Assembly (NCBI GenBank): GCA_028281385.1
Contig: JANQJY010000004.1
Span: forward strand, 72,141-118,797
Direction of reading: 5' to 3'
Length of the DNA: 46,657 nt
Source: Rickettsiales bacterium
Lineage (GTDB): Bacteria > Pseudomonadota > Alphaproteobacteria > Rickettsiales > UBA3002
Part shown: piece by piece, positions 1-46,657 of the stretch
Layout of the letters: each line of letters opens with the position of its first letter
Numbering within the stretch: position 1 is the stretch's first letter
Translations under genes and position numbers: made by a program
The notes under the pieces: model-generated
Seen by the model: the letters and a program-made list of their open reading frames with translations, nothing else
Databases searched by the model: none
What the model was told of the DNA's origin: nothing

Positions 1-137
1 TTTGGGCTAGCCAGAACATGGTATTTTTCAAAACGGGGAATAATCAGGGAAAACAGGATAATACAAATCAAGCTTGTTACGGTGTTGACCGGAATATGGT
101 ATCCGTCAACATTAACAGGCTTTGTGCCCCTTTTCTA

Positions 138-168
138 TTGACACAGGCCTCTCAAAATGGTGTATCTA
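138..168 (+). promoter_or_regulatory. Probable promoter of tRNA-Glu
   Basis: A perfect -35 hexamer TTGACA lies at 138-143. A weak -10-like stretch (TATCTA) lies about 19 bases further on, followed by a GC-rich discriminator (GCGCCTC) that is common at stable RNA promoters. It sits just ahead of the tRNA at 187. The -10 is poor, so the exact extent is uncertain. Confidence 0.5.
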
Positions 169-186
169 GCGCCTCTTAAAGCTAGT

Positions 187-261
187 GGTCCCTTCGTCTA
201 GCGGTTAGGACGCCGCCCTTTCACGGCGGAAACACGGGTTCGAGTCCCGTAGGGATCACCA
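187..261 (+). tRNA. tRNA-Glu (anticodon UUC)
   Basis: The sequence folds into a full cloverleaf. The 7-bp acceptor stem pairs GGTCCCT with AGGGATC and includes one G-U pair. The anticodon stem CCGCC/GGCGG carries the loop CTTTCAC with anticodon TTC. The T arm is CGGGTTCGAGTCCCG, and CCA is encoded at 259-261. Its 3' half serves as the attachment site of the island that follows: an integrase begins 167 bases downstream, and the tRNA 3' end GTCCCGTAGGG recurs at 11082. The tRNA itself is intact after integration. Confidence 0.97.
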
Positions 262-345
262 AAATCTCCTCCAGCAAAATCCATTATCGCCCAAAAACAC
301 TAGCGTTTACAACGGTTCTGTGTTAGCGATTTGTGTGTTGCCGTC
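244..345 (+). repeat. Left att core and flanking repeat (copy 1)
   Basis: GTCCCGTAGGG at 244-254 (tRNA 3' end) and the roughly 90 bases after it match 11082-11172. The shared tract includes CTCCAG, CCAAAAACACTAGC, TTTACAACG and a GTGTTAGCGATT/GTGCTAGCGATT segment. Identity is about 80 percent by eye with small indels. This is the expected left junction of an element inserted at the tRNA. The recurrence of inner-end DNA beyond the right junction suggests a second element in tandem. Confidence 0.75.
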
Positions 346-373
346 GCATATTGTCCGACTAAATCCAGATATT

Positions 374-427
374 TTGTTGGTATATGTGATGGTATAAATT
401 GTACCAACAGGAAATATACCAACAATT
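374..427 (+). promoter_or_regulatory. Probable integrase arm-site repeats upstream of int
   Basis: TTGTTGGTATAT (374-385), GATGGTATAAATTGTACCAAC (388-408, an imperfect inverted pair) and TATACCAACAATT (415-427) are variants of one TGTTGGTATA motif, in both orientations, directly before the integrase ATG. The motif recurs twice at 11001-11022, near the right junction. Such arrays typically bind the N-terminal arm domain of P4-type integrases or an excisionase, so int is probably autoregulated. The binding role is inferred. Confidence 0.6.
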
Positions 428-1669
428 ATGAAGCTCAACGACACAGCCTGTAAAAACTATAAGCCCAAGGAAAAAGCCTATCGTATGACAGACGGAGGCG
501 GCCTTTACCTCGAGATTATGCCCAATGGCAGCAAGTATTGGCGCATGAATTACCGTTTTCTAGGTAAGCAAAAGACCATTGCGCTAGGCATTTACCCCCG
601 GGTAACGTTGAAAGAAGCCCGAGATAAACGAGAGGAAGCCAAGAGACTCTTGGATCAGGGTGCTGATCCTTCTGCTAAGAAAAAAGAAGCCAAGCTCCAG
701 TCGCAAGTCGAACATGAAAATAGTTTACAGGCCGTGGCATATGAGTGGCATCAACAAAAGATACACACATGGAAATCGGATCACGCGGCCAATATCAAGA
801 AACGCCTCGAGGTAAATATCTTTCCGGATCTCGGCCAACGCCCTATCAAGTCTATTAAGCCCCAAGAGTTACTAACGGTTATTCGCAAGGTCGAGCAACG
901 AGGATCACGCTACCTTGCCCACCGTATGATGCAAACCTGTAGTCAGATCTATCGCTATGCCGTAGCGGTCGGCAAAGCGGAGCGTGATATTACTTATGAT
1001 CTTAAAGGTGCCTTAGAACCGGCCAGAGGAAAAGGCTACGCTCATTTGACTGAAAAACAGCTTCCGGAGTTCTTGGAGAAACTGGACCGCTATGACACTG
1101 AATATAATGGTGCGTTATTGACTAAGCTGGCCTTCAAGTTCCTGATCCTGACCTTTGTGCGCTCCGGTGAAATACGAGGAGCTAAGTGGGACGAGATTGA
1201 CTGGGATAAAAAGCAATGGCGTATCCCTGCGGAACGTATGAAGATGAAAGAGACGCATATTGTTCCTTTGGCAAGACAGAGCCTTGCGCTCCTAGAACAA
1301 ATTCAGGAAATATCGGGGAACAGCCCAAGCGGATATATCTTTCCTAGCCAGCAAAGCCCGAGAAAAATGATGAGTGAGAACACCTTCCTGCGTGCGATCG
1401 ACATTATGGGCTACAAGGGCGTTACCACAGGCCACGGGTTTCGCACTACTGCTTCTACCATCCTTAATGAGAATGGCTTTAGAGGTGATGTAATCGAACG
1501 CCAGCTTGCACATGCAGAACGCGACCAAGTTCGTGCGGCCTATAACTATGCTGAGTATCTCCCTGAACGTCACACCATGATGCAGTGGTGGGCTGATTAT
1601 CTGGATGGAAATAACGTTGAAAGCGGTAAAGTAACTAGCATATTAGCAGCAAGGGCATCTAATGGTTGA
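428..1669 (+). CDS. int: P4-type tyrosine integrase
   Basis: This site-specific recombinase of the P4 integrase family catalyses integration and excision of the island at the adjacent tRNA-Glu. The N-terminal ~90 residues match the DUF4102 arm-DNA-binding domain (TDGGGLYLEI and LGIYPRVTLKEAR). A SAM-like core-binding domain follows. The catalytic domain shows Arg245 (FVRSGEIRGAKW), the HxxR motif His336/Arg339 (HGFRTT), His362 (LAHAE) and the likely nucleophile Tyr372 (AAYNYAEYL). Length (413 aa) and the C-terminal MMQWWADYL tail are normal for the family, so the enzyme appears intact. TGTTGGTATA repeats lie immediately upstream. The next ORF overlaps its end by 8 bases. Confidence 0.96.
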   Translation: MKLNDTACKNYKPKEKAYRMTDGGGLYLEIMPNGSKYWRMNYRFLGKQKTIALGIYPRVTLKEARDKREEAKRLLDQGADPSAKKKEAKLQSQVEHENSLQAVAYEWHQQKIHTWKSDHAANIKKRLEVNIFPDLGQRPIKSIKPQELLTVIRKVEQRGSRYLAHRMMQTCSQIYRYAVAVGKAERDITYDLKGALEPARGKGYAHLTEKQLPEFLEKLDRYDTEYNGALLTKLAFKFLILTFVRSGEIRGAKWDEIDWDKKQWRIPAERMKMKETHIVPLARQSLALLEQIQEISGNSPSGYIFPSQQSPRKMMSENTFLRAIDIMGYKGVTTGHGFRTTASTILNENGFRGDVIERQLAHAERDQVRAAYNYAEYLPERHTMMQWWADYLDGNNVESGKVTSILAARASNG

Positions 1670-2282
1670 TAGCGAATACATCAATCGTTGTCTTGACGAA
1701 ATTAAAGGCCATGAGATTGTACGTGATGACCGGCAGCGTGCGAAAGAACTTGAAAAAAGTATTGATGAACTAGAGTCTGATTTTAATCGTGTTATTTGTC
1801 GTGCCATAAGTGATTATAATGAAACGCAGAACCCTCTCTACATATGGGAAATGTATTTGATGCACCGAGAACTGGGAAAAGCAGTTCCGGAGCGTATTAT
1901 GCAATACTTTGATGAGTGCGCATATAAACTGCTCGATAAAGCATACGGCTCAGTGTTGCTGAAAGATGCAATAAGGAAGCAAGGCTTTAAGAAAGGTGTA
2001 GATGGGGGTGTCGTAAGCTATGAGGCATTGGGTTTGAGCCGAACTAAAGGTGCGTATAATGCATTTATTGGACTACAGCGTAGAGAAGCATTCAATCTGC
2101 TAATGTATGATATAGAACAGCTGGAAAAGTTATACTTGAGTCAAGGTGAGGAAGAGGTGACTGCTAGAGTGAGAGCAGTGAAAGAAGTACATCAGAAACA
2201 AGAGAGTGAATTTGATGAGGATAGTATAAGTGAGAATACGCTTTACAAGCATTACAAAGAATATAAAGAGCAATCAAACTAG
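1662..2282 (+). CDS. Hypothetical protein, cotranscribed with int
   Basis: I do not recognise this 206-residue protein. It is charged and predicted mostly helical, with Glu/Lys-rich heptad-like stretches near residues 20-45 and 150-200 that could form coiled coils. There is no signal peptide, membrane segment or cysteine motif. Its ATG overlaps the end of int by 8 bases, so translation is probably coupled. It may be an island maintenance or regulatory factor, but only the context supports that. The DNA is more AT-rich than the host-like genes to the right. Confidence 0.7.
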   Translation: MVDSEYINRCLDEIKGHEIVRDDRQRAKELEKSIDELESDFNRVICRAISDYNETQNPLYIWEMYLMHRELGKAVPERIMQYFDECAYKLLDKAYGSVLLKDAIRKQGFKKGVDGGVVSYEALGLSRTKGAYNAFIGLQRREAFNLLMYDIEQLEKLYLSQGEEEVTARVRAVKEVHQKQESEFDEDSISENTLYKHYKEYKEQSN

Positions 2283-2374
2283 CAGGTTATCTCATTTATA
2301 TAAGTCGTTCTTCAAATAAATGACCGTCTAAAAAGACCGTATTAATCTCTACGACACAAACAAGGAGATTAATT

Positions 2375-2614
2375 ATGACAGTACAAGCCGAGAATTATAA
2401 CGATCAAATGAACCCGCAACTTCCTAGTATGGGTTTTATGAGATTACCACAAATCCTGACAGTTCTTCCGATCAGTAAGTCTACATGGTGGGCAGGCGTT
2501 AAGGCTGGACGCTTTCCAGAACCTGTCAAATTAGGCCCGCGTATCACGGTTTGGCGTACAGAAGATATTCATCAGTTGATTGCAAACTTCGATCAAGAGG
2601 GAGGCAAGAAATGA
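2375..2614 (+). CDS. AlpA-family regulator / excisionase-like protein
   Basis: This 79-residue protein carries a MerR/AlpA-type winged-helix DNA-binding fold. Diagnostic segments are MRLPQILTVLPISKSTWWAGVKAGRFPEP and the strand-turn-strand KLGPRITVWRTEDI at about residues 21-68. AlpA proteins control integrase expression and excision of P4-like elements. AAGGAG lies 8 bases before the ATG. Upstream DNA holds a direct repeat (GACCGT twice, about 2322-2340) that could be an operator. Its stop overlaps the next ATG (ATGA), so it heads a three-gene operon with 2611 and 3279. Confidence 0.88.
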   Translation: MTVQAENYNDQMNPQLPSMGFMRLPQILTVLPISKSTWWAGVKAGRFPEPVKLGPRITVWRTEDIHQLIANFDQEGGKK

Positions 2615-3279
2615 ACGGTATCTTTGGTCGATTAGATAGGTGTTATTTATCTACACATAAGAGGATTATGGAGGTTTTGAGTGAGTGTCAGAACCTTAGC
2701 CCTGATGATAAAGCTGGACGATTTCTACTTCAGCATCACCTTTGGCCTGACTTTATAAGCGAAGATTTTCATTTCCATCCTGCTAGTCGTATTCCCGGTT
2801 ATTCAAAAAAGTATCCGGCAATCATCCTAACTTTCCGCAACAACTATAACAAAATATCAGCAATTCGTGTGTACCCGTTAATAACGAAAAGCAGCAGGCT
2901 ACATATTAAGATGGGGATACAGGTAATTGCCGAGGATGTTTCAAATGAAGGGGAAGCGTGTAGACTATTTTGTGAGTCAGAAACGCTGACGCTAACGTTA
3001 AGACTCGAAGATGCTTTGGCGTTGCGGCAGCACCGTGATCATTATTCCACTTGGGTTATATCAAGCCTAGATAGCATTGATAAGCTACATGTTCCTTATG
3101 CAATAAAAGACATCAGACTATGTGTGAGTGATGATTCTATAGATAGCGCTACAACCATTAGTACGGCTACTTCTATAGCAAAGAGAGCGATAAGTCACAG
3201 TTGCAGTATTGAAGTTATGCCTGCCGATGGGATGAGCTTTCATGAATACTTAACGGTTTGTAGCCTGCATGGCTTGTAA
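2611..3279 (+). CDS. Degenerate Toprim-like protein (222 aa)
   Basis: The start at 2611 is preferred because it overlaps the alpA stop (ATGA) and has GGAGGC 5-10 bases upstream; an in-frame extension to 2551 would lie inside alpA. No family is certain. The C-terminal half (residues ~115-218) resembles the Toprim domain of phage and island primases. It shows Glu122/Glu124 in CESETL, an ordered helix, an acidic cluster SDDSID with Asp174, Asp175 and Asp178, and a closing MPADGMSFHEYL that parallels the usual GKDWND-type end. No helicase domain or zinc finger is present, so at most it is a primase fragment or adaptor. The Toprim reading comes from motif spacing alone. Confidence 0.6.
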   Translation: MNGIFGRLDRCYLSTHKRIMEVLSECQNLSPDDKAGRFLLQHHLWPDFISEDFHFHPASRIPGYSKKYPAIILTFRNNYNKISAIRVYPLITKSSRLHIKMGIQVIAEDVSNEGEACRLFCESETLTLTLRLEDALALRQHRDHYSTWVISSLDSIDKLHVPYAIKDIRLCVSDDSIDSATTISTATSIAKRAISHSCSIEVMPADGMSFHEYLTVCSLHGL

Positions 3280-3464
3280 TGCTAAGACGCTTATTAAATA
3301 AACGCCAGATATCTCGTCTTCTGCACTGCGATAGCAAGCAGCTAAACGAATATATGAAACGAGAAGACTTTCCCTTTCAGATAGTGTTAAGCGAACGCTA
3401 TCGGGGATGGGATGAAGATGAGATTCAGGACTGGATCGTGAAACAGTTGGAGAAACGAAACTAA
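3279..3464 (+). CDS. Small AlpA-like HTH protein
   Basis: This 61-residue protein begins within the preceding stop (TAATG overlap). Its pattern is a helix-turn-helix (NKRQISRLLHCDSKQLNEYMK) followed by the wing FPFQIVLSERYRGWDEDEIQDWI, which is the AlpA/MerR-type arrangement in shortened form. It probably binds DNA and may be a second regulator or excisionase of the island. No other domain is visible. The structured non-coding stretch begins about 10 bases after its stop. Confidence 0.7.
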   Translation: MLRRLLNKRQISRLLHCDSKQLNEYMKREDFPFQIVLSERYRGWDEDEIQDWIVKQLEKRN

Positions 3465-3473
3465 TGCTAAGAT

Positions 3474-3745
3474 GATACGGTGGAGGGTATGACCGCGGCA
3501 CCGTATCGTAAACCATATCTCCCACCGCGGGGCTTTGCGCATACGGAGAGGGGCAGGACTTGAGACCGAAGCCCGCGCAACGGAGTGTATGATACTTCGC
3601 AAGTAGCGGTCGACCCCATGGACATCATACCGACCATGGGGGCCGAAAGTGACATGATAGCGATGTGCTAACAGAGATTGCTTAAGGCTTAGTCCCGGCC
3701 ACCTTGGGAGCCGTTCGCTCCGGGGGCTTGGTCGGACTGAGCCTT
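3474..3745 (+). ncRNA. Candidate structured non-coding RNA
   Basis: This GC-rich stretch between AT-rich genes has no convincing ORF but strong pairing. (1) GATACGGTG 3474-3482 pairs with CACCGTATC 3499-3507. (2) GGGCTT near 3530 pairs with AAGCCC near 3569, extended by CGC/GCG past a bulge. (3) CGGTC-GA-CCCCATGG 3607-3621 pairs with CCATGGGG-GGCCG 3634-3646. (4) The 12-bp stem AAGGCTTAGTCC 3684-3695 / GGACTGAGCCTT 3734-3745 continues as GGCCA/TGGTC and caps in GGAGC-CGTTC-GCTCC. A further small hairpin lies at 3813-3825. The RNA could equally come from the minus strand. No known RNA family fits clearly. Confidence 0.4.
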
Positions 3746-4031
3746 CTGTTTCCAATCCTGCAATATGCTGATAATGAATGATCCTGTGCTGCTTTATTGT
3801 TGCAGTTACCTCGCAGTGAAACTGCACTTTGTTTGCATCGCATAGGGGGTGTTTCAGTGCCTTTTTGAAGGCTGAATTTCCTGAATGGTTGTTATAAAAC
3901 AGCTTATTAAATCGATTGCGGTCTCTTTTCCGACCTTTCGGTGACCGTACTTGAGTGTAACAGTTTCAGCGAGGTCGGTATGTAGCAGATAATGATAGTG
4001 GTTCGGAGCGTCAGCTACCTCTCTGATTATT
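3746..4031. other. Gene-free stretch after the structured region
   Basis: Contains GCAGT-GAA-ACTGC (3813-3825), which can alternatively pair as TGCAGTT/AACTGCA. No ORF with a credible start was seen, and no clear terminator between the opposing genes. Confidence 0.5.
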
Positions 4032-5105
4032 TTAATCCTGCTCGTCTCTATGGTGCGGCCAGTTGTCGGAGAAGGCAGAGGATAAACAGATAACCATTCC
4101 GATCAGCAAGCCATAGAAGGCACCCAACACCATGCGTTTTAGGGTGGTTCCACGAACATGATCAATATCGAATTGTCGCATGGCTACCTGACCATGCAGC
4201 TCGCTGAATCCGTGGCCGATATAGCCGGACAAATACTCGCCGTAGCGCATGATATGGTAGATACATTCGCCGAACAGAGAACAAGTTAAAATCGGAATAG
4301 CAAAGTAGTAGATAAGAATTTGAACAATGTTCGGGCGTTTGGCCACCCAATCACCGAAGCGATAACACATTGCGATAAACCCTCGCTGGAACGGTTCTGG
4401 CTCTTCCTCCGTGGCAGTCATACGACAGATATGGGCATCCGCCGGAAGTTCGAGGGTGAATGTATCATGCAGATGGAGCGTGCTGCTACAGTTGGGGCAT
4501 GGTTGTTTTTTCTGTGGCAGAGGAGCGCCACACTCCGGGCAGATATTGCGGTCAATCAGATCCCAGTCGGCAGGGTCAATCAGCGGAGCATTGTCGGATG
4601 GCAATGTTTCTTCTTCTGGCTGAGGTAGTATGCCCAGCAGTGTTTCGCTGACTTCTTCATGCCAGTCGATATTTGCTCCATCACTCTCGAAGTCATCCGA
4701 TATATCCCAGCAATGAGGATTTTCGACCAGTAACTCATCCACCTGCCGGAACCACTCATCAATATCATCACAGTGCCGGGTGCCAGTGGTATTACTGATA
4801 AAATACTCGGTCGAATAATGGTCGCCACCGATGGCCGGGTCGTAGGTCGTATGCAGTGCATCAAGGATAAAGTCCTCAAACCCCAGACGCAGGCTGTAAT
4901 GACGGCGCTCTGCGCTCCCGTTTGATGAAAAAGTCAGGCACAGATTCGCTTCTTCCAACAGTTGCGGAAGTCGTGCCAGTGCCAGTCGTAATTTTGCCAA
5001 CCTGAATAACGTAGTGGGTGTTGTATTGATTGTTAGGAGTTGATCGGTGAGATGATATAGACGAGCCACTATGTCGCGGTCGCTATCGTGCAATGTAAGT
5101 TCCAT
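4032..5105 (-). CDS. Hypothetical zinc-ribbon membrane protein
   Basis: The start at 5105 (357 aa) is chosen because AAAGGGGCG lies just upstream; the reading frame is open up to 5243, but that extension covers a strong hairpin. Residues ~1-180 are a soluble, acidic, mostly helical region of unknown family. A zinc ribbon (CPECGAPLPQKKQPCPNC) lies near residues 190-210. Two hydrophobic segments follow, around QILIYYFAIPILTCSLF and MVLGAFYGLLIGMVICL, so the N-terminal part probably faces the cytoplasm. It stands alone on the reverse strand between the regulatory and defence-like modules. A sensor or effector role is possible but not shown. Confidence 0.7.
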   Translation of the reverse strand: MELTLHDSDRDIVARLYHLTDQLLTINTTPTTLFRLAKLRLALARLPQLLEEANLCLTFSSNGSAERRHYSLRLGFEDFILDALHTTYDPAIGGDHYSTEYFISNTTGTRHCDDIDEWFRQVDELLVENPHCWDISDDFESDGANIDWHEEVSETLLGILPQPEEETLPSDNAPLIDPADWDLIDRNICPECGAPLPQKKQPCPNCSSTLHLHDTFTLELPADAHICRMTATEEEPEPFQRGFIAMCYRFGDWVAKRPNIVQILIYYFAIPILTCSLFGECIYHIMRYGEYLSGYIGHGFSELHGQVAMRQFDIDHVRGTTLKRMVLGAFYGLLIGMVICLSSAFSDNWPHHRDEQD

Positions 5106-5544
5106 AGAACGCCCCTTTGTTATGCCATTAACAAAACGGCTACCAATCCGAAGACTGGTAGCCGGGGTGTTCAAAAAACCGCGATAAGACGGCCGCGACG
5201 CTTTCAGCGCGAGCCTATTATATAACGTCGCCACCCCGACCATAAGAAGTCGAGGTGACCGTTTGATGTATCGACGGATGTCACGACCGCCGCTTATCGA
5301 GAGGTTTTTGAAGCCCCGAGACTAATTTAAAATAGCCTCATTGGTAAGGTAACACTGGTATTGGTTTGGTCAAGAATAAAGGAAGGTAGGTTCTAGGGCG
5401 AATTAGCGGGTATATAAGTACGTTATATGCACTTTTTGAAGTTGATGCTGGTTAAGAGGGTATTGTGTGTATATTATGTGATCACTATTAGTGGAGTCAG
5501 AAGCTCCTCAGGCAAATAAAAAAATAATAGGGTGAGTTTAGCGG
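5106..5544. other. Divergent intergenic region, island
   Basis: 439 bases separate the reverse-strand gene (start 5105) from the methyltransferase (start 5545). Besides the two hairpins at 5138-5163 and 5232-5257, the right half is AT-rich and probably carries the promoter of the five-gene operon. No confident hexamer pair was identified, and no small gene with a good start was seen. Confidence 0.5.
5138..5163 (-). terminator. Attenuator-like hairpin upstream of the zinc-ribbon gene
   Basis: On the minus strand GGCTACCA pairs with TGGTAGCC (8 bp, 10-base loop) and is followed by GTTTTGTT, then the ribosome site of the gene at 5105. This looks like an intrinsic terminator placed in the leader, so read-through may be regulated. 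A second minus-strand hairpin, CACCTCGAC/GTCGGGGTG (5232-5257, one G-U pair), lies further upstream. Confidence 0.4.
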
Positions 5545-6411
5545 ATGTCTAAAAAAACAGATAATGTTTTACCTTTGATGAAGAAATCTAAGGTTAGCAT
5601 CGAGTGTTCAGATAATCTCGATTTCATGAGGAACCTTAAAAAGGAGAGCATGCACCTTATTGTTACGTCACCCCCGTACAATATCGGTAAAGAGTATGAG
5701 AAGAAGACATCGTTAGACATATATATTGAGGAGCAAGCGGCTACTATTGCAGAGTCTGTAAGGGTGCTTCACAAGAACGGATCTATCTGTTGGCAGGTTG
5801 GTAACCATGTAGATGATGGTGAAGTTTTTCCGCTCGATATGGTTTTATATGATTTATTTAAGAATCATGGCTTAAAGCTGCGTAATCGGATTGTTTGGTC
5901 ATTTGGTCACGGGTTGCACTGTCAAAAGCGTTTTTCTGGCAGACATGAGACTATTCTGTGGTTTACGAAGACAGATGATTATATCTTTAATCTGGATCCC
6001 GTTCGTGTTCCCTCAAAGTATCCCAATAAAAAACATTTCAAAGGGCCTAATAAAGGAAAGGTTTCTAGTCACCCATTAGGAAAAAACCCATCTGATATGT
6101 GGGATATCCCGAATGTTAAATCAAATCATGTAGAAAAAACCTCTCACCCCTGTCAATTTCCTATTGGCCTTGTCGAGAGACTGGTGTTGGCATTAACAAA
6201 TGCAGGACAGAATGTATTGGATCCATATCTCGGTGCAGGTTCATCGGCAATAGCAGCATTGAAGCATGGAAGAAACGCCTATGGTTGTGACATTGTGCAG
6301 GAGTATATCGACATTGCTAATGATCGGGTTGAAGAGTTATTTGCGGGAACACTACGTACTAGGCCTATGAATAAACCGGTCTATGAACCACAACGAAAGA
6401 GCGGCAAATGA
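5545..6411 (+). CDS. Beta-class DNA methyltransferase (N4-cytosine or N6-adenine)
   Basis: This 288-residue enzyme transfers a methyl group from S-adenosylmethionine to an exocyclic amino group in DNA. The catalytic motif IV TSPPYN (residues 41-46) precedes the SAM-binding motif I DPYLGAGSS (226-234), the order that defines the beta group. The SPPY form is more typical of N4-cytosine enzymes, though it also occurs in adenine ones. No separate specificity domain is obvious beyond the central ~100 residues. It is first in an operon; its stop overlaps the next ATG (ATGA at 6408). It presumably marks host DNA for protection from the nucleases encoded downstream. Confidence 0.93.
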   Translation: MSKKTDNVLPLMKKSKVSIECSDNLDFMRNLKKESMHLIVTSPPYNIGKEYEKKTSLDIYIEEQAATIAESVRVLHKNGSICWQVGNHVDDGEVFPLDMVLYDLFKNHGLKLRNRIVWSFGHGLHCQKRFSGRHETILWFTKTDDYIFNLDPVRVPSKYPNKKHFKGPNKGKVSSHPLGKNPSDMWDIPNVKSNHVEKTSHPCQFPIGLVERLVLALTNAGQNVLDPYLGAGSSAIAALKHGRNAYGCDIVQEYIDIANDRVEELFAGTLRTRPMNKPVYEPQRKSGK

Positions 6412-6869
6412 AACTTGCATTTACTTATGACCATCATAATGCGGCCTCCGAATGGTCAGATCGTGAGATACAAGAATGGTTAACCGACGTTTTTGAAGCG
6501 CCGGCGATAGGGATTAAACCTCGTTGTACGTCAGACATAAGGGAACATGTGTCGAGGGAATTCGAGTCGAATGGATGGGCGTTAAACGTAAGAATAGACC
6601 AAGACGCCCAATTGACTGTTTTTGCCTGCAAAGAGGACATGGCCTTTCAACTTCAAACAGGCAATATGAGTAGAGCGCCATACGATCTGTTGAAGTTGCA
6701 GTACTTATTTCAGAGTAAGAAGATAGAATTTGCGGCTTTAGCGGTTCCAACTAAAGAGGCCGCCAAGAAAATAGGTGATAACATTGCAAATGCAGAGCGG
6801 ATTTGCAAAGAGCTTCAGATATTTGATCGGGTTATAACAGTTCCGATTTTACTTGTCGCTTTTGAATAA
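6408..6869 (+). CDS. Putative BglII/BstYI-like restriction endonuclease
   Basis: This 153-residue protein overlaps the methyltransferase stop by 4 bases. Its C-terminal half follows the pattern of BglII/BstYI-type enzymes: QLQTGNMSR, then a helix YDLLKLQYLF, a strand IEFAALAVPT, and a final ERICKELQ...ITVPILLVAF. In that family the catalytic strand reads D...ExQ. Here the aligned position reads Gln81-Leu-Gln83 after Asp77, so the canonical acidic pair is not clear. It may therefore be a divergent nuclease, or an inactive DNA-binding partner. The assignment rests on motif memory and operon context, not on a search. Confidence 0.5.
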   Translation: MKLAFTYDHHNAASEWSDREIQEWLTDVFEAPAIGIKPRCTSDIREHVSREFESNGWALNVRIDQDAQLTVFACKEDMAFQLQTGNMSRAPYDLLKLQYLFQSKKIEFAALAVPTKEAAKKIGDNIANAERICKELQIFDRVITVPILLVAFE

Positions 6870-6882
6870 GGAATAATTTTTT

Positions 6883-8184
6883 ATGACTTACAACGTGGTC
6901 CTAACCTCTAGAGCCGAGCGAGATGCCCAAATCAAACAAGGGGTGCTATCTCCTGTAGGTTCAGAAAATTTTTATGATTTTAGGAATACAAAGTATGAGC
7001 TGCCAGTTATTCGCATTGACATTACTTTGCCTATTTATCGAATGGAAAATTTTCGAACGTTCACAAGTCAAAAAGAATATGTGGTTGAGAATAAGGAGGA
7101 TCAAGGATTTTTTGCTAGAGGGCAAGAAATTGAAAGCGTCCAACAAGTACAGCATGACATTCTTGTAAAGCTCGCAAAGAAAGGAGTCTCTGACTCCATT
7201 GTTCCTGTTATTGATGTTTTGCGAAAAGATAAACAACGAGAGCCGCTTCTTATCTCTAGTACAGGTGTTGTAATTAACGGCAATAGGCGGTTGGCTGCTA
7301 TGAGGGAATTATATGCGGAAGATTCCGCTGCTAATTCTGAGTTTAGTCATGTAAATTGTATGGTTCTCCCTGAGGATGCCACACCTGACGAGATAGTTGA
7401 TGTGGAGGCCAGTCTTCAGGCAAAGCCCGAAACAAAATTAGATTATGATTGGATTGGAGATGGGCAGCTTATTAATCGCCTAATAAACATGGGGCGGACA
7501 ACCGCACAAGTTGCTGATCAACTAAACAGAGGTGAGAAGGAAATAAAAAACTCTTTGCAAGCACTTGCTGAAGCTGAGTTATACCTTAAAGATTGGGTAA
7601 ATGCTGAGGGCGAATATAGTAGGGTTCGTGATGATGCGGAGCAACTATTTAAGGATTTACCTAAATCTTTAGACGGAAAGGATGCTGGATTGCAAGATGC
7701 CAGCCGTGTAATTGCCTGGTCATTATATGATAATAAAGAGAAACTTTCCGGCAGGGTTTATGATTTTAATCCTGCATTTGGGAAGCTGGCAACCGATGTT
7801 CTGGATCGTTTAGCTGAAGGCTTAGGAGTGTCGAATGTAGGCGTTCCAGGAGCAGATGATGAGGATTCTTTTAGTGTAGATATGGAAGAAGACTCCGAAT
7901 CGCCATCATATGGTGATGTCATACAGGCTTTACGAGACGAATCTACTAAAGATGATGCTGTAGATGTTTTAATTGAAGCCTGTCTGAGCGCAATTGAAAC
8001 TGAAAAAGGACAAAAATCTGGGGAAGCTGCATTAAAAGCTATAAGTGTTGCACATTCTAAATTAGCCGCTGTTGATTTATCTAAGGCGCACCCCCATACG
8101 TATAATGGGATACGCAATCAGCTTAGTTCGATAGGAAAGTTGGTTGAATTGCTAAATACAAAACTCGATCAGTATGAACAATGA
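6883..8184 (+). CDS. ParB/sulfiredoxin-like domain protein
   Basis: A 433-residue protein with a ParB/Srx-type core near residues 95-150. Its hallmark is the segment VVINGNRRLAAMREL; GNRR is the phosphate- or nucleotide-binding signature, and ParB-family proteins bind or hydrolyse nucleotides. A helical, HTH-like region follows (LINMGRTTAQVADQLNRGEKEIKNSL, about 190-220), as in ParB proteins. The C-terminal 150 residues are acidic and helical with no recognised domain. It lies 13 bases after the endonuclease-like gene and 36 before the SNF2 gene. The full protein is not typical of plasmid partition ParB, and no parA is present. A role in DNA recognition or as a nucleotide switch for this system is inferred. 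Confidence 0.75.
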   Translation: MTYNVVLTSRAERDAQIKQGVLSPVGSENFYDFRNTKYELPVIRIDITLPIYRMENFRTFTSQKEYVVENKEDQGFFARGQEIESVQQVQHDILVKLAKKGVSDSIVPVIDVLRKDKQREPLLISSTGVVINGNRRLAAMRELYAEDSAANSEFSHVNCMVLPEDATPDEIVDVEASLQAKPETKLDYDWIGDGQLINRLINMGRTTAQVADQLNRGEKEIKNSLQALAEAELYLKDWVNAEGEYSRVRDDAEQLFKDLPKSLDGKDAGLQDASRVIAWSLYDNKEKLSGRVYDFNPAFGKLATDVLDRLAEGLGVSNVGVPGADDEDSFSVDMEEDSESPSYGDVIQALRDESTKDDAVDVLIEACLSAIETEKGQKSGEAALKAISVAHSKLAAVDLSKAHPHTYNGIRNQLSSIGKLVELLNTKLDQYEQ

Positions 8185-8220
8185 CTTTTGTCGGATATTT
8201 AAAAAACAAAAGATGTATAT

Positions 8221-10143
8221 ATGAACGAGAATGTATCAATTATCACTATAAACTATGACCCCATAAGGGTCTCAGGGCGTCTGATTCACAGTGTGGTAGG
8301 CAAGAAGTCGTCCATTTGGGAAAGATTGCGCGCTCATGTTATTGCTGACCAGACAGCAATAACACTTACTGAAGAGTATATAGAATTAGCATGGCCGGAT
8401 GTGCTGGCTATTGTTAGGGAGTATGGAAGTAAATCAGCGCAGTCCTCTCTGTGTTTTAGGTTCCGACCAGAAGGAGAGGCGCTTGCCAGAATAAAAGAGT
8501 TCTCTATAGAAGTTAAGCAGACAAGGCTATCGAGGAACGAATTACGTGTAAGTTTAGATGCAAAGCAAATAAAAGAGAAACTAGAGCTTTCTGGTTTCAG
8601 TTTTGCTAAACGCGACTTAAGGCCATTCCAACTTCGTGACTTACAGCATTTACTGGCGCTGCCTCATGGAGCTAACTTCTCAGTTCCCGGTGCGGGTAAA
8701 ACAACAGTGACCTTTGCATTACATTTGCTTGTGAGAGAACAGGGGCAGCATTTGTTTGTTGTGTGTCCCAAAGCAGCTTTTCCCGCGTGGCAGTCAATCG
8801 TTCGTGAGTGTATGGACGATGATGCCACAGGTTCTAGTGCTGAACCCTTCACGCTTTTGGATGGTAAGCAAGAAGAAACAGAGGCTTTACTCAGATCTGG
8901 TGCTACCCGATTTATAATGTCTTATGATTTGCTAGTGAGACAACAAAGTGTGGTCTCTGCTTATTTTGCCAGTAATCAAGTCCACCTAGTCTTAGATGAA
9001 TCTCACAGAATGAAGGCAGGTTGGGCATCTCAGCGTGGAGCGTTTTTGCTAAACATTGCGTCTTTGCCAGTTAGGAGGGATATATTATCTGGGACACCAA
9101 TGCCTCAGGGTGCTAGTGATTTAGCATCTCAGTTGGGATTCCTTTGGCCCGGTCATGGGTTGGACATACAAATACAGAGAGGTGTTGCACCTAAAGAAGT
9201 ACTTGGTCAACTCTATGTAAGAACTACCAAACAAGAGTTGGGACTTCCTCCCGTGAACCGTTACTATCCTTCCGTGGATATGGCTCCGGGTCAACTAGCT
9301 CTTTATTCAGTGGTTAGAGATGAAGCGCTGAGACAATTAGTTAGTGTCATAAAGGCGGGTAAATCCAATCCTGACTATCTAAGCGCTAGGCGTTCTGTTA
9401 TGCGCCTTCTTCAACTCTCGGTTAACCCCACTTTAGCACTCCGGAGCATGGCAGGTGATGCAATATATCTGGATTCAGGAATTGTAGATAAAGTGATAGA
9501 GGAAGGGGCATCATCAAAAGTACGAGCTGTAACAGACCATGTGAGACAGCTTGCGAAAGAGGGTAAAAAAACGGTTGTTTGGACAATTTTTACGCAAACA
9601 ATTCGTGAGCTTGAAGATATGCTGGTGGATATAAATCCAGTATCAATATATGGTGCCATTCCTTCTGGAGATTGCGGTGATCTCACCACAAGAGAAGGTC
9701 GCTTAAAAAGGTTTCACGAAGATGATGCATGCCAGGTTCTGATAGCTAATCCTGCTGCTGCTGGTGAAGGTATTAGTCTTCATCAAGTTTGTCACGATGC
9801 AATTTATCTAGATCGCAGCTATGTTTCCACGCACTATCTTCAGTCTATAGATAGAGTGCATAGATTGGGGCTTGCTCCGGATGTTGAAACCAACATTCAT
9901 ATCTACGAAACCAAGGCTCCTCCATCTCTAGGTAGCATAGATTTGTCTGTCCGTAGGCGATTGGCAACAAAAATACGTAATCTACAGCAGCTCTTAGATG
10001 ATCCGGATCTTCACAAAATAGCATTTGACGAAGAAAATGCAGGCGACCCTGTTGACTATGATGTAGATCTCCAGGACTTGATAGATCTAGTAGAAGAGCT
10101 TGAAGGAAAAGCAACTTCACCTGGCATTGAAGCAGATGAGTGA
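8221..10143 (+). CDS. SNF2-type superfamily 2 helicase/translocase
   Basis: This 640-residue protein carries both RecA-like lobes of an SF2 ATPase. Visible motifs are Walker A PGAGKT (156-161, Lys160), the DESH box (259-262), a SGTPMPQ motif III-like segment, and motif VI QSIDRVHRLG (541-550, arginine finger Arg548). The QxxDRxHRxG form is typical of SNF2 enzymes, which usually translocate on duplex DNA. The first ~140 residues are an unrecognised N-terminal domain that may bind partners or DNA. The gene is fourth in the operon and overlaps the DUF3883 gene by 8 bases. It probably powers DNA scanning for the nuclease components. Confidence 0.92.
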   Translation: MNENVSIITINYDPIRVSGRLIHSVVGKKSSIWERLRAHVIADQTAITLTEEYIELAWPDVLAIVREYGSKSAQSSLCFRFRPEGEALARIKEFSIEVKQTRLSRNELRVSLDAKQIKEKLELSGFSFAKRDLRPFQLRDLQHLLALPHGANFSVPGAGKTTVTFALHLLVREQGQHLFVVCPKAAFPAWQSIVRECMDDDATGSSAEPFTLLDGKQEETEALLRSGATRFIMSYDLLVRQQSVVSAYFASNQVHLVLDESHRMKAGWASQRGAFLLNIASLPVRRDILSGTPMPQGASDLASQLGFLWPGHGLDIQIQRGVAPKEVLGQLYVRTTKQELGLPPVNRYYPSVDMAPGQLALYSVVRDEALRQLVSVIKAGKSNPDYLSARRSVMRLLQLSVNPTLALRSMAGDAIYLDSGIVDKVIEEGASSKVRAVTDHVRQLAKEGKKTVVWTIFTQTIRELEDMLVDINPVSIYGAIPSGDCGDLTTREGRLKRFHEDDACQVLIANPAAAGEGISLHQVCHDAIYLDRSYVSTHYLQSIDRVHRLGLAPDVETNIHIYETKAPPSLGSIDLSVRRRLATKIRNLQQLLDDPDLHKIAFDEENAGDPVDYDVDLQDLIDLVEELEGKATSPGIEADE

Positions 10144-10963
10144 GATTTCCTTTGATAGGCTGTTTTCTATGTCGGCGTTCGAGGGTTTGAGAACTCTGAG
10201 AGCGCAACACGCAGATAGTCCTGATCTTTCAATTGAAGAGGTGATGGTAATAGTAAAGCGAATACATCCCGATGCCTTAACATTTGATTGGGAGGCCGCT
10301 GCTTTACTCTATGAGATAGTTGATTCTGCGACTCCATTGGAACCAGTCCCTTTTTTTAGAGGATGTATAGAAGGGGTTTTATTTGACCGCTTGCCTATCT
10401 GGGTCAAACTAATGGCCCTCGGAAGGAAAAAATTCACAAATAAGTTAAGTCGCGATGAAAGGAGTATGTTTCGTCAGGCTGGGTTACTAATTGATCCACC
10501 TACGGATATAGTAATCGAGTGGTGGGATAAGGTTACAGGCCAAGTTAGGTTAGAGAAAGATAGAGTTAAGCTAAATCAGGCCAGAGAAGCTGAAAAACTT
10601 AGTTTAGAGATAGAAGAGAAGAGGCTTATATCTATAGGGGTTGATAAAAAGCCCAAGTGGATTGCGATTGAAGATAACACTGCAGGTTATGATGTCCTAT
10701 CCTACGAGGTAAACAATTATGGTTTGATTAACAGGCTGATCGAAGTCAAATCAACAATTGCGTCGCCATTGCGTTTTTATTTGACTCGAAATGAATGGGA
10801 GCAAGCCATAAAGTATGGAGATGCTTTTTGTTTTCACATTTGGGATATGAACCAGAACCCAGCCATTTTACACGAGAGATCGGTTTCTGATATTGCGCCA
10901 CATGTTCCGCAAGATAATGAAAAAGGTAAATGGAAAAACGCAGAGATACCAGTTAATATCTAA
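10136..10963 (+). CDS. DUF3883 (PD-(D/E)XK-like) protein
   Basis: The start at 10136 (ATG, 275 aa) overlaps the end of the SNF2 gene by 8 bases; a TTG at 10100 is possible but less likely. The N-terminal ~150 residues are helical and unrecognised. Residues ~165-270 match DUF3883, a restriction-endonuclease-like fold found beside helicases in defence loci. The core is DNTAGYDVLSYE, then IEVKST, giving Asp186...Glu203-x-Lys205 as the probable catalytic triad, with a downstream NEWEQAIKYGDAFCFHIW helix-strand unit. It closes the five-gene operon. Nuclease activity is predicted from the intact D-ExK arrangement. Confidence 0.82.
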   Translation: MSEISFDRLFSMSAFEGLRTLRAQHADSPDLSIEEVMVIVKRIHPDALTFDWEAAALLYEIVDSATPLEPVPFFRGCIEGVLFDRLPIWVKLMALGRKKFTNKLSRDERSMFRQAGLLIDPPTDIVIEWWDKVTGQVRLEKDRVKLNQAREAEKLSLEIEEKRLISIGVDKKPKWIAIEDNTAGYDVLSYEVNNYGLINRLIEVKSTIASPLRFYLTRNEWEQAIKYGDAFCFHIWDMNQNPAILHERSVSDIAPHVPQDNEKGKWKNAEIPVNI

Positions 10964-11000
10964 GAATAAAAAAAACAGATTTATGCGTCAGCAAATTGCT

Positions 11001-11022
11001 TTGTTGGTATAAATGTTGGTAT
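11001..11022 (+). repeat. Integrase arm-type motif pair near the right end
   Basis: TTGTTGGTATA (11001-11011) and TGTTGGTAT (11014-11022) repeat the motif found in front of int at 374-427. Arm sites near both ends of an island are expected for P4-type recombinases, so this supports a right boundary shortly downstream. Confidence 0.6.
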
Positions 11023-11063
11023 GTCGGAATAGGCGCCTGCTGATTATTAATTATAATCAGCTG

Positions 11064-11094
11064 TTTATTTCAATTCGGCGTGTCCCGTAGGGCA
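11064..11094 (+). repeat. Internal att-like site (right end of element 1)
   Basis: GTCCCGTAGGG (11082-11092) is identical to the tRNA-Glu 3' segment at 244-254. The 31-base unit 11064-11094 also resembles 20864-20894 at about 25 of 31 positions, including TTTATTTC and GGCA. It is best read as attR of the integrase-bearing element, or as the junction of two tandem elements. Confidence 0.7.
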
Positions 11095-11191
11095 AAACTT
11101 CCTCCAGTAAAAACCAAAGAAGTCCAAAAACACTAGCATTTACAACGATTTTGTGCTAGCGATTGTGCGATATTGACCAAAACTTCCTCCA
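11082..11191 (+). repeat. Flanking repeat copy 2 plus a short third copy
   Basis: 11082-11172 repeats 244-345 imperfectly. A third partial copy starts at 11177, where CCAAAACTTCCTCCA recurs, followed by a further AGTCC-GAAAAACA match. CACTAGCA and TGCTAGCG inside copy 2 form an inverted pair. The copies lie outside the presumed right end of element 1. Confidence 0.7.
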
Positions 11192-11435
11192 AAACAATCC
11201 ACAAAAGTCCGAAAAACATAGATAAAATAAGCGTTTTCGCTATATCCAAAGAAGTACGAATTTTCTCCACATTTTTAACTTTATACATCTGATTTACGCT
11301 CTGCACTATAGTACATCTCTTGCGTTGCCAAATGCGCTGGGCGTGTTACTAAACTATGAGTAGATTAAGGGAGTTGCCGGGTGCAATTATGAAATACTGC
11401 TTTTTTGAGAGCTAATTACCACGAGAAGACCATCA
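11192..11435. other. Leader region of the type I restriction operon
   Basis: About 240 AT-rich bases before hsdM with no credible ORF. The promoter of the hsdM-hsdS-hsdR operon presumably lies here, but no confident -35/-10 pair was identified. Confidence 0.45.
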
Positions 11436-13613
11436 ATGAATATTCACACGCATGAAGAAGTAAAAAGCAAAATCTGGGAAATCGCAAACCGACTCAGAGG
11501 GCCGTATCGTCCACCGCAATATCGCCTAGTAATGCTTCCCATGGTCGTACTGAGGCGGCTTGATTGTGTCTTGGAACCAACAAAAGATGCTGTCCTAAAG
11601 TGCCGCGACGAATTGGAAGCGCAGGATATGCCCGAAGCAGCCGTAGAAAAACTGCTCGGCAAGGCGGCCGACCCGAACCGAAAGCATCCGCTATATAACA
11701 CCAGCTCCTACACTTTTGCTAGCCTACTAGGGGATGCTGAAAACATTGCACCGAACCTTGTTGCCTATATTAATGGCTTTTCTCCAACAGCGCGGCACAT
11801 TTTCGAGCGTTTCAAGTTCACTGATCAGATCGAGAAGCTAGATGCAAGCAATCGCCTTTTTACCATAGTCAGAGCAATGACCACGCTTGATCTTCACCCT
11901 GATCGGATTGACAACTTACAAATGGGTTACCTATTTGAGCATCTGGTTATGCGTTTCAATGAACAGGCCAATGAGGAAGCCGGAGATCACTTCACGCCGC
12001 GCGAGGTAATCCGCCTGATGGCCAATCTCATTTATACTGGCGAACAGGATGTCTATAAGCCAGGAATTTACCGTACGATCTACGATCCGGCCTGTGGAAC
12101 AGGCGGCATGCTCTCCGAATCTGAGAAGTTGATACTTTCACAGAACGAGCGGGCGCAGCTTGCGCTATTCGGTCAGGAGTATAATGATGAGTCTTGGGCC
12201 ATTTGCTGCTCTGATATGCTCATTAAAGACGAGGATACCGCCAACATTGTCCTTGGCGATACTCTCGGTGACGGTAAGACAAAAGACGGCTTTGAGGGTG
12301 AACATTTCCACTACCTATTGGCCAACCCGCCATTCGGCGTTGAATGGAAAGAGCAGAAGAGTACGGTTGAGCAAGAGCACAAGACTATAGGCTTCTCGGG
12401 GCGCTTCGGGGCTGGCCTACCCGCCATTAATGATGGCTCATTGCTTTTTCTACAACATATGATTTCCAAAATGCACCCATACGAAGAGGGGGATGAAGAC
12501 CAGCCAGGCTCGAAGATCGCCATTGTTTTCAACGGCTCGCCTCTTTTCTCCGGTGATGCTGGGTCAGGGCCGTCCAATATCCGGCGGTGGATCATCGAGA
12601 ATGACTGGCTCGACGCCATTGTCGCACTGCCTGACCAGCTCTATTATAATACCGGTATTTTCACTTATGTCTGGCTTGTCACCAACCGCAAACCACCTGA
12701 GAGACGTGGCAAAGTCCAGCTGATTGATGGCACACGCTTCTTCCAGAAGATGAAGAAGAGCCTTAACAATAAGCGCAATGAGATTACTGAGGATCAAATC
12801 CGTGACTTGACCCGTATTTATGGTAACTATCAGGATGGAGAACAGGTAGAAGTTGGACTCGATGGCGAGACTGAGAAACGAGTCATCTCTCGTATTTTTG
12901 AGAACCGAGAATTTGGCTTCCTCAAGGTAACAGTCGAGCGTCCTTTGCGGATGAATTTCGAAGCGACACCGGAACGCATTGCAAAGCTTGATGATCAGAC
13001 GGCTTTCACTAATCTGGCCACTTCAAAGAAGATCAAGGACAAGGAAGCTGCCGCATGTGAGATCGAGGAAGGCCGCAAGCAACAAGACGCGATCCGTGCC
13101 ATGCTTGCGACACTCGAGGGCAATGGGCGGTACATGGATAGAGAGGCTTTTGAGGTTGACATGACGAGTGCGGCCAAACGTACCGGCTTGAGAATTCCTG
13201 CGCCGATCAAAAAGACAATCTTTGCTGCTCTTGGTGAACGCGACCCGGAGGCCGAGATTTGCCGTGACAGCAAGGGACAGAAAGAACCTGATGGCGAGCT
13301 GCGGGACACGGAAAATATTCCGCTGCCGTCTGAAACGGTGCTGCCACTTCCGATGGGGTTTGGACCGGACAAGCCTAATGACCGGCTTATCGAGGCATTT
13401 AAAGGGGATATTGACGCCTATATGGCTCGTGAGGTGCTGCCCCATGTGTCTGATGCTTGGGTGGATTACGAGAAGACGAAAGTCGGCTATGAAATCCCGA
13501 TCAACCGGCATTTTTATGTCTATAAACCGCCGCGTCCGCTAGAAGAGATAGAAACAGATATTACGAAGCTCGAAAGAGAGATTGCTGGGCTCTTGGAAGG
13601 GCTGGTGGTATGA
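11436..13613 (+). CDS. hsdM: Type I restriction-modification methyltransferase subunit
   Basis: HsdM methylates adenine within the bipartite site chosen by HsdS and is also required for cleavage. The protein (725 aa) has an HsdM N-terminal helical domain (MNIHTHEEVKSKIWEIANRLRG onward). The gamma-class catalytic domain contains SAM motif I DPACGTGGM (217-225) and motif IV NPPF (297-300). The C-terminal ~200 residues are unusually long, charged and partly coiled coil (KLEREIAGLLEG end), as in the larger HsdM subgroup of about 700-800 residues. Its stop overlaps hsdS (ATGA). Confidence 0.96.
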   Translation: MNIHTHEEVKSKIWEIANRLRGPYRPPQYRLVMLPMVVLRRLDCVLEPTKDAVLKCRDELEAQDMPEAAVEKLLGKAADPNRKHPLYNTSSYTFASLLGDAENIAPNLVAYINGFSPTARHIFERFKFTDQIEKLDASNRLFTIVRAMTTLDLHPDRIDNLQMGYLFEHLVMRFNEQANEEAGDHFTPREVIRLMANLIYTGEQDVYKPGIYRTIYDPACGTGGMLSESEKLILSQNERAQLALFGQEYNDESWAICCSDMLIKDEDTANIVLGDTLGDGKTKDGFEGEHFHYLLANPPFGVEWKEQKSTVEQEHKTIGFSGRFGAGLPAINDGSLLFLQHMISKMHPYEEGDEDQPGSKIAIVFNGSPLFSGDAGSGPSNIRRWIIENDWLDAIVALPDQLYYNTGIFTYVWLVTNRKPPERRGKVQLIDGTRFFQKMKKSLNNKRNEITEDQIRDLTRIYGNYQDGEQVEVGLDGETEKRVISRIFENREFGFLKVTVERPLRMNFEATPERIAKLDDQTAFTNLATSKKIKDKEAAACEIEEGRKQQDAIRAMLATLEGNGRYMDREAFEVDMTSAAKRTGLRIPAPIKKTIFAALGERDPEAEICRDSKGQKEPDGELRDTENIPLPSETVLPLPMGFGPDKPNDRLIEAFKGDIDAYMAREVLPHVSDAWVDYEKTKVGYEIPINRHFYVYKPPRPLEEIETDITKLEREIAGLLEGLVV

Positions 13614-14848
13614 GAGCATCTCACTCTTGGGACATTTGGAAACTATCTCATGCATATGGCCGAATAGGAAGTGGCACTACACCTGCGTCTAACGATGCAA
13701 CGTATTATACTGAGGCAGGAGGAACACCATGGATAACCACCGCTGAGCTTAGAGAAAACTATATTACTTCCACACTACAGCAAGTGACCAATGAAGCTCT
13801 TGAGAATTATTCCGCATTAAGAGCCTATCGCTCTGGCTCCGTGATGATGGCAATGTATGGTGCAACAATTGGCCGGCTCGGTATCACTGAAGTTGAAGCA
13901 ACATGTAACCAAGCCTGCTGTGTATTTGAAACTTCTGAACAGTTCGATAATCGCTTTCTGTTTTATTGGCTTTGGCATCGCCGAAGTGATTTGATAGCTC
14001 TTTCTGTCGGTGGTGGCCAGCCTAACCTAAGCCAACAGGATCTCCGAGAAGAGCGTGCACTATGTCCCCCGCTCGACACGCAGAAGCGGATTGCGCGGTT
14101 TTTGGATGAAAAAACAGCACGGATCGACGAGCTGATTGAAAAGAAGCGCGTGTTGCTGGACCGGCTGGCCGAAAAACGCCAGGCTCTCATTACCCGTGCC
14201 GTTACCAAAGGGCTTGACCCTTCTACACCGATGAAACCCTCTGGCATTGACTGGCTTGGCGACATTCCAGAGCATTGGGAGATAAGGCGACTGAATAGCT
14301 TTTGCGATTTTAAGTCAGGTAAAGCACATGAACCTTTCATCGAACCTGATGCTCCGTTTGTATGTGTAAATTCCCGCTTCATTTCAACGAACGGTTTAGC
14401 GGTAAAGCGATGCTCGGAGAACCTCACACCGGCGAAATTAGGCGATATACTGATGGTTATGAGTGATTTGCCAAATGGGAGAGCCCTTGCCAGGTCATTT
14501 TTAGTTGACGAACAAGACCAATATGCGGTTAACCAGCGTGTCTGCTGTATAAGACCTCGATATGGAGTGGCAGCTTATTTTAGTTATCAATTAAATCGCA
14601 ACCCACAGCTTCTGAGATATGACGATGGCAAGGAACAAACGCACCTTTCCAACTCGAATTTCAAATTATTGAAACTTTTGGTGCCGCCAGCGATTGAACA
14701 ATTAAGTATCGTTGATTATCTAAACGGCGTGTGTTCTTTAATTGAAGAAGCATCCTCAAAGGTGGTAACAAGCGCAAATTGTCTGGAAGAATACCGCTCC
14801 GCTCTCATTACCAAAGCCGTTACGGGTCAAATCCCGGAGCTACGATGA
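13610..14848 (+). CDS. hsdS: Type I restriction specificity subunit
   Basis: HsdS recognises the two half-sites of a type I target. It has two target-recognition domains (about residues 1-165 and 205-360), each followed by a conserved helical spacer. The first spacer contains RIARFLDEKTARIDELIEKK and leads to a PSGIDWLGDIPEHWE boundary; the second ends with a shorter helix and a repeat of the ALITKAVTGQI motif. At 412 aa the length is normal for a two-domain HsdS, so it appears complete. It overlaps hsdM by 4 bases and the following nuclease-like gene by 4 bases. Confidence 0.94.
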   Translation: MRASHSWDIWKLSHAYGRIGSGTTPASNDATYYTEAGGTPWITTAELRENYITSTLQQVTNEALENYSALRAYRSGSVMMAMYGATIGRLGITEVEATCNQACCVFETSEQFDNRFLFYWLWHRRSDLIALSVGGGQPNLSQQDLREERALCPPLDTQKRIARFLDEKTARIDELIEKKRVLLDRLAEKRQALITRAVTKGLDPSTPMKPSGIDWLGDIPEHWEIRRLNSFCDFKSGKAHEPFIEPDAPFVCVNSRFISTNGLAVKRCSENLTPAKLGDILMVMSDLPNGRALARSFLVDEQDQYAVNQRVCCIRPRYGVAAYFSYQLNRNPQLLRYDDGKEQTHLSNSNFKLLKLLVPPAIEQLSIVDYLNGVCSLIEEASSKVVTSANCLEEYRSALITKAVTGQIPELR

Positions 14849-15456
14849 CTCTCGATGCTTCGACATATCTCGGGCATCTCAGGGCCTATGTGAACGATCG
14901 CTATGTGATGGATGATGGCTCAAACGAGGAAGTCACGCTGCGGGAAAAGTATTTCCCACCAACTGGAATACGCGCCAAGACTCGTAAAATACGCCTGTTA
15001 CTACCTGGGCCAGGGCTTGCTTTCAAGCTCGATTACGACCAATTTCAATCACGTAAAAGAAAGACAAAACCACCACTCTTTCACTTTCTCGATGATACGG
15101 CAAAACCTTGGTCTAAACGCTGTGATTTCGTAATCTTCTACGTTAATGGTCGCGCCTTTCATGCCGATTGCATCGAGTTCAAATCGAAAAGCCTTACCGC
15201 TGAGAAAATCGTCCCACAACTCAAGGCGGGAACGTGCTGGGTTAAAGCATTGAAACGCACTATCGAACACTACACGGGAGATTCGCGGAAGTTTAAAGTT
15301 CGCAAGTTCGTTTTTGCTGAGAACGATAATCCGGATATATATCTTGAGCCTAACCGGCAGCTTAAAGCTGATCCATCCATTCGCTACTATCATTTTGACG
15401 AAGTGCAGGGACAATCTTTGGCGACGCTTCAAAATACCTCGATACAGGAGATTTAA
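14845..15456 (+). CDS. PD-(D/E)XK-like protein inside the hsd operon
   Basis: The start at 14845 (203 aa) overlaps the hsdS stop (ATGA). I do not recognise the family. A restriction-endonuclease-like core is visible: strand CDFVIFYVNG, then ADCIEFKSKS, placing Asp94 and Glu111-x-Lys113 at typical distances. Later segments (KFVFAENDNPDIYLE) could complete the sheet. It sits between hsdS and hsdR with gaps of -4 and 2 bases, so it is translated with them. It may be a DNA-cleaving accessory, a subunit that modulates HsdR, or an immunity or assembly factor. No helicase or methylase motif is present. Confidence 0.65.
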   Translation: MTLDASTYLGHLRAYVNDRYVMDDGSNEEVTLREKYFPPTGIRAKTRKIRLLLPGPGLAFKLDYDQFQSRKRKTKPPLFHFLDDTAKPWSKRCDFVIFYVNGRAFHADCIEFKSKSLTAEKIVPQLKAGTCWVKALKRTIEHYTGDSRKFKVRKFVFAENDNPDIYLEPNRQLKADPSIRYYHFDEVQGQSLATLQNTSIQEI

Positions 15457-15458
15457 CG

Positions 15459-18400
15459 ATGCCAGGCCATACGGAAACTGATTTTGAGATAGCCATTGAG
15501 GTTGGTTTGGTCAGCTCAGGCGGCTATGAGAAGCGCAATCCTAAGACGTATGATGAAGAGCTCGCTGTCTTCTCGGAAGATGTAACTGGCTTTTTGAGAG
15601 ATAGCCAACCAGCAAAATGGGAAGCACTAGAGAAACTACTCGGTCCGAAGACATCAGAGACTGTCCTCGACAGTCTTGCCAAAGAGTTGGAGATCAAAGG
15701 TACACTGCATGTTTTGAGACATGGCTTCAAATGTTACGGAAAAAACTTCCGCATGGCCTATTTTCAGCCTAACACAAGCATGAACCCAGAGGCAGCCAAG
15801 AGCTATGCCTGCAATCGGCTTACAATTACGCGTCAGGTCTCTTTTACCTCGGTCTTGAAGAAAGCTGATGGCAAAAACCGTCGCTGCATTATTGATGTAA
15901 TTCTGGCTGTCAATGGTATACCCGTCGTTACCGCCGAACTCAAAAACCCGCTCACCGGACAGCGTGCCGTTGATGCGATCTACCAATATGAGAACGACCG
16001 CGATGGCCGCGACTTACTCTTTGACTTCAAGAAACGCGCGCTGGTCCATTTTGCTTTAGACCCCGATGAGGTATGGATGACTACGTGCCTCAAGGGAAAA
16101 GAGACATTCTTTCTGCCTTTTAATCAGGGTAATAACCATGGTGCGGGCAATCCTCCGGTCGAGGGAAACTGGAAAACCCACTACCTTTGGGATGAGGTGC
16201 TACAGGCTGATAGTTTGCTCGAGATTTTGCAACGTTTTATGCATCTAGAAGTGATAGAGAAGAAGGTCAAAACTGACAAAGGGGCCCGCACGATTAGAAA
16301 GGAGACGATGATCTTTCCGCGCTATCATCAGCTTGACGTGGTGCGGAAGCTCGTAGCACACTCCAAGGCTCATGGTTCGGGGCACAACTATTTGGTGCAG
16401 CACTCGGCTGGATCGGGAAAATCTAACTCGATTGCATGGCTCGCGCACCGGCTTGCCAGTCTCCACGATGTGAATGATGAGAAAGTTTTTCACTCGGTCA
16501 TCGTAGTGACTGATCGGCGAGTGCTTGATCAACAGCTGCAAGACACGATCTATCAATTTGAGCATAAGACTGGCGTTGTCGAGAAAATTGACGAAGACAC
16601 ACAGCAACTCGTTAGGGCGCTTTCTCAGGACACGCCTATTATCATTACGACGATTCAGAAATTTCCTTTTATTAGTCAAGCGCTGTCAACTCTCGAGAAG
16701 AAAGGCTCTAGTGTGAAGATCGAGACAGCAGACAAATGCTTTGCCGTGATCGTTGATGAAGCGCACTCGTCCCAGAGCGGCGAAACTACAACTGCTCTCA
16801 AGGGAATGCTGAATAAGCAAGGTATCGAGGCGGCGATTGCCATGCAGCTTTCTGAGGAGGAGGATGGAGAGATCTCCGAAGCTGAGGTCAGCGCGCTTCG
16901 AGATGCGATGCGGCGCTCACGGCAACCCAACCTCAGCTTTTTCGCATTTACGGCTACGCCGAAGTTTAAGACAAAGGCCCTGTTTGACGAACCTGGCCCA
17001 TCCGGTACATCGCCTTTCCATGAGTACACCATGCGGCAAGCCATCGAGGAAGGCTTCATTATGGATGTGCTGCAAAACTACACGACCTACAAACGTTTTT
17101 TCGGCCTGATCAAGCAGGTCCAAGGCGATCCTGATGTGCCGCGTAACAAGGCTGCAAAAGCACTCATGCACTATCTTGAGCTCCACCCCGTTAATATTGA
17201 ACAGGTCGTCTCTGTTATCGTCGAACACTTCCGGCTTTATGTGATGCACGAACTTGGTGGGCGAGCAAAAGCGATGGTTGTTACCGGCTCGCGGCTTGCC
17301 GCTGTAAAATATAAGCTCGCCTTCGACCACTACATCAAAGAGCAAGGCTATACTGGCATCCGCTCGTTGGTGGCTTTCTCTGGCACGCTTGAGGATCCGG
17401 ACGCCCCAGGATTGTCTTATACTGAGGTTTCGATGAATGATGGTCTCGCCGAGAGTGAGCTTCCAGAAGCCTTCGAACGTGAAGATTATCGTGTTCTCTT
17501 GGTCGCGGAAAAGTACCAGACTGGCTTCGATCAGCCTTTGTTGCAGACGATGTATGTCGTAAAACGGCTCGCTGGTGTTCAGGCAGTTCAAACGCTATCA
17601 CGGCTTAACCGCATTGCACCTGGAAAGTCACGTACCTTTGTCCTCGATTTCGCCAATGAGGAAGGCGACATCTACAAAGCGTTTAAATACTACTATGAGA
17701 CAACGCCTGTCGGTGAAAATGCAGACCCACACCGTCTGTCTGAACTGCAACACCGTTTGCTTGAATGGGCGATCTTTACGCCTGCGGACGTGACTGCCTT
17801 CGCTGATGTCTGGTACCGTGCCAAACGCGATCATTCAGCGACAGATCATCGGTTGATGAATGCTGTGCTTGATGCCATCGTGCAGCGTTTTGAAGATCGT
17901 GCCGAAGAAGAGCAAGAAGAGTTTCGCGGCCAATTGACGGCCTATCGTAATCTTTACGCCTTCCTTTCTCAGATCATCCCTTATCAGGACAGCAACCTTG
18001 AACAGTTTTACACCTTCGTGCGGAATCTATTGGCGAAGCTCCCGCCCCCGGGCGATGGGCGGGCCTTCGTCTTAGACGATGAAGTGGCGCTCAGGTTCTT
18101 CCGTCTTCAACAAATGACCGAGGGCTCTATCGACCTTTCTAACGGTGCAGCGGATCCTTTGAAAGGCCCGACCGATGTCGGCACAAGACGCGCCAGGGAT
18201 GAAAACGTGGCCCTATCGAGCTTGATTGATCGCCTTAATGAACGGTTTGGTACCAACTTTACCAAGGCAGATCAGCTGTTCTTTGACCAGATACGAGCTT
18301 CAGCTGAGAGTGATGAGAATATTGCGGAGGCTGCACTTGCCAATAATTTTGCAAACTTCTCTGCTTATCTCGACCGAATGCTGGATGAGCTGTTTATCAC

Positions 18401-18527
18401 GCGTATGGAAGGTAACGAAGAGATTTTTTCTCGAGTGATGACGGACAATGAGTTTCGTTCTGCTGCGCATGAGCATTTAGCCCGAGAAATTTTCCAAGGC
18501 ATACGCGAGAAAGAGGTGGAGGAATAA
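15459..18527 (+). CDS. hsdR: Type I restriction endonuclease subunit
   Basis: HsdR translocates DNA and cuts it when the site is unmethylated. The N-terminal nuclease domain holds Asp146 (IIDVILAVNG) and Glu160-x-Lys162 (TAELKNPLTG), followed by AVDAIYQYENDR, a QxxxY-like motif. The SF2 motor has Walker A AGSGKS (317-322), DEAH (433-436), FTATP and the motif VI region QTLSRLNRIAPG. The C-terminal helical part contacts HsdM/HsdS. At 1022 aa it is full length for the family. It begins 2 bases after the nuclease-like gene. Confidence 0.96.
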   Translation: MPGHTETDFEIAIEVGLVSSGGYEKRNPKTYDEELAVFSEDVTGFLRDSQPAKWEALEKLLGPKTSETVLDSLAKELEIKGTLHVLRHGFKCYGKNFRMAYFQPNTSMNPEAAKSYACNRLTITRQVSFTSVLKKADGKNRRCIIDVILAVNGIPVVTAELKNPLTGQRAVDAIYQYENDRDGRDLLFDFKKRALVHFALDPDEVWMTTCLKGKETFFLPFNQGNNHGAGNPPVEGNWKTHYLWDEVLQADSLLEILQRFMHLEVIEKKVKTDKGARTIRKETMIFPRYHQLDVVRKLVAHSKAHGSGHNYLVQHSAGSGKSNSIAWLAHRLASLHDVNDEKVFHSVIVVTDRRVLDQQLQDTIYQFEHKTGVVEKIDEDTQQLVRALSQDTPIIITTIQKFPFISQALSTLEKKGSSVKIETADKCFAVIVDEAHSSQSGETTTALKGMLNKQGIEAAIAMQLSEEEDGEISEAEVSALRDAMRRSRQPNLSFFAFTATPKFKTKALFDEPGPSGTSPFHEYTMRQAIEEGFIMDVLQNYTTYKRFFGLIKQVQGDPDVPRNKAAKALMHYLELHPVNIEQVVSVIVEHFRLYVMHELGGRAKAMVVTGSRLAAVKYKLAFDHYIKEQGYTGIRSLVAFSGTLEDPDAPGLSYTEVSMNDGLAESELPEAFEREDYRVLLVAEKYQTGFDQPLLQTMYVVKRLAGVQAVQTLSRLNRIAPGKSRTFVLDFANEEGDIYKAFKYYYETTPVGENADPHRLSELQHRLLEWAIFTPADVTAFADVWYRAKRDHSATDHRLMNAVLDAIVQRFEDRAEEEQEEFRGQLTAYRNLYAFLSQIIPYQDSNLEQFYTFVRNLLAKLPPPGDGRAFVLDDEVALRFFRLQQMTEGSIDLSNGAADPLKGPTDVGTRRARDENVALSSLIDRLNERFGTNFTKADQLFFDQIRASAESDENIAEAALANNFANFSAYLDRMLDELFITRMEGNEEIFSRVMTDNEFRSAAHEHLAREIFQGIREKEVEE

Positions 18528-18693
18528 ATAACGCGGATTGCCGCGTGAAAAACATTACCGCATTTAGATTTAGAGCTGCGTACTACTGACCCTGAAGCGA
18601 TTTGCACCTAAGGATTGTGGTTTCTGAGCCTTGAGCTATTCATACAATGCTGATATACGAAATACTATTATAAGTTTCTTTGAGGTTAATAGC

Positions 18694-20808
18694 GTGAAAG
18701 CGGGTGAAGAATTCCTCCTCCGGTATTTAGAAGGACATGATAAGCAATTTGTTATCCCTGTGTACCAGCGTAATTACGATTGGAAGAAAGAGCAGTGTCA
18801 GCAGCTTTTTGATGATATACTTGGTATTGTTCGACGCAATCAAAAGTCGTATTTCATAGGTTCTATCGTCTCTATCTATGACGAAGACAACTCAAAAGAT
18901 GGCGAGTATGTTATTATTGATGGCCAGCAACGTATTACCACGCTCTCTATCCTTTTGTTGGCTATTTATAATTTGCTGGAAAAGCAAGAAATTGAATCTG
19001 CTACTCCTACCCTAAAAGAGCAAATTAAGGACACCTATCTCGTCAATAAATATTCTGAAGAAGATAAGAGAATACGGTTAAAACCTATCAAGGACGACAA
19101 TAGGGCATTCTTGAAGCTGTTTGATAATAACCCAGAAGAGCATATCCAAAACTCAAATATTACTGTCAATTATCAGTATCTTGAGGAAAGAGTCAAAGAA
19201 ACGACTGGGCGCGGCATTAGTGTTGACCAGTTATATGATGCCATCAAAAGGCTGATGATTGTCGATATACGCTTAAAGCGTGGAGAGGATAATCCGCAGC
19301 TTATTTTTGAGAGCCTGAACTCTACAGGAAAACAGTTAGAAGAAGCTGACCTCGTTAGAAACTTTATCCTCATGGATAAAACGCCCCGTATTCAGGAGCA
19401 TTTTTACGAGCAATTCTGGCATCCGATTGAAAAGAACACGGATTATCGAGTTGGTGATTTCATTCGAGATTATTTGACGTACGCCAGCGGAAAGACACCC
19501 AGAAAAGATAAAGTCTATACCGAGTTCAAGTTGTTCGTAAATGAGAAGTGCAAAACGGATGAAATAAAACTGGAAGAGCTGTTGCAGGAGCTTCTGCTAT
19601 TTTCCAAATTCTACCACCATTTCTTGTTTTTTGATACCGATGACGATGCAACCAATATTGCCCTGAAACGGATAGCACGGCTACAAGTAAGCGTGGCATA
19701 TCCGTATTTGCTAGATGCTTTTCATGCATGGGAAGAAAAGATTATTGATAAAGATGTGGTGGCTGAGATTTTAACCTGTATTGAGTCTTTTGTATTCAGA
19801 CGTCTCATATGCAATGCGCCCACCAACTCACTGAACAAGATTTTTGCTATGCTTGGAAGAAATATTCGCAGGGTGGAAAGCTATCAGACAGAATATCTCG
19901 AAATTTTCAAATATCTCATATCAGCAGGAGCAGCTGGCAGCCGTTTTCCAAGTGATGAAGAGTTTCAGGATGATTTAAAGTCCAGAGACGTATACAATTT
20001 GAAAACCAAAAACAGAATCCATCTGTTTGAACGGCTAGAGAATCACAACAATCGTGAAAAAGTTGATGTAGAAACCCTTATAGAGGCTAAGAAAGAAGGG
20101 CTGACATTTGAGCATATTATGCCACAGAGCCTAACTTCAAAATGGAAAGATGAGCTTGGAGAGCAATTCGCTTATATCCATGAAAAATACCTACATACGC
20201 TAGGCAACCTGACCTTAACCGCCTACAATAGTGAGCTAACCAATAAGCCCTTTAACGAGAAACTTAATAAGGAAAACGGCTTTAAAGATAGCCGACTCTG
20301 GCTTAACCAGAATCTTCAAGTTATATCCTCGTGGGGAGAGGAAGAAATCAAGAATCGAGCTTCTGTATTAGCAAGTCGAGCGATAGAAATTTGGTCTTTC
20401 CCTCAAAGTAGTTATCAGCCTATGCAGAAAGTCGATTCACAGCTTAGCATATATGATGATTATAACTTTACAGGAACCAAGCCTAAAAGCTTTGTGCTCA
20501 TAGAAGAAGAGCATTCAGTAGGAAGTTGGAGAGAACTTTATCAGAAGACTGCGAAACTTCTTTACACGCTGGACTCTGTAGCTTTTGAACGGCTGGTAGC
20601 AGAGCCGGGCAGTAAACGCTATATGGCTTTTGCTCCCCAATACCTGCGTAAAGCATGGAAGCTGGCGGATGATATTCATCTTGAAGTGAATTTAAGTACA
20701 GATGGTGTTATCGGAGTCCTTAAATATTTGTTTGAGGCATTTAATATTGATGAATCGGACTTTGCGGTAATACTTCGGGAAGACACTCCTATCAGAATGG
20801 CGGCATAA
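18694..20808 (+). CDS. GmrSD-like modification-dependent nuclease (DUF262/DUF1524)
   Basis: The start is set at GTG 18694 (704 aa): GAGG lies 8 bases upstream and KAGEEFLLRYL matches typical N-termini of the family. The frame stays open to a TTG at 18631, but that start has no close ribosome site. The DUF262 (GmrS) part has VYQRNYDW (Tyr24-Gln25-Arg26) and the nucleotide-binding DGQQR (76-80). The DUF1524 (GmrD) part carries the HNH nuclease signature FEHIMPQSL (His474), with LGNLTL (Asn505) and NKPF downstream. Such type IV enzymes cut DNA with modified bases, often glucosylated hydroxymethylcytosine. A C-terminal ~100-residue domain is unassigned. It lies 166 bases after hsdR. Confidence 0.9.
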   Translation: MKAGEEFLLRYLEGHDKQFVIPVYQRNYDWKKEQCQQLFDDILGIVRRNQKSYFIGSIVSIYDEDNSKDGEYVIIDGQQRITTLSILLLAIYNLLEKQEIESATPTLKEQIKDTYLVNKYSEEDKRIRLKPIKDDNRAFLKLFDNNPEEHIQNSNITVNYQYLEERVKETTGRGISVDQLYDAIKRLMIVDIRLKRGEDNPQLIFESLNSTGKQLEEADLVRNFILMDKTPRIQEHFYEQFWHPIEKNTDYRVGDFIRDYLTYASGKTPRKDKVYTEFKLFVNEKCKTDEIKLEELLQELLLFSKFYHHFLFFDTDDDATNIALKRIARLQVSVAYPYLLDAFHAWEEKIIDKDVVAEILTCIESFVFRRLICNAPTNSLNKIFAMLGRNIRRVESYQTEYLEIFKYLISAGAAGSRFPSDEEFQDDLKSRDVYNLKTKNRIHLFERLENHNNREKVDVETLIEAKKEGLTFEHIMPQSLTSKWKDELGEQFAYIHEKYLHTLGNLTLTAYNSELTNKPFNEKLNKENGFKDSRLWLNQNLQVISSWGEEEIKNRASVLASRAIEIWSFPQSSYQPMQKVDSQLSIYDDYNFTGTKPKSFVLIEEEHSVGSWRELYQKTAKLLYTLDSVAFERLVAEPGSKRYMAFAPQYLRKAWKLADDIHLEVNLSTDGVIGVLKYLFEAFNIDESDFAVILREDTPIRMAA

Positions 20809-20863
20809 TCTTCTGGGGGCATAGATGAAATACGCCACAACAATTATTATTTGCAATCAATGA

Positions 20864-20894
20864 TTTATTTCTATTGGGCCTGTCCTGCAAGGCA
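20864..20894 (+). repeat. Third att-like sequence, probable right limit of the accessory region
   Basis: In register with 11064-11094, this segment keeps TTTATTTC, ATT, GGC, TGTCC and GGCA (about 25 of 31 positions). It lies between the last defence gene and the first zinc-regulon gene, where a right junction would be expected. The degeneracy suggests an old, possibly immobile end. Confidence 0.4.
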
Positions 20895-20936
20895 TGGGAG
20901 AAGAATGTTATAGATCAGTATCTTATGCGGAATTTC

Positions 20937-20963
20937 GTGGTTGGGGCTCGAACTCGTGTCTTC
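20937..20963 (-). other. Weak tRNA 3'-half-like fragment
   Basis: On the reverse strand this resembles a T arm: GGCTCGAACTCGTGTCTTC matches the reverse complement of the tRNA-Glu T arm at about 15 of 19 positions. No cloverleaf can be built, so it may be a scar or coincidence. Confidence 0.25.
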
Positions 20964-21019
20964 TTTTCAGTAGTTTGCATAGATTCGACTTGGGATTACC
21001 AGCACGTCCGTCACAGTAG

Positions 21020-21538
21020 CTATGATTGCCCGGCCTGTTCTAAATAGAAAAACACTTCCGTTTCTTGATTGAATCGCACACGTAGTGTGCCTTTAAGTGT
21101 CACCGGATCATAGGAAAAATTAACGGATTCCTCAGCCAGCACCTCGACCATTTGCGACGGTCCGACATGATAATGAAACGGGCAGCTGATCGGATAAGGG
21201 CCGATGAGAAAATTTTTCTGTTTTTCCGTTTCATCCAGCGGAAACATAAAACCCATCAAGGTGACTTCCTGACCGTCCAGCGCTTGCACCTCTTCGGAGT
21301 AGTCGGGTTTGATGATGCAGTTTGTCCAGCCGTTTTCTTCATCTTTCACACATTCTTCCAACTCTTTGGTTTTGGCAAAGAGTGACCAGGGAATGGCATC
21401 ACCCGACACCTCAAGCGGTTTCCATTCCTGCATGAGTCGCTCCAGTTCTTCCGGAGATATGTCTACTTCACTGAAAGCCCATGCGTGAGTCGTCATCAGG
21501 CTTACAAGCAAGCATAAGAAAAAACTATGACGCACCAT
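21020..21538 (-). CDS. DUF3299 secreted protein of the zinc operon
   Basis: The 172-residue protein begins with a Sec-type signal peptide (hydrophobic FFLCLLVSLMTTHAWA, cleavage after Ala-x-Ala-like AWA). The mature part matches DUF3299: DGQEVTLMGFMFPLD, IGPYPISCPFHYHVGPSQMVEV and a C-terminal LKGTLRVRF. The CPFHYH segment offers Cys and His ligands, so metal contact is possible. It overlaps the permease gene by 14 bases and is last in the Zur-controlled operon. DUF3299 proteins often accompany zinc-responsive ABC transporters; the exact function is unknown. Confidence 0.82.
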   Translation of the reverse strand: MVRHSFFLCLLVSLMTTHAWAFSEVDISPEELERLMQEWKPLEVSGDAIPWSLFAKTKELEECVKDEENGWTNCIIKPDYSEEVQALDGQEVTLMGFMFPLDETEKQKNFLIGPYPISCPFHYHVGPSQMVEVLAEESVNFSYDPVTLKGTLRVRFNQETEVFFYLEQAGQS

Positions 21539-22862
21539 GAATCAGCATCTCACGGATATTAAGTCGATATACCTGCCAGGCTGGAATCAGGCAGGCGATG
21601 AAAGAAAGCAGCAACACAATCCCCCAAAGCCAAAGAAGCTGCGGCAGTAAGACAAGCTCGCCAAGCCCAAGCTCCATACCTTTTTCGGTGAACCGGCCGA
21701 GCGTCAGCAAGCCGCCATATCCCAAAGCAACGCCAAGCGTGCTGCCAATCACGGCGATGGTCATCCCTTCAATAACGACGAGTGACACAATGGTATGGCG
21801 GGCTGCGCCGAAGGTACGAAACAGTGCCAGATCATAGCGCCGCTCTCGTACCGCATTGAACAGTGCAATCAATACGCCAAGCAGTGACACACCCACTAAT
21901 ACACCGCCGATGGTCATGAGTGTGTTACTGCCGATGCCAATTAAATCTACCAACCGTGCCATTTCCAACGCCGGACTGGCTGCCTGCATGGCGGTGTTTT
22001 TATTGATTTCGCGCGGGAAGGTGAGGGCGGCTGTGCGGGTACGGTATTGTATGAGCAGTGCGGTAATTTCTTTATTATCGAAGGCTTCGGTATGTTCGTG
22101 TTCATTGTGATGCTCATGCGTGCGATGTGCGTGATTGTGGTGCGCATGGTCATCATGTGTTTTATGCCCATGATCATGGGTGTCATGGTCATGGTGATCG
22201 TGGTGCACATGGTCGTGTGATTCTTTTTGATGATCATGATGGTCGTGATCGCCATGAATATCCCACACGCTTTCAAGCGAGGTTAATACCAGCCGGTCAA
22301 TGACGCGCCCGGTTGGTTGTAAGACTCCCACTACATGATAAGGGTGATCGGCATGTGCATCACCGCTTTCAACCAGCCCATGGCTGCCGACGAGTTTGTC
22401 ACCGATCTGCAAACCGCTTTCTTTGGCCACTTGCGCACCAATGACGGCCTGCATCGGCTTGGCCCAGATGTTGCCTTCTGCTAACTCAGCATCATACAGC
22501 GTCAGGTAAGCCTGTTCAGTCCCCACAATCCGGAAACGCTGAAAGCTATCGCCCAGCGAAAGCGGAATGGCTTGTTTCACTTTGGGGTGCTGCTGAATCC
22601 GGCGTGCATCACTCAGCGCGATATTGCCGGTTGGAATATCCATATGCTGTACAGTTGATAAAATAAGCTGTAACGGGCTGCCCTTGGCACCGACGACGGC
22701 ATCGATACCGGTGCTGTCTTTATAGAGTCGTTCCTGTAATTGATGACCTAACAGGATCAGTGCACTCATCATGCCGACACCCAACGCCATCAGCACAATA
22801 TGCAGGATGCTCATAGACAGGTGGCTGCGCAGATAGATCATGGCGATGGCAAACAGACTCAT
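21525..22862 (-). CDS. FtsX/MacB-type ABC permease with a His-rich loop
   Basis: This 445-residue membrane protein has one N-terminal and three C-terminal membrane segments around a large periplasmic domain, the FtsX/MacB plan (YDLALFRTFGAA is the usual coupling segment). Residues ~203-258 are an insert of about 55 residues with about 26 histidines alternating with Asp/Glu, very probably a Zn-binding loop. It pairs with the ATPase at 22859 (ATGA overlap). Such transporters often act on the cell envelope rather than importing substrate. Here a Zur operator upstream of the operon implies a role in zinc acquisition or in placing zinc-dependent envelope proteins. Confidence 0.85.
   Translation of the reverse strand: MSLFAIAMIYLRSHLSMSILHIVLMALGVGMMSALILLGHQLQERLYKDSTGIDAVVGAKGSPLQLILSTVQHMDIPTGNIALSDARRIQQHPKVKQAIPLSLGDSFQRFRIVGTEQAYLTLYDAELAEGNIWAKPMQAVIGAQVAKESGLQIGDKLVGSHGLVESGDAHADHPYHVVGVLQPTGRVIDRLVLTSLESVWDIHGDHDHHDHQKESHDHVHHDHHDHDTHDHGHKTHDDHAHHNHAHRTHEHHNEHEHTEAFDNKEITALLIQYRTRTAALTFPREINKNTAMQAASPALEMARLVDLIGIGSNTLMTIGGVLVGVSLLGVLIALFNAVRERRYDLALFRTFGAARHTIVSLVVIEGMTIAVIGSTLGVALGYGGLLTLGRFTEKGMELGLGELVLLPQLLWLWGIVLLLSFIACLIPAWQVYRLNIREMLIHGAS
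22088..22257 (-). repeat. Low-complexity His/Asp codon tract
   Basis: CAT/CAC and GAT/GAC codons repeat irregularly and encode the His-rich loop of the permease. Units such as GATCATGATCAT differ in length and spacing, so this is a coding low-complexity tract, not a CRISPR or perfect satellite. Such tracts are prone to slippage. Confidence 0.85.
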
Positions 22863-23527
22863 GCGCTGCCTCCCAATTCTAATATAGAGTCATCGCGAAA
22901 CACGTCACGTACTCGCTGGTCATGCGTGACAATAATGAGCGATGCCCGACATTCCGCCGCCTGTTCTTTCAGTAGGTTCAGCATCTGATCGGTGTTTGTG
23001 TCATCTAATGCCGAAGTGGGCTCGTCGCAAAAAATCCAGGACGGTTTACCGACCACCGCACGCGCCACCGCCAGCCGTTGTGCTTCACCCACGCTTAAGC
23101 GCTCGGCTTTCTGATGGGCTTTATGTGCCAGATTCAGTTCCTTCAGAAGCGTATCAATGCGTGTTTCATCAGCCTCACGTCCGGAGAGGCTCAGCGCCAG
23201 CAACAGATTCTGACGTGCTGTAAATGGTTTCACCAGATGAAAATTCTGGAACAAAATGCCCATCTGCTTGCCGCGAAACTGGTCGCGCTGGTGTTCATTC
23301 AGGTCATACAGATCAACGTCACCATAAACAATGCTTCCACTGTCGGGTTGTTGCAGTCCGGTCAGCATTGCGAGCAGTGTGCTCTTGCCACAGCCCGAAG
23401 GCCCAAGGATGATGGCGGTTGATCCTGCTTTCACCTGCCATGAGGGAAGTGTGAACAGGGTGTTGCCATCATAAGCCGCACTGATATTGGTCGCGTGTAA
23501 ATGGTTGGAAGGAGGATCAGCAGTCAT
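22859..23527 (-). CDS. ABC transporter ATP-binding protein (LolD/MacB-type)
   Basis: The start at 23527 (222 aa) is preferred because the open frame upstream overlaps the preceding gene and lacks homology. Walker A GPSGCGKST, the Q-loop (GILFQNFHLVKPF), signature LSVGEAQRLAVARA and Walker B WIFCDEPTSALDD are all present, so it is active in principle. This subfamily serves FtsX-like permeases. It follows the ZigA-like gene by 32 bases and overlaps the permease by 4, giving an operon under the operator at 24831. Confidence 0.93.
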   Translation of the reverse strand: MTADPPSNHLHATNISAAYDGNTLFTLPSWQVKAGSTAIILGPSGCGKSTLLAMLTGLQQPDSGSIVYGDVDLYDLNEHQRDQFRGKQMGILFQNFHLVKPFTARQNLLLALSLSGREADETRIDTLLKELNLAHKAHQKAERLSVGEAQRLAVARAVVGKPSWIFCDEPTSALDDTNTDQMLNLLKEQAAECRASLIIVTHDQRVRDVFRDDSILELGGSA

Positions 23528-23559
23528 ATCTATCCTAAATGAATCAATGAAGGGGGATA

Positions 23560-24786
23560 TTAGCCGGCTTTTTGAAATTGTTCCATACTCCATTCAGGGA
23601 ACGGGTCAGGCAATTTCTCCCAGCTTTTCCAATCGGACAGCATTTCAGCATCGCTTAAGAGACAGGCATCAAGCTGTTTGCGAAGGGCCGCTTCATCCAT
23701 GCCCGTGCCGATAAACACCATTTCCTGTCGGCGATCACCAAACGGTTCGCTCCAAATGTTTGTCATCATCTCTTTCCATTTTTCATCCTGAGGCCAGTGC
23801 TCTTTGGGAATATTGGCCCACCATCTGCCTGCCGCCTGATGGCGGAGTATGGCTCCGGCGATGGCCAGTTCACCGACCCAATGCATGCGGCTCGCCAGCC
23901 AGAAGAAGCCTTTGGCGCGAATTACGCCGGGGTGTGACGCCTGGGTGAAGGCATAAAAGCGCTCGGGGTGAAAGGGTTTGTCGGAACGATAGACAAAACT
24001 ACTGATCCCATATTCTTCCGTTTCCGGTATATGTTCTCCCATCAGTTCCTGATACCAGCCGGCCATGGCTTCGGCTTCAGCAAAGTCAAACAAACCCGTT
24101 CCCATAATATTGTCTAAATCGACTTTACCATGATCGGTATAGATAAGCGTCGCCTTAGGGTTTTGCGCTTTGACGATCTTGGTCACAATATCCAACTGGT
24201 CTTGTGACACCAAATCGCATTTGTTGATCACAATCACATTTGCAAATTCCATTTGATCGACCAGTAAATCGACCAGCGTACGTTCATCTTCCTCGCCCAG
24301 CGATTCGCCGCGGTCTTTCAGAAAATCCACCGAACTGTAATCAGTGAGCAAATTTGCCGCATCGACAACGGTGACCATCGTATCAAGCTCGGCCACATCG
24401 GACAGGCTCTCGCCATATTCATCGCGAAAGTCAAAGGTGGCTGCGACCGGCATCGGCTCGGAAATACCGGTGGATTCAATCAGCAGATAATCAAACCGCC
24501 CATCTTCGGCGAGCGTTCGTACTTCTTTAAGCAAATCTTCGCGAAGCGTGCAGCAAATGCAGCCATTGGTCATTTCCACCAGCTTTTCTTCGGTACGACT
24601 CAGGTTAGCGCCGCCATCACGCACCAATGTCGCGTCGATATTGACTTCGCTCATGTCATTGACGATGACGGCAACACGTTTGCCTTCCCGGTTATTGAGC
24701 ACCGCGTTCAGGAGAGTGGTTTTCCCCGCGCCTAAAAACCCCGATAATACGGTAACAGGTAGGCGCTCAGAATGATGTAATGCCAT
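23560..24786 (-). CDS. zigA: ZigA/CobW-type G3E GTPase (zinc chaperone)
   Basis: G3E GTPases of this group deliver zinc to client enzymes under zinc starvation. The 408-residue protein has Walker A GFLGAGKT (16-23), the metal-binding CICC motif (Cys76, Cys78, Cys79), a guanine-specificity NKCD motif and the C-terminal CobW_C domain ([17 protein letters not shown] onward). It is first in the reverse operon. A perfect Zur-type palindrome lies 45 bases upstream (24831-24843), so it is probably derepressed when zinc is low. The zigA symbol is by context; a distinct YeiR/YjiA-type paralogue is possible. Confidence 0.85.
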
Positions 24787-24830
24787 AATGCTGGCCTTTA
24801 TAAGTATGTTTCTATTGGTTCTGAATGGTT

Positions 24831-24843
24831 GTTATAATATAAC
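24831..24843. promoter_or_regulatory. Zur box upstream of the ZigA-ABC operon
   Basis: GTTATAATATAAC is a perfect 13-bp palindrome, identical to those at 25410 and 28127. It fits the alphaproteobacterial Zur operator pattern and lies where it would block the promoter of the operon starting at 24786. Confidence 0.88.
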
Positions 24844-24913
24844 ATTTTTGAAAATCAATGCATTGTCGTTACATGACAATGCTTTTCGAACAGGGCTCCT
24901 GGGTGCGCTCACA

Positions 24914-25381
24914 TCAGGCGCATTGTTCGCACAGGCCTTCCATCTCCAGACTCATCGCCTGCGGTGTGAAATGGTGTGACTTCGAGATGTTGGCAACCAG
25001 CTTTGGATAAGCGTCATCGTGACACTCTGTTACGGCGTTGCACTCGGTACAGATGAGAAAGAAACAAGGTGTTTTATCGGTTGGGTGCGTACAACCAACA
25101 TAGGCATTCAAACGATGGATTTTGTGAATGAGCCCATGTTCAAGCAGAAAGTCCAGCGCCCGATAGACGGTGGGAGGTTTGGCGGAGGGATCCTCCTTTT
25201 GCAGCTCTGCTAAGAGATCATAGGCTTTGGCGGGTTCATGCGAGGCCCAGATCAATTCCAGCACATGTTTGCGACTATCGGTTAGCCGCGCCCCATGCGT
25301 CGCACAGACGGTTTCTGCTTGTTTGAGCGCCGTGTCAATGCATTGCTGGTGCGAGTGACATACAAAAGACATAGATGTCAT
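24914..25381 (-). CDS. zur: Zinc uptake regulator, Fur family
   Basis: Zur represses zinc-acquisition genes when loaded with zinc. The 155-residue protein has a winged helix (LTDSRKHVLELIWAS...PPTVYRALDFLLEHGLIHKI) and a dimerisation domain with the structural Cys pairs CTEC (in FFLICTECNAV) and C-terminal CEQC, plus sensor-site Cys/His residues in YVGCTHPTDKTPC. The length is normal. A second ATG three codons in is an alternative start. The shared operator at 25410-25422 sits between this gene and the divergent DUF1826 gene, suggesting autoregulation. Confidence 0.93.
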   Translation of the reverse strand: MTSMSFVCHSHQQCIDTALKQAETVCATHGARLTDSRKHVLELIWASHEPAKAYDLLAELQKEDPSAKPPTVYRALDFLLEHGLIHKIHRLNAYVGCTHPTDKTPCFFLICTECNAVTECHDDAYPKLVANISKSHHFTPQAMSLEMEGLCEQCA

Positions 25382-25409
25382 TCTACGCTATTTTCTCGTG
25401 AGGTAAAGT

Positions 25410-25422
25410 GTTATAATATAAC
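25410..25422. promoter_or_regulatory. Zur box between zur and the DUF1826 gene
   Basis: Perfect GTTATAATATAAC palindrome. It ends only 3 bases before the ATG at 25426, leaving no room for a ribosome site, and lies 29 bases from the zur start. It can control both divergent genes. Confidence 0.88.
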
Positions 25423-25425
25423 GCT

Positions 25426-26091
25426 ATGGCGCTTGAAACCTTCCAGATGAATGATGTCGTGAATTTTCCGGATATGGATGAACGCCTGGCGATTATTCAC
25501 CGCGACATACCAGACTCAGGTGCTTTTTTTGATACGCTACTGACGCGCGATGTGGAAATATTCGGCGTAGTAGGATGTGATAGTGCCGAAAAAGACATTC
25601 AATTGCTGTGTAAACCGTCTTTACCATCACACGTTATAGACCATGCCTTTTACTCTGATTGGGTTATCGATATGGCCAATATGTGTCGACTGTTTGGCGA
25701 GTTGCTAAAGAGCGACCGTGTCAGCCTGTGGCTAGGCACTGATCGTGGCTGCCGTCGCTATCATACCGATAATGTACCGATGCGTCTGGTTGTCACCTAT
25801 GCTGGGCGCGGCACCGAGTGGTTGCCCGAAGAGGCAGTCAATCGCACCGCCTATATGGCTGGTGAACCCAATGAGGCCATTTTAACCAACCCGAATGCCA
25901 GACAATGGCTCGAGCCTTGGGGGGTTGGTATTTTTAAAGGCGGCAAAAATGGTGTGCTGCACCGAACACCAGATGACGCGCTGAACCAGCGCACGATGCT
26001 ACTTCGTATTGACCATGCCGATTATTGGAGTGGTATGAATCAACACGGCCTGGATGTGGATGAAAACTATGCGACCACGCCCGCTGTCTGA
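25426..26091 (+). CDS. DUF1826 protein, zinc-regulated
   Basis: The 221-residue protein matches DUF1826: segments CRRYHTDNVPMRLVVTYAGRGTEWLP and NGVLHRTPDD are typical, and the His/Asp pattern resembles cupin or dioxygenase-like metal sites. The biochemical role is unknown, though such genes are often in Zur regulons. The Zur box ends 3 bases before the first ATG, so the message may be leaderless. An internal ATG at codon 8 (MNDVVNF) is an alternative start. It converges with the reverse gene at 26067, overlapping by 25 bases. Confidence 0.85.
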   Translation: MALETFQMNDVVNFPDMDERLAIIHRDIPDSGAFFDTLLTRDVEIFGVVGCDSAEKDIQLLCKPSLPSHVIDHAFYSDWVIDMANMCRLFGELLKSDRVSLWLGTDRGCRRYHTDNVPMRLVVTYAGRGTEWLPEEAVNRTAYMAGEPNEAILTNPNARQWLEPWGVGIFKGGKNGVLHRTPDDALNQRTMLLRIDHADYWSGMNQHGLDVDENYATTPAV

Positions 26092-27092
26092 ACATCACCT
26101 GTCCTGCTATGGTTGACTTTTTCTTCCCATGTCTCCTTTGTAGATTGCCGTTCTTGTTGCCGACGCTGTTCCGCCTTGCCTGAAAGATAGAGCAGCCCGA
26201 TTGCGGCAGCGGTGGTGGTTGCTACCATGAGCACATTCTCCGGTTTTTGACGCTTTACCCAGCTTTCGGTACGTTCCAGCCAGTTGCTCTCTGCGGCAGC
26301 GGTTTCGACAGACGCAGCGCTACGGTTTCCATAGCCACTGTCGCTATAGCCTTCATACGATGAATGAGACGAGCTGGAGGACGCTCCATGACTACTATGA
26401 CTGCACCCTGTCCCGCAGACATGCGGCTCGGATGGAGTAGAAGAATAGCTGCTGCTATAGTCACTATAATTCGATGATGAAGGGGTTATCACCGGAGCAC
26501 GGCCATGATTGCAATGCGGTCCGTGTACATGCCCGGGTTCTCCGCAGGTAGCGCTCTTGGCTGCTTCGGTAACATTCTCCAGCATGTCGGATGATTTGCG
26601 GGCAGGTGCCTGTTCTAATGCTTTGGCAAGCGTGATCGTCTCAACTCCTTCTGTCGGTGCCAGATTGCGAGCGCTGCATCGCACCCATTTCATATTATCC
26701 TGCGAGTATTTTTCCAAATGCTCTTGCAGGGGAGTCAACGTCTCCCTCAGTTTTCCATCTATTACCATTCCCAAGCTGGAAAGCGCTGGCATCTGCGCTT
26801 TATACAACGGTTCGACAAAGGTGCGCGTCTTTTCGTCTGCCAGCGTCAGCGCCTCCTGGAGCGCTTTATGCGCCGCATCATGCGACGCACACCACTGTTC
26901 ATCTTCCAGTAACTGCGATAATTCTGCCAGAAGTTCCGCTCCCTTCGGGTTTAGCGGTTTGTCATTAAATTGTCCGACAAAGGCTTTCAACTCTCCGGAA
27001 GAATACTGCAAAGGTTTAATCGCTGGCTTTTGCTCAAAGAAGGAGTCCACATTCGGTAAAGCGTTGGCAGGGGGAGGATCGGGTTGGGTCAT
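26067..27092 (-). CDS. Unrecognised Cys/His-rich tail-anchored protein
   Basis: I do not recognise this 341-residue protein. Residues 1-175 are helical with no known domain. Two Cys/His clusters follow: CGEPGHVHGPHCNH (183-196) and HVCGTGCSHSSHG (224-236), separated and followed by long Ser/Tyr/Gly-rich linkers. One hydrophobic segment (about 287-304) and a positive tail suggest a membrane anchor at the C-terminus. It overlaps the upstream gene by 4 bases (ATGA), so both depend on the Zur box at 28127. A zinc-binding membrane-associated role is inferred from ligands and regulation only. Confidence 0.65.
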   Translation of the reverse strand: MTQPDPPPANALPNVDSFFEQKPAIKPLQYSSGELKAFVGQFNDKPLNPKGAELLAELSQLLEDEQWCASHDAAHKALQEALTLADEKTRTFVEPLYKAQMPALSSLGMVIDGKLRETLTPLQEHLEKYSQDNMKWVRCSARNLAPTEGVETITLAKALEQAPARKSSDMLENVTEAAKSATCGEPGHVHGPHCNHGRAPVITPSSSNYSDYSSSYSSTPSEPHVCGTGCSHSSHGASSSSSHSSYEGYSDSGYGNRSAASVETAAAESNWLERTESWVKRQKPENVLMVATTTAAAIGLLYLSGKAEQRRQQERQSTKETWEEKVNHSRTGDVQTAGVVA

Positions 27093-28096
27093 GCGGTGTG
27101 TCCAATCGCCTCGTGTTTTTGGTGATTAATCATGTCTTGTGTCCACTTGCCGTCATGATAGTGCCTTTTTTCGGCAATCGCTTCGTCCACGATCTTATCG
27201 TCAATGCCCATGCCACGGGTGACGATTTTGGTGAGGGGTGTCACCATATGATCTTCAGTCCAGTTGGTAAAATGGTGCGCGGTTTCGGGAAAGATTGCGC
27301 GTGTTCCCAGTACCAAACCGATACTCAAACTGGCACCACCAATTTTGGTCATAATGCGCCGGTGTAGAGTGCCGAGCGGAAACTCCTGACGGATTTGCGG
27401 TGTTGCCATATATTCATAGAAAGGCTGCTGCAGGCCGATATTAAAAACTGATGACCAAGCCGTCCACCAGGCTGCTTGTGGTAGATGGTGCATTTCATGT
27501 TCGTAAATGTCATTCAAATGTTCTTTATATTCGTCTGAGCCCTGCGCAATGCCATGCTGCTTTGCCCATTGATTGGTAGAACGCTCGGCTCCCCAATGAA
27601 AGATGGGGCCAAGCGTAGTACGCAATACCGGGCGAATGCCGTCCATCGCCCATGGTGTATAGCGTTGCATCAGGACGGTCGGGATCACGCCAGCAAAATC
27701 TCCGACAACTTCTGCTCCCCCAAAAGTAAACTCCAATGCTTTAATGTGTTTTAGATGCTCTGATGCCACCATCCCTTTGTGACCATGGTGATGATCATGG
27801 TGATCATGCCCACAACTGCTTCCGTCCTCATGTTTATGAAAAGGGTTGCTGCAGCCGATATGTTTCGGATTGCGCACACCGAACGCTTTCTGCAGCGCAA
27901 CCATCATTTGCGTTTGTCCAAACCAGTCCACTGCGGTGCAAGCAAACGCGTGGTTGATCGTATAGGCAATATCTTTGGCCTGCTGTTGCTCGTGTTTCTG
28001 TTTGTCAGACAGTTCCGATCGTTTGGCGATCTCAGGTTCTAATGTACTGTCCGCAATGGTCGGTGTGTGATTCTGCTCTGGACGCGGTGGTGACAT
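27089..28096 (-). CDS. Unrecognised His-rich protein under Zur control
   Basis: The start at 28096 (335 aa) has ATAGGATT just upstream; the frame extends to 28141, but that would run across the Zur box. No known family is visible. A metal-binding cluster spans residues ~82-106, with Cys82, Cys95 and about a dozen His (HKHEDGSSCGHDHHDHHHGH). The C-terminal part has a hydrophobic stretch (GASLSIGLVLGTRAIF) and several further His (EHEMHHLPQAAWW). It is first in a two-gene operon and probably cooperates with the downstream Cys/His protein. A zinc store, chaperone or metallopeptidase-like role are alternatives; HEMHH resembles HExxH, but the context is insufficient. Confidence 0.65.
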   Translation of the reverse strand: MSPPRPEQNHTPTIADSTLEPEIAKRSELSDKQKHEQQQAKDIAYTINHAFACTAVDWFGQTQMMVALQKAFGVRNPKHIGCSNPFHKHEDGSSCGHDHHDHHHGHKGMVASEHLKHIKALEFTFGGAEVVGDFAGVIPTVLMQRYTPWAMDGIRPVLRTTLGPIFHWGAERSTNQWAKQHGIAQGSDEYKEHLNDIYEHEMHHLPQAAWWTAWSSVFNIGLQQPFYEYMATPQIRQEFPLGTLHRRIMTKIGGASLSIGLVLGTRAIFPETAHHFTNWTEDHMVTPLTKIVTRGMGIDDKIVDEAIAEKRHYHDGKWTQDMINHQKHEAIGHTA

Positions 28097-28126
28097 AATC
28101 CTATGCTTAATTAAGTAATAGCAATT

Positions 28127-28139
28127 GTTATAATATAAC
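28127..28139. promoter_or_regulatory. Zur box upstream of the His-rich gene pair
   Basis: Perfect GTTATAATATAAC palindrome, 30 bases before the start at 28096 on the reverse strand and 83 bases before the selO start on the forward strand. It probably represses the reverse operon; an effect on selO is possible but less certain because of the distance. Confidence 0.85.
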
Positions 28140-28222
28140 ATTACATCTTCTGTGATAGCGAGCGGAAAGGACCGCTGTCATCAAATCTTCATAAAGGGAC
28201 AAAAGGTAGATGGAGTGCAGCA

Positions 28223-29692
28223 TTGAATAATGACATGCATAGGGTAGGCTGGCGATTCGACAATAGCTATGCACGTCTGCCGGAGCGTTTCTATACACGC
28301 ATGGATCCTGTGCCGGTTCAAAACCCGAAGGTGGTGATCATCAATCATGCATTAGCGGGTGAACGGGGCCTGAAGCTCGATGGGCTTTCAGACGATCAAT
28401 TAGCACAATTATTCTCCGGCAATACCTTGCCTGAGGGGGCAGAGTCACTGGCACAAGCCTATGCCGGACATCAGTTTGGCCATTTTACGCTGCTTGGCGA
28501 CGGTCGCGCGCATCTGATCGGCGAGCATATGTCTGCGGATGGAACGCGTGTCGATATTCAGTTTAAGGGCTCTGGTCAAACACCCTATGGCAGGCGGGGG
28601 GATGGGCGTGCCGTAATTGGGCCAATGCTGCGCGAATATATCATCAGCGAAGCGATGCATGCGTTAGGCATTCCGACGACACGCAGCCTTGCTGTTGTGA
28701 CAACGGGTGAACCAGTCTATCGCGAGACCACGCTGCAAGGCGCCATCCTCACGCGTGTTGCTTCCAGCCACCTGCGTGTGGGAACGTTTGAATATCTGGC
28801 TGCGCATGAGGATATCGAAGGGCTTAAATGTCTTGCAGATTATGCGATCACACGCCACTATCCCAAATTAACAACATCTGATCAGCCTTATCTGGATTTG
28901 ATCAGGGAGGTAATGCAGCGACAGATTGCGCTTATCGTCGACTGGCTGCGCATAGGGTTCATCCACGGAGTCATGAATACCGACAATATGACGGTTTCCG
29001 GCGAAACGATCGATTATGGACCGTGTGCCTTTATGGATGCATATGATCCGCAAACCGTATTCAGTTCGATTGACCAGACGGGGCGCTATGCTTATGCCAA
29101 TCAACCGCATATGGTGCAGTGGAACATCGCCCGCTTCGCCGAGGCGCTATTACCACTACTGCATGAAGACATGAAGCAGGCCGTCACACTGGCTGAGAAA
29201 GTCATTGCTTCATTCAATGGTACTTTTCAGCAGGCATGGATGAATATGATGCGTCAAAAGCTTGGACTGTTTGGAGAAGCAAAAGAGGATGAACAGCTGA
29301 TTGGCGATCTATTAAAATGGATGCAGCAACATCATGCGGATTACACCAACAGCTTCCGTGACCTGATGTCTGAAACCATACCCACGGGCAAGCCGTATCA
29401 GACCGACGAATTTACACGCTGGTGGGAGCGTTGGCAGCAGAGGTTAACACAAAACCATACATCTTCGAGTGAATCACGACAGCGTATGCAGGCCAGTAAC
29501 CCAGTCATCATACCGCGCAACCATCAGGTTGAAGCGGCTTTATCAGTAGCAGAGGACTATGCTGATTTTAGCAAATTACATCAATTGCTTAAGGCATTGT
29601 CCGAACCCTATCGGGACAGACAAGCCTTTGCGGAATATCACATGCCACCAAAGCCAGACCAACGTGTCTATCAAACCTTTTGTGGTACCTAA
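28223..29692 (+). CDS. selO: SelO-family protein AMPylase (YdiU)
   Basis: SelO is a pseudokinase-fold enzyme that transfers AMP to Ser/Thr/Tyr of client proteins in redox stress. The 489-residue length is normal. The nucleotide and metal sites are visible: QFKGSGQTPYGRRGDGRA, LTRVASSHLRVG, IHGVMNTDNM and DYGPCAFMD. The C-terminal Cys (FCGT end) takes the place of the selenocysteine in eukaryotic homologues. The start is TTG 28223 with GGAG 7 bases upstream; the first ATG (28235) has no close ribosome site. The nearby Zur box is directed at the divergent genes, so its effect here is uncertain. Confidence 0.93.
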   Translation: MNNDMHRVGWRFDNSYARLPERFYTRMDPVPVQNPKVVIINHALAGERGLKLDGLSDDQLAQLFSGNTLPEGAESLAQAYAGHQFGHFTLLGDGRAHLIGEHMSADGTRVDIQFKGSGQTPYGRRGDGRAVIGPMLREYIISEAMHALGIPTTRSLAVVTTGEPVYRETTLQGAILTRVASSHLRVGTFEYLAAHEDIEGLKCLADYAITRHYPKLTTSDQPYLDLIREVMQRQIALIVDWLRIGFIHGVMNTDNMTVSGETIDYGPCAFMDAYDPQTVFSSIDQTGRYAYANQPHMVQWNIARFAEALLPLLHEDMKQAVTLAEKVIASFNGTFQQAWMNMMRQKLGLFGEAKEDEQLIGDLLKWMQQHHADYTNSFRDLMSETIPTGKPYQTDEFTRWWERWQQRLTQNHTSSSESRQRMQASNPVIIPRNHQVEAALSVAEDYADFSKLHQLLKALSEPYRDRQAFAEYHMPPKPDQRVYQTFCGT

Positions 29693-29713
29693 GATTATGG
29701 GATAGCCAAGGCG

Positions 29714-29740
29714 CCTACGGGACACGAACTGGTGTCTCGC
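29714..29740 (-). other. Reverse-oriented tRNA-Glu 3'-half-like fragment
   Basis: Reading the + strand, CCTACGGGAC, then CGAAC, GTGT and CGC reproduce the complement of the 3' half of the tRNA-Glu at 187 with only a few changes. No full cloverleaf forms. It lies just after selO and before a Fic gene and phage-like genes, so it may be an old attachment scar in opposite orientation to the first. Confidence 0.45.
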
Positions 29741-29796
29741 ACTCATCAAGCAAGTTTAAGTAACAAATATAGATTTTTCTTTACTTATTATCTTGT

Positions 29797-29816
29797 AACT
29801 AACATAGATATTAGTT
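29797..29816. promoter_or_regulatory. Inverted repeat upstream of fic
   Basis: AACTAA and TTAGTT flank CATAGATA, 41 bases before the Fic ATG. The AT-rich symmetry suits an operator or promoter element; the winged-helix end of the Fic protein could bind it. No direct evidence. Confidence 0.35.
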
Positions 29817-29856
29817 AGCCTGTTCTAAGTAACAGGAAACAGGGTTTTCGTTATTT

Positions 29857-31020
29857 ATGGCTGAAACTCATCGAAAAATGGGTGAATTTATCGCTTCTTC
29901 TGTAACTAAGGAAGCGTATAAAACCTATGTACCTTATCCGTTGCCGCCTGTTCCTCCCATAGATCTGGAGGTATTATATCCGCTGTTAGATAAAGCGAAT
30001 ACAGCTATCGGCCGACTTGACGGTATGAGCCTTGTGCTGCCAGACTCAGCTCTATTCCTGTATATGTATATCAGGAAAGAGGCTGTACTGTCTTCGCAAA
30101 TTGAAGGAACGCAGTCTTCTCTTTCTGATCTTTTGTTATTTGAACATCACGAAACACCGAATGTTCCAATCGATGATGTCGCAGAGGTTTCTAATTATGT
30201 GTCCGCCATGAATTATGGTTTAAAGCGCCTTGAAGAACTGCCTCTGTCCTTAAGGTTGATCCGTGAGATTCATGCGAAGCTTATGGAAAGCGGTCGTGGC
30301 AGCACCAAAGCACCGGGAGAATTCAGACGCACACAAAACTGGATTGGTGGTTCGCGCCCAGGCAATGCGATTTATGTTCCGCCTGCGCCCGAGAAGGTCA
30401 TGGAATGTATGGGTGAACTGGAAACGTTTCTCCATGATGAAACCATTAAGCTGCCGGCTCTTATTAAGGCGGCACTTGCGCACGTTCAATTTGAAACCAT
30501 TCACCCCTTCTTAGATGGAAACGGTCGGCTTGGTCGCTTACTAATCACTTTTATACTGTGCATGGAGGGAGTGCTTCGAGAGCCGCTGCTGTATCTTAGC
30601 TTATACCTTAAAAAGAACCGCTCCGCGTATTATGCGTACCTACAGTCCGTTCGGGAAACAGGAAATTGGGAAGCATGGCTGGAGTTCTTTTTGAATGGCG
30701 TAATTGAAACCGCGCAACAGGCTGTAGAAACGGCTCAGTCGATTGTCAGGCTCTTTGAAACCGACCGAGAAACCATCAACACATCCGGCAAGGCAACGGC
30801 TTCTATCGTGGCGATCCATCATTATTTTCAGCGTAATCCAATGGCCAACACAGGTGGGATTAAAGAGGGGTGCAATCTAAGCCTGCCCACTGTTTTGCGC
30901 TCGTTGACAATATTAGAAGAACTGAAAATTATTAAAGAAATTACTGGCAAAGAGCGTCATAAAATATACGCGTATCCCGCTTATTTGGACATACTTAAGC
31001 AAGGCACAGAGCCTTTATAG
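29857..31020 (+). CDS. Fic-family AMP-transferase with winged helix
   Basis: Fic enzymes attach AMP (or related groups) to hydroxyl side chains of target proteins. The 387-residue protein has a canonical Fic loop HPFLDGNGRLGR (216-227). An N-terminal inhibitory helix motif SxxxEG (Ser79-Glu83-Gly84, SSQIEG) makes it a class II enzyme that restrains itself. The first 60 residues resemble the Fic_N domain, and the C-terminal ~90 residues form a winged helix (TGGIKEGCNLSLPTVLRSLTILEELKII). Such proteins are often solitary regulators or toxin-like modules. It lies between the tRNA-like fragment and phage-like genes. Confidence 0.93.
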   Translation: MAETHRKMGEFIASSVTKEAYKTYVPYPLPPVPPIDLEVLYPLLDKANTAIGRLDGMSLVLPDSALFLYMYIRKEAVLSSQIEGTQSSLSDLLLFEHHETPNVPIDDVAEVSNYVSAMNYGLKRLEELPLSLRLIREIHAKLMESGRGSTKAPGEFRRTQNWIGGSRPGNAIYVPPAPEKVMECMGELETFLHDETIKLPALIKAALAHVQFETIHPFLDGNGRLGRLLITFILCMEGVLREPLLYLSLYLKKNRSAYYAYLQSVRETGNWEAWLEFFLNGVIETAQQAVETAQSIVRLFETDRETINTSGKATASIVAIHHYFQRNPMANTGGIKEGCNLSLPTVLRSLTILEELKIIKEITGKERHKIYAYPAYLDILKQGTEPL

Positions 31021-31443
31021 CTAAAAGTAAGAAATAAATATCCCGGTTATCTAATCAGCAGAACCGCCCACACGACACGCTGCCAGCAACGCGCAGGACG
31101 TCAGGAAAGAAAGAATACCGAGCACTGTTATTATGGTTGTCATAAGCATCAACCCGTATATCAGCCAAACATCAATATCAACTAAAAAGAGATAAGGTAA
31201 AAAATAAAAATATTTGAGATTGATTTCATGGTGGCACTTATTACGGCTTTTTTATAGGTAATCCTTCATGGGAGATGGGAAAGCAATACACAGCCGTTAT
31301 TTAAGCAGATTGCCAACTTAAAGTAGGCTGCCTAAAATGCCGTGACAACCTTAGGTTGATTTTTCGATTTTTCTTTTATTTCAGATTAATCTTTTACCTT
31401 GGCGTGTTATGTCTGACCGACGACTTGTTCTATACTGAAAGGA
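31021..31443. other. Intergenic region after fic
   Basis: 423 bases, AT-rich. It holds one possible 30-codon reverse ORF (31051-31143) and, near 31343-31375, a short CAACC-TTA-GGTTG hairpin followed by a T-rich stretch that could be a weak terminator on the forward strand. Nothing else recognised. Confidence 0.5.
31051..31143 (-). CDS. Possible 30-residue membrane peptide
   Basis: An ATG at 31143 opens 30 codons: an Ile/Leu-rich stretch (TIITVLGILSFLTSCALLAA) followed by CRVGGSAD. One hydrophobic helix with two cysteines could be a single-span small protein. The ribosome site is weak (GGGTTGATGCTT). It may be chance in a gene-free stretch. Confidence 0.3.
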   Translation of the reverse strand: MTTIITVLGILSFLTSCALLAACRVGGSAD

Positions 31444-31866
31444 TCAACCGTGCTGGTGCGGGTGAAACCACCGCCACGACGCGGCATGAGTTGCGACGCG
31501 CTTGCCGGACGAACTACCGGACGAACTACCACCAAACAAACCACTGAAGAAGTCAGAGATGCCGGAACCAACGTTCTCGATGAAATTGCCGATCGATGTG
31601 AAAAAACCTACTGTTGCCGAGGCACTAGATTGTGGATCAGAGGAAGCAGAAGTCTTTGCTGATGGAACGACCTCTTGACTACCAAAATCAGGTGCCTCCT
31701 CTTCATACGGGATATATCCCAATTTTACACGCATATACGCCTGGGTGATTTCCTGTGATTGTTTCTCCGATGCTTGCCTCAGCGCTTTCATTTGTTTGAT
31801 ATGTATCATGCTACTTGGCGTGACATCACCTTTCAGCGATCCGTATGGATTTATTAAGGGCATCAT
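31444..31866 (-). CDS. Hypothetical protein near phage tail gene
   Basis: This 140-residue protein is not recognised. Residues 1-60 form a charged helical region (IHIKQMKALRQASEKQSQEITQAYM). A Ser-rich linker and a Gly/Ser-rich part with FFTSIGNFIENVGSGISDFFSGLFGG follow, resembling a small amphipathic or fusion-like helix. It ends in a His-containing tail. It lies downstream of the tail tube gene in the same direction, so it may belong to the same phage remnant. Confidence 0.5.
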   Translation of the reverse strand: MMPLINPYGSLKGDVTPSSMIHIKQMKALRQASEKQSQEITQAYMRVKLGYIPYEEEAPDFGSQEVVPSAKTSASSDPQSSASATVGFFTSIGNFIENVGSGISDFFSGLFGGSSSGSSSGKRVATHAASWRWFHPHQHG

Positions 31867-31943
31867 CTACTATATCGAACTTTGTTATTACACCTGCTGA
31901 TGCACCGGCATGGTGGCCGATGCATCAGCACAGTGAATTCACC

Positions 31944-32360
31944 TTACGCCACCGCGAAGCTGACTTGCCCTGCGCTGGCGAGGGTAATGGAGTAGCTCTC
32001 AGCGTCGTTATGGTTGCCGGCACGCTGGTAGGACATGATTTGGAACGGACCGGAAAGCTTGTCGCCATTACCGAAGATGAGTTCGTAATTGTTGACGCTG
32101 TTGTTCATCGCATAGCCGCGTACGGTTTCTTCGGCGGCGGAGTCGGTGAATACGCCGGAGCCGGAGATGCTAAGCGAGCGCGTGCCTGCCCCGTCGAGTA
32201 ACTCACGCCATGCACCAGAGTCCTTGTTGGTCGCATCGACGGTTTGATTGTTGTGGGTGGAGCTGGTCGTGCGTAATCCGCCGACGGTGGTGAAGGTTTC
32301 GGTAAGCGTTGTGCCGTCACCAATTTTCAATAATACAAGTGACCCTTTTTGGGCTGTCAT
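31944..32360 (-). CDS. Phage tail tube protein, TP901-1/GTA gp9-like
   Basis: The 138-residue protein matches the major tail protein family found in TP901-1-type phages and in gene transfer agents: MTAQKGSLVLLKIGDG, a FTTVGGLRTT strand, NQTVDATNKDSGAWRELLDGAG and a SGSGVFTDSAAEE hairpin. It forms the hollow tail tube for DNA passage. AAGGACG precedes the ATG. The rest of a tail module (terminase, portal, capsid, tape measure) is absent, so it is an orphan remnant or a domesticated gene. Confidence 0.85.
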   Translation of the reverse strand: MTAQKGSLVLLKIGDGTTLTETFTTVGGLRTTSSTHNNQTVDATNKDSGAWRELLDGAGTRSLSISGSGVFTDSAAEETVRGYAMNNSVNNYELIFGNGDKLSGPFQIMSYQRAGNHNDAESYSITLASAGQVSFAVA

Positions 32361-32493
32361 AATAATCGTCCTTATGTTGGGGGTTAAAAGAGTTGGTATT
32401 CTACACTGTGTTCATGGATACGAGCGGTGAGCGTCGTTGCGTTTGTCATGTGATAGTGGCACATGACAAGTGGCACGGCAGCATCGCCGCCAC

Positions 32494-32835
32494 CTAATGA
32501 ATAGTGTCCGGGAACCGCTTCATCAAGGTGTGCAGCTCTGCAAGGCTGGCGGGCAGTCCGACTTCGGCTACCTCTACGCCTTGTGAGATCACATAGGCTT
32601 CACATTGCAGCATCAGGCCGCACATGGTCATCCGCCAGAACGCCGCTTCACTTTTGCCGAGCAGCCCTGTCGCGATCTTATAGCTTTCACGCCGGCAGAT
32701 GGGCTCAAACAGGGAAGGTGGTGCATCGTCAGCTTTGCTGTCAGCCGTAGTGGTAGCAGGGTGTGTTGTGTCTGAACGGGGAATCGCCTGGAGCAGGACT
32801 GTCGCTTCTGGCTGCGTTTTATCATCTGCCAGCAT
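32494..32835 (-). CDS. Hypothetical protein upstream of tail tube gene
   Basis: The 113-residue product is not recognised. Residues 1-45 are Thr/Ala/Pro-rich and probably disordered. A helical core (KIATGLLGKSEAAFWRMTMCGLMLQCEAYVISQG) follows. It is transcribed toward the tail tube gene, 133 bases away. The ribosome site is weak, and a tail chaperone-like or accessory role is only a guess from position. Confidence 0.5.
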   Translation of the reverse strand: MLADDKTQPEATVLLQAIPRSDTTHPATTTADSKADDAPPSLFEPICRRESYKIATGLLGKSEAAFWRMTMCGLMLQCEAYVISQGVEVAEVGLPASLAELHTLMKRFPDTIH

Positions 32836-33144
32836 TGAGCAAAAGCGAAAAATCCTGAAATTGGTTTATTGGAATTTGCAGCTAGTAGACGGAAAGGTAC
32901 AGTATTCCTTGCGTAGACCGTTTAACCTATTCCTTGATCCAGCAAAAACTGAAAACTGGCTGTGTGATGGGTTGTTCCATCAATAATGGCTCTGTATTCC
33001 CTGATGAAGAGCTGATTTAGTGAGTAATCTTTAAATCTACTAGGGAAAATAGCATTATTAGATCATCCTCCGCCCCCAGAACCAAGCTTCACAGCTATCT
33101 TCAGATAAATTCCCTAAAACGCATAACAGACAATGAGCAGGGTA
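32836..33144. other. Intergenic region between phage remnant and porin
   Basis: 309 AT-rich bases containing no credible gene. No terminator of the porin gene was seen with confidence. Confidence 0.4.
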
Positions 33145-34413
33145 TTAAAATTTTGCGCCCAGTTGTAGCCAGAACTTCTGCGTGTCGGTTGAGAAGGTAT
33201 CTGCATCATAGTCGGCATATTTCAGCATCACGCTATAATGCTCCATGAAATTGCGCTTGATGATGGCGTTCCATTCATCACCGTAATCCATGCTACCGGA
33301 GTCAGAATCGAACTCATGATAGATCACACCGAATGTGGTACCGTCAAAAACTTCGCTGCCGGTGCCGCTGGCTTTGTAAAAAACAGAGCCATACATATCT
33401 TCCAGACCTGCTGCAGGCGTGGTAAGGAAGCGATCCGCCCAACCGTTGAACTTATGCAAGGTCGCCAGCGGTGTCTGGAATGCTACTGTCCCACCATTGT
33501 CACTACCTAACACTTCATATCCAACTTTTGCGGTTAGCCCCTTATAGCCAATACCACCAACCAGATGATAGTAGTCTGCATCAAAGTTGGCTGGATTTTC
33601 ACCATGGTCTGTTTGCCGGGCATATTCAGCAGTGTATGACAGCTTTACCTCTTCATTCAGCGGAGCAGAACCGCTGAAGCGTGCACCAAAAGTTTTAGAG
33701 TCCAGTCCGACTAAAGCAGAATCATCCAAGTCTATAAGGTACCCATAGCCGGTTAGTTTGCCAAATTCCCACCCATCATAAGAAGCATTGATAAGATGTG
33801 TTTCAGTATCCAGGTCACCAAATGGATGATCATCGCCAAAAATACGATTCACATTGGTAACGTAGCCATAAAGTAACGTCGTGTCAGGTAATGATGTATT
33901 AATAACTGCACCAGCATCAAAGGTCTGATCGTTCTGACGCCAGCCGACCGTTCCGATAAAGCGCTGATTATCCAGATTGACCGGCTGACGACCAACCGCC
34001 AATGTCGTGTCGGGAATACCGGCATAGGTAATAAAGGCGTGATTGATTTCGGTGCCATCCGGATCGGCAACCACCGGGTAGGCGGTTTTGCCGTTCACAG
34101 TGTCATTATAGGGTTGTCCACCAATTTCGGTTATATTCTCTACTTCCAGGTTGATCTGGAAGTCATGCAACGTGCCGGACTTATAGCCCAGCTTGGTACG
34201 CAGGGTGGATGCCTTAGCATCTTTGGTGAACCCGGTCTGATCTACATGCTCGAAACGATAGCGCAGATCGATATAGGGCGTGGCATCATCGATCAGAAAT
34301 TTCTTCAGCACATCGGTGGATTCCATATGAGAATCGGCATAGGCAGGAGCGATGGAAACCAGTGCGCTGGTAGCGGTCAGTAGTGCGATAGCAGCGGTAG
34401 CGTGTTTTTTCAT
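33145..34413 (-). CDS. Outer-membrane beta-barrel porin (alginate-export type)
   Basis: The 422-residue protein has a Sec signal peptide (MKKHATAAIALLTATSALVSIAPAYA, cleaved after AYA). Its mature part is built of alternating aromatic/polar strands and ends in Phe (LQLGAKF), the usual outer-membrane insertion signal. The segment PYIDLRYRFEHVDQ and the repeated GYGYLID/YDGWEFGKL hairpins fit the alginate-export (AlgE-like) family. The substrate is unknown. An FNR-like palindrome (34492-34503) lies between it and nrdD, so expression may be oxygen-dependent. Confidence 0.85.
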   Translation of the reverse strand: MKKHATAAIALLTATSALVSIAPAYADSHMESTDVLKKFLIDDATPYIDLRYRFEHVDQTGFTKDAKASTLRTKLGYKSGTLHDFQINLEVENITEIGGQPYNDTVNGKTAYPVVADPDGTEINHAFITYAGIPDTTLAVGRQPVNLDNQRFIGTVGWRQNDQTFDAGAVINTSLPDTTLLYGYVTNVNRIFGDDHPFGDLDTETHLINASYDGWEFGKLTGYGYLIDLDDSALVGLDSKTFGARFSGSAPLNEEVKLSYTAEYARQTDHGENPANFDADYYHLVGGIGYKGLTAKVGYEVLGSDNGGTVAFQTPLATLHKFNGWADRFLTTPAAGLEDMYGSVFYKASGTGSEVFDGTTFGVIYHEFDSDSGSMDYGDEWNAIIKRNFMEHYSVMLKYADYDADTFSTDTQKFWLQLGAKF

Positions 34414-34491
34414 AATGATTCCTTTTACTTGTGTCCAAATTACAAATTACCCACAGCCTATGTGTATAAGGAGCAGGAAAATGCGCGGATG

Positions 34492-34503
34492 TGACTTAAG
34501 TCA
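34492..34503. promoter_or_regulatory. FNR/CRP-type palindrome between porin and nrdD
   Basis: TGACTTAAGTCA is a perfect 12-bp palindrome resembling the FNR-box core (TTGAC-N4-GTCAA family). It lies 78 bases from the porin start and 84 from the nrdD start. A TATAGT (34534-34539) suits an nrdD -10. Anaerobic activation of nrdDG fits, but binding is inferred. Confidence 0.55.
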
Positions 34504-34587
34504 ATTTCTTAAATAAAGTTATGCTTTACAAAATATAGTATCGTTATGATTATGAACCACAATATATTGTATTAGGTAAGGAGATAG

Positions 34588-36795
34588 ATGATGACAGCCA
34601 CTTACATGGAAATCAGCCAGGAAGACAGTGTTTCAACCAATTTTCTGTTGCCGGAATCGGTGTATCAGACGTTGCGCAAAGCCTTTGATGCTTCGAGCCA
34701 GGCCTTCTCTCCTGATTTCTATGCGGCGTTGGGCTTGAGCCTGCAGGAAAAGCAACCCACTACAGTGCGAGAATGCTCAGATGTTATAGAACAGGAATTG
34801 GCACGGGCCGAGCTGTTTGGTGTGCTTAAACGGTTTCTCCTTCTGGAAGAGGATACCGAAATCGAAGGGCATCGCGATACCATTGTCAGCTCCAGGGAAA
34901 CGGTGGAGGAATATATCAACAAACTCGACTGGCGCATCAACGCCAACGCCAATGTTGGCTATAGCAATGCCGGGCTGATCAACCAGACCGCCGGCAAGAT
35001 GATCGCCAATTACTGGCTTGACAGCATCTATTCGCCCGAAGAAGGCGATGCGCACCGTCGGGCGGATCTGCACATCCATGATCTCGATTGCCTGACCGGC
35101 TATTGCGCCGGATGGAGCCTGCGCCAGTTGCTGGATGAAGGCTTTAACGGCGTGCCAGGCCGTGTCTCCAGTCGCCCTCCCAACCATCTCAATGAAGCGC
35201 TGGGGCAGATGGCTAATTTCCTAGGCATTCTGCAGTCGGAATGGGCGGGCGCGCAGGCTTTCAGCTCCTTTGATACCTATCTGGCACCGTATGTGTTCAA
35301 GGATAATCTCAGCTTTACCGAAGTCAAAAAAGCCATCCGCCGCTTTGTCTATAATCTCAATGTGCCGGCACGCTGGGGGCAATCGCCTTTCACCAATATC
35401 ACGCTTGATTTTACCGTGCCGAAAGATCTGTGCGACCAGTTCCCCTCACGCAACCATGTACATCTGTTCCGTGATATAGACGATGCCGACATGCTGGCGC
35501 GCATCCGTACCCGCGGCATTCGTGAACCGGAGAATCTGACCTATAAAGACTTCCAGCCGGAGGTGGAGATGATCGACATCGCCTTTTACGAGGTGATGAC
35601 CGAGGGCGACAGCAACGAGCAGCCCTTTACCTTCCCCATTCCCACTGTCAATATCACCGAGGAGTTTGACTGGCATTCCCCGGCCGCCAAAGCCCTATTC
35701 GAGAATACGGCCAAGGTTGGTAATTCTTATTTCCAGAATTTTATTGGCAGTCAATATATCGAAGATGAAGACGGCAATAAAGTCCCCAATCCGGAAGCTT
35801 ACGCACCCGATGCGGTGCGCAGCATGTGCTGCCGTCTGCAACTCGACCTGCGCGAACTGCTCAAGCGTGGCAACGGCCTGTTCGGTTCGGCCGAAATGAC
35901 CGGCTCAATTGGTGTGGTCACCATCAACATGGCCCGGCTAGGCTATCGCTTCAAGGGCGACAAGCAGGGGCTGTATGATGAACTGACCCGGCTGATGGAC
36001 ATCGCCAAATCGACCCTGGAGAAAAAGCGTATCTTTGTGCAGGAGATGTATAATCGCGGGCTGTATCCTTATACGGCGCGCTATTTGCGTGGTTTCCAGA
36101 ACCATTTCAGCACCATCGGTGTCAACGGCATGAATGAGATGCTGAGCAATTTCAACGGTCGCATTTACGATATCAGCAAGGCTGAAGGTGTTGAGTTCTG
36201 CAGCGAGATTTTAGAATTTATCCGTGAACGGATGAAGCAATATCAGGAAGAAACCGGCAATCTGTATAATCTGGAGGCGACCCCGGCGGAAGGCACCACC
36301 TACCGCTTTGCCAAGGAGGATAAGAAGCGCTACCCGAATATTGTGCAATCTGGCCAGGGAGAAAACATTTATTATACCAATAGCAGCCAGCTACCCGCCG
36401 GCTTTACCGACGACCCGTATTATGCGCTGGAAAAGCAGGATGCGTTGCAGTGCAAATATACTGGCGGCACCGTATTGCATTTATATATGAATGAGAAAAT
36501 TCATTCTGGCGAGGCCTGCGGCCGGTTTGTTCGCAGCGTGATTGAAAATCATAAATTGCCTTATATTACGGTCACACCGGTCTTCTCTGTGTGTGAGGAG
36601 CATGGGTATCTGTCCGGCGAACAACCCAAATGCCCGACCTGTGATCGCGAGACGTTAGTATGGACACGGGTAATGGGTTATCACCGTCCGGTGGCCAGCT
36701 TCAACCGGGGCAAAAAGGGCGAGCATGCCGAGCGCAAGCATTTCCGCGAAGATGCCGCACATCTGCCGCTGTTCAAGAAGGAATGCCGTCACTAG
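34588..36795 (+). CDS. nrdD: Anaerobic (class III) ribonucleoside-triphosphate reductase
   Basis: NrdD makes deoxyribonucleotides without oxygen by a glycyl radical. The ~735-residue length is normal. The likely radical Gly697 lies in RVMGYHRP, and a zinc site precedes it (Cys669, Cys682, Cys685 in CEEHGY...CPTC). The middle carries SMCCRLQLDLRELLKRGNGLFGS with the conserved Cys for radical transfer. The N-terminus does not show a complete ATP-cone. AAGGAG favours the second ATG at 34591 (7-base spacing) over the first. Its stop directly abuts nrdG. Anaerobic control is suggested by the upstream palindrome. Confidence 0.95.
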   Translation: MMTATYMEISQEDSVSTNFLLPESVYQTLRKAFDASSQAFSPDFYAALGLSLQEKQPTTVRECSDVIEQELARAELFGVLKRFLLLEEDTEIEGHRDTIVSSRETVEEYINKLDWRINANANVGYSNAGLINQTAGKMIANYWLDSIYSPEEGDAHRRADLHIHDLDCLTGYCAGWSLRQLLDEGFNGVPGRVSSRPPNHLNEALGQMANFLGILQSEWAGAQAFSSFDTYLAPYVFKDNLSFTEVKKAIRRFVYNLNVPARWGQSPFTNITLDFTVPKDLCDQFPSRNHVHLFRDIDDADMLARIRTRGIREPENLTYKDFQPEVEMIDIAFYEVMTEGDSNEQPFTFPIPTVNITEEFDWHSPAAKALFENTAKVGNSYFQNFIGSQYIEDEDGNKVPNPEAYAPDAVRSMCCRLQLDLRELLKRGNGLFGSAEMTGSIGVVTINMARLGYRFKGDKQGLYDELTRLMDIAKSTLEKKRIFVQEMYNRGLYPYTARYLRGFQNHFSTIGVNGMNEMLSNFNGRIYDISKAEGVEFCSEILEFIRERMKQYQEETGNLYNLEATPAEGTTYRFAKEDKKRYPNIVQSGQGENIYYTNSSQLPAGFTDDPYYALEKQDALQCKYTGGTVLHLYMNEKIHSGEACGRFVRSVIENHKLPYITVTPVFSVCEEHGYLSGEQPKCPTCDRETLVWTRVMGYHRPVASFNRGKKGEHAERKHFREDAAHLPLFKKECRH

Positions 36796-37482
36796 ATGAA
36801 ACTGCCTATTTGCGATATCACCCCGTTTACCCTGCAGGACTTTCCAGACCATACGGCCTGTATCCTGTGGTTCGGCGGCTGCAACATGCGCTGCGCCTAT
36901 TGCCATAATCCTGAACTGGTCGAGGGTAAAAAAACACGTATTCCCGAGAGAAAGGTGCTGGAGTTTTTATATAAGCGTCAGACATTGCTGGATGGGGTGG
37001 TGCTCTCTGGCGGTGAATGCACGATGAGCCCGGCCCTGCCGGATTTTATCGAAAAACTGAAGATCTATGGCTATCTGGTCAAGCTCGACACCAATGGCAG
37101 TAATCCCAATATGCTGGAGTATTTACTACGCGATGGGTTGCTCGATTATGTGGCGTTGGATTATAAGGCACCACCAGATAAGCTGGAATCACTCACCGAC
37201 TGGGCGCAGATCGACCTGTTTCAACAAAGCCTGACATTGTTGTGTAACAGCAATGTTCCGTTTGAGGTGCGTACCACCGTTCATACGTCGTTACTTGATG
37301 AGGATGATATCCAAACCATTATGATGGATTTGCAGCAACACGGTTTTAAAGGAAATTATTTCATTCAGAATTTTCAGCCCAGTCCTGAAACCATGCGTCC
37401 GTTGCCGGAACAGTCTCGCATATTGAATCTCTCTCAGATTTCTGCCCCTGCAGAGTTTTTGGTTCACACACGAAATTTCTAG
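36796..37482 (+). CDS. nrdG: Anaerobic ribonucleotide reductase activating enzyme
   Basis: NrdG is a radical-SAM enzyme that installs the glycyl radical of NrdD. The cluster motif is Cys29-x3-Cys33-x2-Cys36 (CNMRCAYC), followed by SGGEC. The 228-residue length is typical of this subgroup. The ATG follows the nrdD stop without a gap. Its stop shares the tetramer CTAG with the stop of the convergent gene at 37479. Confidence 0.95.
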   Translation: MKLPICDITPFTLQDFPDHTACILWFGGCNMRCAYCHNPELVEGKKTRIPERKVLEFLYKRQTLLDGVVLSGGECTMSPALPDFIEKLKIYGYLVKLDTNGSNPNMLEYLLRDGLLDYVALDYKAPPDKLESLTDWAQIDLFQQSLTLLCNSNVPFEVRTTVHTSLLDEDDIQTIMMDLQQHGFKGNYFIQNFQPSPETMRPLPEQSRILNLSQISAPAEFLVHTRNF

Positions 37483-38420
37483 CTGTTTCGGATATAACGA
37501 AACACATTCACGGCGATTACACCGAATATGAGTGTATAAAAAGTCGGTATCAGGGCCATTGGTAACGTCCACGCATGAACAACATTAGGAACCGTAAAAC
37601 TATAATATATGCATAGCGCCAGAATAATGGTACCAGGAACGATACGTGAAGCAGACAGCCACGGTTCGATAAAACGAAAACAAAGCAGGCTGATAATGCT
37701 GAGAGCAATTATATAGCCATAGACAACAAATAGCCCTGATGCCGGATCGACCAGATAATAACCCAGCACAAAACCAGGAAAGCTATAAACGAAATACCAA
37801 TAACGTGCATTATTCTGTTGCAGGATTTTTTTATCCGTCACATTCAGGCGAGAGCAAGGACTATTACAGCTTCGGCAAATGCTGCACCCTTCCGGGCGGT
37901 GGCGTTCTATGTTGAACTGGCCATACATCATCTCAACGGGCCGGATAGGGCACATGCCCATGCACCAGCCGGAGAAGCCATTAAATATAAATCCGCATCC
38001 CAGTGCAACCATACCGACCGCAAGAGTGGTCATCGCCAGAATGGTTGCATCGACGTTGAAGATGACATGTCGCGCCGGAACCATGACATATAACAGGCAC
38101 CAGGAGAGAAGACGTAAATAATGTGTTTGTTTATCAGAGAGGCTGTAGGAAGGAGAAAAACCGGCTCGGTAAGGCACAAGTTGAAGTATGGCCAGCGGAC
38201 ACATATTGGTCCACAGATTGGGAACCAGAAAGAACAGAAGCGGTGCCAGGGGAATAATTCCATTCCACACAACATTTAATCCAAGCGGTGGATAGGTCAG
38301 CAATAGTACGAGTACGGCCAGAAGAACGACCAGCGACAGACAGGAAATAATCCGCAGCCATCGTGCGATAATTCTTGAATGGGGGGAAGCGGGCGTATTG
38401 TTCACTGTGGCCTTCCTCAT
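37479..38420 (-). CDS. NapH/NosR-like polytopic Cys-rich membrane protein
   Basis: The start at 38420 overlaps the pdxH stop (ATGA) and gives 313 aa. The protein has about eight hydrophobic segments. Cys-rich loops, NMCPLAILQLVPYR, GWCMGMCPIRPVEMMYG and CSICRSCNSPCSRL, resemble the NapH/NosR/CcoG-type membrane proteins that bind Fe-S or pass electrons to periplasmic reductases. The CxxxCP motifs are present, but a classical C-terminal 2x[4Fe-4S] domain is not visible. It is last in the nar operon and may link quinol to an Fe-S acceptor. Function inferred. Confidence 0.7.
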   Translation of the reverse strand: MRKATVNNTPASPHSRIIARWLRIISCLSLVVLLAVLVLLLTYPPLGLNVVWNGIIPLAPLLFFLVPNLWTNMCPLAILQLVPYRAGFSPSYSLSDKQTHYLRLLSWCLLYVMVPARHVIFNVDATILAMTTLAVGMVALGCGFIFNGFSGWCMGMCPIRPVEMMYGQFNIERHRPEGCSICRSCNSPCSRLNVTDKKILQQNNARYWYFVYSFPGFVLGYYLVDPASGLFVVYGYIIALSIISLLCFRFIEPWLSASRIVPGTIILALCIYYSFTVPNVVHAWTLPMALIPTFYTLIFGVIAVNVFRYIRNS

Positions 38421-39010
38421 GGATAGAGTAACTGGCGGTGCCAATGGTCATTCTCATTCTTGAGATAGCACACGCGATCATGGATACGATATTCTCCCTT
38501 CTGCCAAAATTCCATATAGCAGGGAACCAGACGAAAACCGGACCAGAATTCCGGCCGCGGCACGTCCTGTGTGGCAAAGCGTACGGTTTGCTTGGCTACC
38601 TCTTTCAATAGTGCGGCATGACTATCCAGCGGTTGCGACTGTTTGGATGCCCAGGCACCGACACGGCTCTTAAACGGACGAGAGGCAAAATATTCATCTG
38701 CTTCTTCTTCATCCACATCCACTACATAGCCTTCGATGCGCACTTGCCGGGCCAGCGCTTCCCAGTAAAAACACATGGCAGCAAAGGGATTTTCTTTGAG
38801 CTGTTCGCCCTTATAGCTGTTAAGGTTCGTGTAAAACACAAAACCTTTCTCGTCATAATCCTTCAATAGCACCATGCGGTTGGAGGGTAGACCGTCACGA
38901 CAGGTGGTAGCTAGGCTGACCGCATTCGCTTCTTTAATATCCTGATGATTTTCTGCTTCGTTAAACCATGCCGTAAAATGCTCAATCGGGTTTTTTATTA
39001 CCTCTCCCAT
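38417..39010 (-). CDS. pdxH: Pyridoxamine 5'-phosphate oxidase
   Basis: PdxH oxidises pyridoxine/pyridoxamine 5'-phosphate to pyridoxal 5'-phosphate using FMN and oxygen. The 197-residue protein has the family signatures SNRMVLLKDYDEKGFVFYTN (FMN-binding) and RPFKSRVGAWASKQS, ending with RVCYLKNENDHWHRQLLYP. It lies 6 bases after the carbonic anhydrase gene and overlaps the NapH-like gene by 4. The oxygen dependence makes its place in a nitrate-respiration operon notable. Confidence 0.95.
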   Translation of the reverse strand: MGEVIKNPIEHFTAWFNEAENHQDIKEANAVSLATTCRDGLPSNRMVLLKDYDEKGFVFYTNLNSYKGEQLKENPFAAMCFYWEALARQVRIEGYVVDVDEEEADEYFASRPFKSRVGAWASKQSQPLDSHAALLKEVAKQTVRFATQDVPRPEFWSGFRLVPCYMEFWQKGEYRIHDRVCYLKNENDHWHRQLLYP

Positions 39011-39016
39011 CGTATT

Positions 39017-39679
39017 TCACTCACTGCTGCCAAGCAAGGGGAGAAAAGTCCGCGATTTCTTAGAGTAGGCGTCGATATTGCCGTTTTCGACATCAAAATG
39101 CCAGGCATGTAGCTGTAGTAGATCGGCATCTAATGCGCTTTTTACCCAAGGGAATGTTTCCAAGTTTTCCAGTGATACCAACAGTGATTCTTTCTCGCAA
39201 TGGCCACATTGTTCCTCTGCGCTGCAATCCGCATAGCGATCCAGCACGCGTTTTTTCGCCTCATGGGCAATCTCAACCCATGGGCCGATAAAGCTATACA
39301 CATCCGAGTCGGTGCGTGCCGTGCCTTCCATCAGCGCCTTAATGCCACCGCAACCGCTATGGCCCAGTACAATGATATGCTCCACTTCCAAATGCTGGCA
39401 GGCATATTCCAGCGCGGCACTGGTGCTGTGATGCGTATCTTTTCCCTCTTTGTATGGCGGGACCAGATTGGCAACGTTGTTGACCACAAACACTTCGCCC
39501 AGGCCGGCATGAGTAAGAGTGACGGGGTTGATACGTGAATCGCTGCACCCGATCATCATCACGCGAGGCTCCTGCGCTTTTGCCGCCCAACTACGATAAG
39601 CCGCATATCGTTTACTCACATAAGTCTTGTGAAATTCGCGATAGCCTGCGATCAATCGGTTGAGTGCCTCATCCTTCAT
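39017..39679 (-). CDS. Beta-class carbonic anhydrase
   Basis: It interconverts CO2 and bicarbonate. The zinc site is visible: Cys45 and the Asp47-Arg49 dyad (CSDSR) plus His107 and Cys110 (HSGCGG). Length (220 aa) and the linker VVNNVANLVPPY are typical of proteobacterial enzymes. It overlaps the preceding hydroxylase gene by 4 bases (ATGA), and pdxH follows after 6 bases. In this operon it may balance CO2/bicarbonate during anaerobic respiration. Confidence 0.95.
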   Translation of the reverse strand: MKDEALNRLIAGYREFHKTYVSKRYAAYRSWAAKAQEPRVMMIGCSDSRINPVTLTHAGLGEVFVVNNVANLVPPYKEGKDTHHSTSAALEYACQHLEVEHIIVLGHSGCGGIKALMEGTARTDSDVYSFIGPWVEIAHEAKKRVLDRYADCSAEEQCGHCEKESLLVSLENLETFPWVKSALDADLLQLHAWHFDVENGNIDAYSKKSRTFLPLLGSSE

Positions 39680-40854
39680 GCTGCATTCCTAAGTTGTGTC
39701 AGCTGGTGCATAATGGCTCTTTTGGCAGGAGGGATGCGATTGCCAAGGCGCAAGACGGCCTTGCGTGCCAGCTTGTGCAATGGCCGCTCATCCGTATAGA
39801 GGCTGACAAGTGTATTCGTTGCCAGATAGAGAGGTCTGCTGGCTCTGCGGTGTTTTCTGTTATAGCCAGCCAGTACACTGTTCGCACCGATATCTGTTCC
39901 GCTTTTCATTGCACGGTCGATCTGTGTGGCAAGGATATCCTGTCCTTTAAGCCCCAGATTAAAACCATGTGCCGTCACTGGATGCATACCCACGGCGGCA
40001 TCCCCGATAACGGCAAAGCGAGAGGCCATAAACCGATCGGCATAGGTGGCGACCAGCGGATAGGAAAAGCGTTCACTCGATAGCCGCATTTTGCCAAAAC
40101 GGTGATCAAATTGTGCTGTGATGTCGGCATTGAATAAGGCTTCGCTTTGCTCAAGAATATGCGGTGCCTTATCGAATGAAACGGTAATGACGATGGATGA
40201 TTCATTGTCAGACAGCGGTAACACTGCCAGTGTGCCACCGTAGCGGAAACATTCATACGCCGTATCCTGGTGTGGTAGTTCATGGGTGGCTTTGCAGACA
40301 ATCGCTACTTTTCCAAAGTCATGCATGGCGGTGGATATCCCCATATGCCTGCGGCTGGCGGAGAAACGGCTATCAGCCGCAATTACCAACGGAGTAGAGA
40401 GTTGTTGTCCATCTGACAGGGTGACATTTCCGCTGAGTTCGTGTGTATGGATTGATTCCACCGTCTGATCAGTGACCAGGGTGATGGTATCGCGTGCTTT
40501 GACCTCTTCATATAATGCCTGACGAATGCGGTGGTTGGACACCATATAGCCCAGTGTATTATCGCATACTTCCCGGTAATCGAAGTGAAGTGCATAAGGC
40601 GATGCCCCATCAAGCACTTTGGCTTCTTTCACCAACGAAATAGCATCTGCCGGGATATGTTCCCACGCTCCCATCTGTTGTAACAGATGTTTTGACAGAT
40701 GCGTCAGCGCAATTTCCCGACCGTCATAAGCAGGTGAGGCAAGAGATGATTCCGGTTGTTTTTCAATGACGGTACTGTGCAGCCCCAGCGATGAAAGCGA
40801 ACAGGCAAAACTCAATCCTGCGGGGCCACCGCCAATAATAATCACATCCTGCAT
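39676..40854 (-). CDS. ubiM: UbiH/UbiM-family FAD hydroxylase
   Basis: Group A FAD monooxygenase of the ubiquinone pathway, which hydroxylates the quinone ring at the membrane. The FAD fold starts at the N-terminus (IIIGGGPAGLSFACSL), with a RhlA/UbiH-type GREIALTHLS segment and the second FAD motif GDAAVGMHPVTAHGFNLGL, a form I associate with UbiM (carbon-5/multi-position) rather than UbiH. Length is 392 aa. It begins 18 bases after the stop of the NifM-like gene and overlaps the carbonic anhydrase gene. The ubiM symbol is tentative; UbiH or UbiF are alternatives. Confidence 0.75.
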   Translation of the reverse strand: MQDVIIIGGGPAGLSFACSLSSLGLHSTVIEKQPESSLASPAYDGREIALTHLSKHLLQQMGAWEHIPADAISLVKEAKVLDGASPYALHFDYREVCDNTLGYMVSNHRIRQALYEEVKARDTITLVTDQTVESIHTHELSGNVTLSDGQQLSTPLVIAADSRFSASRRHMGISTAMHDFGKVAIVCKATHELPHQDTAYECFRYGGTLAVLPLSDNESSIVITVSFDKAPHILEQSEALFNADITAQFDHRFGKMRLSSERFSYPLVATYADRFMASRFAVIGDAAVGMHPVTAHGFNLGLKGQDILATQIDRAMKSGTDIGANSVLAGYNRKHRRASRPLYLATNTLVSLYTDERPLHKLARKAVLRLGNRIPPAKRAIMHQLTQLRNAA

Positions 40855-40872
40855 TGATTTTCTTCTCCTTCA

Positions 40873-41337
40873 CTATTGCACCAACGGACTACCATACTCT
40901 TCTAATTCAAACCCGGCAATCTGTGCTTTGCCGGACAGCAGTTTGATATATTGGCTGATGCCGGCTTTTAGTGAACGGGCGTGCAGATAATCGCGAATAT
41001 GAGGAACGACCATCTCGAACGGCAATAATTCACCCCTCTTTTGATCGGTAAAACGTTCCAGATTCTGTTGGTAATAGCGCTCACAGCTTGACTCATCAGC
41101 CTGAGGAACAGAGACTTCCTGCGCAATCAACTGGTCAATAGCCTCTTCTTCCGCTTTGATGGAGACACCGTCTGATAATAAATGCTTTTCCGTTGCCGCC
41201 TGCAATAGAAGTTGCCGAATCACCAGTGCCTGCGCTGCCTTATGTCGGGCTTCATCCACGCAAGAAGCTGCATGATACTGCATTTCGCTATGCACCTCGT
41301 CATCTGTGATTTCAACCTGGTTGACGAATATCGGCAT
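40873..41337 (-). CDS. NifM/PpiC-like protein lacking the parvulin domain
   Basis: The start at 41337 (154 aa) lies 2 bases after the narI stop; a longer frame to 41457 overlaps narI. Peptidyl-prolyl isomerases of the NifM type commonly follow narI. Their plan is a SurA-like N-terminal helical domain, then a parvulin domain, then a C-terminal helix pair. Here the N-terminal part (DEARHKAAQALVIRQLLLQAA) runs into ERYYQQNLERF, then directly into LPFEMVVPHIRDYLHARSLKAGISQYIKLL. The expected ~100-residue isomerase core is missing. It may still act as a chaperone for NarG or NarI, without isomerase activity. This rests on recalled family architecture. Confidence 0.7.
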   Translation of the reverse strand: MPIFVNQVEITDDEVHSEMQYHAASCVDEARHKAAQALVIRQLLLQAATEKHLLSDGVSIKAEEEAIDQLIAQEVSVPQADESSCERYYQQNLERFTDQKRGELLPFEMVVPHIRDYLHARSLKAGISQYIKLLSGKAQIAGFELEEYGSPLVQ

Positions 41338-41339
41338 GG

Positions 41340-42035
41340 CTACCCCCGTTTGCGTACGATCTGATAGCCTGAGCGCAACAGATATTTGATCGGGGCGGAA
41401 ATGCCGCTGAAGACATGCACCAGACGGGTGAAGGGAAACAGCAGAAAGATCGTGCACCCCAACACCAGATGCAGCTTGAAGATCAGTGCTTCTTCGACAA
41501 CAAAGGCAGCAGCCCCCTCGCGGAAGGTGACGATATGCTGTGCCCAGTTAGCCAAGGCAATCATCGAAGAGCCATCCGGATGTTGCGCGGAGAATGGAAT
41601 GGTAATCAGTCCTAAAATCAACTGCACATAAAGCACCAACAGGATCAGGATATCCGACGGTTTACTGGTGGCGCGGATGCGCGGATCAAACAGGCGACGC
41701 ATTAACAATATGGTCATTCCGATGAAACACAGTCCGCCGAAAATACCGCCTGCGGTCATGGCCAGCTTTTGTTTGGTCGCGGCATCCATGAAATGGTGGT
41801 ACATTTCATGCGGCATCAACAGCCCCACCAGATGGCCGAAGAACAGCAGAATAATACCGATGTGAAACAGGTTGTTGCCCAACCGCATACCGCCTTTGCG
41901 CAGCAACTGACTGGAATCCGCCTTCCAGGTGTATTGATCGCGGTCATACCGCAGTGCGCTGCCAAGGATAAATACCAGCAGACAGATATAGGGGTAATAG
42001 CCAAAAAAGAATTGATGTAAGTAATCGGCACTCAT
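41340..42035 (-). CDS. narI: Respiratory nitrate reductase gamma subunit (cytochrome b)
   Basis: NarI anchors the complex and passes electrons from quinol through two b haems to NarH. The 231-residue protein has five membrane helices. Haem ligands line up as His58 and His68, His189 and His207, as in the family. The length is normal. It overlaps narJ by 4 bases. Confidence 0.97.
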
Positions 42036-42724
42036 GACGCACCTCCTGCCATTTTCTCCAGAGTTTCTGTCGCATTGGGAAATGCGTTACATGTATTGCA
42101 ATCGGCCTGCGGGTTGCCGCTGAAAGCTTCCGCCTCTTTCCATTGTTCATCCAGCTCTTCCAGACTCTCAGGGTCCTTGGGAGCTTTCTCAATCGCTTCT
42201 TGTATTTTTATCTTATCCGGCTTAACGGCAGACAGAACCTCAATCGCGTCAAATACCACCGCATAGTCTGACTGGCGCTTTTTCAGCTTGGCACCGATGG
42301 CGGCAATCACATCAATCGCTTCTCCCAGAAGAGAACGTGCTTCTTCAAATTTGCAGCGTGATAAATATTCCATGAATAGTGGCAAGTAGTCTGGCAATTC
42401 GCCCTGGTCAATATATAGGCCCTTTTCGGCGTAGGTATCGATCAGATCAACCATGGCCTGACCGCGGTCACGCGACTCACCGTGAATATGCTCGAACAGA
42501 TGCAGGCAATGGGCACGACCTCGGTCAAATGTATTGACATAGTCTTCCTGAATATCCATCAAATCGCTGCTATTTTGTGTATGCAGGAATTGCTCGATCT
42601 TTCTGATGGATTTTTCCGGCAGCACCGCCTCTGCGCGTAATATTTCAAGCAGCTCATCCGCTGCATCCAGTACTGTGCCTTCCGGATAGGTCAGAAGTAA
42701 ACCGAGTATTTTGAATGTTTTCAT
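42032..42724 (-). CDS. narJ: Nitrate reductase assembly chaperone
   Basis: NarJ binds apo-NarG and helps insert the molybdenum cofactor and Fe-S cluster. The 230-residue helical protein begins [12 protein letters not shown] and contains the family core [23 protein letters not shown] and [12 protein letters not shown] Cys near the C-terminus (DCNTC) is unusual but minor. It overlaps narI and lies 2 bases after narH. Confidence 0.96.
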
Positions 42725-42726
42725 TA

Positions 42727-44292
42727 TCAGCCTCCTTCCTGACCGGTTCGCGGTATGTTTCCGTTCATGGTGTTTGCGTGGGTTCTGGCGCCGAACAGGC
42801 TGGTTTTGCTTTGTCCGCCGGAGCAGCCATTGCCAAAACTGAAGCCACAGGAAGAACGGGTATCGAATGCGATTTCATTGTCGAACGGTGTGTCACCAAC
42901 ATATTCACGATGGTTGGTCGGGATGACGAAACGATCCTCATAGTCGGCCAGCGCCATAATGCGATACATATCGTCAACCATGGCCTCATCCATGCCGACC
43001 TGTTCTAACAGTTCGGTGTTGTTGACGCCTTCCACCTGTTTGCCACGCATGAAAGCGCGCATGGCGATCATACGCTCCAGCGCATGTACCACCGGTGCGG
43101 TTTGTCCGGCCGTCAGCAGGTTGGCGAGATATTTCACCGGAATGCGCAACCGGCGTACATCCGGAATCACCCCATCCATTTCCACCTGTCCTTTTTCCGC
43201 AGCATTCTGGATCGGCGACAATGGCGGGATATACCATACCATCGGCAGGGTACGATATTCCGGATGCAGCGGCAGGGCAACCTTCCATTCCATCGCCATT
43301 TTATAGACTGGTGAATTTTGCGCGGCGGTAATCCAGCTATCAGGTACGCCATCTTTCTTGGCCTGAGCAATCACCTTCGGATCATGTGGATCAAGGAAGA
43401 TATCGCATTGCGCCTGATACAGATCTTCCGGCTTCTTGGTGCTGGCTGCCTGTTTGATTTTATCCGCATCATACAGCAGTACACCAAGATAGCGAATCCG
43501 CCCGACACAGGTTTCCGAACAGACCGTCGGGTCGCCTGCTTCAATCCGCGGATAGCAGAAGGTACATTTCTCCGATTTGCCCGACTGCCAGTTATAATAG
43601 ATTTTCTTATACGGGCAGCCCGAGACACACATACGCCAGCCACGGCATTTGTCCTGATCGATCAGCACAATACCATCTTCTTCGCGCTTATAAATCGCGC
43701 CGGACGGACAGGATGCTACGCAGGTCGGATTCAGGCAATGCTCACACAGGCGCGGCAGATACATCATGAAGGTGTTTTCGAACTGACCATAGATGTCTTT
43801 TTGTACGCCGTCGAAATTGTAATCCTCACCGCGTTTTTCAAACTCGCCGCCGAGAATTTCTTCCCAGTTCGGTCCCCATTCGGGCTTGTCCATTTTGCGG
43901 CCGGTCAGCATCGAATGCGCGCGTGCAGTCGGCATGGCTTTACCTTCCGGCGCTTTTTGCAACCGTTCATATTCAAAGGTGAAGGGTTCGTAATAATCGT
44001 CAATTTCCGGCAGATCGGGATTGGCAAAAATCTTGGCGAGCACACGGAATTTACCACCGATTTTCGGGGCAATGTCACCGTTTGATTTGCGCTCCCAGCC
44101 ACCATTCCAGACTGTCTGATCCTCCCAGCGCTTCGGGTAACCAACACCTGGCTTGGACTCGACATTATTAAACCACGCATATTCCACACCCTGGCGCGAG
44201 GTCCAGACATTCTTACAGGTTACCGAACAGGTATGGCAACCGATGCATTTATCCAGGTTCAGAACTTTTCCGATTTGTGCGCGTATTTTCAT
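42727..44292 (-). CDS. narH: Nitrate reductase beta subunit (Fe-S)
   Basis: NarH carries three [4Fe-4S] clusters and one [3Fe-4S] cluster that relay electrons from NarI to NarG. Cys motifs include CIGCHTCSVTCKNVW, CEHCLNPTCVASCP, CRGWRMCVSGCP (Trp replaces the second Cys, giving the [3Fe-4S] site) and CTFCYPRIEAGDPTVCSETC. Length (521 aa) is normal. Its ATG overlaps the narG stop by 1 base (TAATG). Confidence 0.98.
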   Translation of the reverse strand: MKIRAQIGKVLNLDKCIGCHTCSVTCKNVWTSRQGVEYAWFNNVESKPGVGYPKRWEDQTVWNGGWERKSNGDIAPKIGGKFRVLAKIFANPDLPEIDDYYEPFTFEYERLQKAPEGKAMPTARAHSMLTGRKMDKPEWGPNWEEILGGEFEKRGEDYNFDGVQKDIYGQFENTFMMYLPRLCEHCLNPTCVASCPSGAIYKREEDGIVLIDQDKCRGWRMCVSGCPYKKIYYNWQSGKSEKCTFCYPRIEAGDPTVCSETCVGRIRYLGVLLYDADKIKQAASTKKPEDLYQAQCDIFLDPHDPKVIAQAKKDGVPDSWITAAQNSPVYKMAMEWKVALPLHPEYRTLPMVWYIPPLSPIQNAAEKGQVEMDGVIPDVRRLRIPVKYLANLLTAGQTAPVVHALERMIAMRAFMRGKQVEGVNNTELLEQVGMDEAMVDDMYRIMALADYEDRFVIPTNHREYVGDTPFDNEIAFDTRSSCGFSFGNGCSGGQSKTSLFGARTHANTMNGNIPRTGQEGG

Positions 44293-46657
44293 TATGCCGC
44301 CTCCCCATGATCGAGATTAGGTTTTCCATCATCCAGCCAATCGACATGTTCCATCTTGCGGACAATCACAAACTCGTCGCGATTGGTGCCGCAAGTGCCG
44401 TAATAGTTGAAGCCATAAGCCAGTTGGGCATAGCCGCCGATCATATGGGTCGGTTTGACAACCGCACGGGTAACCGAGTTATGGATACCGCCACGCAGTC
44501 CGGTGGTTTCTGCCCCCGGTGTGTTGACGGCTTTTTCCTGTGCGTGATACATCATGCTCATGCCCTCGGGCACGCGTTGCGATACCACCGCTCGCGCTAC
44601 AATCGCACCGTTGGTGTTATACAGTTCGATCCAGTCATTATCCTTCACGCCGATCTTCTGCGCGTCGATTTCACTGATCCATACCACTGGGCCGCCGCGA
44701 TTGAGCGTCAGCATCAGCAGATTTTCTGAATAGGTACTGTGAATGCCCCATTTCTGATGCGGGGTGATCCAGTTAAGTACGACTTGCTTACGGTCCTCGC
44801 CTAATTTGTCGATCACCGGTGCCACCGTTTTGGTGTTAATCGGCGGCTTATAGACGCATAGGCTCTCCCCGAAATCACGCATCCATTCATGATCCTGATA
44901 GAATTGCTGGCGACCAGTCAGTGTGCGCCACGGAATCAGCTCATGCGTGTTGGTATAGCCGGCATTATAGCTGACATGTTCATCTTCCAGCCCGCTCCAG
45001 GTCGGTGAGGAAATGATCTTGCGCGGTTGCGCCTGCAAATCGCGGAAACGCAGCTTTTCATCCTCTTTAGGTTTGGCCAGATGGGTGTGATCGCGCCCGG
45101 TGCATTTGCTCAGGGCTTCCCAGGCTTTGACCGCCACATGACCGTTGGTTTCCGGTGCCAGAGACAAAATGACTTCACTGGCATCGATATCCGACTCGAT
45201 GCGTGGCAACCCTTTGGAGACGCCTTCTTCGCTTACGGTACGATTCAACTCGCCAAGGAATTTCACCTCCTCTTCGGTATTCCAGGCGATGCCCTTGCCG
45301 CCATTGCCGATCTTGGTCATCAGCGGCCCCAGCGCTGTGAACTTTTTATAGGTATCGGGATAGTTGCGCTCTATTTCGACCAGCGCTGGCATGGTTTTGC
45401 CCGGAATCGGATCGCACTCGCCTTTTTTCCATTCCTGAACTGTCAGCGGCTGTGCCAGCTCTGCAGGAGTATCGTGCAAAATAGGGAGGGCCACCACGTC
45501 TTTTTCAATACCCAGATGGCCCTCGCAGAGTTCAGAAAACTTCCTGGCAATGCCTTTGTAAATATCCCAGTCACTGCGTGATTCCCACGCCGGATCTACC
45601 GCACGTGATAGCGGGTGAATGAAAGGATGCATGTCCGAGGTGTTGAGGTCATTCTTCTCATACCAGGTCGCTGACGGCAGTACGATATCGGAATAGATAC
45701 AGGTGGTAGACATGCGGAAATCCAGCGTGACCACCAAGTCGAGCTTACCTTCCGGCGCTTCGTCATGCCATACGACTTCCTGCGGTTTCTTACCATCCAA
45801 CTCGCCCAGATCCTTGCCCAGCAGACCGTGTGGCGTCCCCAGCAGATGCTTGAGCATATATTCATGTCCCTTGCCCGACGAGCCTAGCAGATTGGAGCGC
45901 CAGACAAACAGGTTACGCGGGAAGTTTTTCGGATTATCCGGATCCTCACAAGAGAAACTCAACGACCCGGCTTTGAGCCGATCGACAATATAATCCTTGC
46001 TCTCCTTACCTGCTTTTTCTGCCGCCCTGGTCAATTCCAGCGGATTTTCCTGCAATTGCGGCGCAGAGGGCAACCAACCCATACGCTCGGAACGCACGTT
46101 ACAATCAATCAGTGAATAATCATTCCACTTGTCCGGATTGGCCAGCGGTGAAATGATTTCTTCCATATGCAGTTTTTCATAGCGCCACTGGTTGGAGTGA
46201 TTATAGAAAAAGCTGGTCGAATTCATATGACGTGGCGGACGATGCCAGTCGAGCGCGAAGGCTAGCGGCAGCCAGCCGGTTTGCGGCCGTAGCTTTTCCT
46301 GGCCGACATAGTGCGCCCATCCGCCGCCGGATTTACCGATACAGCCGCACATCATCAGCAAGTTGATAATGCCGCGATAAATCATATCCATGTGATACCA
46401 GTGGTTAATTGCCGCACCGAGAATCACCATCGATCGACCACGCGTCTTGTCGGCATTATCGGCAAATTCGCGAGCAATGCGGATGACTTGTTCAGCTGGC
46501 ACACCAGTAATTTTTTCCTGCCATGCCGGAGTATAGGGCACATCATCTTCCAGCGATGCGGCTGTCTGGTCGTCTCCTAACCCGCGGTCAATACCGTAAT
46601 TGGCCGCCATCAGGTCAAACACGGTGGCGACCAGCACCTTGTTTTTGCCATCCAGTT
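44292..46657 (-). CDS. narG: Nitrate reductase alpha subunit, C-terminal part
   Basis: NarG holds the bis-MGD molybdenum site that reduces nitrate to nitrite. The window shows about 788 C-terminal residues; the remaining N-terminal third, including the first Fe-S motif, lies beyond 46657. The frame continues upstream without a stop (LDGKNKV before the first internal GTG at 46637). Recognised segments include GKSGGGWAHYVGQEK, YSDIVLPSATWYEKNDLNTSDMHPF and the C-terminal molybdopterin domain TYSENLLMLTLNRGGPVVW. The nar promoter is outside the window. Confidence 0.98.
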   Translation of the reverse strand, partial: LDGKNKVLVATVFDLMAANYGIDRGLGDDQTAASLEDDVPYTPAWQEKITGVPAEQVIRIAREFADNADKTRGRSMVILGAAINHWYHMDMIYRGIINLLMMCGCIGKSGGGWAHYVGQEKLRPQTGWLPLAFALDWHRPPRHMNSTSFFYNHSNQWRYEKLHMEEIISPLANPDKWNDYSLIDCNVRSERMGWLPSAPQLQENPLELTRAAEKAGKESKDYIVDRLKAGSLSFSCEDPDNPKNFPRNLFVWRSNLLGSSGKGHEYMLKHLLGTPHGLLGKDLGELDGKKPQEVVWHDEAPEGKLDLVVTLDFRMSTTCIYSDIVLPSATWYEKNDLNTSDMHPFIHPLSRAVDPAWESRSDWDIYKGIARKFSELCEGHLGIEKDVVALPILHDTPAELAQPLTVQEWKKGECDPIPGKTMPALVEIERNYPDTYKKFTALGPLMTKIGNGGKGIAWNTEEEVKFLGELNRTVSEEGVSKGLPRIESDIDASEVILSLAPETNGHVAVKAWEALSKCTGRDHTHLAKPKEDEKLRFRDLQAQPRKIISSPTWSGLEDEHVSYNAGYTNTHELIPWRTLTGRQQFYQDHEWMRDFGESLCVYKPPINTKTVAPVIDKLGEDRKQVVLNWITPHQKWGIHSTYSENLLMLTLNRGGPVVWISEIDAQKIGVKDNDWIELYNTNGAIVARAVVSQRVPEGMSMMYHAQEKAVNTPGAETTGLRGGIHNSVTRAVVKPTHMIGGYAQLAYGFNYYGTCGTNRDEFVIVRKMEHVDWLDDGKPNLDHGEAA

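Follow-up and report, generated by a model that had tools for sequence, protein, structure and literature searches.

Two overlapping genes behind a Zur box, encoding Cys/His-rich proteins outside the known families, raise the question of what such a pair contributes when zinc runs short. The genes lie in a 46,657-nucleotide stretch of a Rickettsiales draft genome (the window), which is part of a contig of 118,797 bases; the whole draft comprises 2.15 Mb. The first gene, which we call B, and its downstream partner, A, share the four bases ATGA at 27089-27092. A second candidate start of B, the ATG at 28141, is on the far side of the Zur box, and because of this position the 350-residue open reading frame in the mechanical list is too long; the ATG at 28096, chosen in the earlier note and preceded by AGG, was preferred. 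The overlapping pair under a perfect Zur box described in that note was confirmed in its coordinates, its ATGA overlap and its palindrome (Table 1).

Table 1 Features of the B-A locus, of the surrounding genes and of a small protein gene from other genomes. Positions are those of the window unless a locus is named.
Feature	Position	Strand	Remarks
DUF3299 protein, PA4066-like	21020-21538	minus	library match
MacB/FtsX-type permease, PA4065-like	21525-22862	minus	carries His-rich loop
ABC ATPase, PA4064-like	22859-23593	minus	Pfam/NCBIfam scans
zigA	23560-24786	minus	COG0523 zinc metallochaperone GTPase; above NF038288 cut-off
Zur box	24831-24843	none	before zigA operon
zur	24914-25381	minus	Fur family; best NCBIfam match Zur, below that model's cut-off
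Zur box	25410-25422	none	between zur and DUF1826
DUF1826 protein	25426-26091	plus	Zur-regulon neighbour
Gene A	26067-27092	minus	341 aa; downstream partner of B
A, C-terminal WEEKV	26115-26129	minus	W-x-x-[RK]-[LVIMT] tail motif, also in many B proteins
A, hydrophobic segment, residues 287-305	26178-26234	minus	KD 1.69; single such segment in A
A, Cys/His cluster 2, residues 224-235	26388-26423	minus	HVCGTGCSHSSH
A, Cys/His cluster 1, residues 183-196	26505-26546	minus	CGEPGHVHGPHCNH; contains HVHGPHCNH
A, helical N-terminal domain, residues 12-165	26598-27059	minus	conserved W-x(3)-H-x-A-A-H
Gene B	27089-28096	minus	335 aa from ATG 28096; first gene of pair
B, HEMHH, residues 200-204	27485-27499	minus	E201 and H204 invariant
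B, residues 129-133	27698-27712	minus	E129 and D133 invariant
B, His/Cys-rich disordered loop, residues 79-106	27779-27862	minus	HIGCSNPFHKHEDGSSCGHDHHDHHHGH
Zur operator (very probable)	28127-28139	none	GTTATAATATAAC; between B-A and selO; perfect palindrome
SelO (protein adenylyltransferase)	28223-29692	plus	divergent from B, same Zur box
Small CCGIPTL/CCGVPLL membrane protein	L063 1621-1980; L122 4798-5157; L124 662-1024		

The box GTTATAATATAAC is separated from the ATG of B by 31 bp. Three matches were found in the window, against 0.00 expected from window shuffles, and the genome contains four exact boxes and no copy of the reversed control pattern. The other three boxes are located before zigA, at zur/DUF1826 and before a second COG0523 GTPase. 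Tested Zur operators of Caulobacter have a like form (e.g., GTTATATCATAAC and GTTACTTTATAAC; PMC4176598), and in relatives the same box was found at zur plus znuA or zigA. On account of its form, its neighbours in the genome and the boxes of the relatives, the site at 28127-28139 is very probably a Zur operator, and repression of B-A by Zur can be predicted with near certainty.

The box at 24831 is followed by zigA, the ABC ATPase, the MacB/FtsX permease and the DUF3299 gene, in this order. DUF1826 and COG0523 genes are known to associate with Zur sites (PMC2770081). In Pseudomonas, PA4064-PA4066 is a proposed exporter of a pyochelin-cobalt complex, and its His-rich partner PA4063/ZrgA binds periplasmic zinc (PMC11481552, PMC8561739). 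The permease of the window contains an extended loop, rich in His and Asp, that matches ZrgA weakly (E 0.0026), and may itself incorporate the apparently missing His-rich partner; a control search for the ZrgA family matched it nowhere. The GTPase behind the fourth box (L004 359-1513, G000:C93) is rich in His, and the gene after it is, we presume, metE, which encodes a zinc enzyme. In another genus (G011; L116 3282-4784), zur and selO overlap at the end of zur and stand behind a Zur box, so SelO may take part in the way this order responds to zinc starvation. Next to zur, two other genomes (one of them twice) encode a small membrane protein bearing the motif CCGIPTL or CCGVPLL.

Pfam, NCBIfam and PHROGs offered no family for A or B at useful E-values, the B profile had no match among PDB sequences at E up to 1, and no description of either protein was found in the papers searched. 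Fold searches with the two models gave nothing at E < 0.001, with middling Z; since both models are helical, this result does not tell a known fold from a new one. The earlier note had called the pair undescribed, which holds for every library searched, and the homologue search proposed there as a check matched neither protein to a characterised family.

B was found in 33 of the 344 genomes of the order, distributed over six of the order's families. Two of 385 genomes in the class sample and two of 398 in the phylum sample also carried it, all from the same order; in the sampled class and phylum genomes no B was found outside the order, and none was found on plasmids or viral contigs. In the contig search, a single B protein gave no match and the B alignment found eight relatives. 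A is rarer, being present in five genomes of one family and always linked to Zur. In three relatives a perfect Zur box stands directly before A, in the window A follows B behind the box, and in the fifth genome an A N-terminus, truncated by unrelated sequence, lies just behind zigA. In one of these genomes (G013), a single open reading frame of 548 residues beside zur encodes A fused to B, in keeping with the earlier proposal that the two proteins form a module. A and B thus appear specific to one order of mostly uncultured alphaproteobacteria, the only place where they were found among the sampled genomes.

We then compared the surroundings of these genes. A perfect GTTAYRNYRTAAC was present upstream of 7 of the 36 A/B genes with an upstream stretch, and boxes with one mismatch upstream of none. 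When three further B loci were included, it preceded 9 of 39 A/B genes and 4 of 411 other open reading frames in the same loci, the latter including the second COG0523 GTPase and a Zrg-like ABC operon; the Fisher p of 6e-8 serves as a guide and not as an exact probability because the genes are related. Co-occurrence of homologues with Zur boxes, which had been suggested as a check, is borne out by these counts. Counts of exact boxes alone were set aside in the relatives, since the reversed control outnumbered them in many genomes. The operator is conserved in the Zur-linked branches and not in all paralogues.

B lies with zur, znu or a Zrg-like ABC operon in about 12 genomes. The gene order is zur-znuC-znuB-B-znuA in G1023, where B and znuA overlap; B adjoins both a Zrg-like ABC operon and zur-znuCBA in G068, is divergent from zur and an ABC-DUF3299 operon in G087 and G094, and adjoins ABC genes in G029 and G075. 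About 20 of the 33 B-bearing genomes have no Zur link. On the B tree the Zur-linked label requires six changes, of which at least four are forced by supported branches (mean of ten for shuffled labels), so that descent of a single neighbourhood does not account for the link. The motif [HD]GxxCxH, mostly within HxHGPxCxH and defined after the sequences had been seen, is carried by half of the Zur-linked B domains (6 of 12) but by one of 22 unlinked B proteins and none of 437 other open reading frames; the A proteins of the window and of G001 have it too, as does the A portion of the fusion. These comparisons argue strongly for Zur control, for linkage to zinc uptake and for A and B acting together. 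The zinc role and Zur control that the earlier note had assumed are strongly supported by the operators before A/B genes and by the recurrent neighbours zur, znuABC, Zrg-like ABC and zigA.

In the model of A (pLDDT 65), a helical N-terminal domain, predicted with confidence for about residues 12-165, is followed by a disordered stretch and then by a hydrophobic helix at the C-terminus. The two Cys/His clusters previously seen in the second protein are both within the disordered stretch, at residues 183-196 and 224-235. A helix modelled at residues 284-332 with low confidence spans the hydrophobic segment 287-305, which is probably a C-terminal membrane anchor, as had been supposed. Within the last 45 residues, the tail W-x-x-[RK]-[LVIMT] was found in 16 of 40 A and B proteins versus 4 of 326 open reading frames (L042, L045, L049, L060 and others), and it is possibly a docking peptide common to both proteins. 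A genome-wide sorting signal of this form was rejected, the motif being present in 6 of 228 open reading frames of the own genome, one of them A.

The model of B (mean pLDDT 79) is all-helical apart from a disordered loop, residues 75-105, that contains the His/Cys cluster; the His-rich cluster placed earlier at about residues 82-106 corresponds to this loop (79-106). The genome has a second B paralogue behind recJ, with a loop even richer in His and no Zur box; high His content alone is not restricted to Zur-linked copies. The recJ-linked paralogue keeps the same gene order in two genera, without a Zur box (L039 6463-7533 = G000:C26; L051 5639-6676). B domains are also joined with other undescribed helical domains in proteins of 500-700 residues (L046, L049, L061, L073, L074). 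Twelve residues (C53, D57, E129, D133, P148, W177, Y198, E201, H204, W211, R266 and P270) are identical in 31 of 31 near-complete members, and D42, H49, T140 and M151 in 30 of 31. The core residues are invariant also in copies lacking the His-rich loop and the Zur box, which argues for an independent activity of the helical core. This activity may predate the zinc loop or be distinct from it, and need not involve zinc. Neither A nor B has an N-terminal hydrophobic signal segment by sequence and hydropathy.

Among known systems, AztD and ZinT are accessory zinc-binding chaperones encoded with zinc ABC transporters. Both are periplasmic with known folds, in contrast to what is predicted for A and B, which were compared with them at the level of the library scans. 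AztABCD is one such system (PMC7731109). PA4063/ZrgA shares with A/B a His-rich disordered loop, metal-binding in ZrgA and presumably so in A/B, as well as Zur control, here predicted from the operators, and is encoded with the same PA4064-PA4066-like ABC and DUF3299 genes (PMC8561739, PMC11481552). However, ZrgA is secreted and periplasmic with a ferredoxin-like fold, whereas A and B are predicted to be helical and have no signal peptide, and neither matched the ZrgA models PF10986 and NF047873 in Pfam and NCBIfam. The COG0523 GTPases (ZigA, YciC, ZrpX) are Zur-regulated zinc handlers and neighbours of A/B here (PMC2770081); the cobW match that their P-loop GTPase domain would give was found in neither A nor B. 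ZrpW of Caulobacter crescentus is repressed by Zur, as predicted here for A/B, and comes from a family that has not been characterised; its gene has a COG0523 neighbour and an operator closely resembling the one in the window. It differs from A/B in being described as a six-transmembrane putative transporter (PMC4176598).

Taken together, A and B are probably new helpers of zinc uptake. As to their mode of action, we favour, with confidence about midway between doubt and conviction, zinc-starvation accessory proteins that form a zinc relay with Znu/Zrg and ZigA at the cytoplasmic face of the inner membrane. As long as zinc suffices, Zur would repress B and A; when zinc is scarce, Zur would come off the operator, and ZigA, DUF1826 and the Zrg-like ABC proteins would be made together with B and A. 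The C-terminal segment of A would sit in the inner membrane and offer the two Cys/His clusters on a flexible tether, and B would contribute its His/Cys loop on the helical core. Close to the Znu or Zrg transporters, the two proteins would take up zinc at the cytoplasmic side of the membrane and hand it to ZigA and essential zinc enzymes. The cytoplasmic-face position and the relay are tentative suggestions, and His-rich loops can bind metals besides zinc.

It is conceivable, though rather unlikely, that B is instead an integral inner-membrane transporter or transporter subunit, in which H49, D57, E129, D133, E201 and H204 in four semi-hydrophobic helices form a metal path, the His-rich loop is the collecting arm and A is accessory. 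The multi-helix model, the invariant charged residues within such helices and the position of B inside the znu operon of G1023 are consistent with this. However, the family medians of hydropathy for the four helices (0.93, 1.21, 0.93 and 1.34, with almost none at 1.6) are under the usual transmembrane cut-offs, the fold search yielded no transporter fold, and znuABC-type operons function elsewhere without B. The intermediate hydropathy suggests that B may be a peripheral, re-entrant or unusual membrane protein.

A helical metalloenzyme, either zincin-like with HExxH or a bundle with an E/D/H metal site, whose Zur-linked copies are the zinc-starvation versions, is an unlikely reading of B. HExxH is present in 10 of 12 Zur-linked copies, and E201, H204, E129, D133, C53 and D57 are invariant, but the first His of the motif, retained in the B of the window, is Tyr or Lys in several members, so that the strict zincin pattern fails. 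Pfam metallopeptidase matches were weak and limited to single members (E 0.02 to 0.09), and no match was listed for the B model in the fold search.

Zinc-starvation replacement paralogues are known for ribosomal proteins and FolE2, and a core function of B unrelated to zinc, with the Zur-linked copy replacing a sibling in starvation, would accord with the two paralogues of this genome, only one of which has a Zur box, and with the majority of B copies in the order having no Zur link. We regard this as quite improbable: the Zur-linked copies are richer in the Cys/His motif, the opposite of known zinc-sparing replacements, B is within the znu operon in G1023, and no unlinked paralogue of A was found. 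Storage, for which the disordered His/Cys-rich loops might seem suited as a sponge keeping zinc for later, is highly improbable because Zur-repressed genes are made in starvation and are off at plentiful zinc, when a store would fill, and the partner genes serve uptake; of the storage, buffering or trafficking roles in the earlier note, buffering or trafficking at the membrane would fit best.

Next to the relay at the cytoplasmic face, a bolder and rather doubtful view is that B represents a novel class of membrane proteins for zinc starvation. It would then be a helical protein of unsolved fold, either a subunit of a transporter or a metalloenzyme, and an integral part of zinc import (zur-znuC-znuB-B-znuA) in this one order of alphaproteobacteria; A would be its partner, anchored by the tail and presenting zinc. 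The known zinc-starvation helpers of Gram-negative bacteria are periplasmic chaperones, GTPases and zinc-free replacement proteins. If our reading is true, a lineage-specific pair without signal peptides, whose genes stand within or next to operons for zinc import, would indicate a poorly known step of zinc handling just inside the membrane, and its role could be tested through the residues that are conserved and the naturally occurring fusion of A with B.
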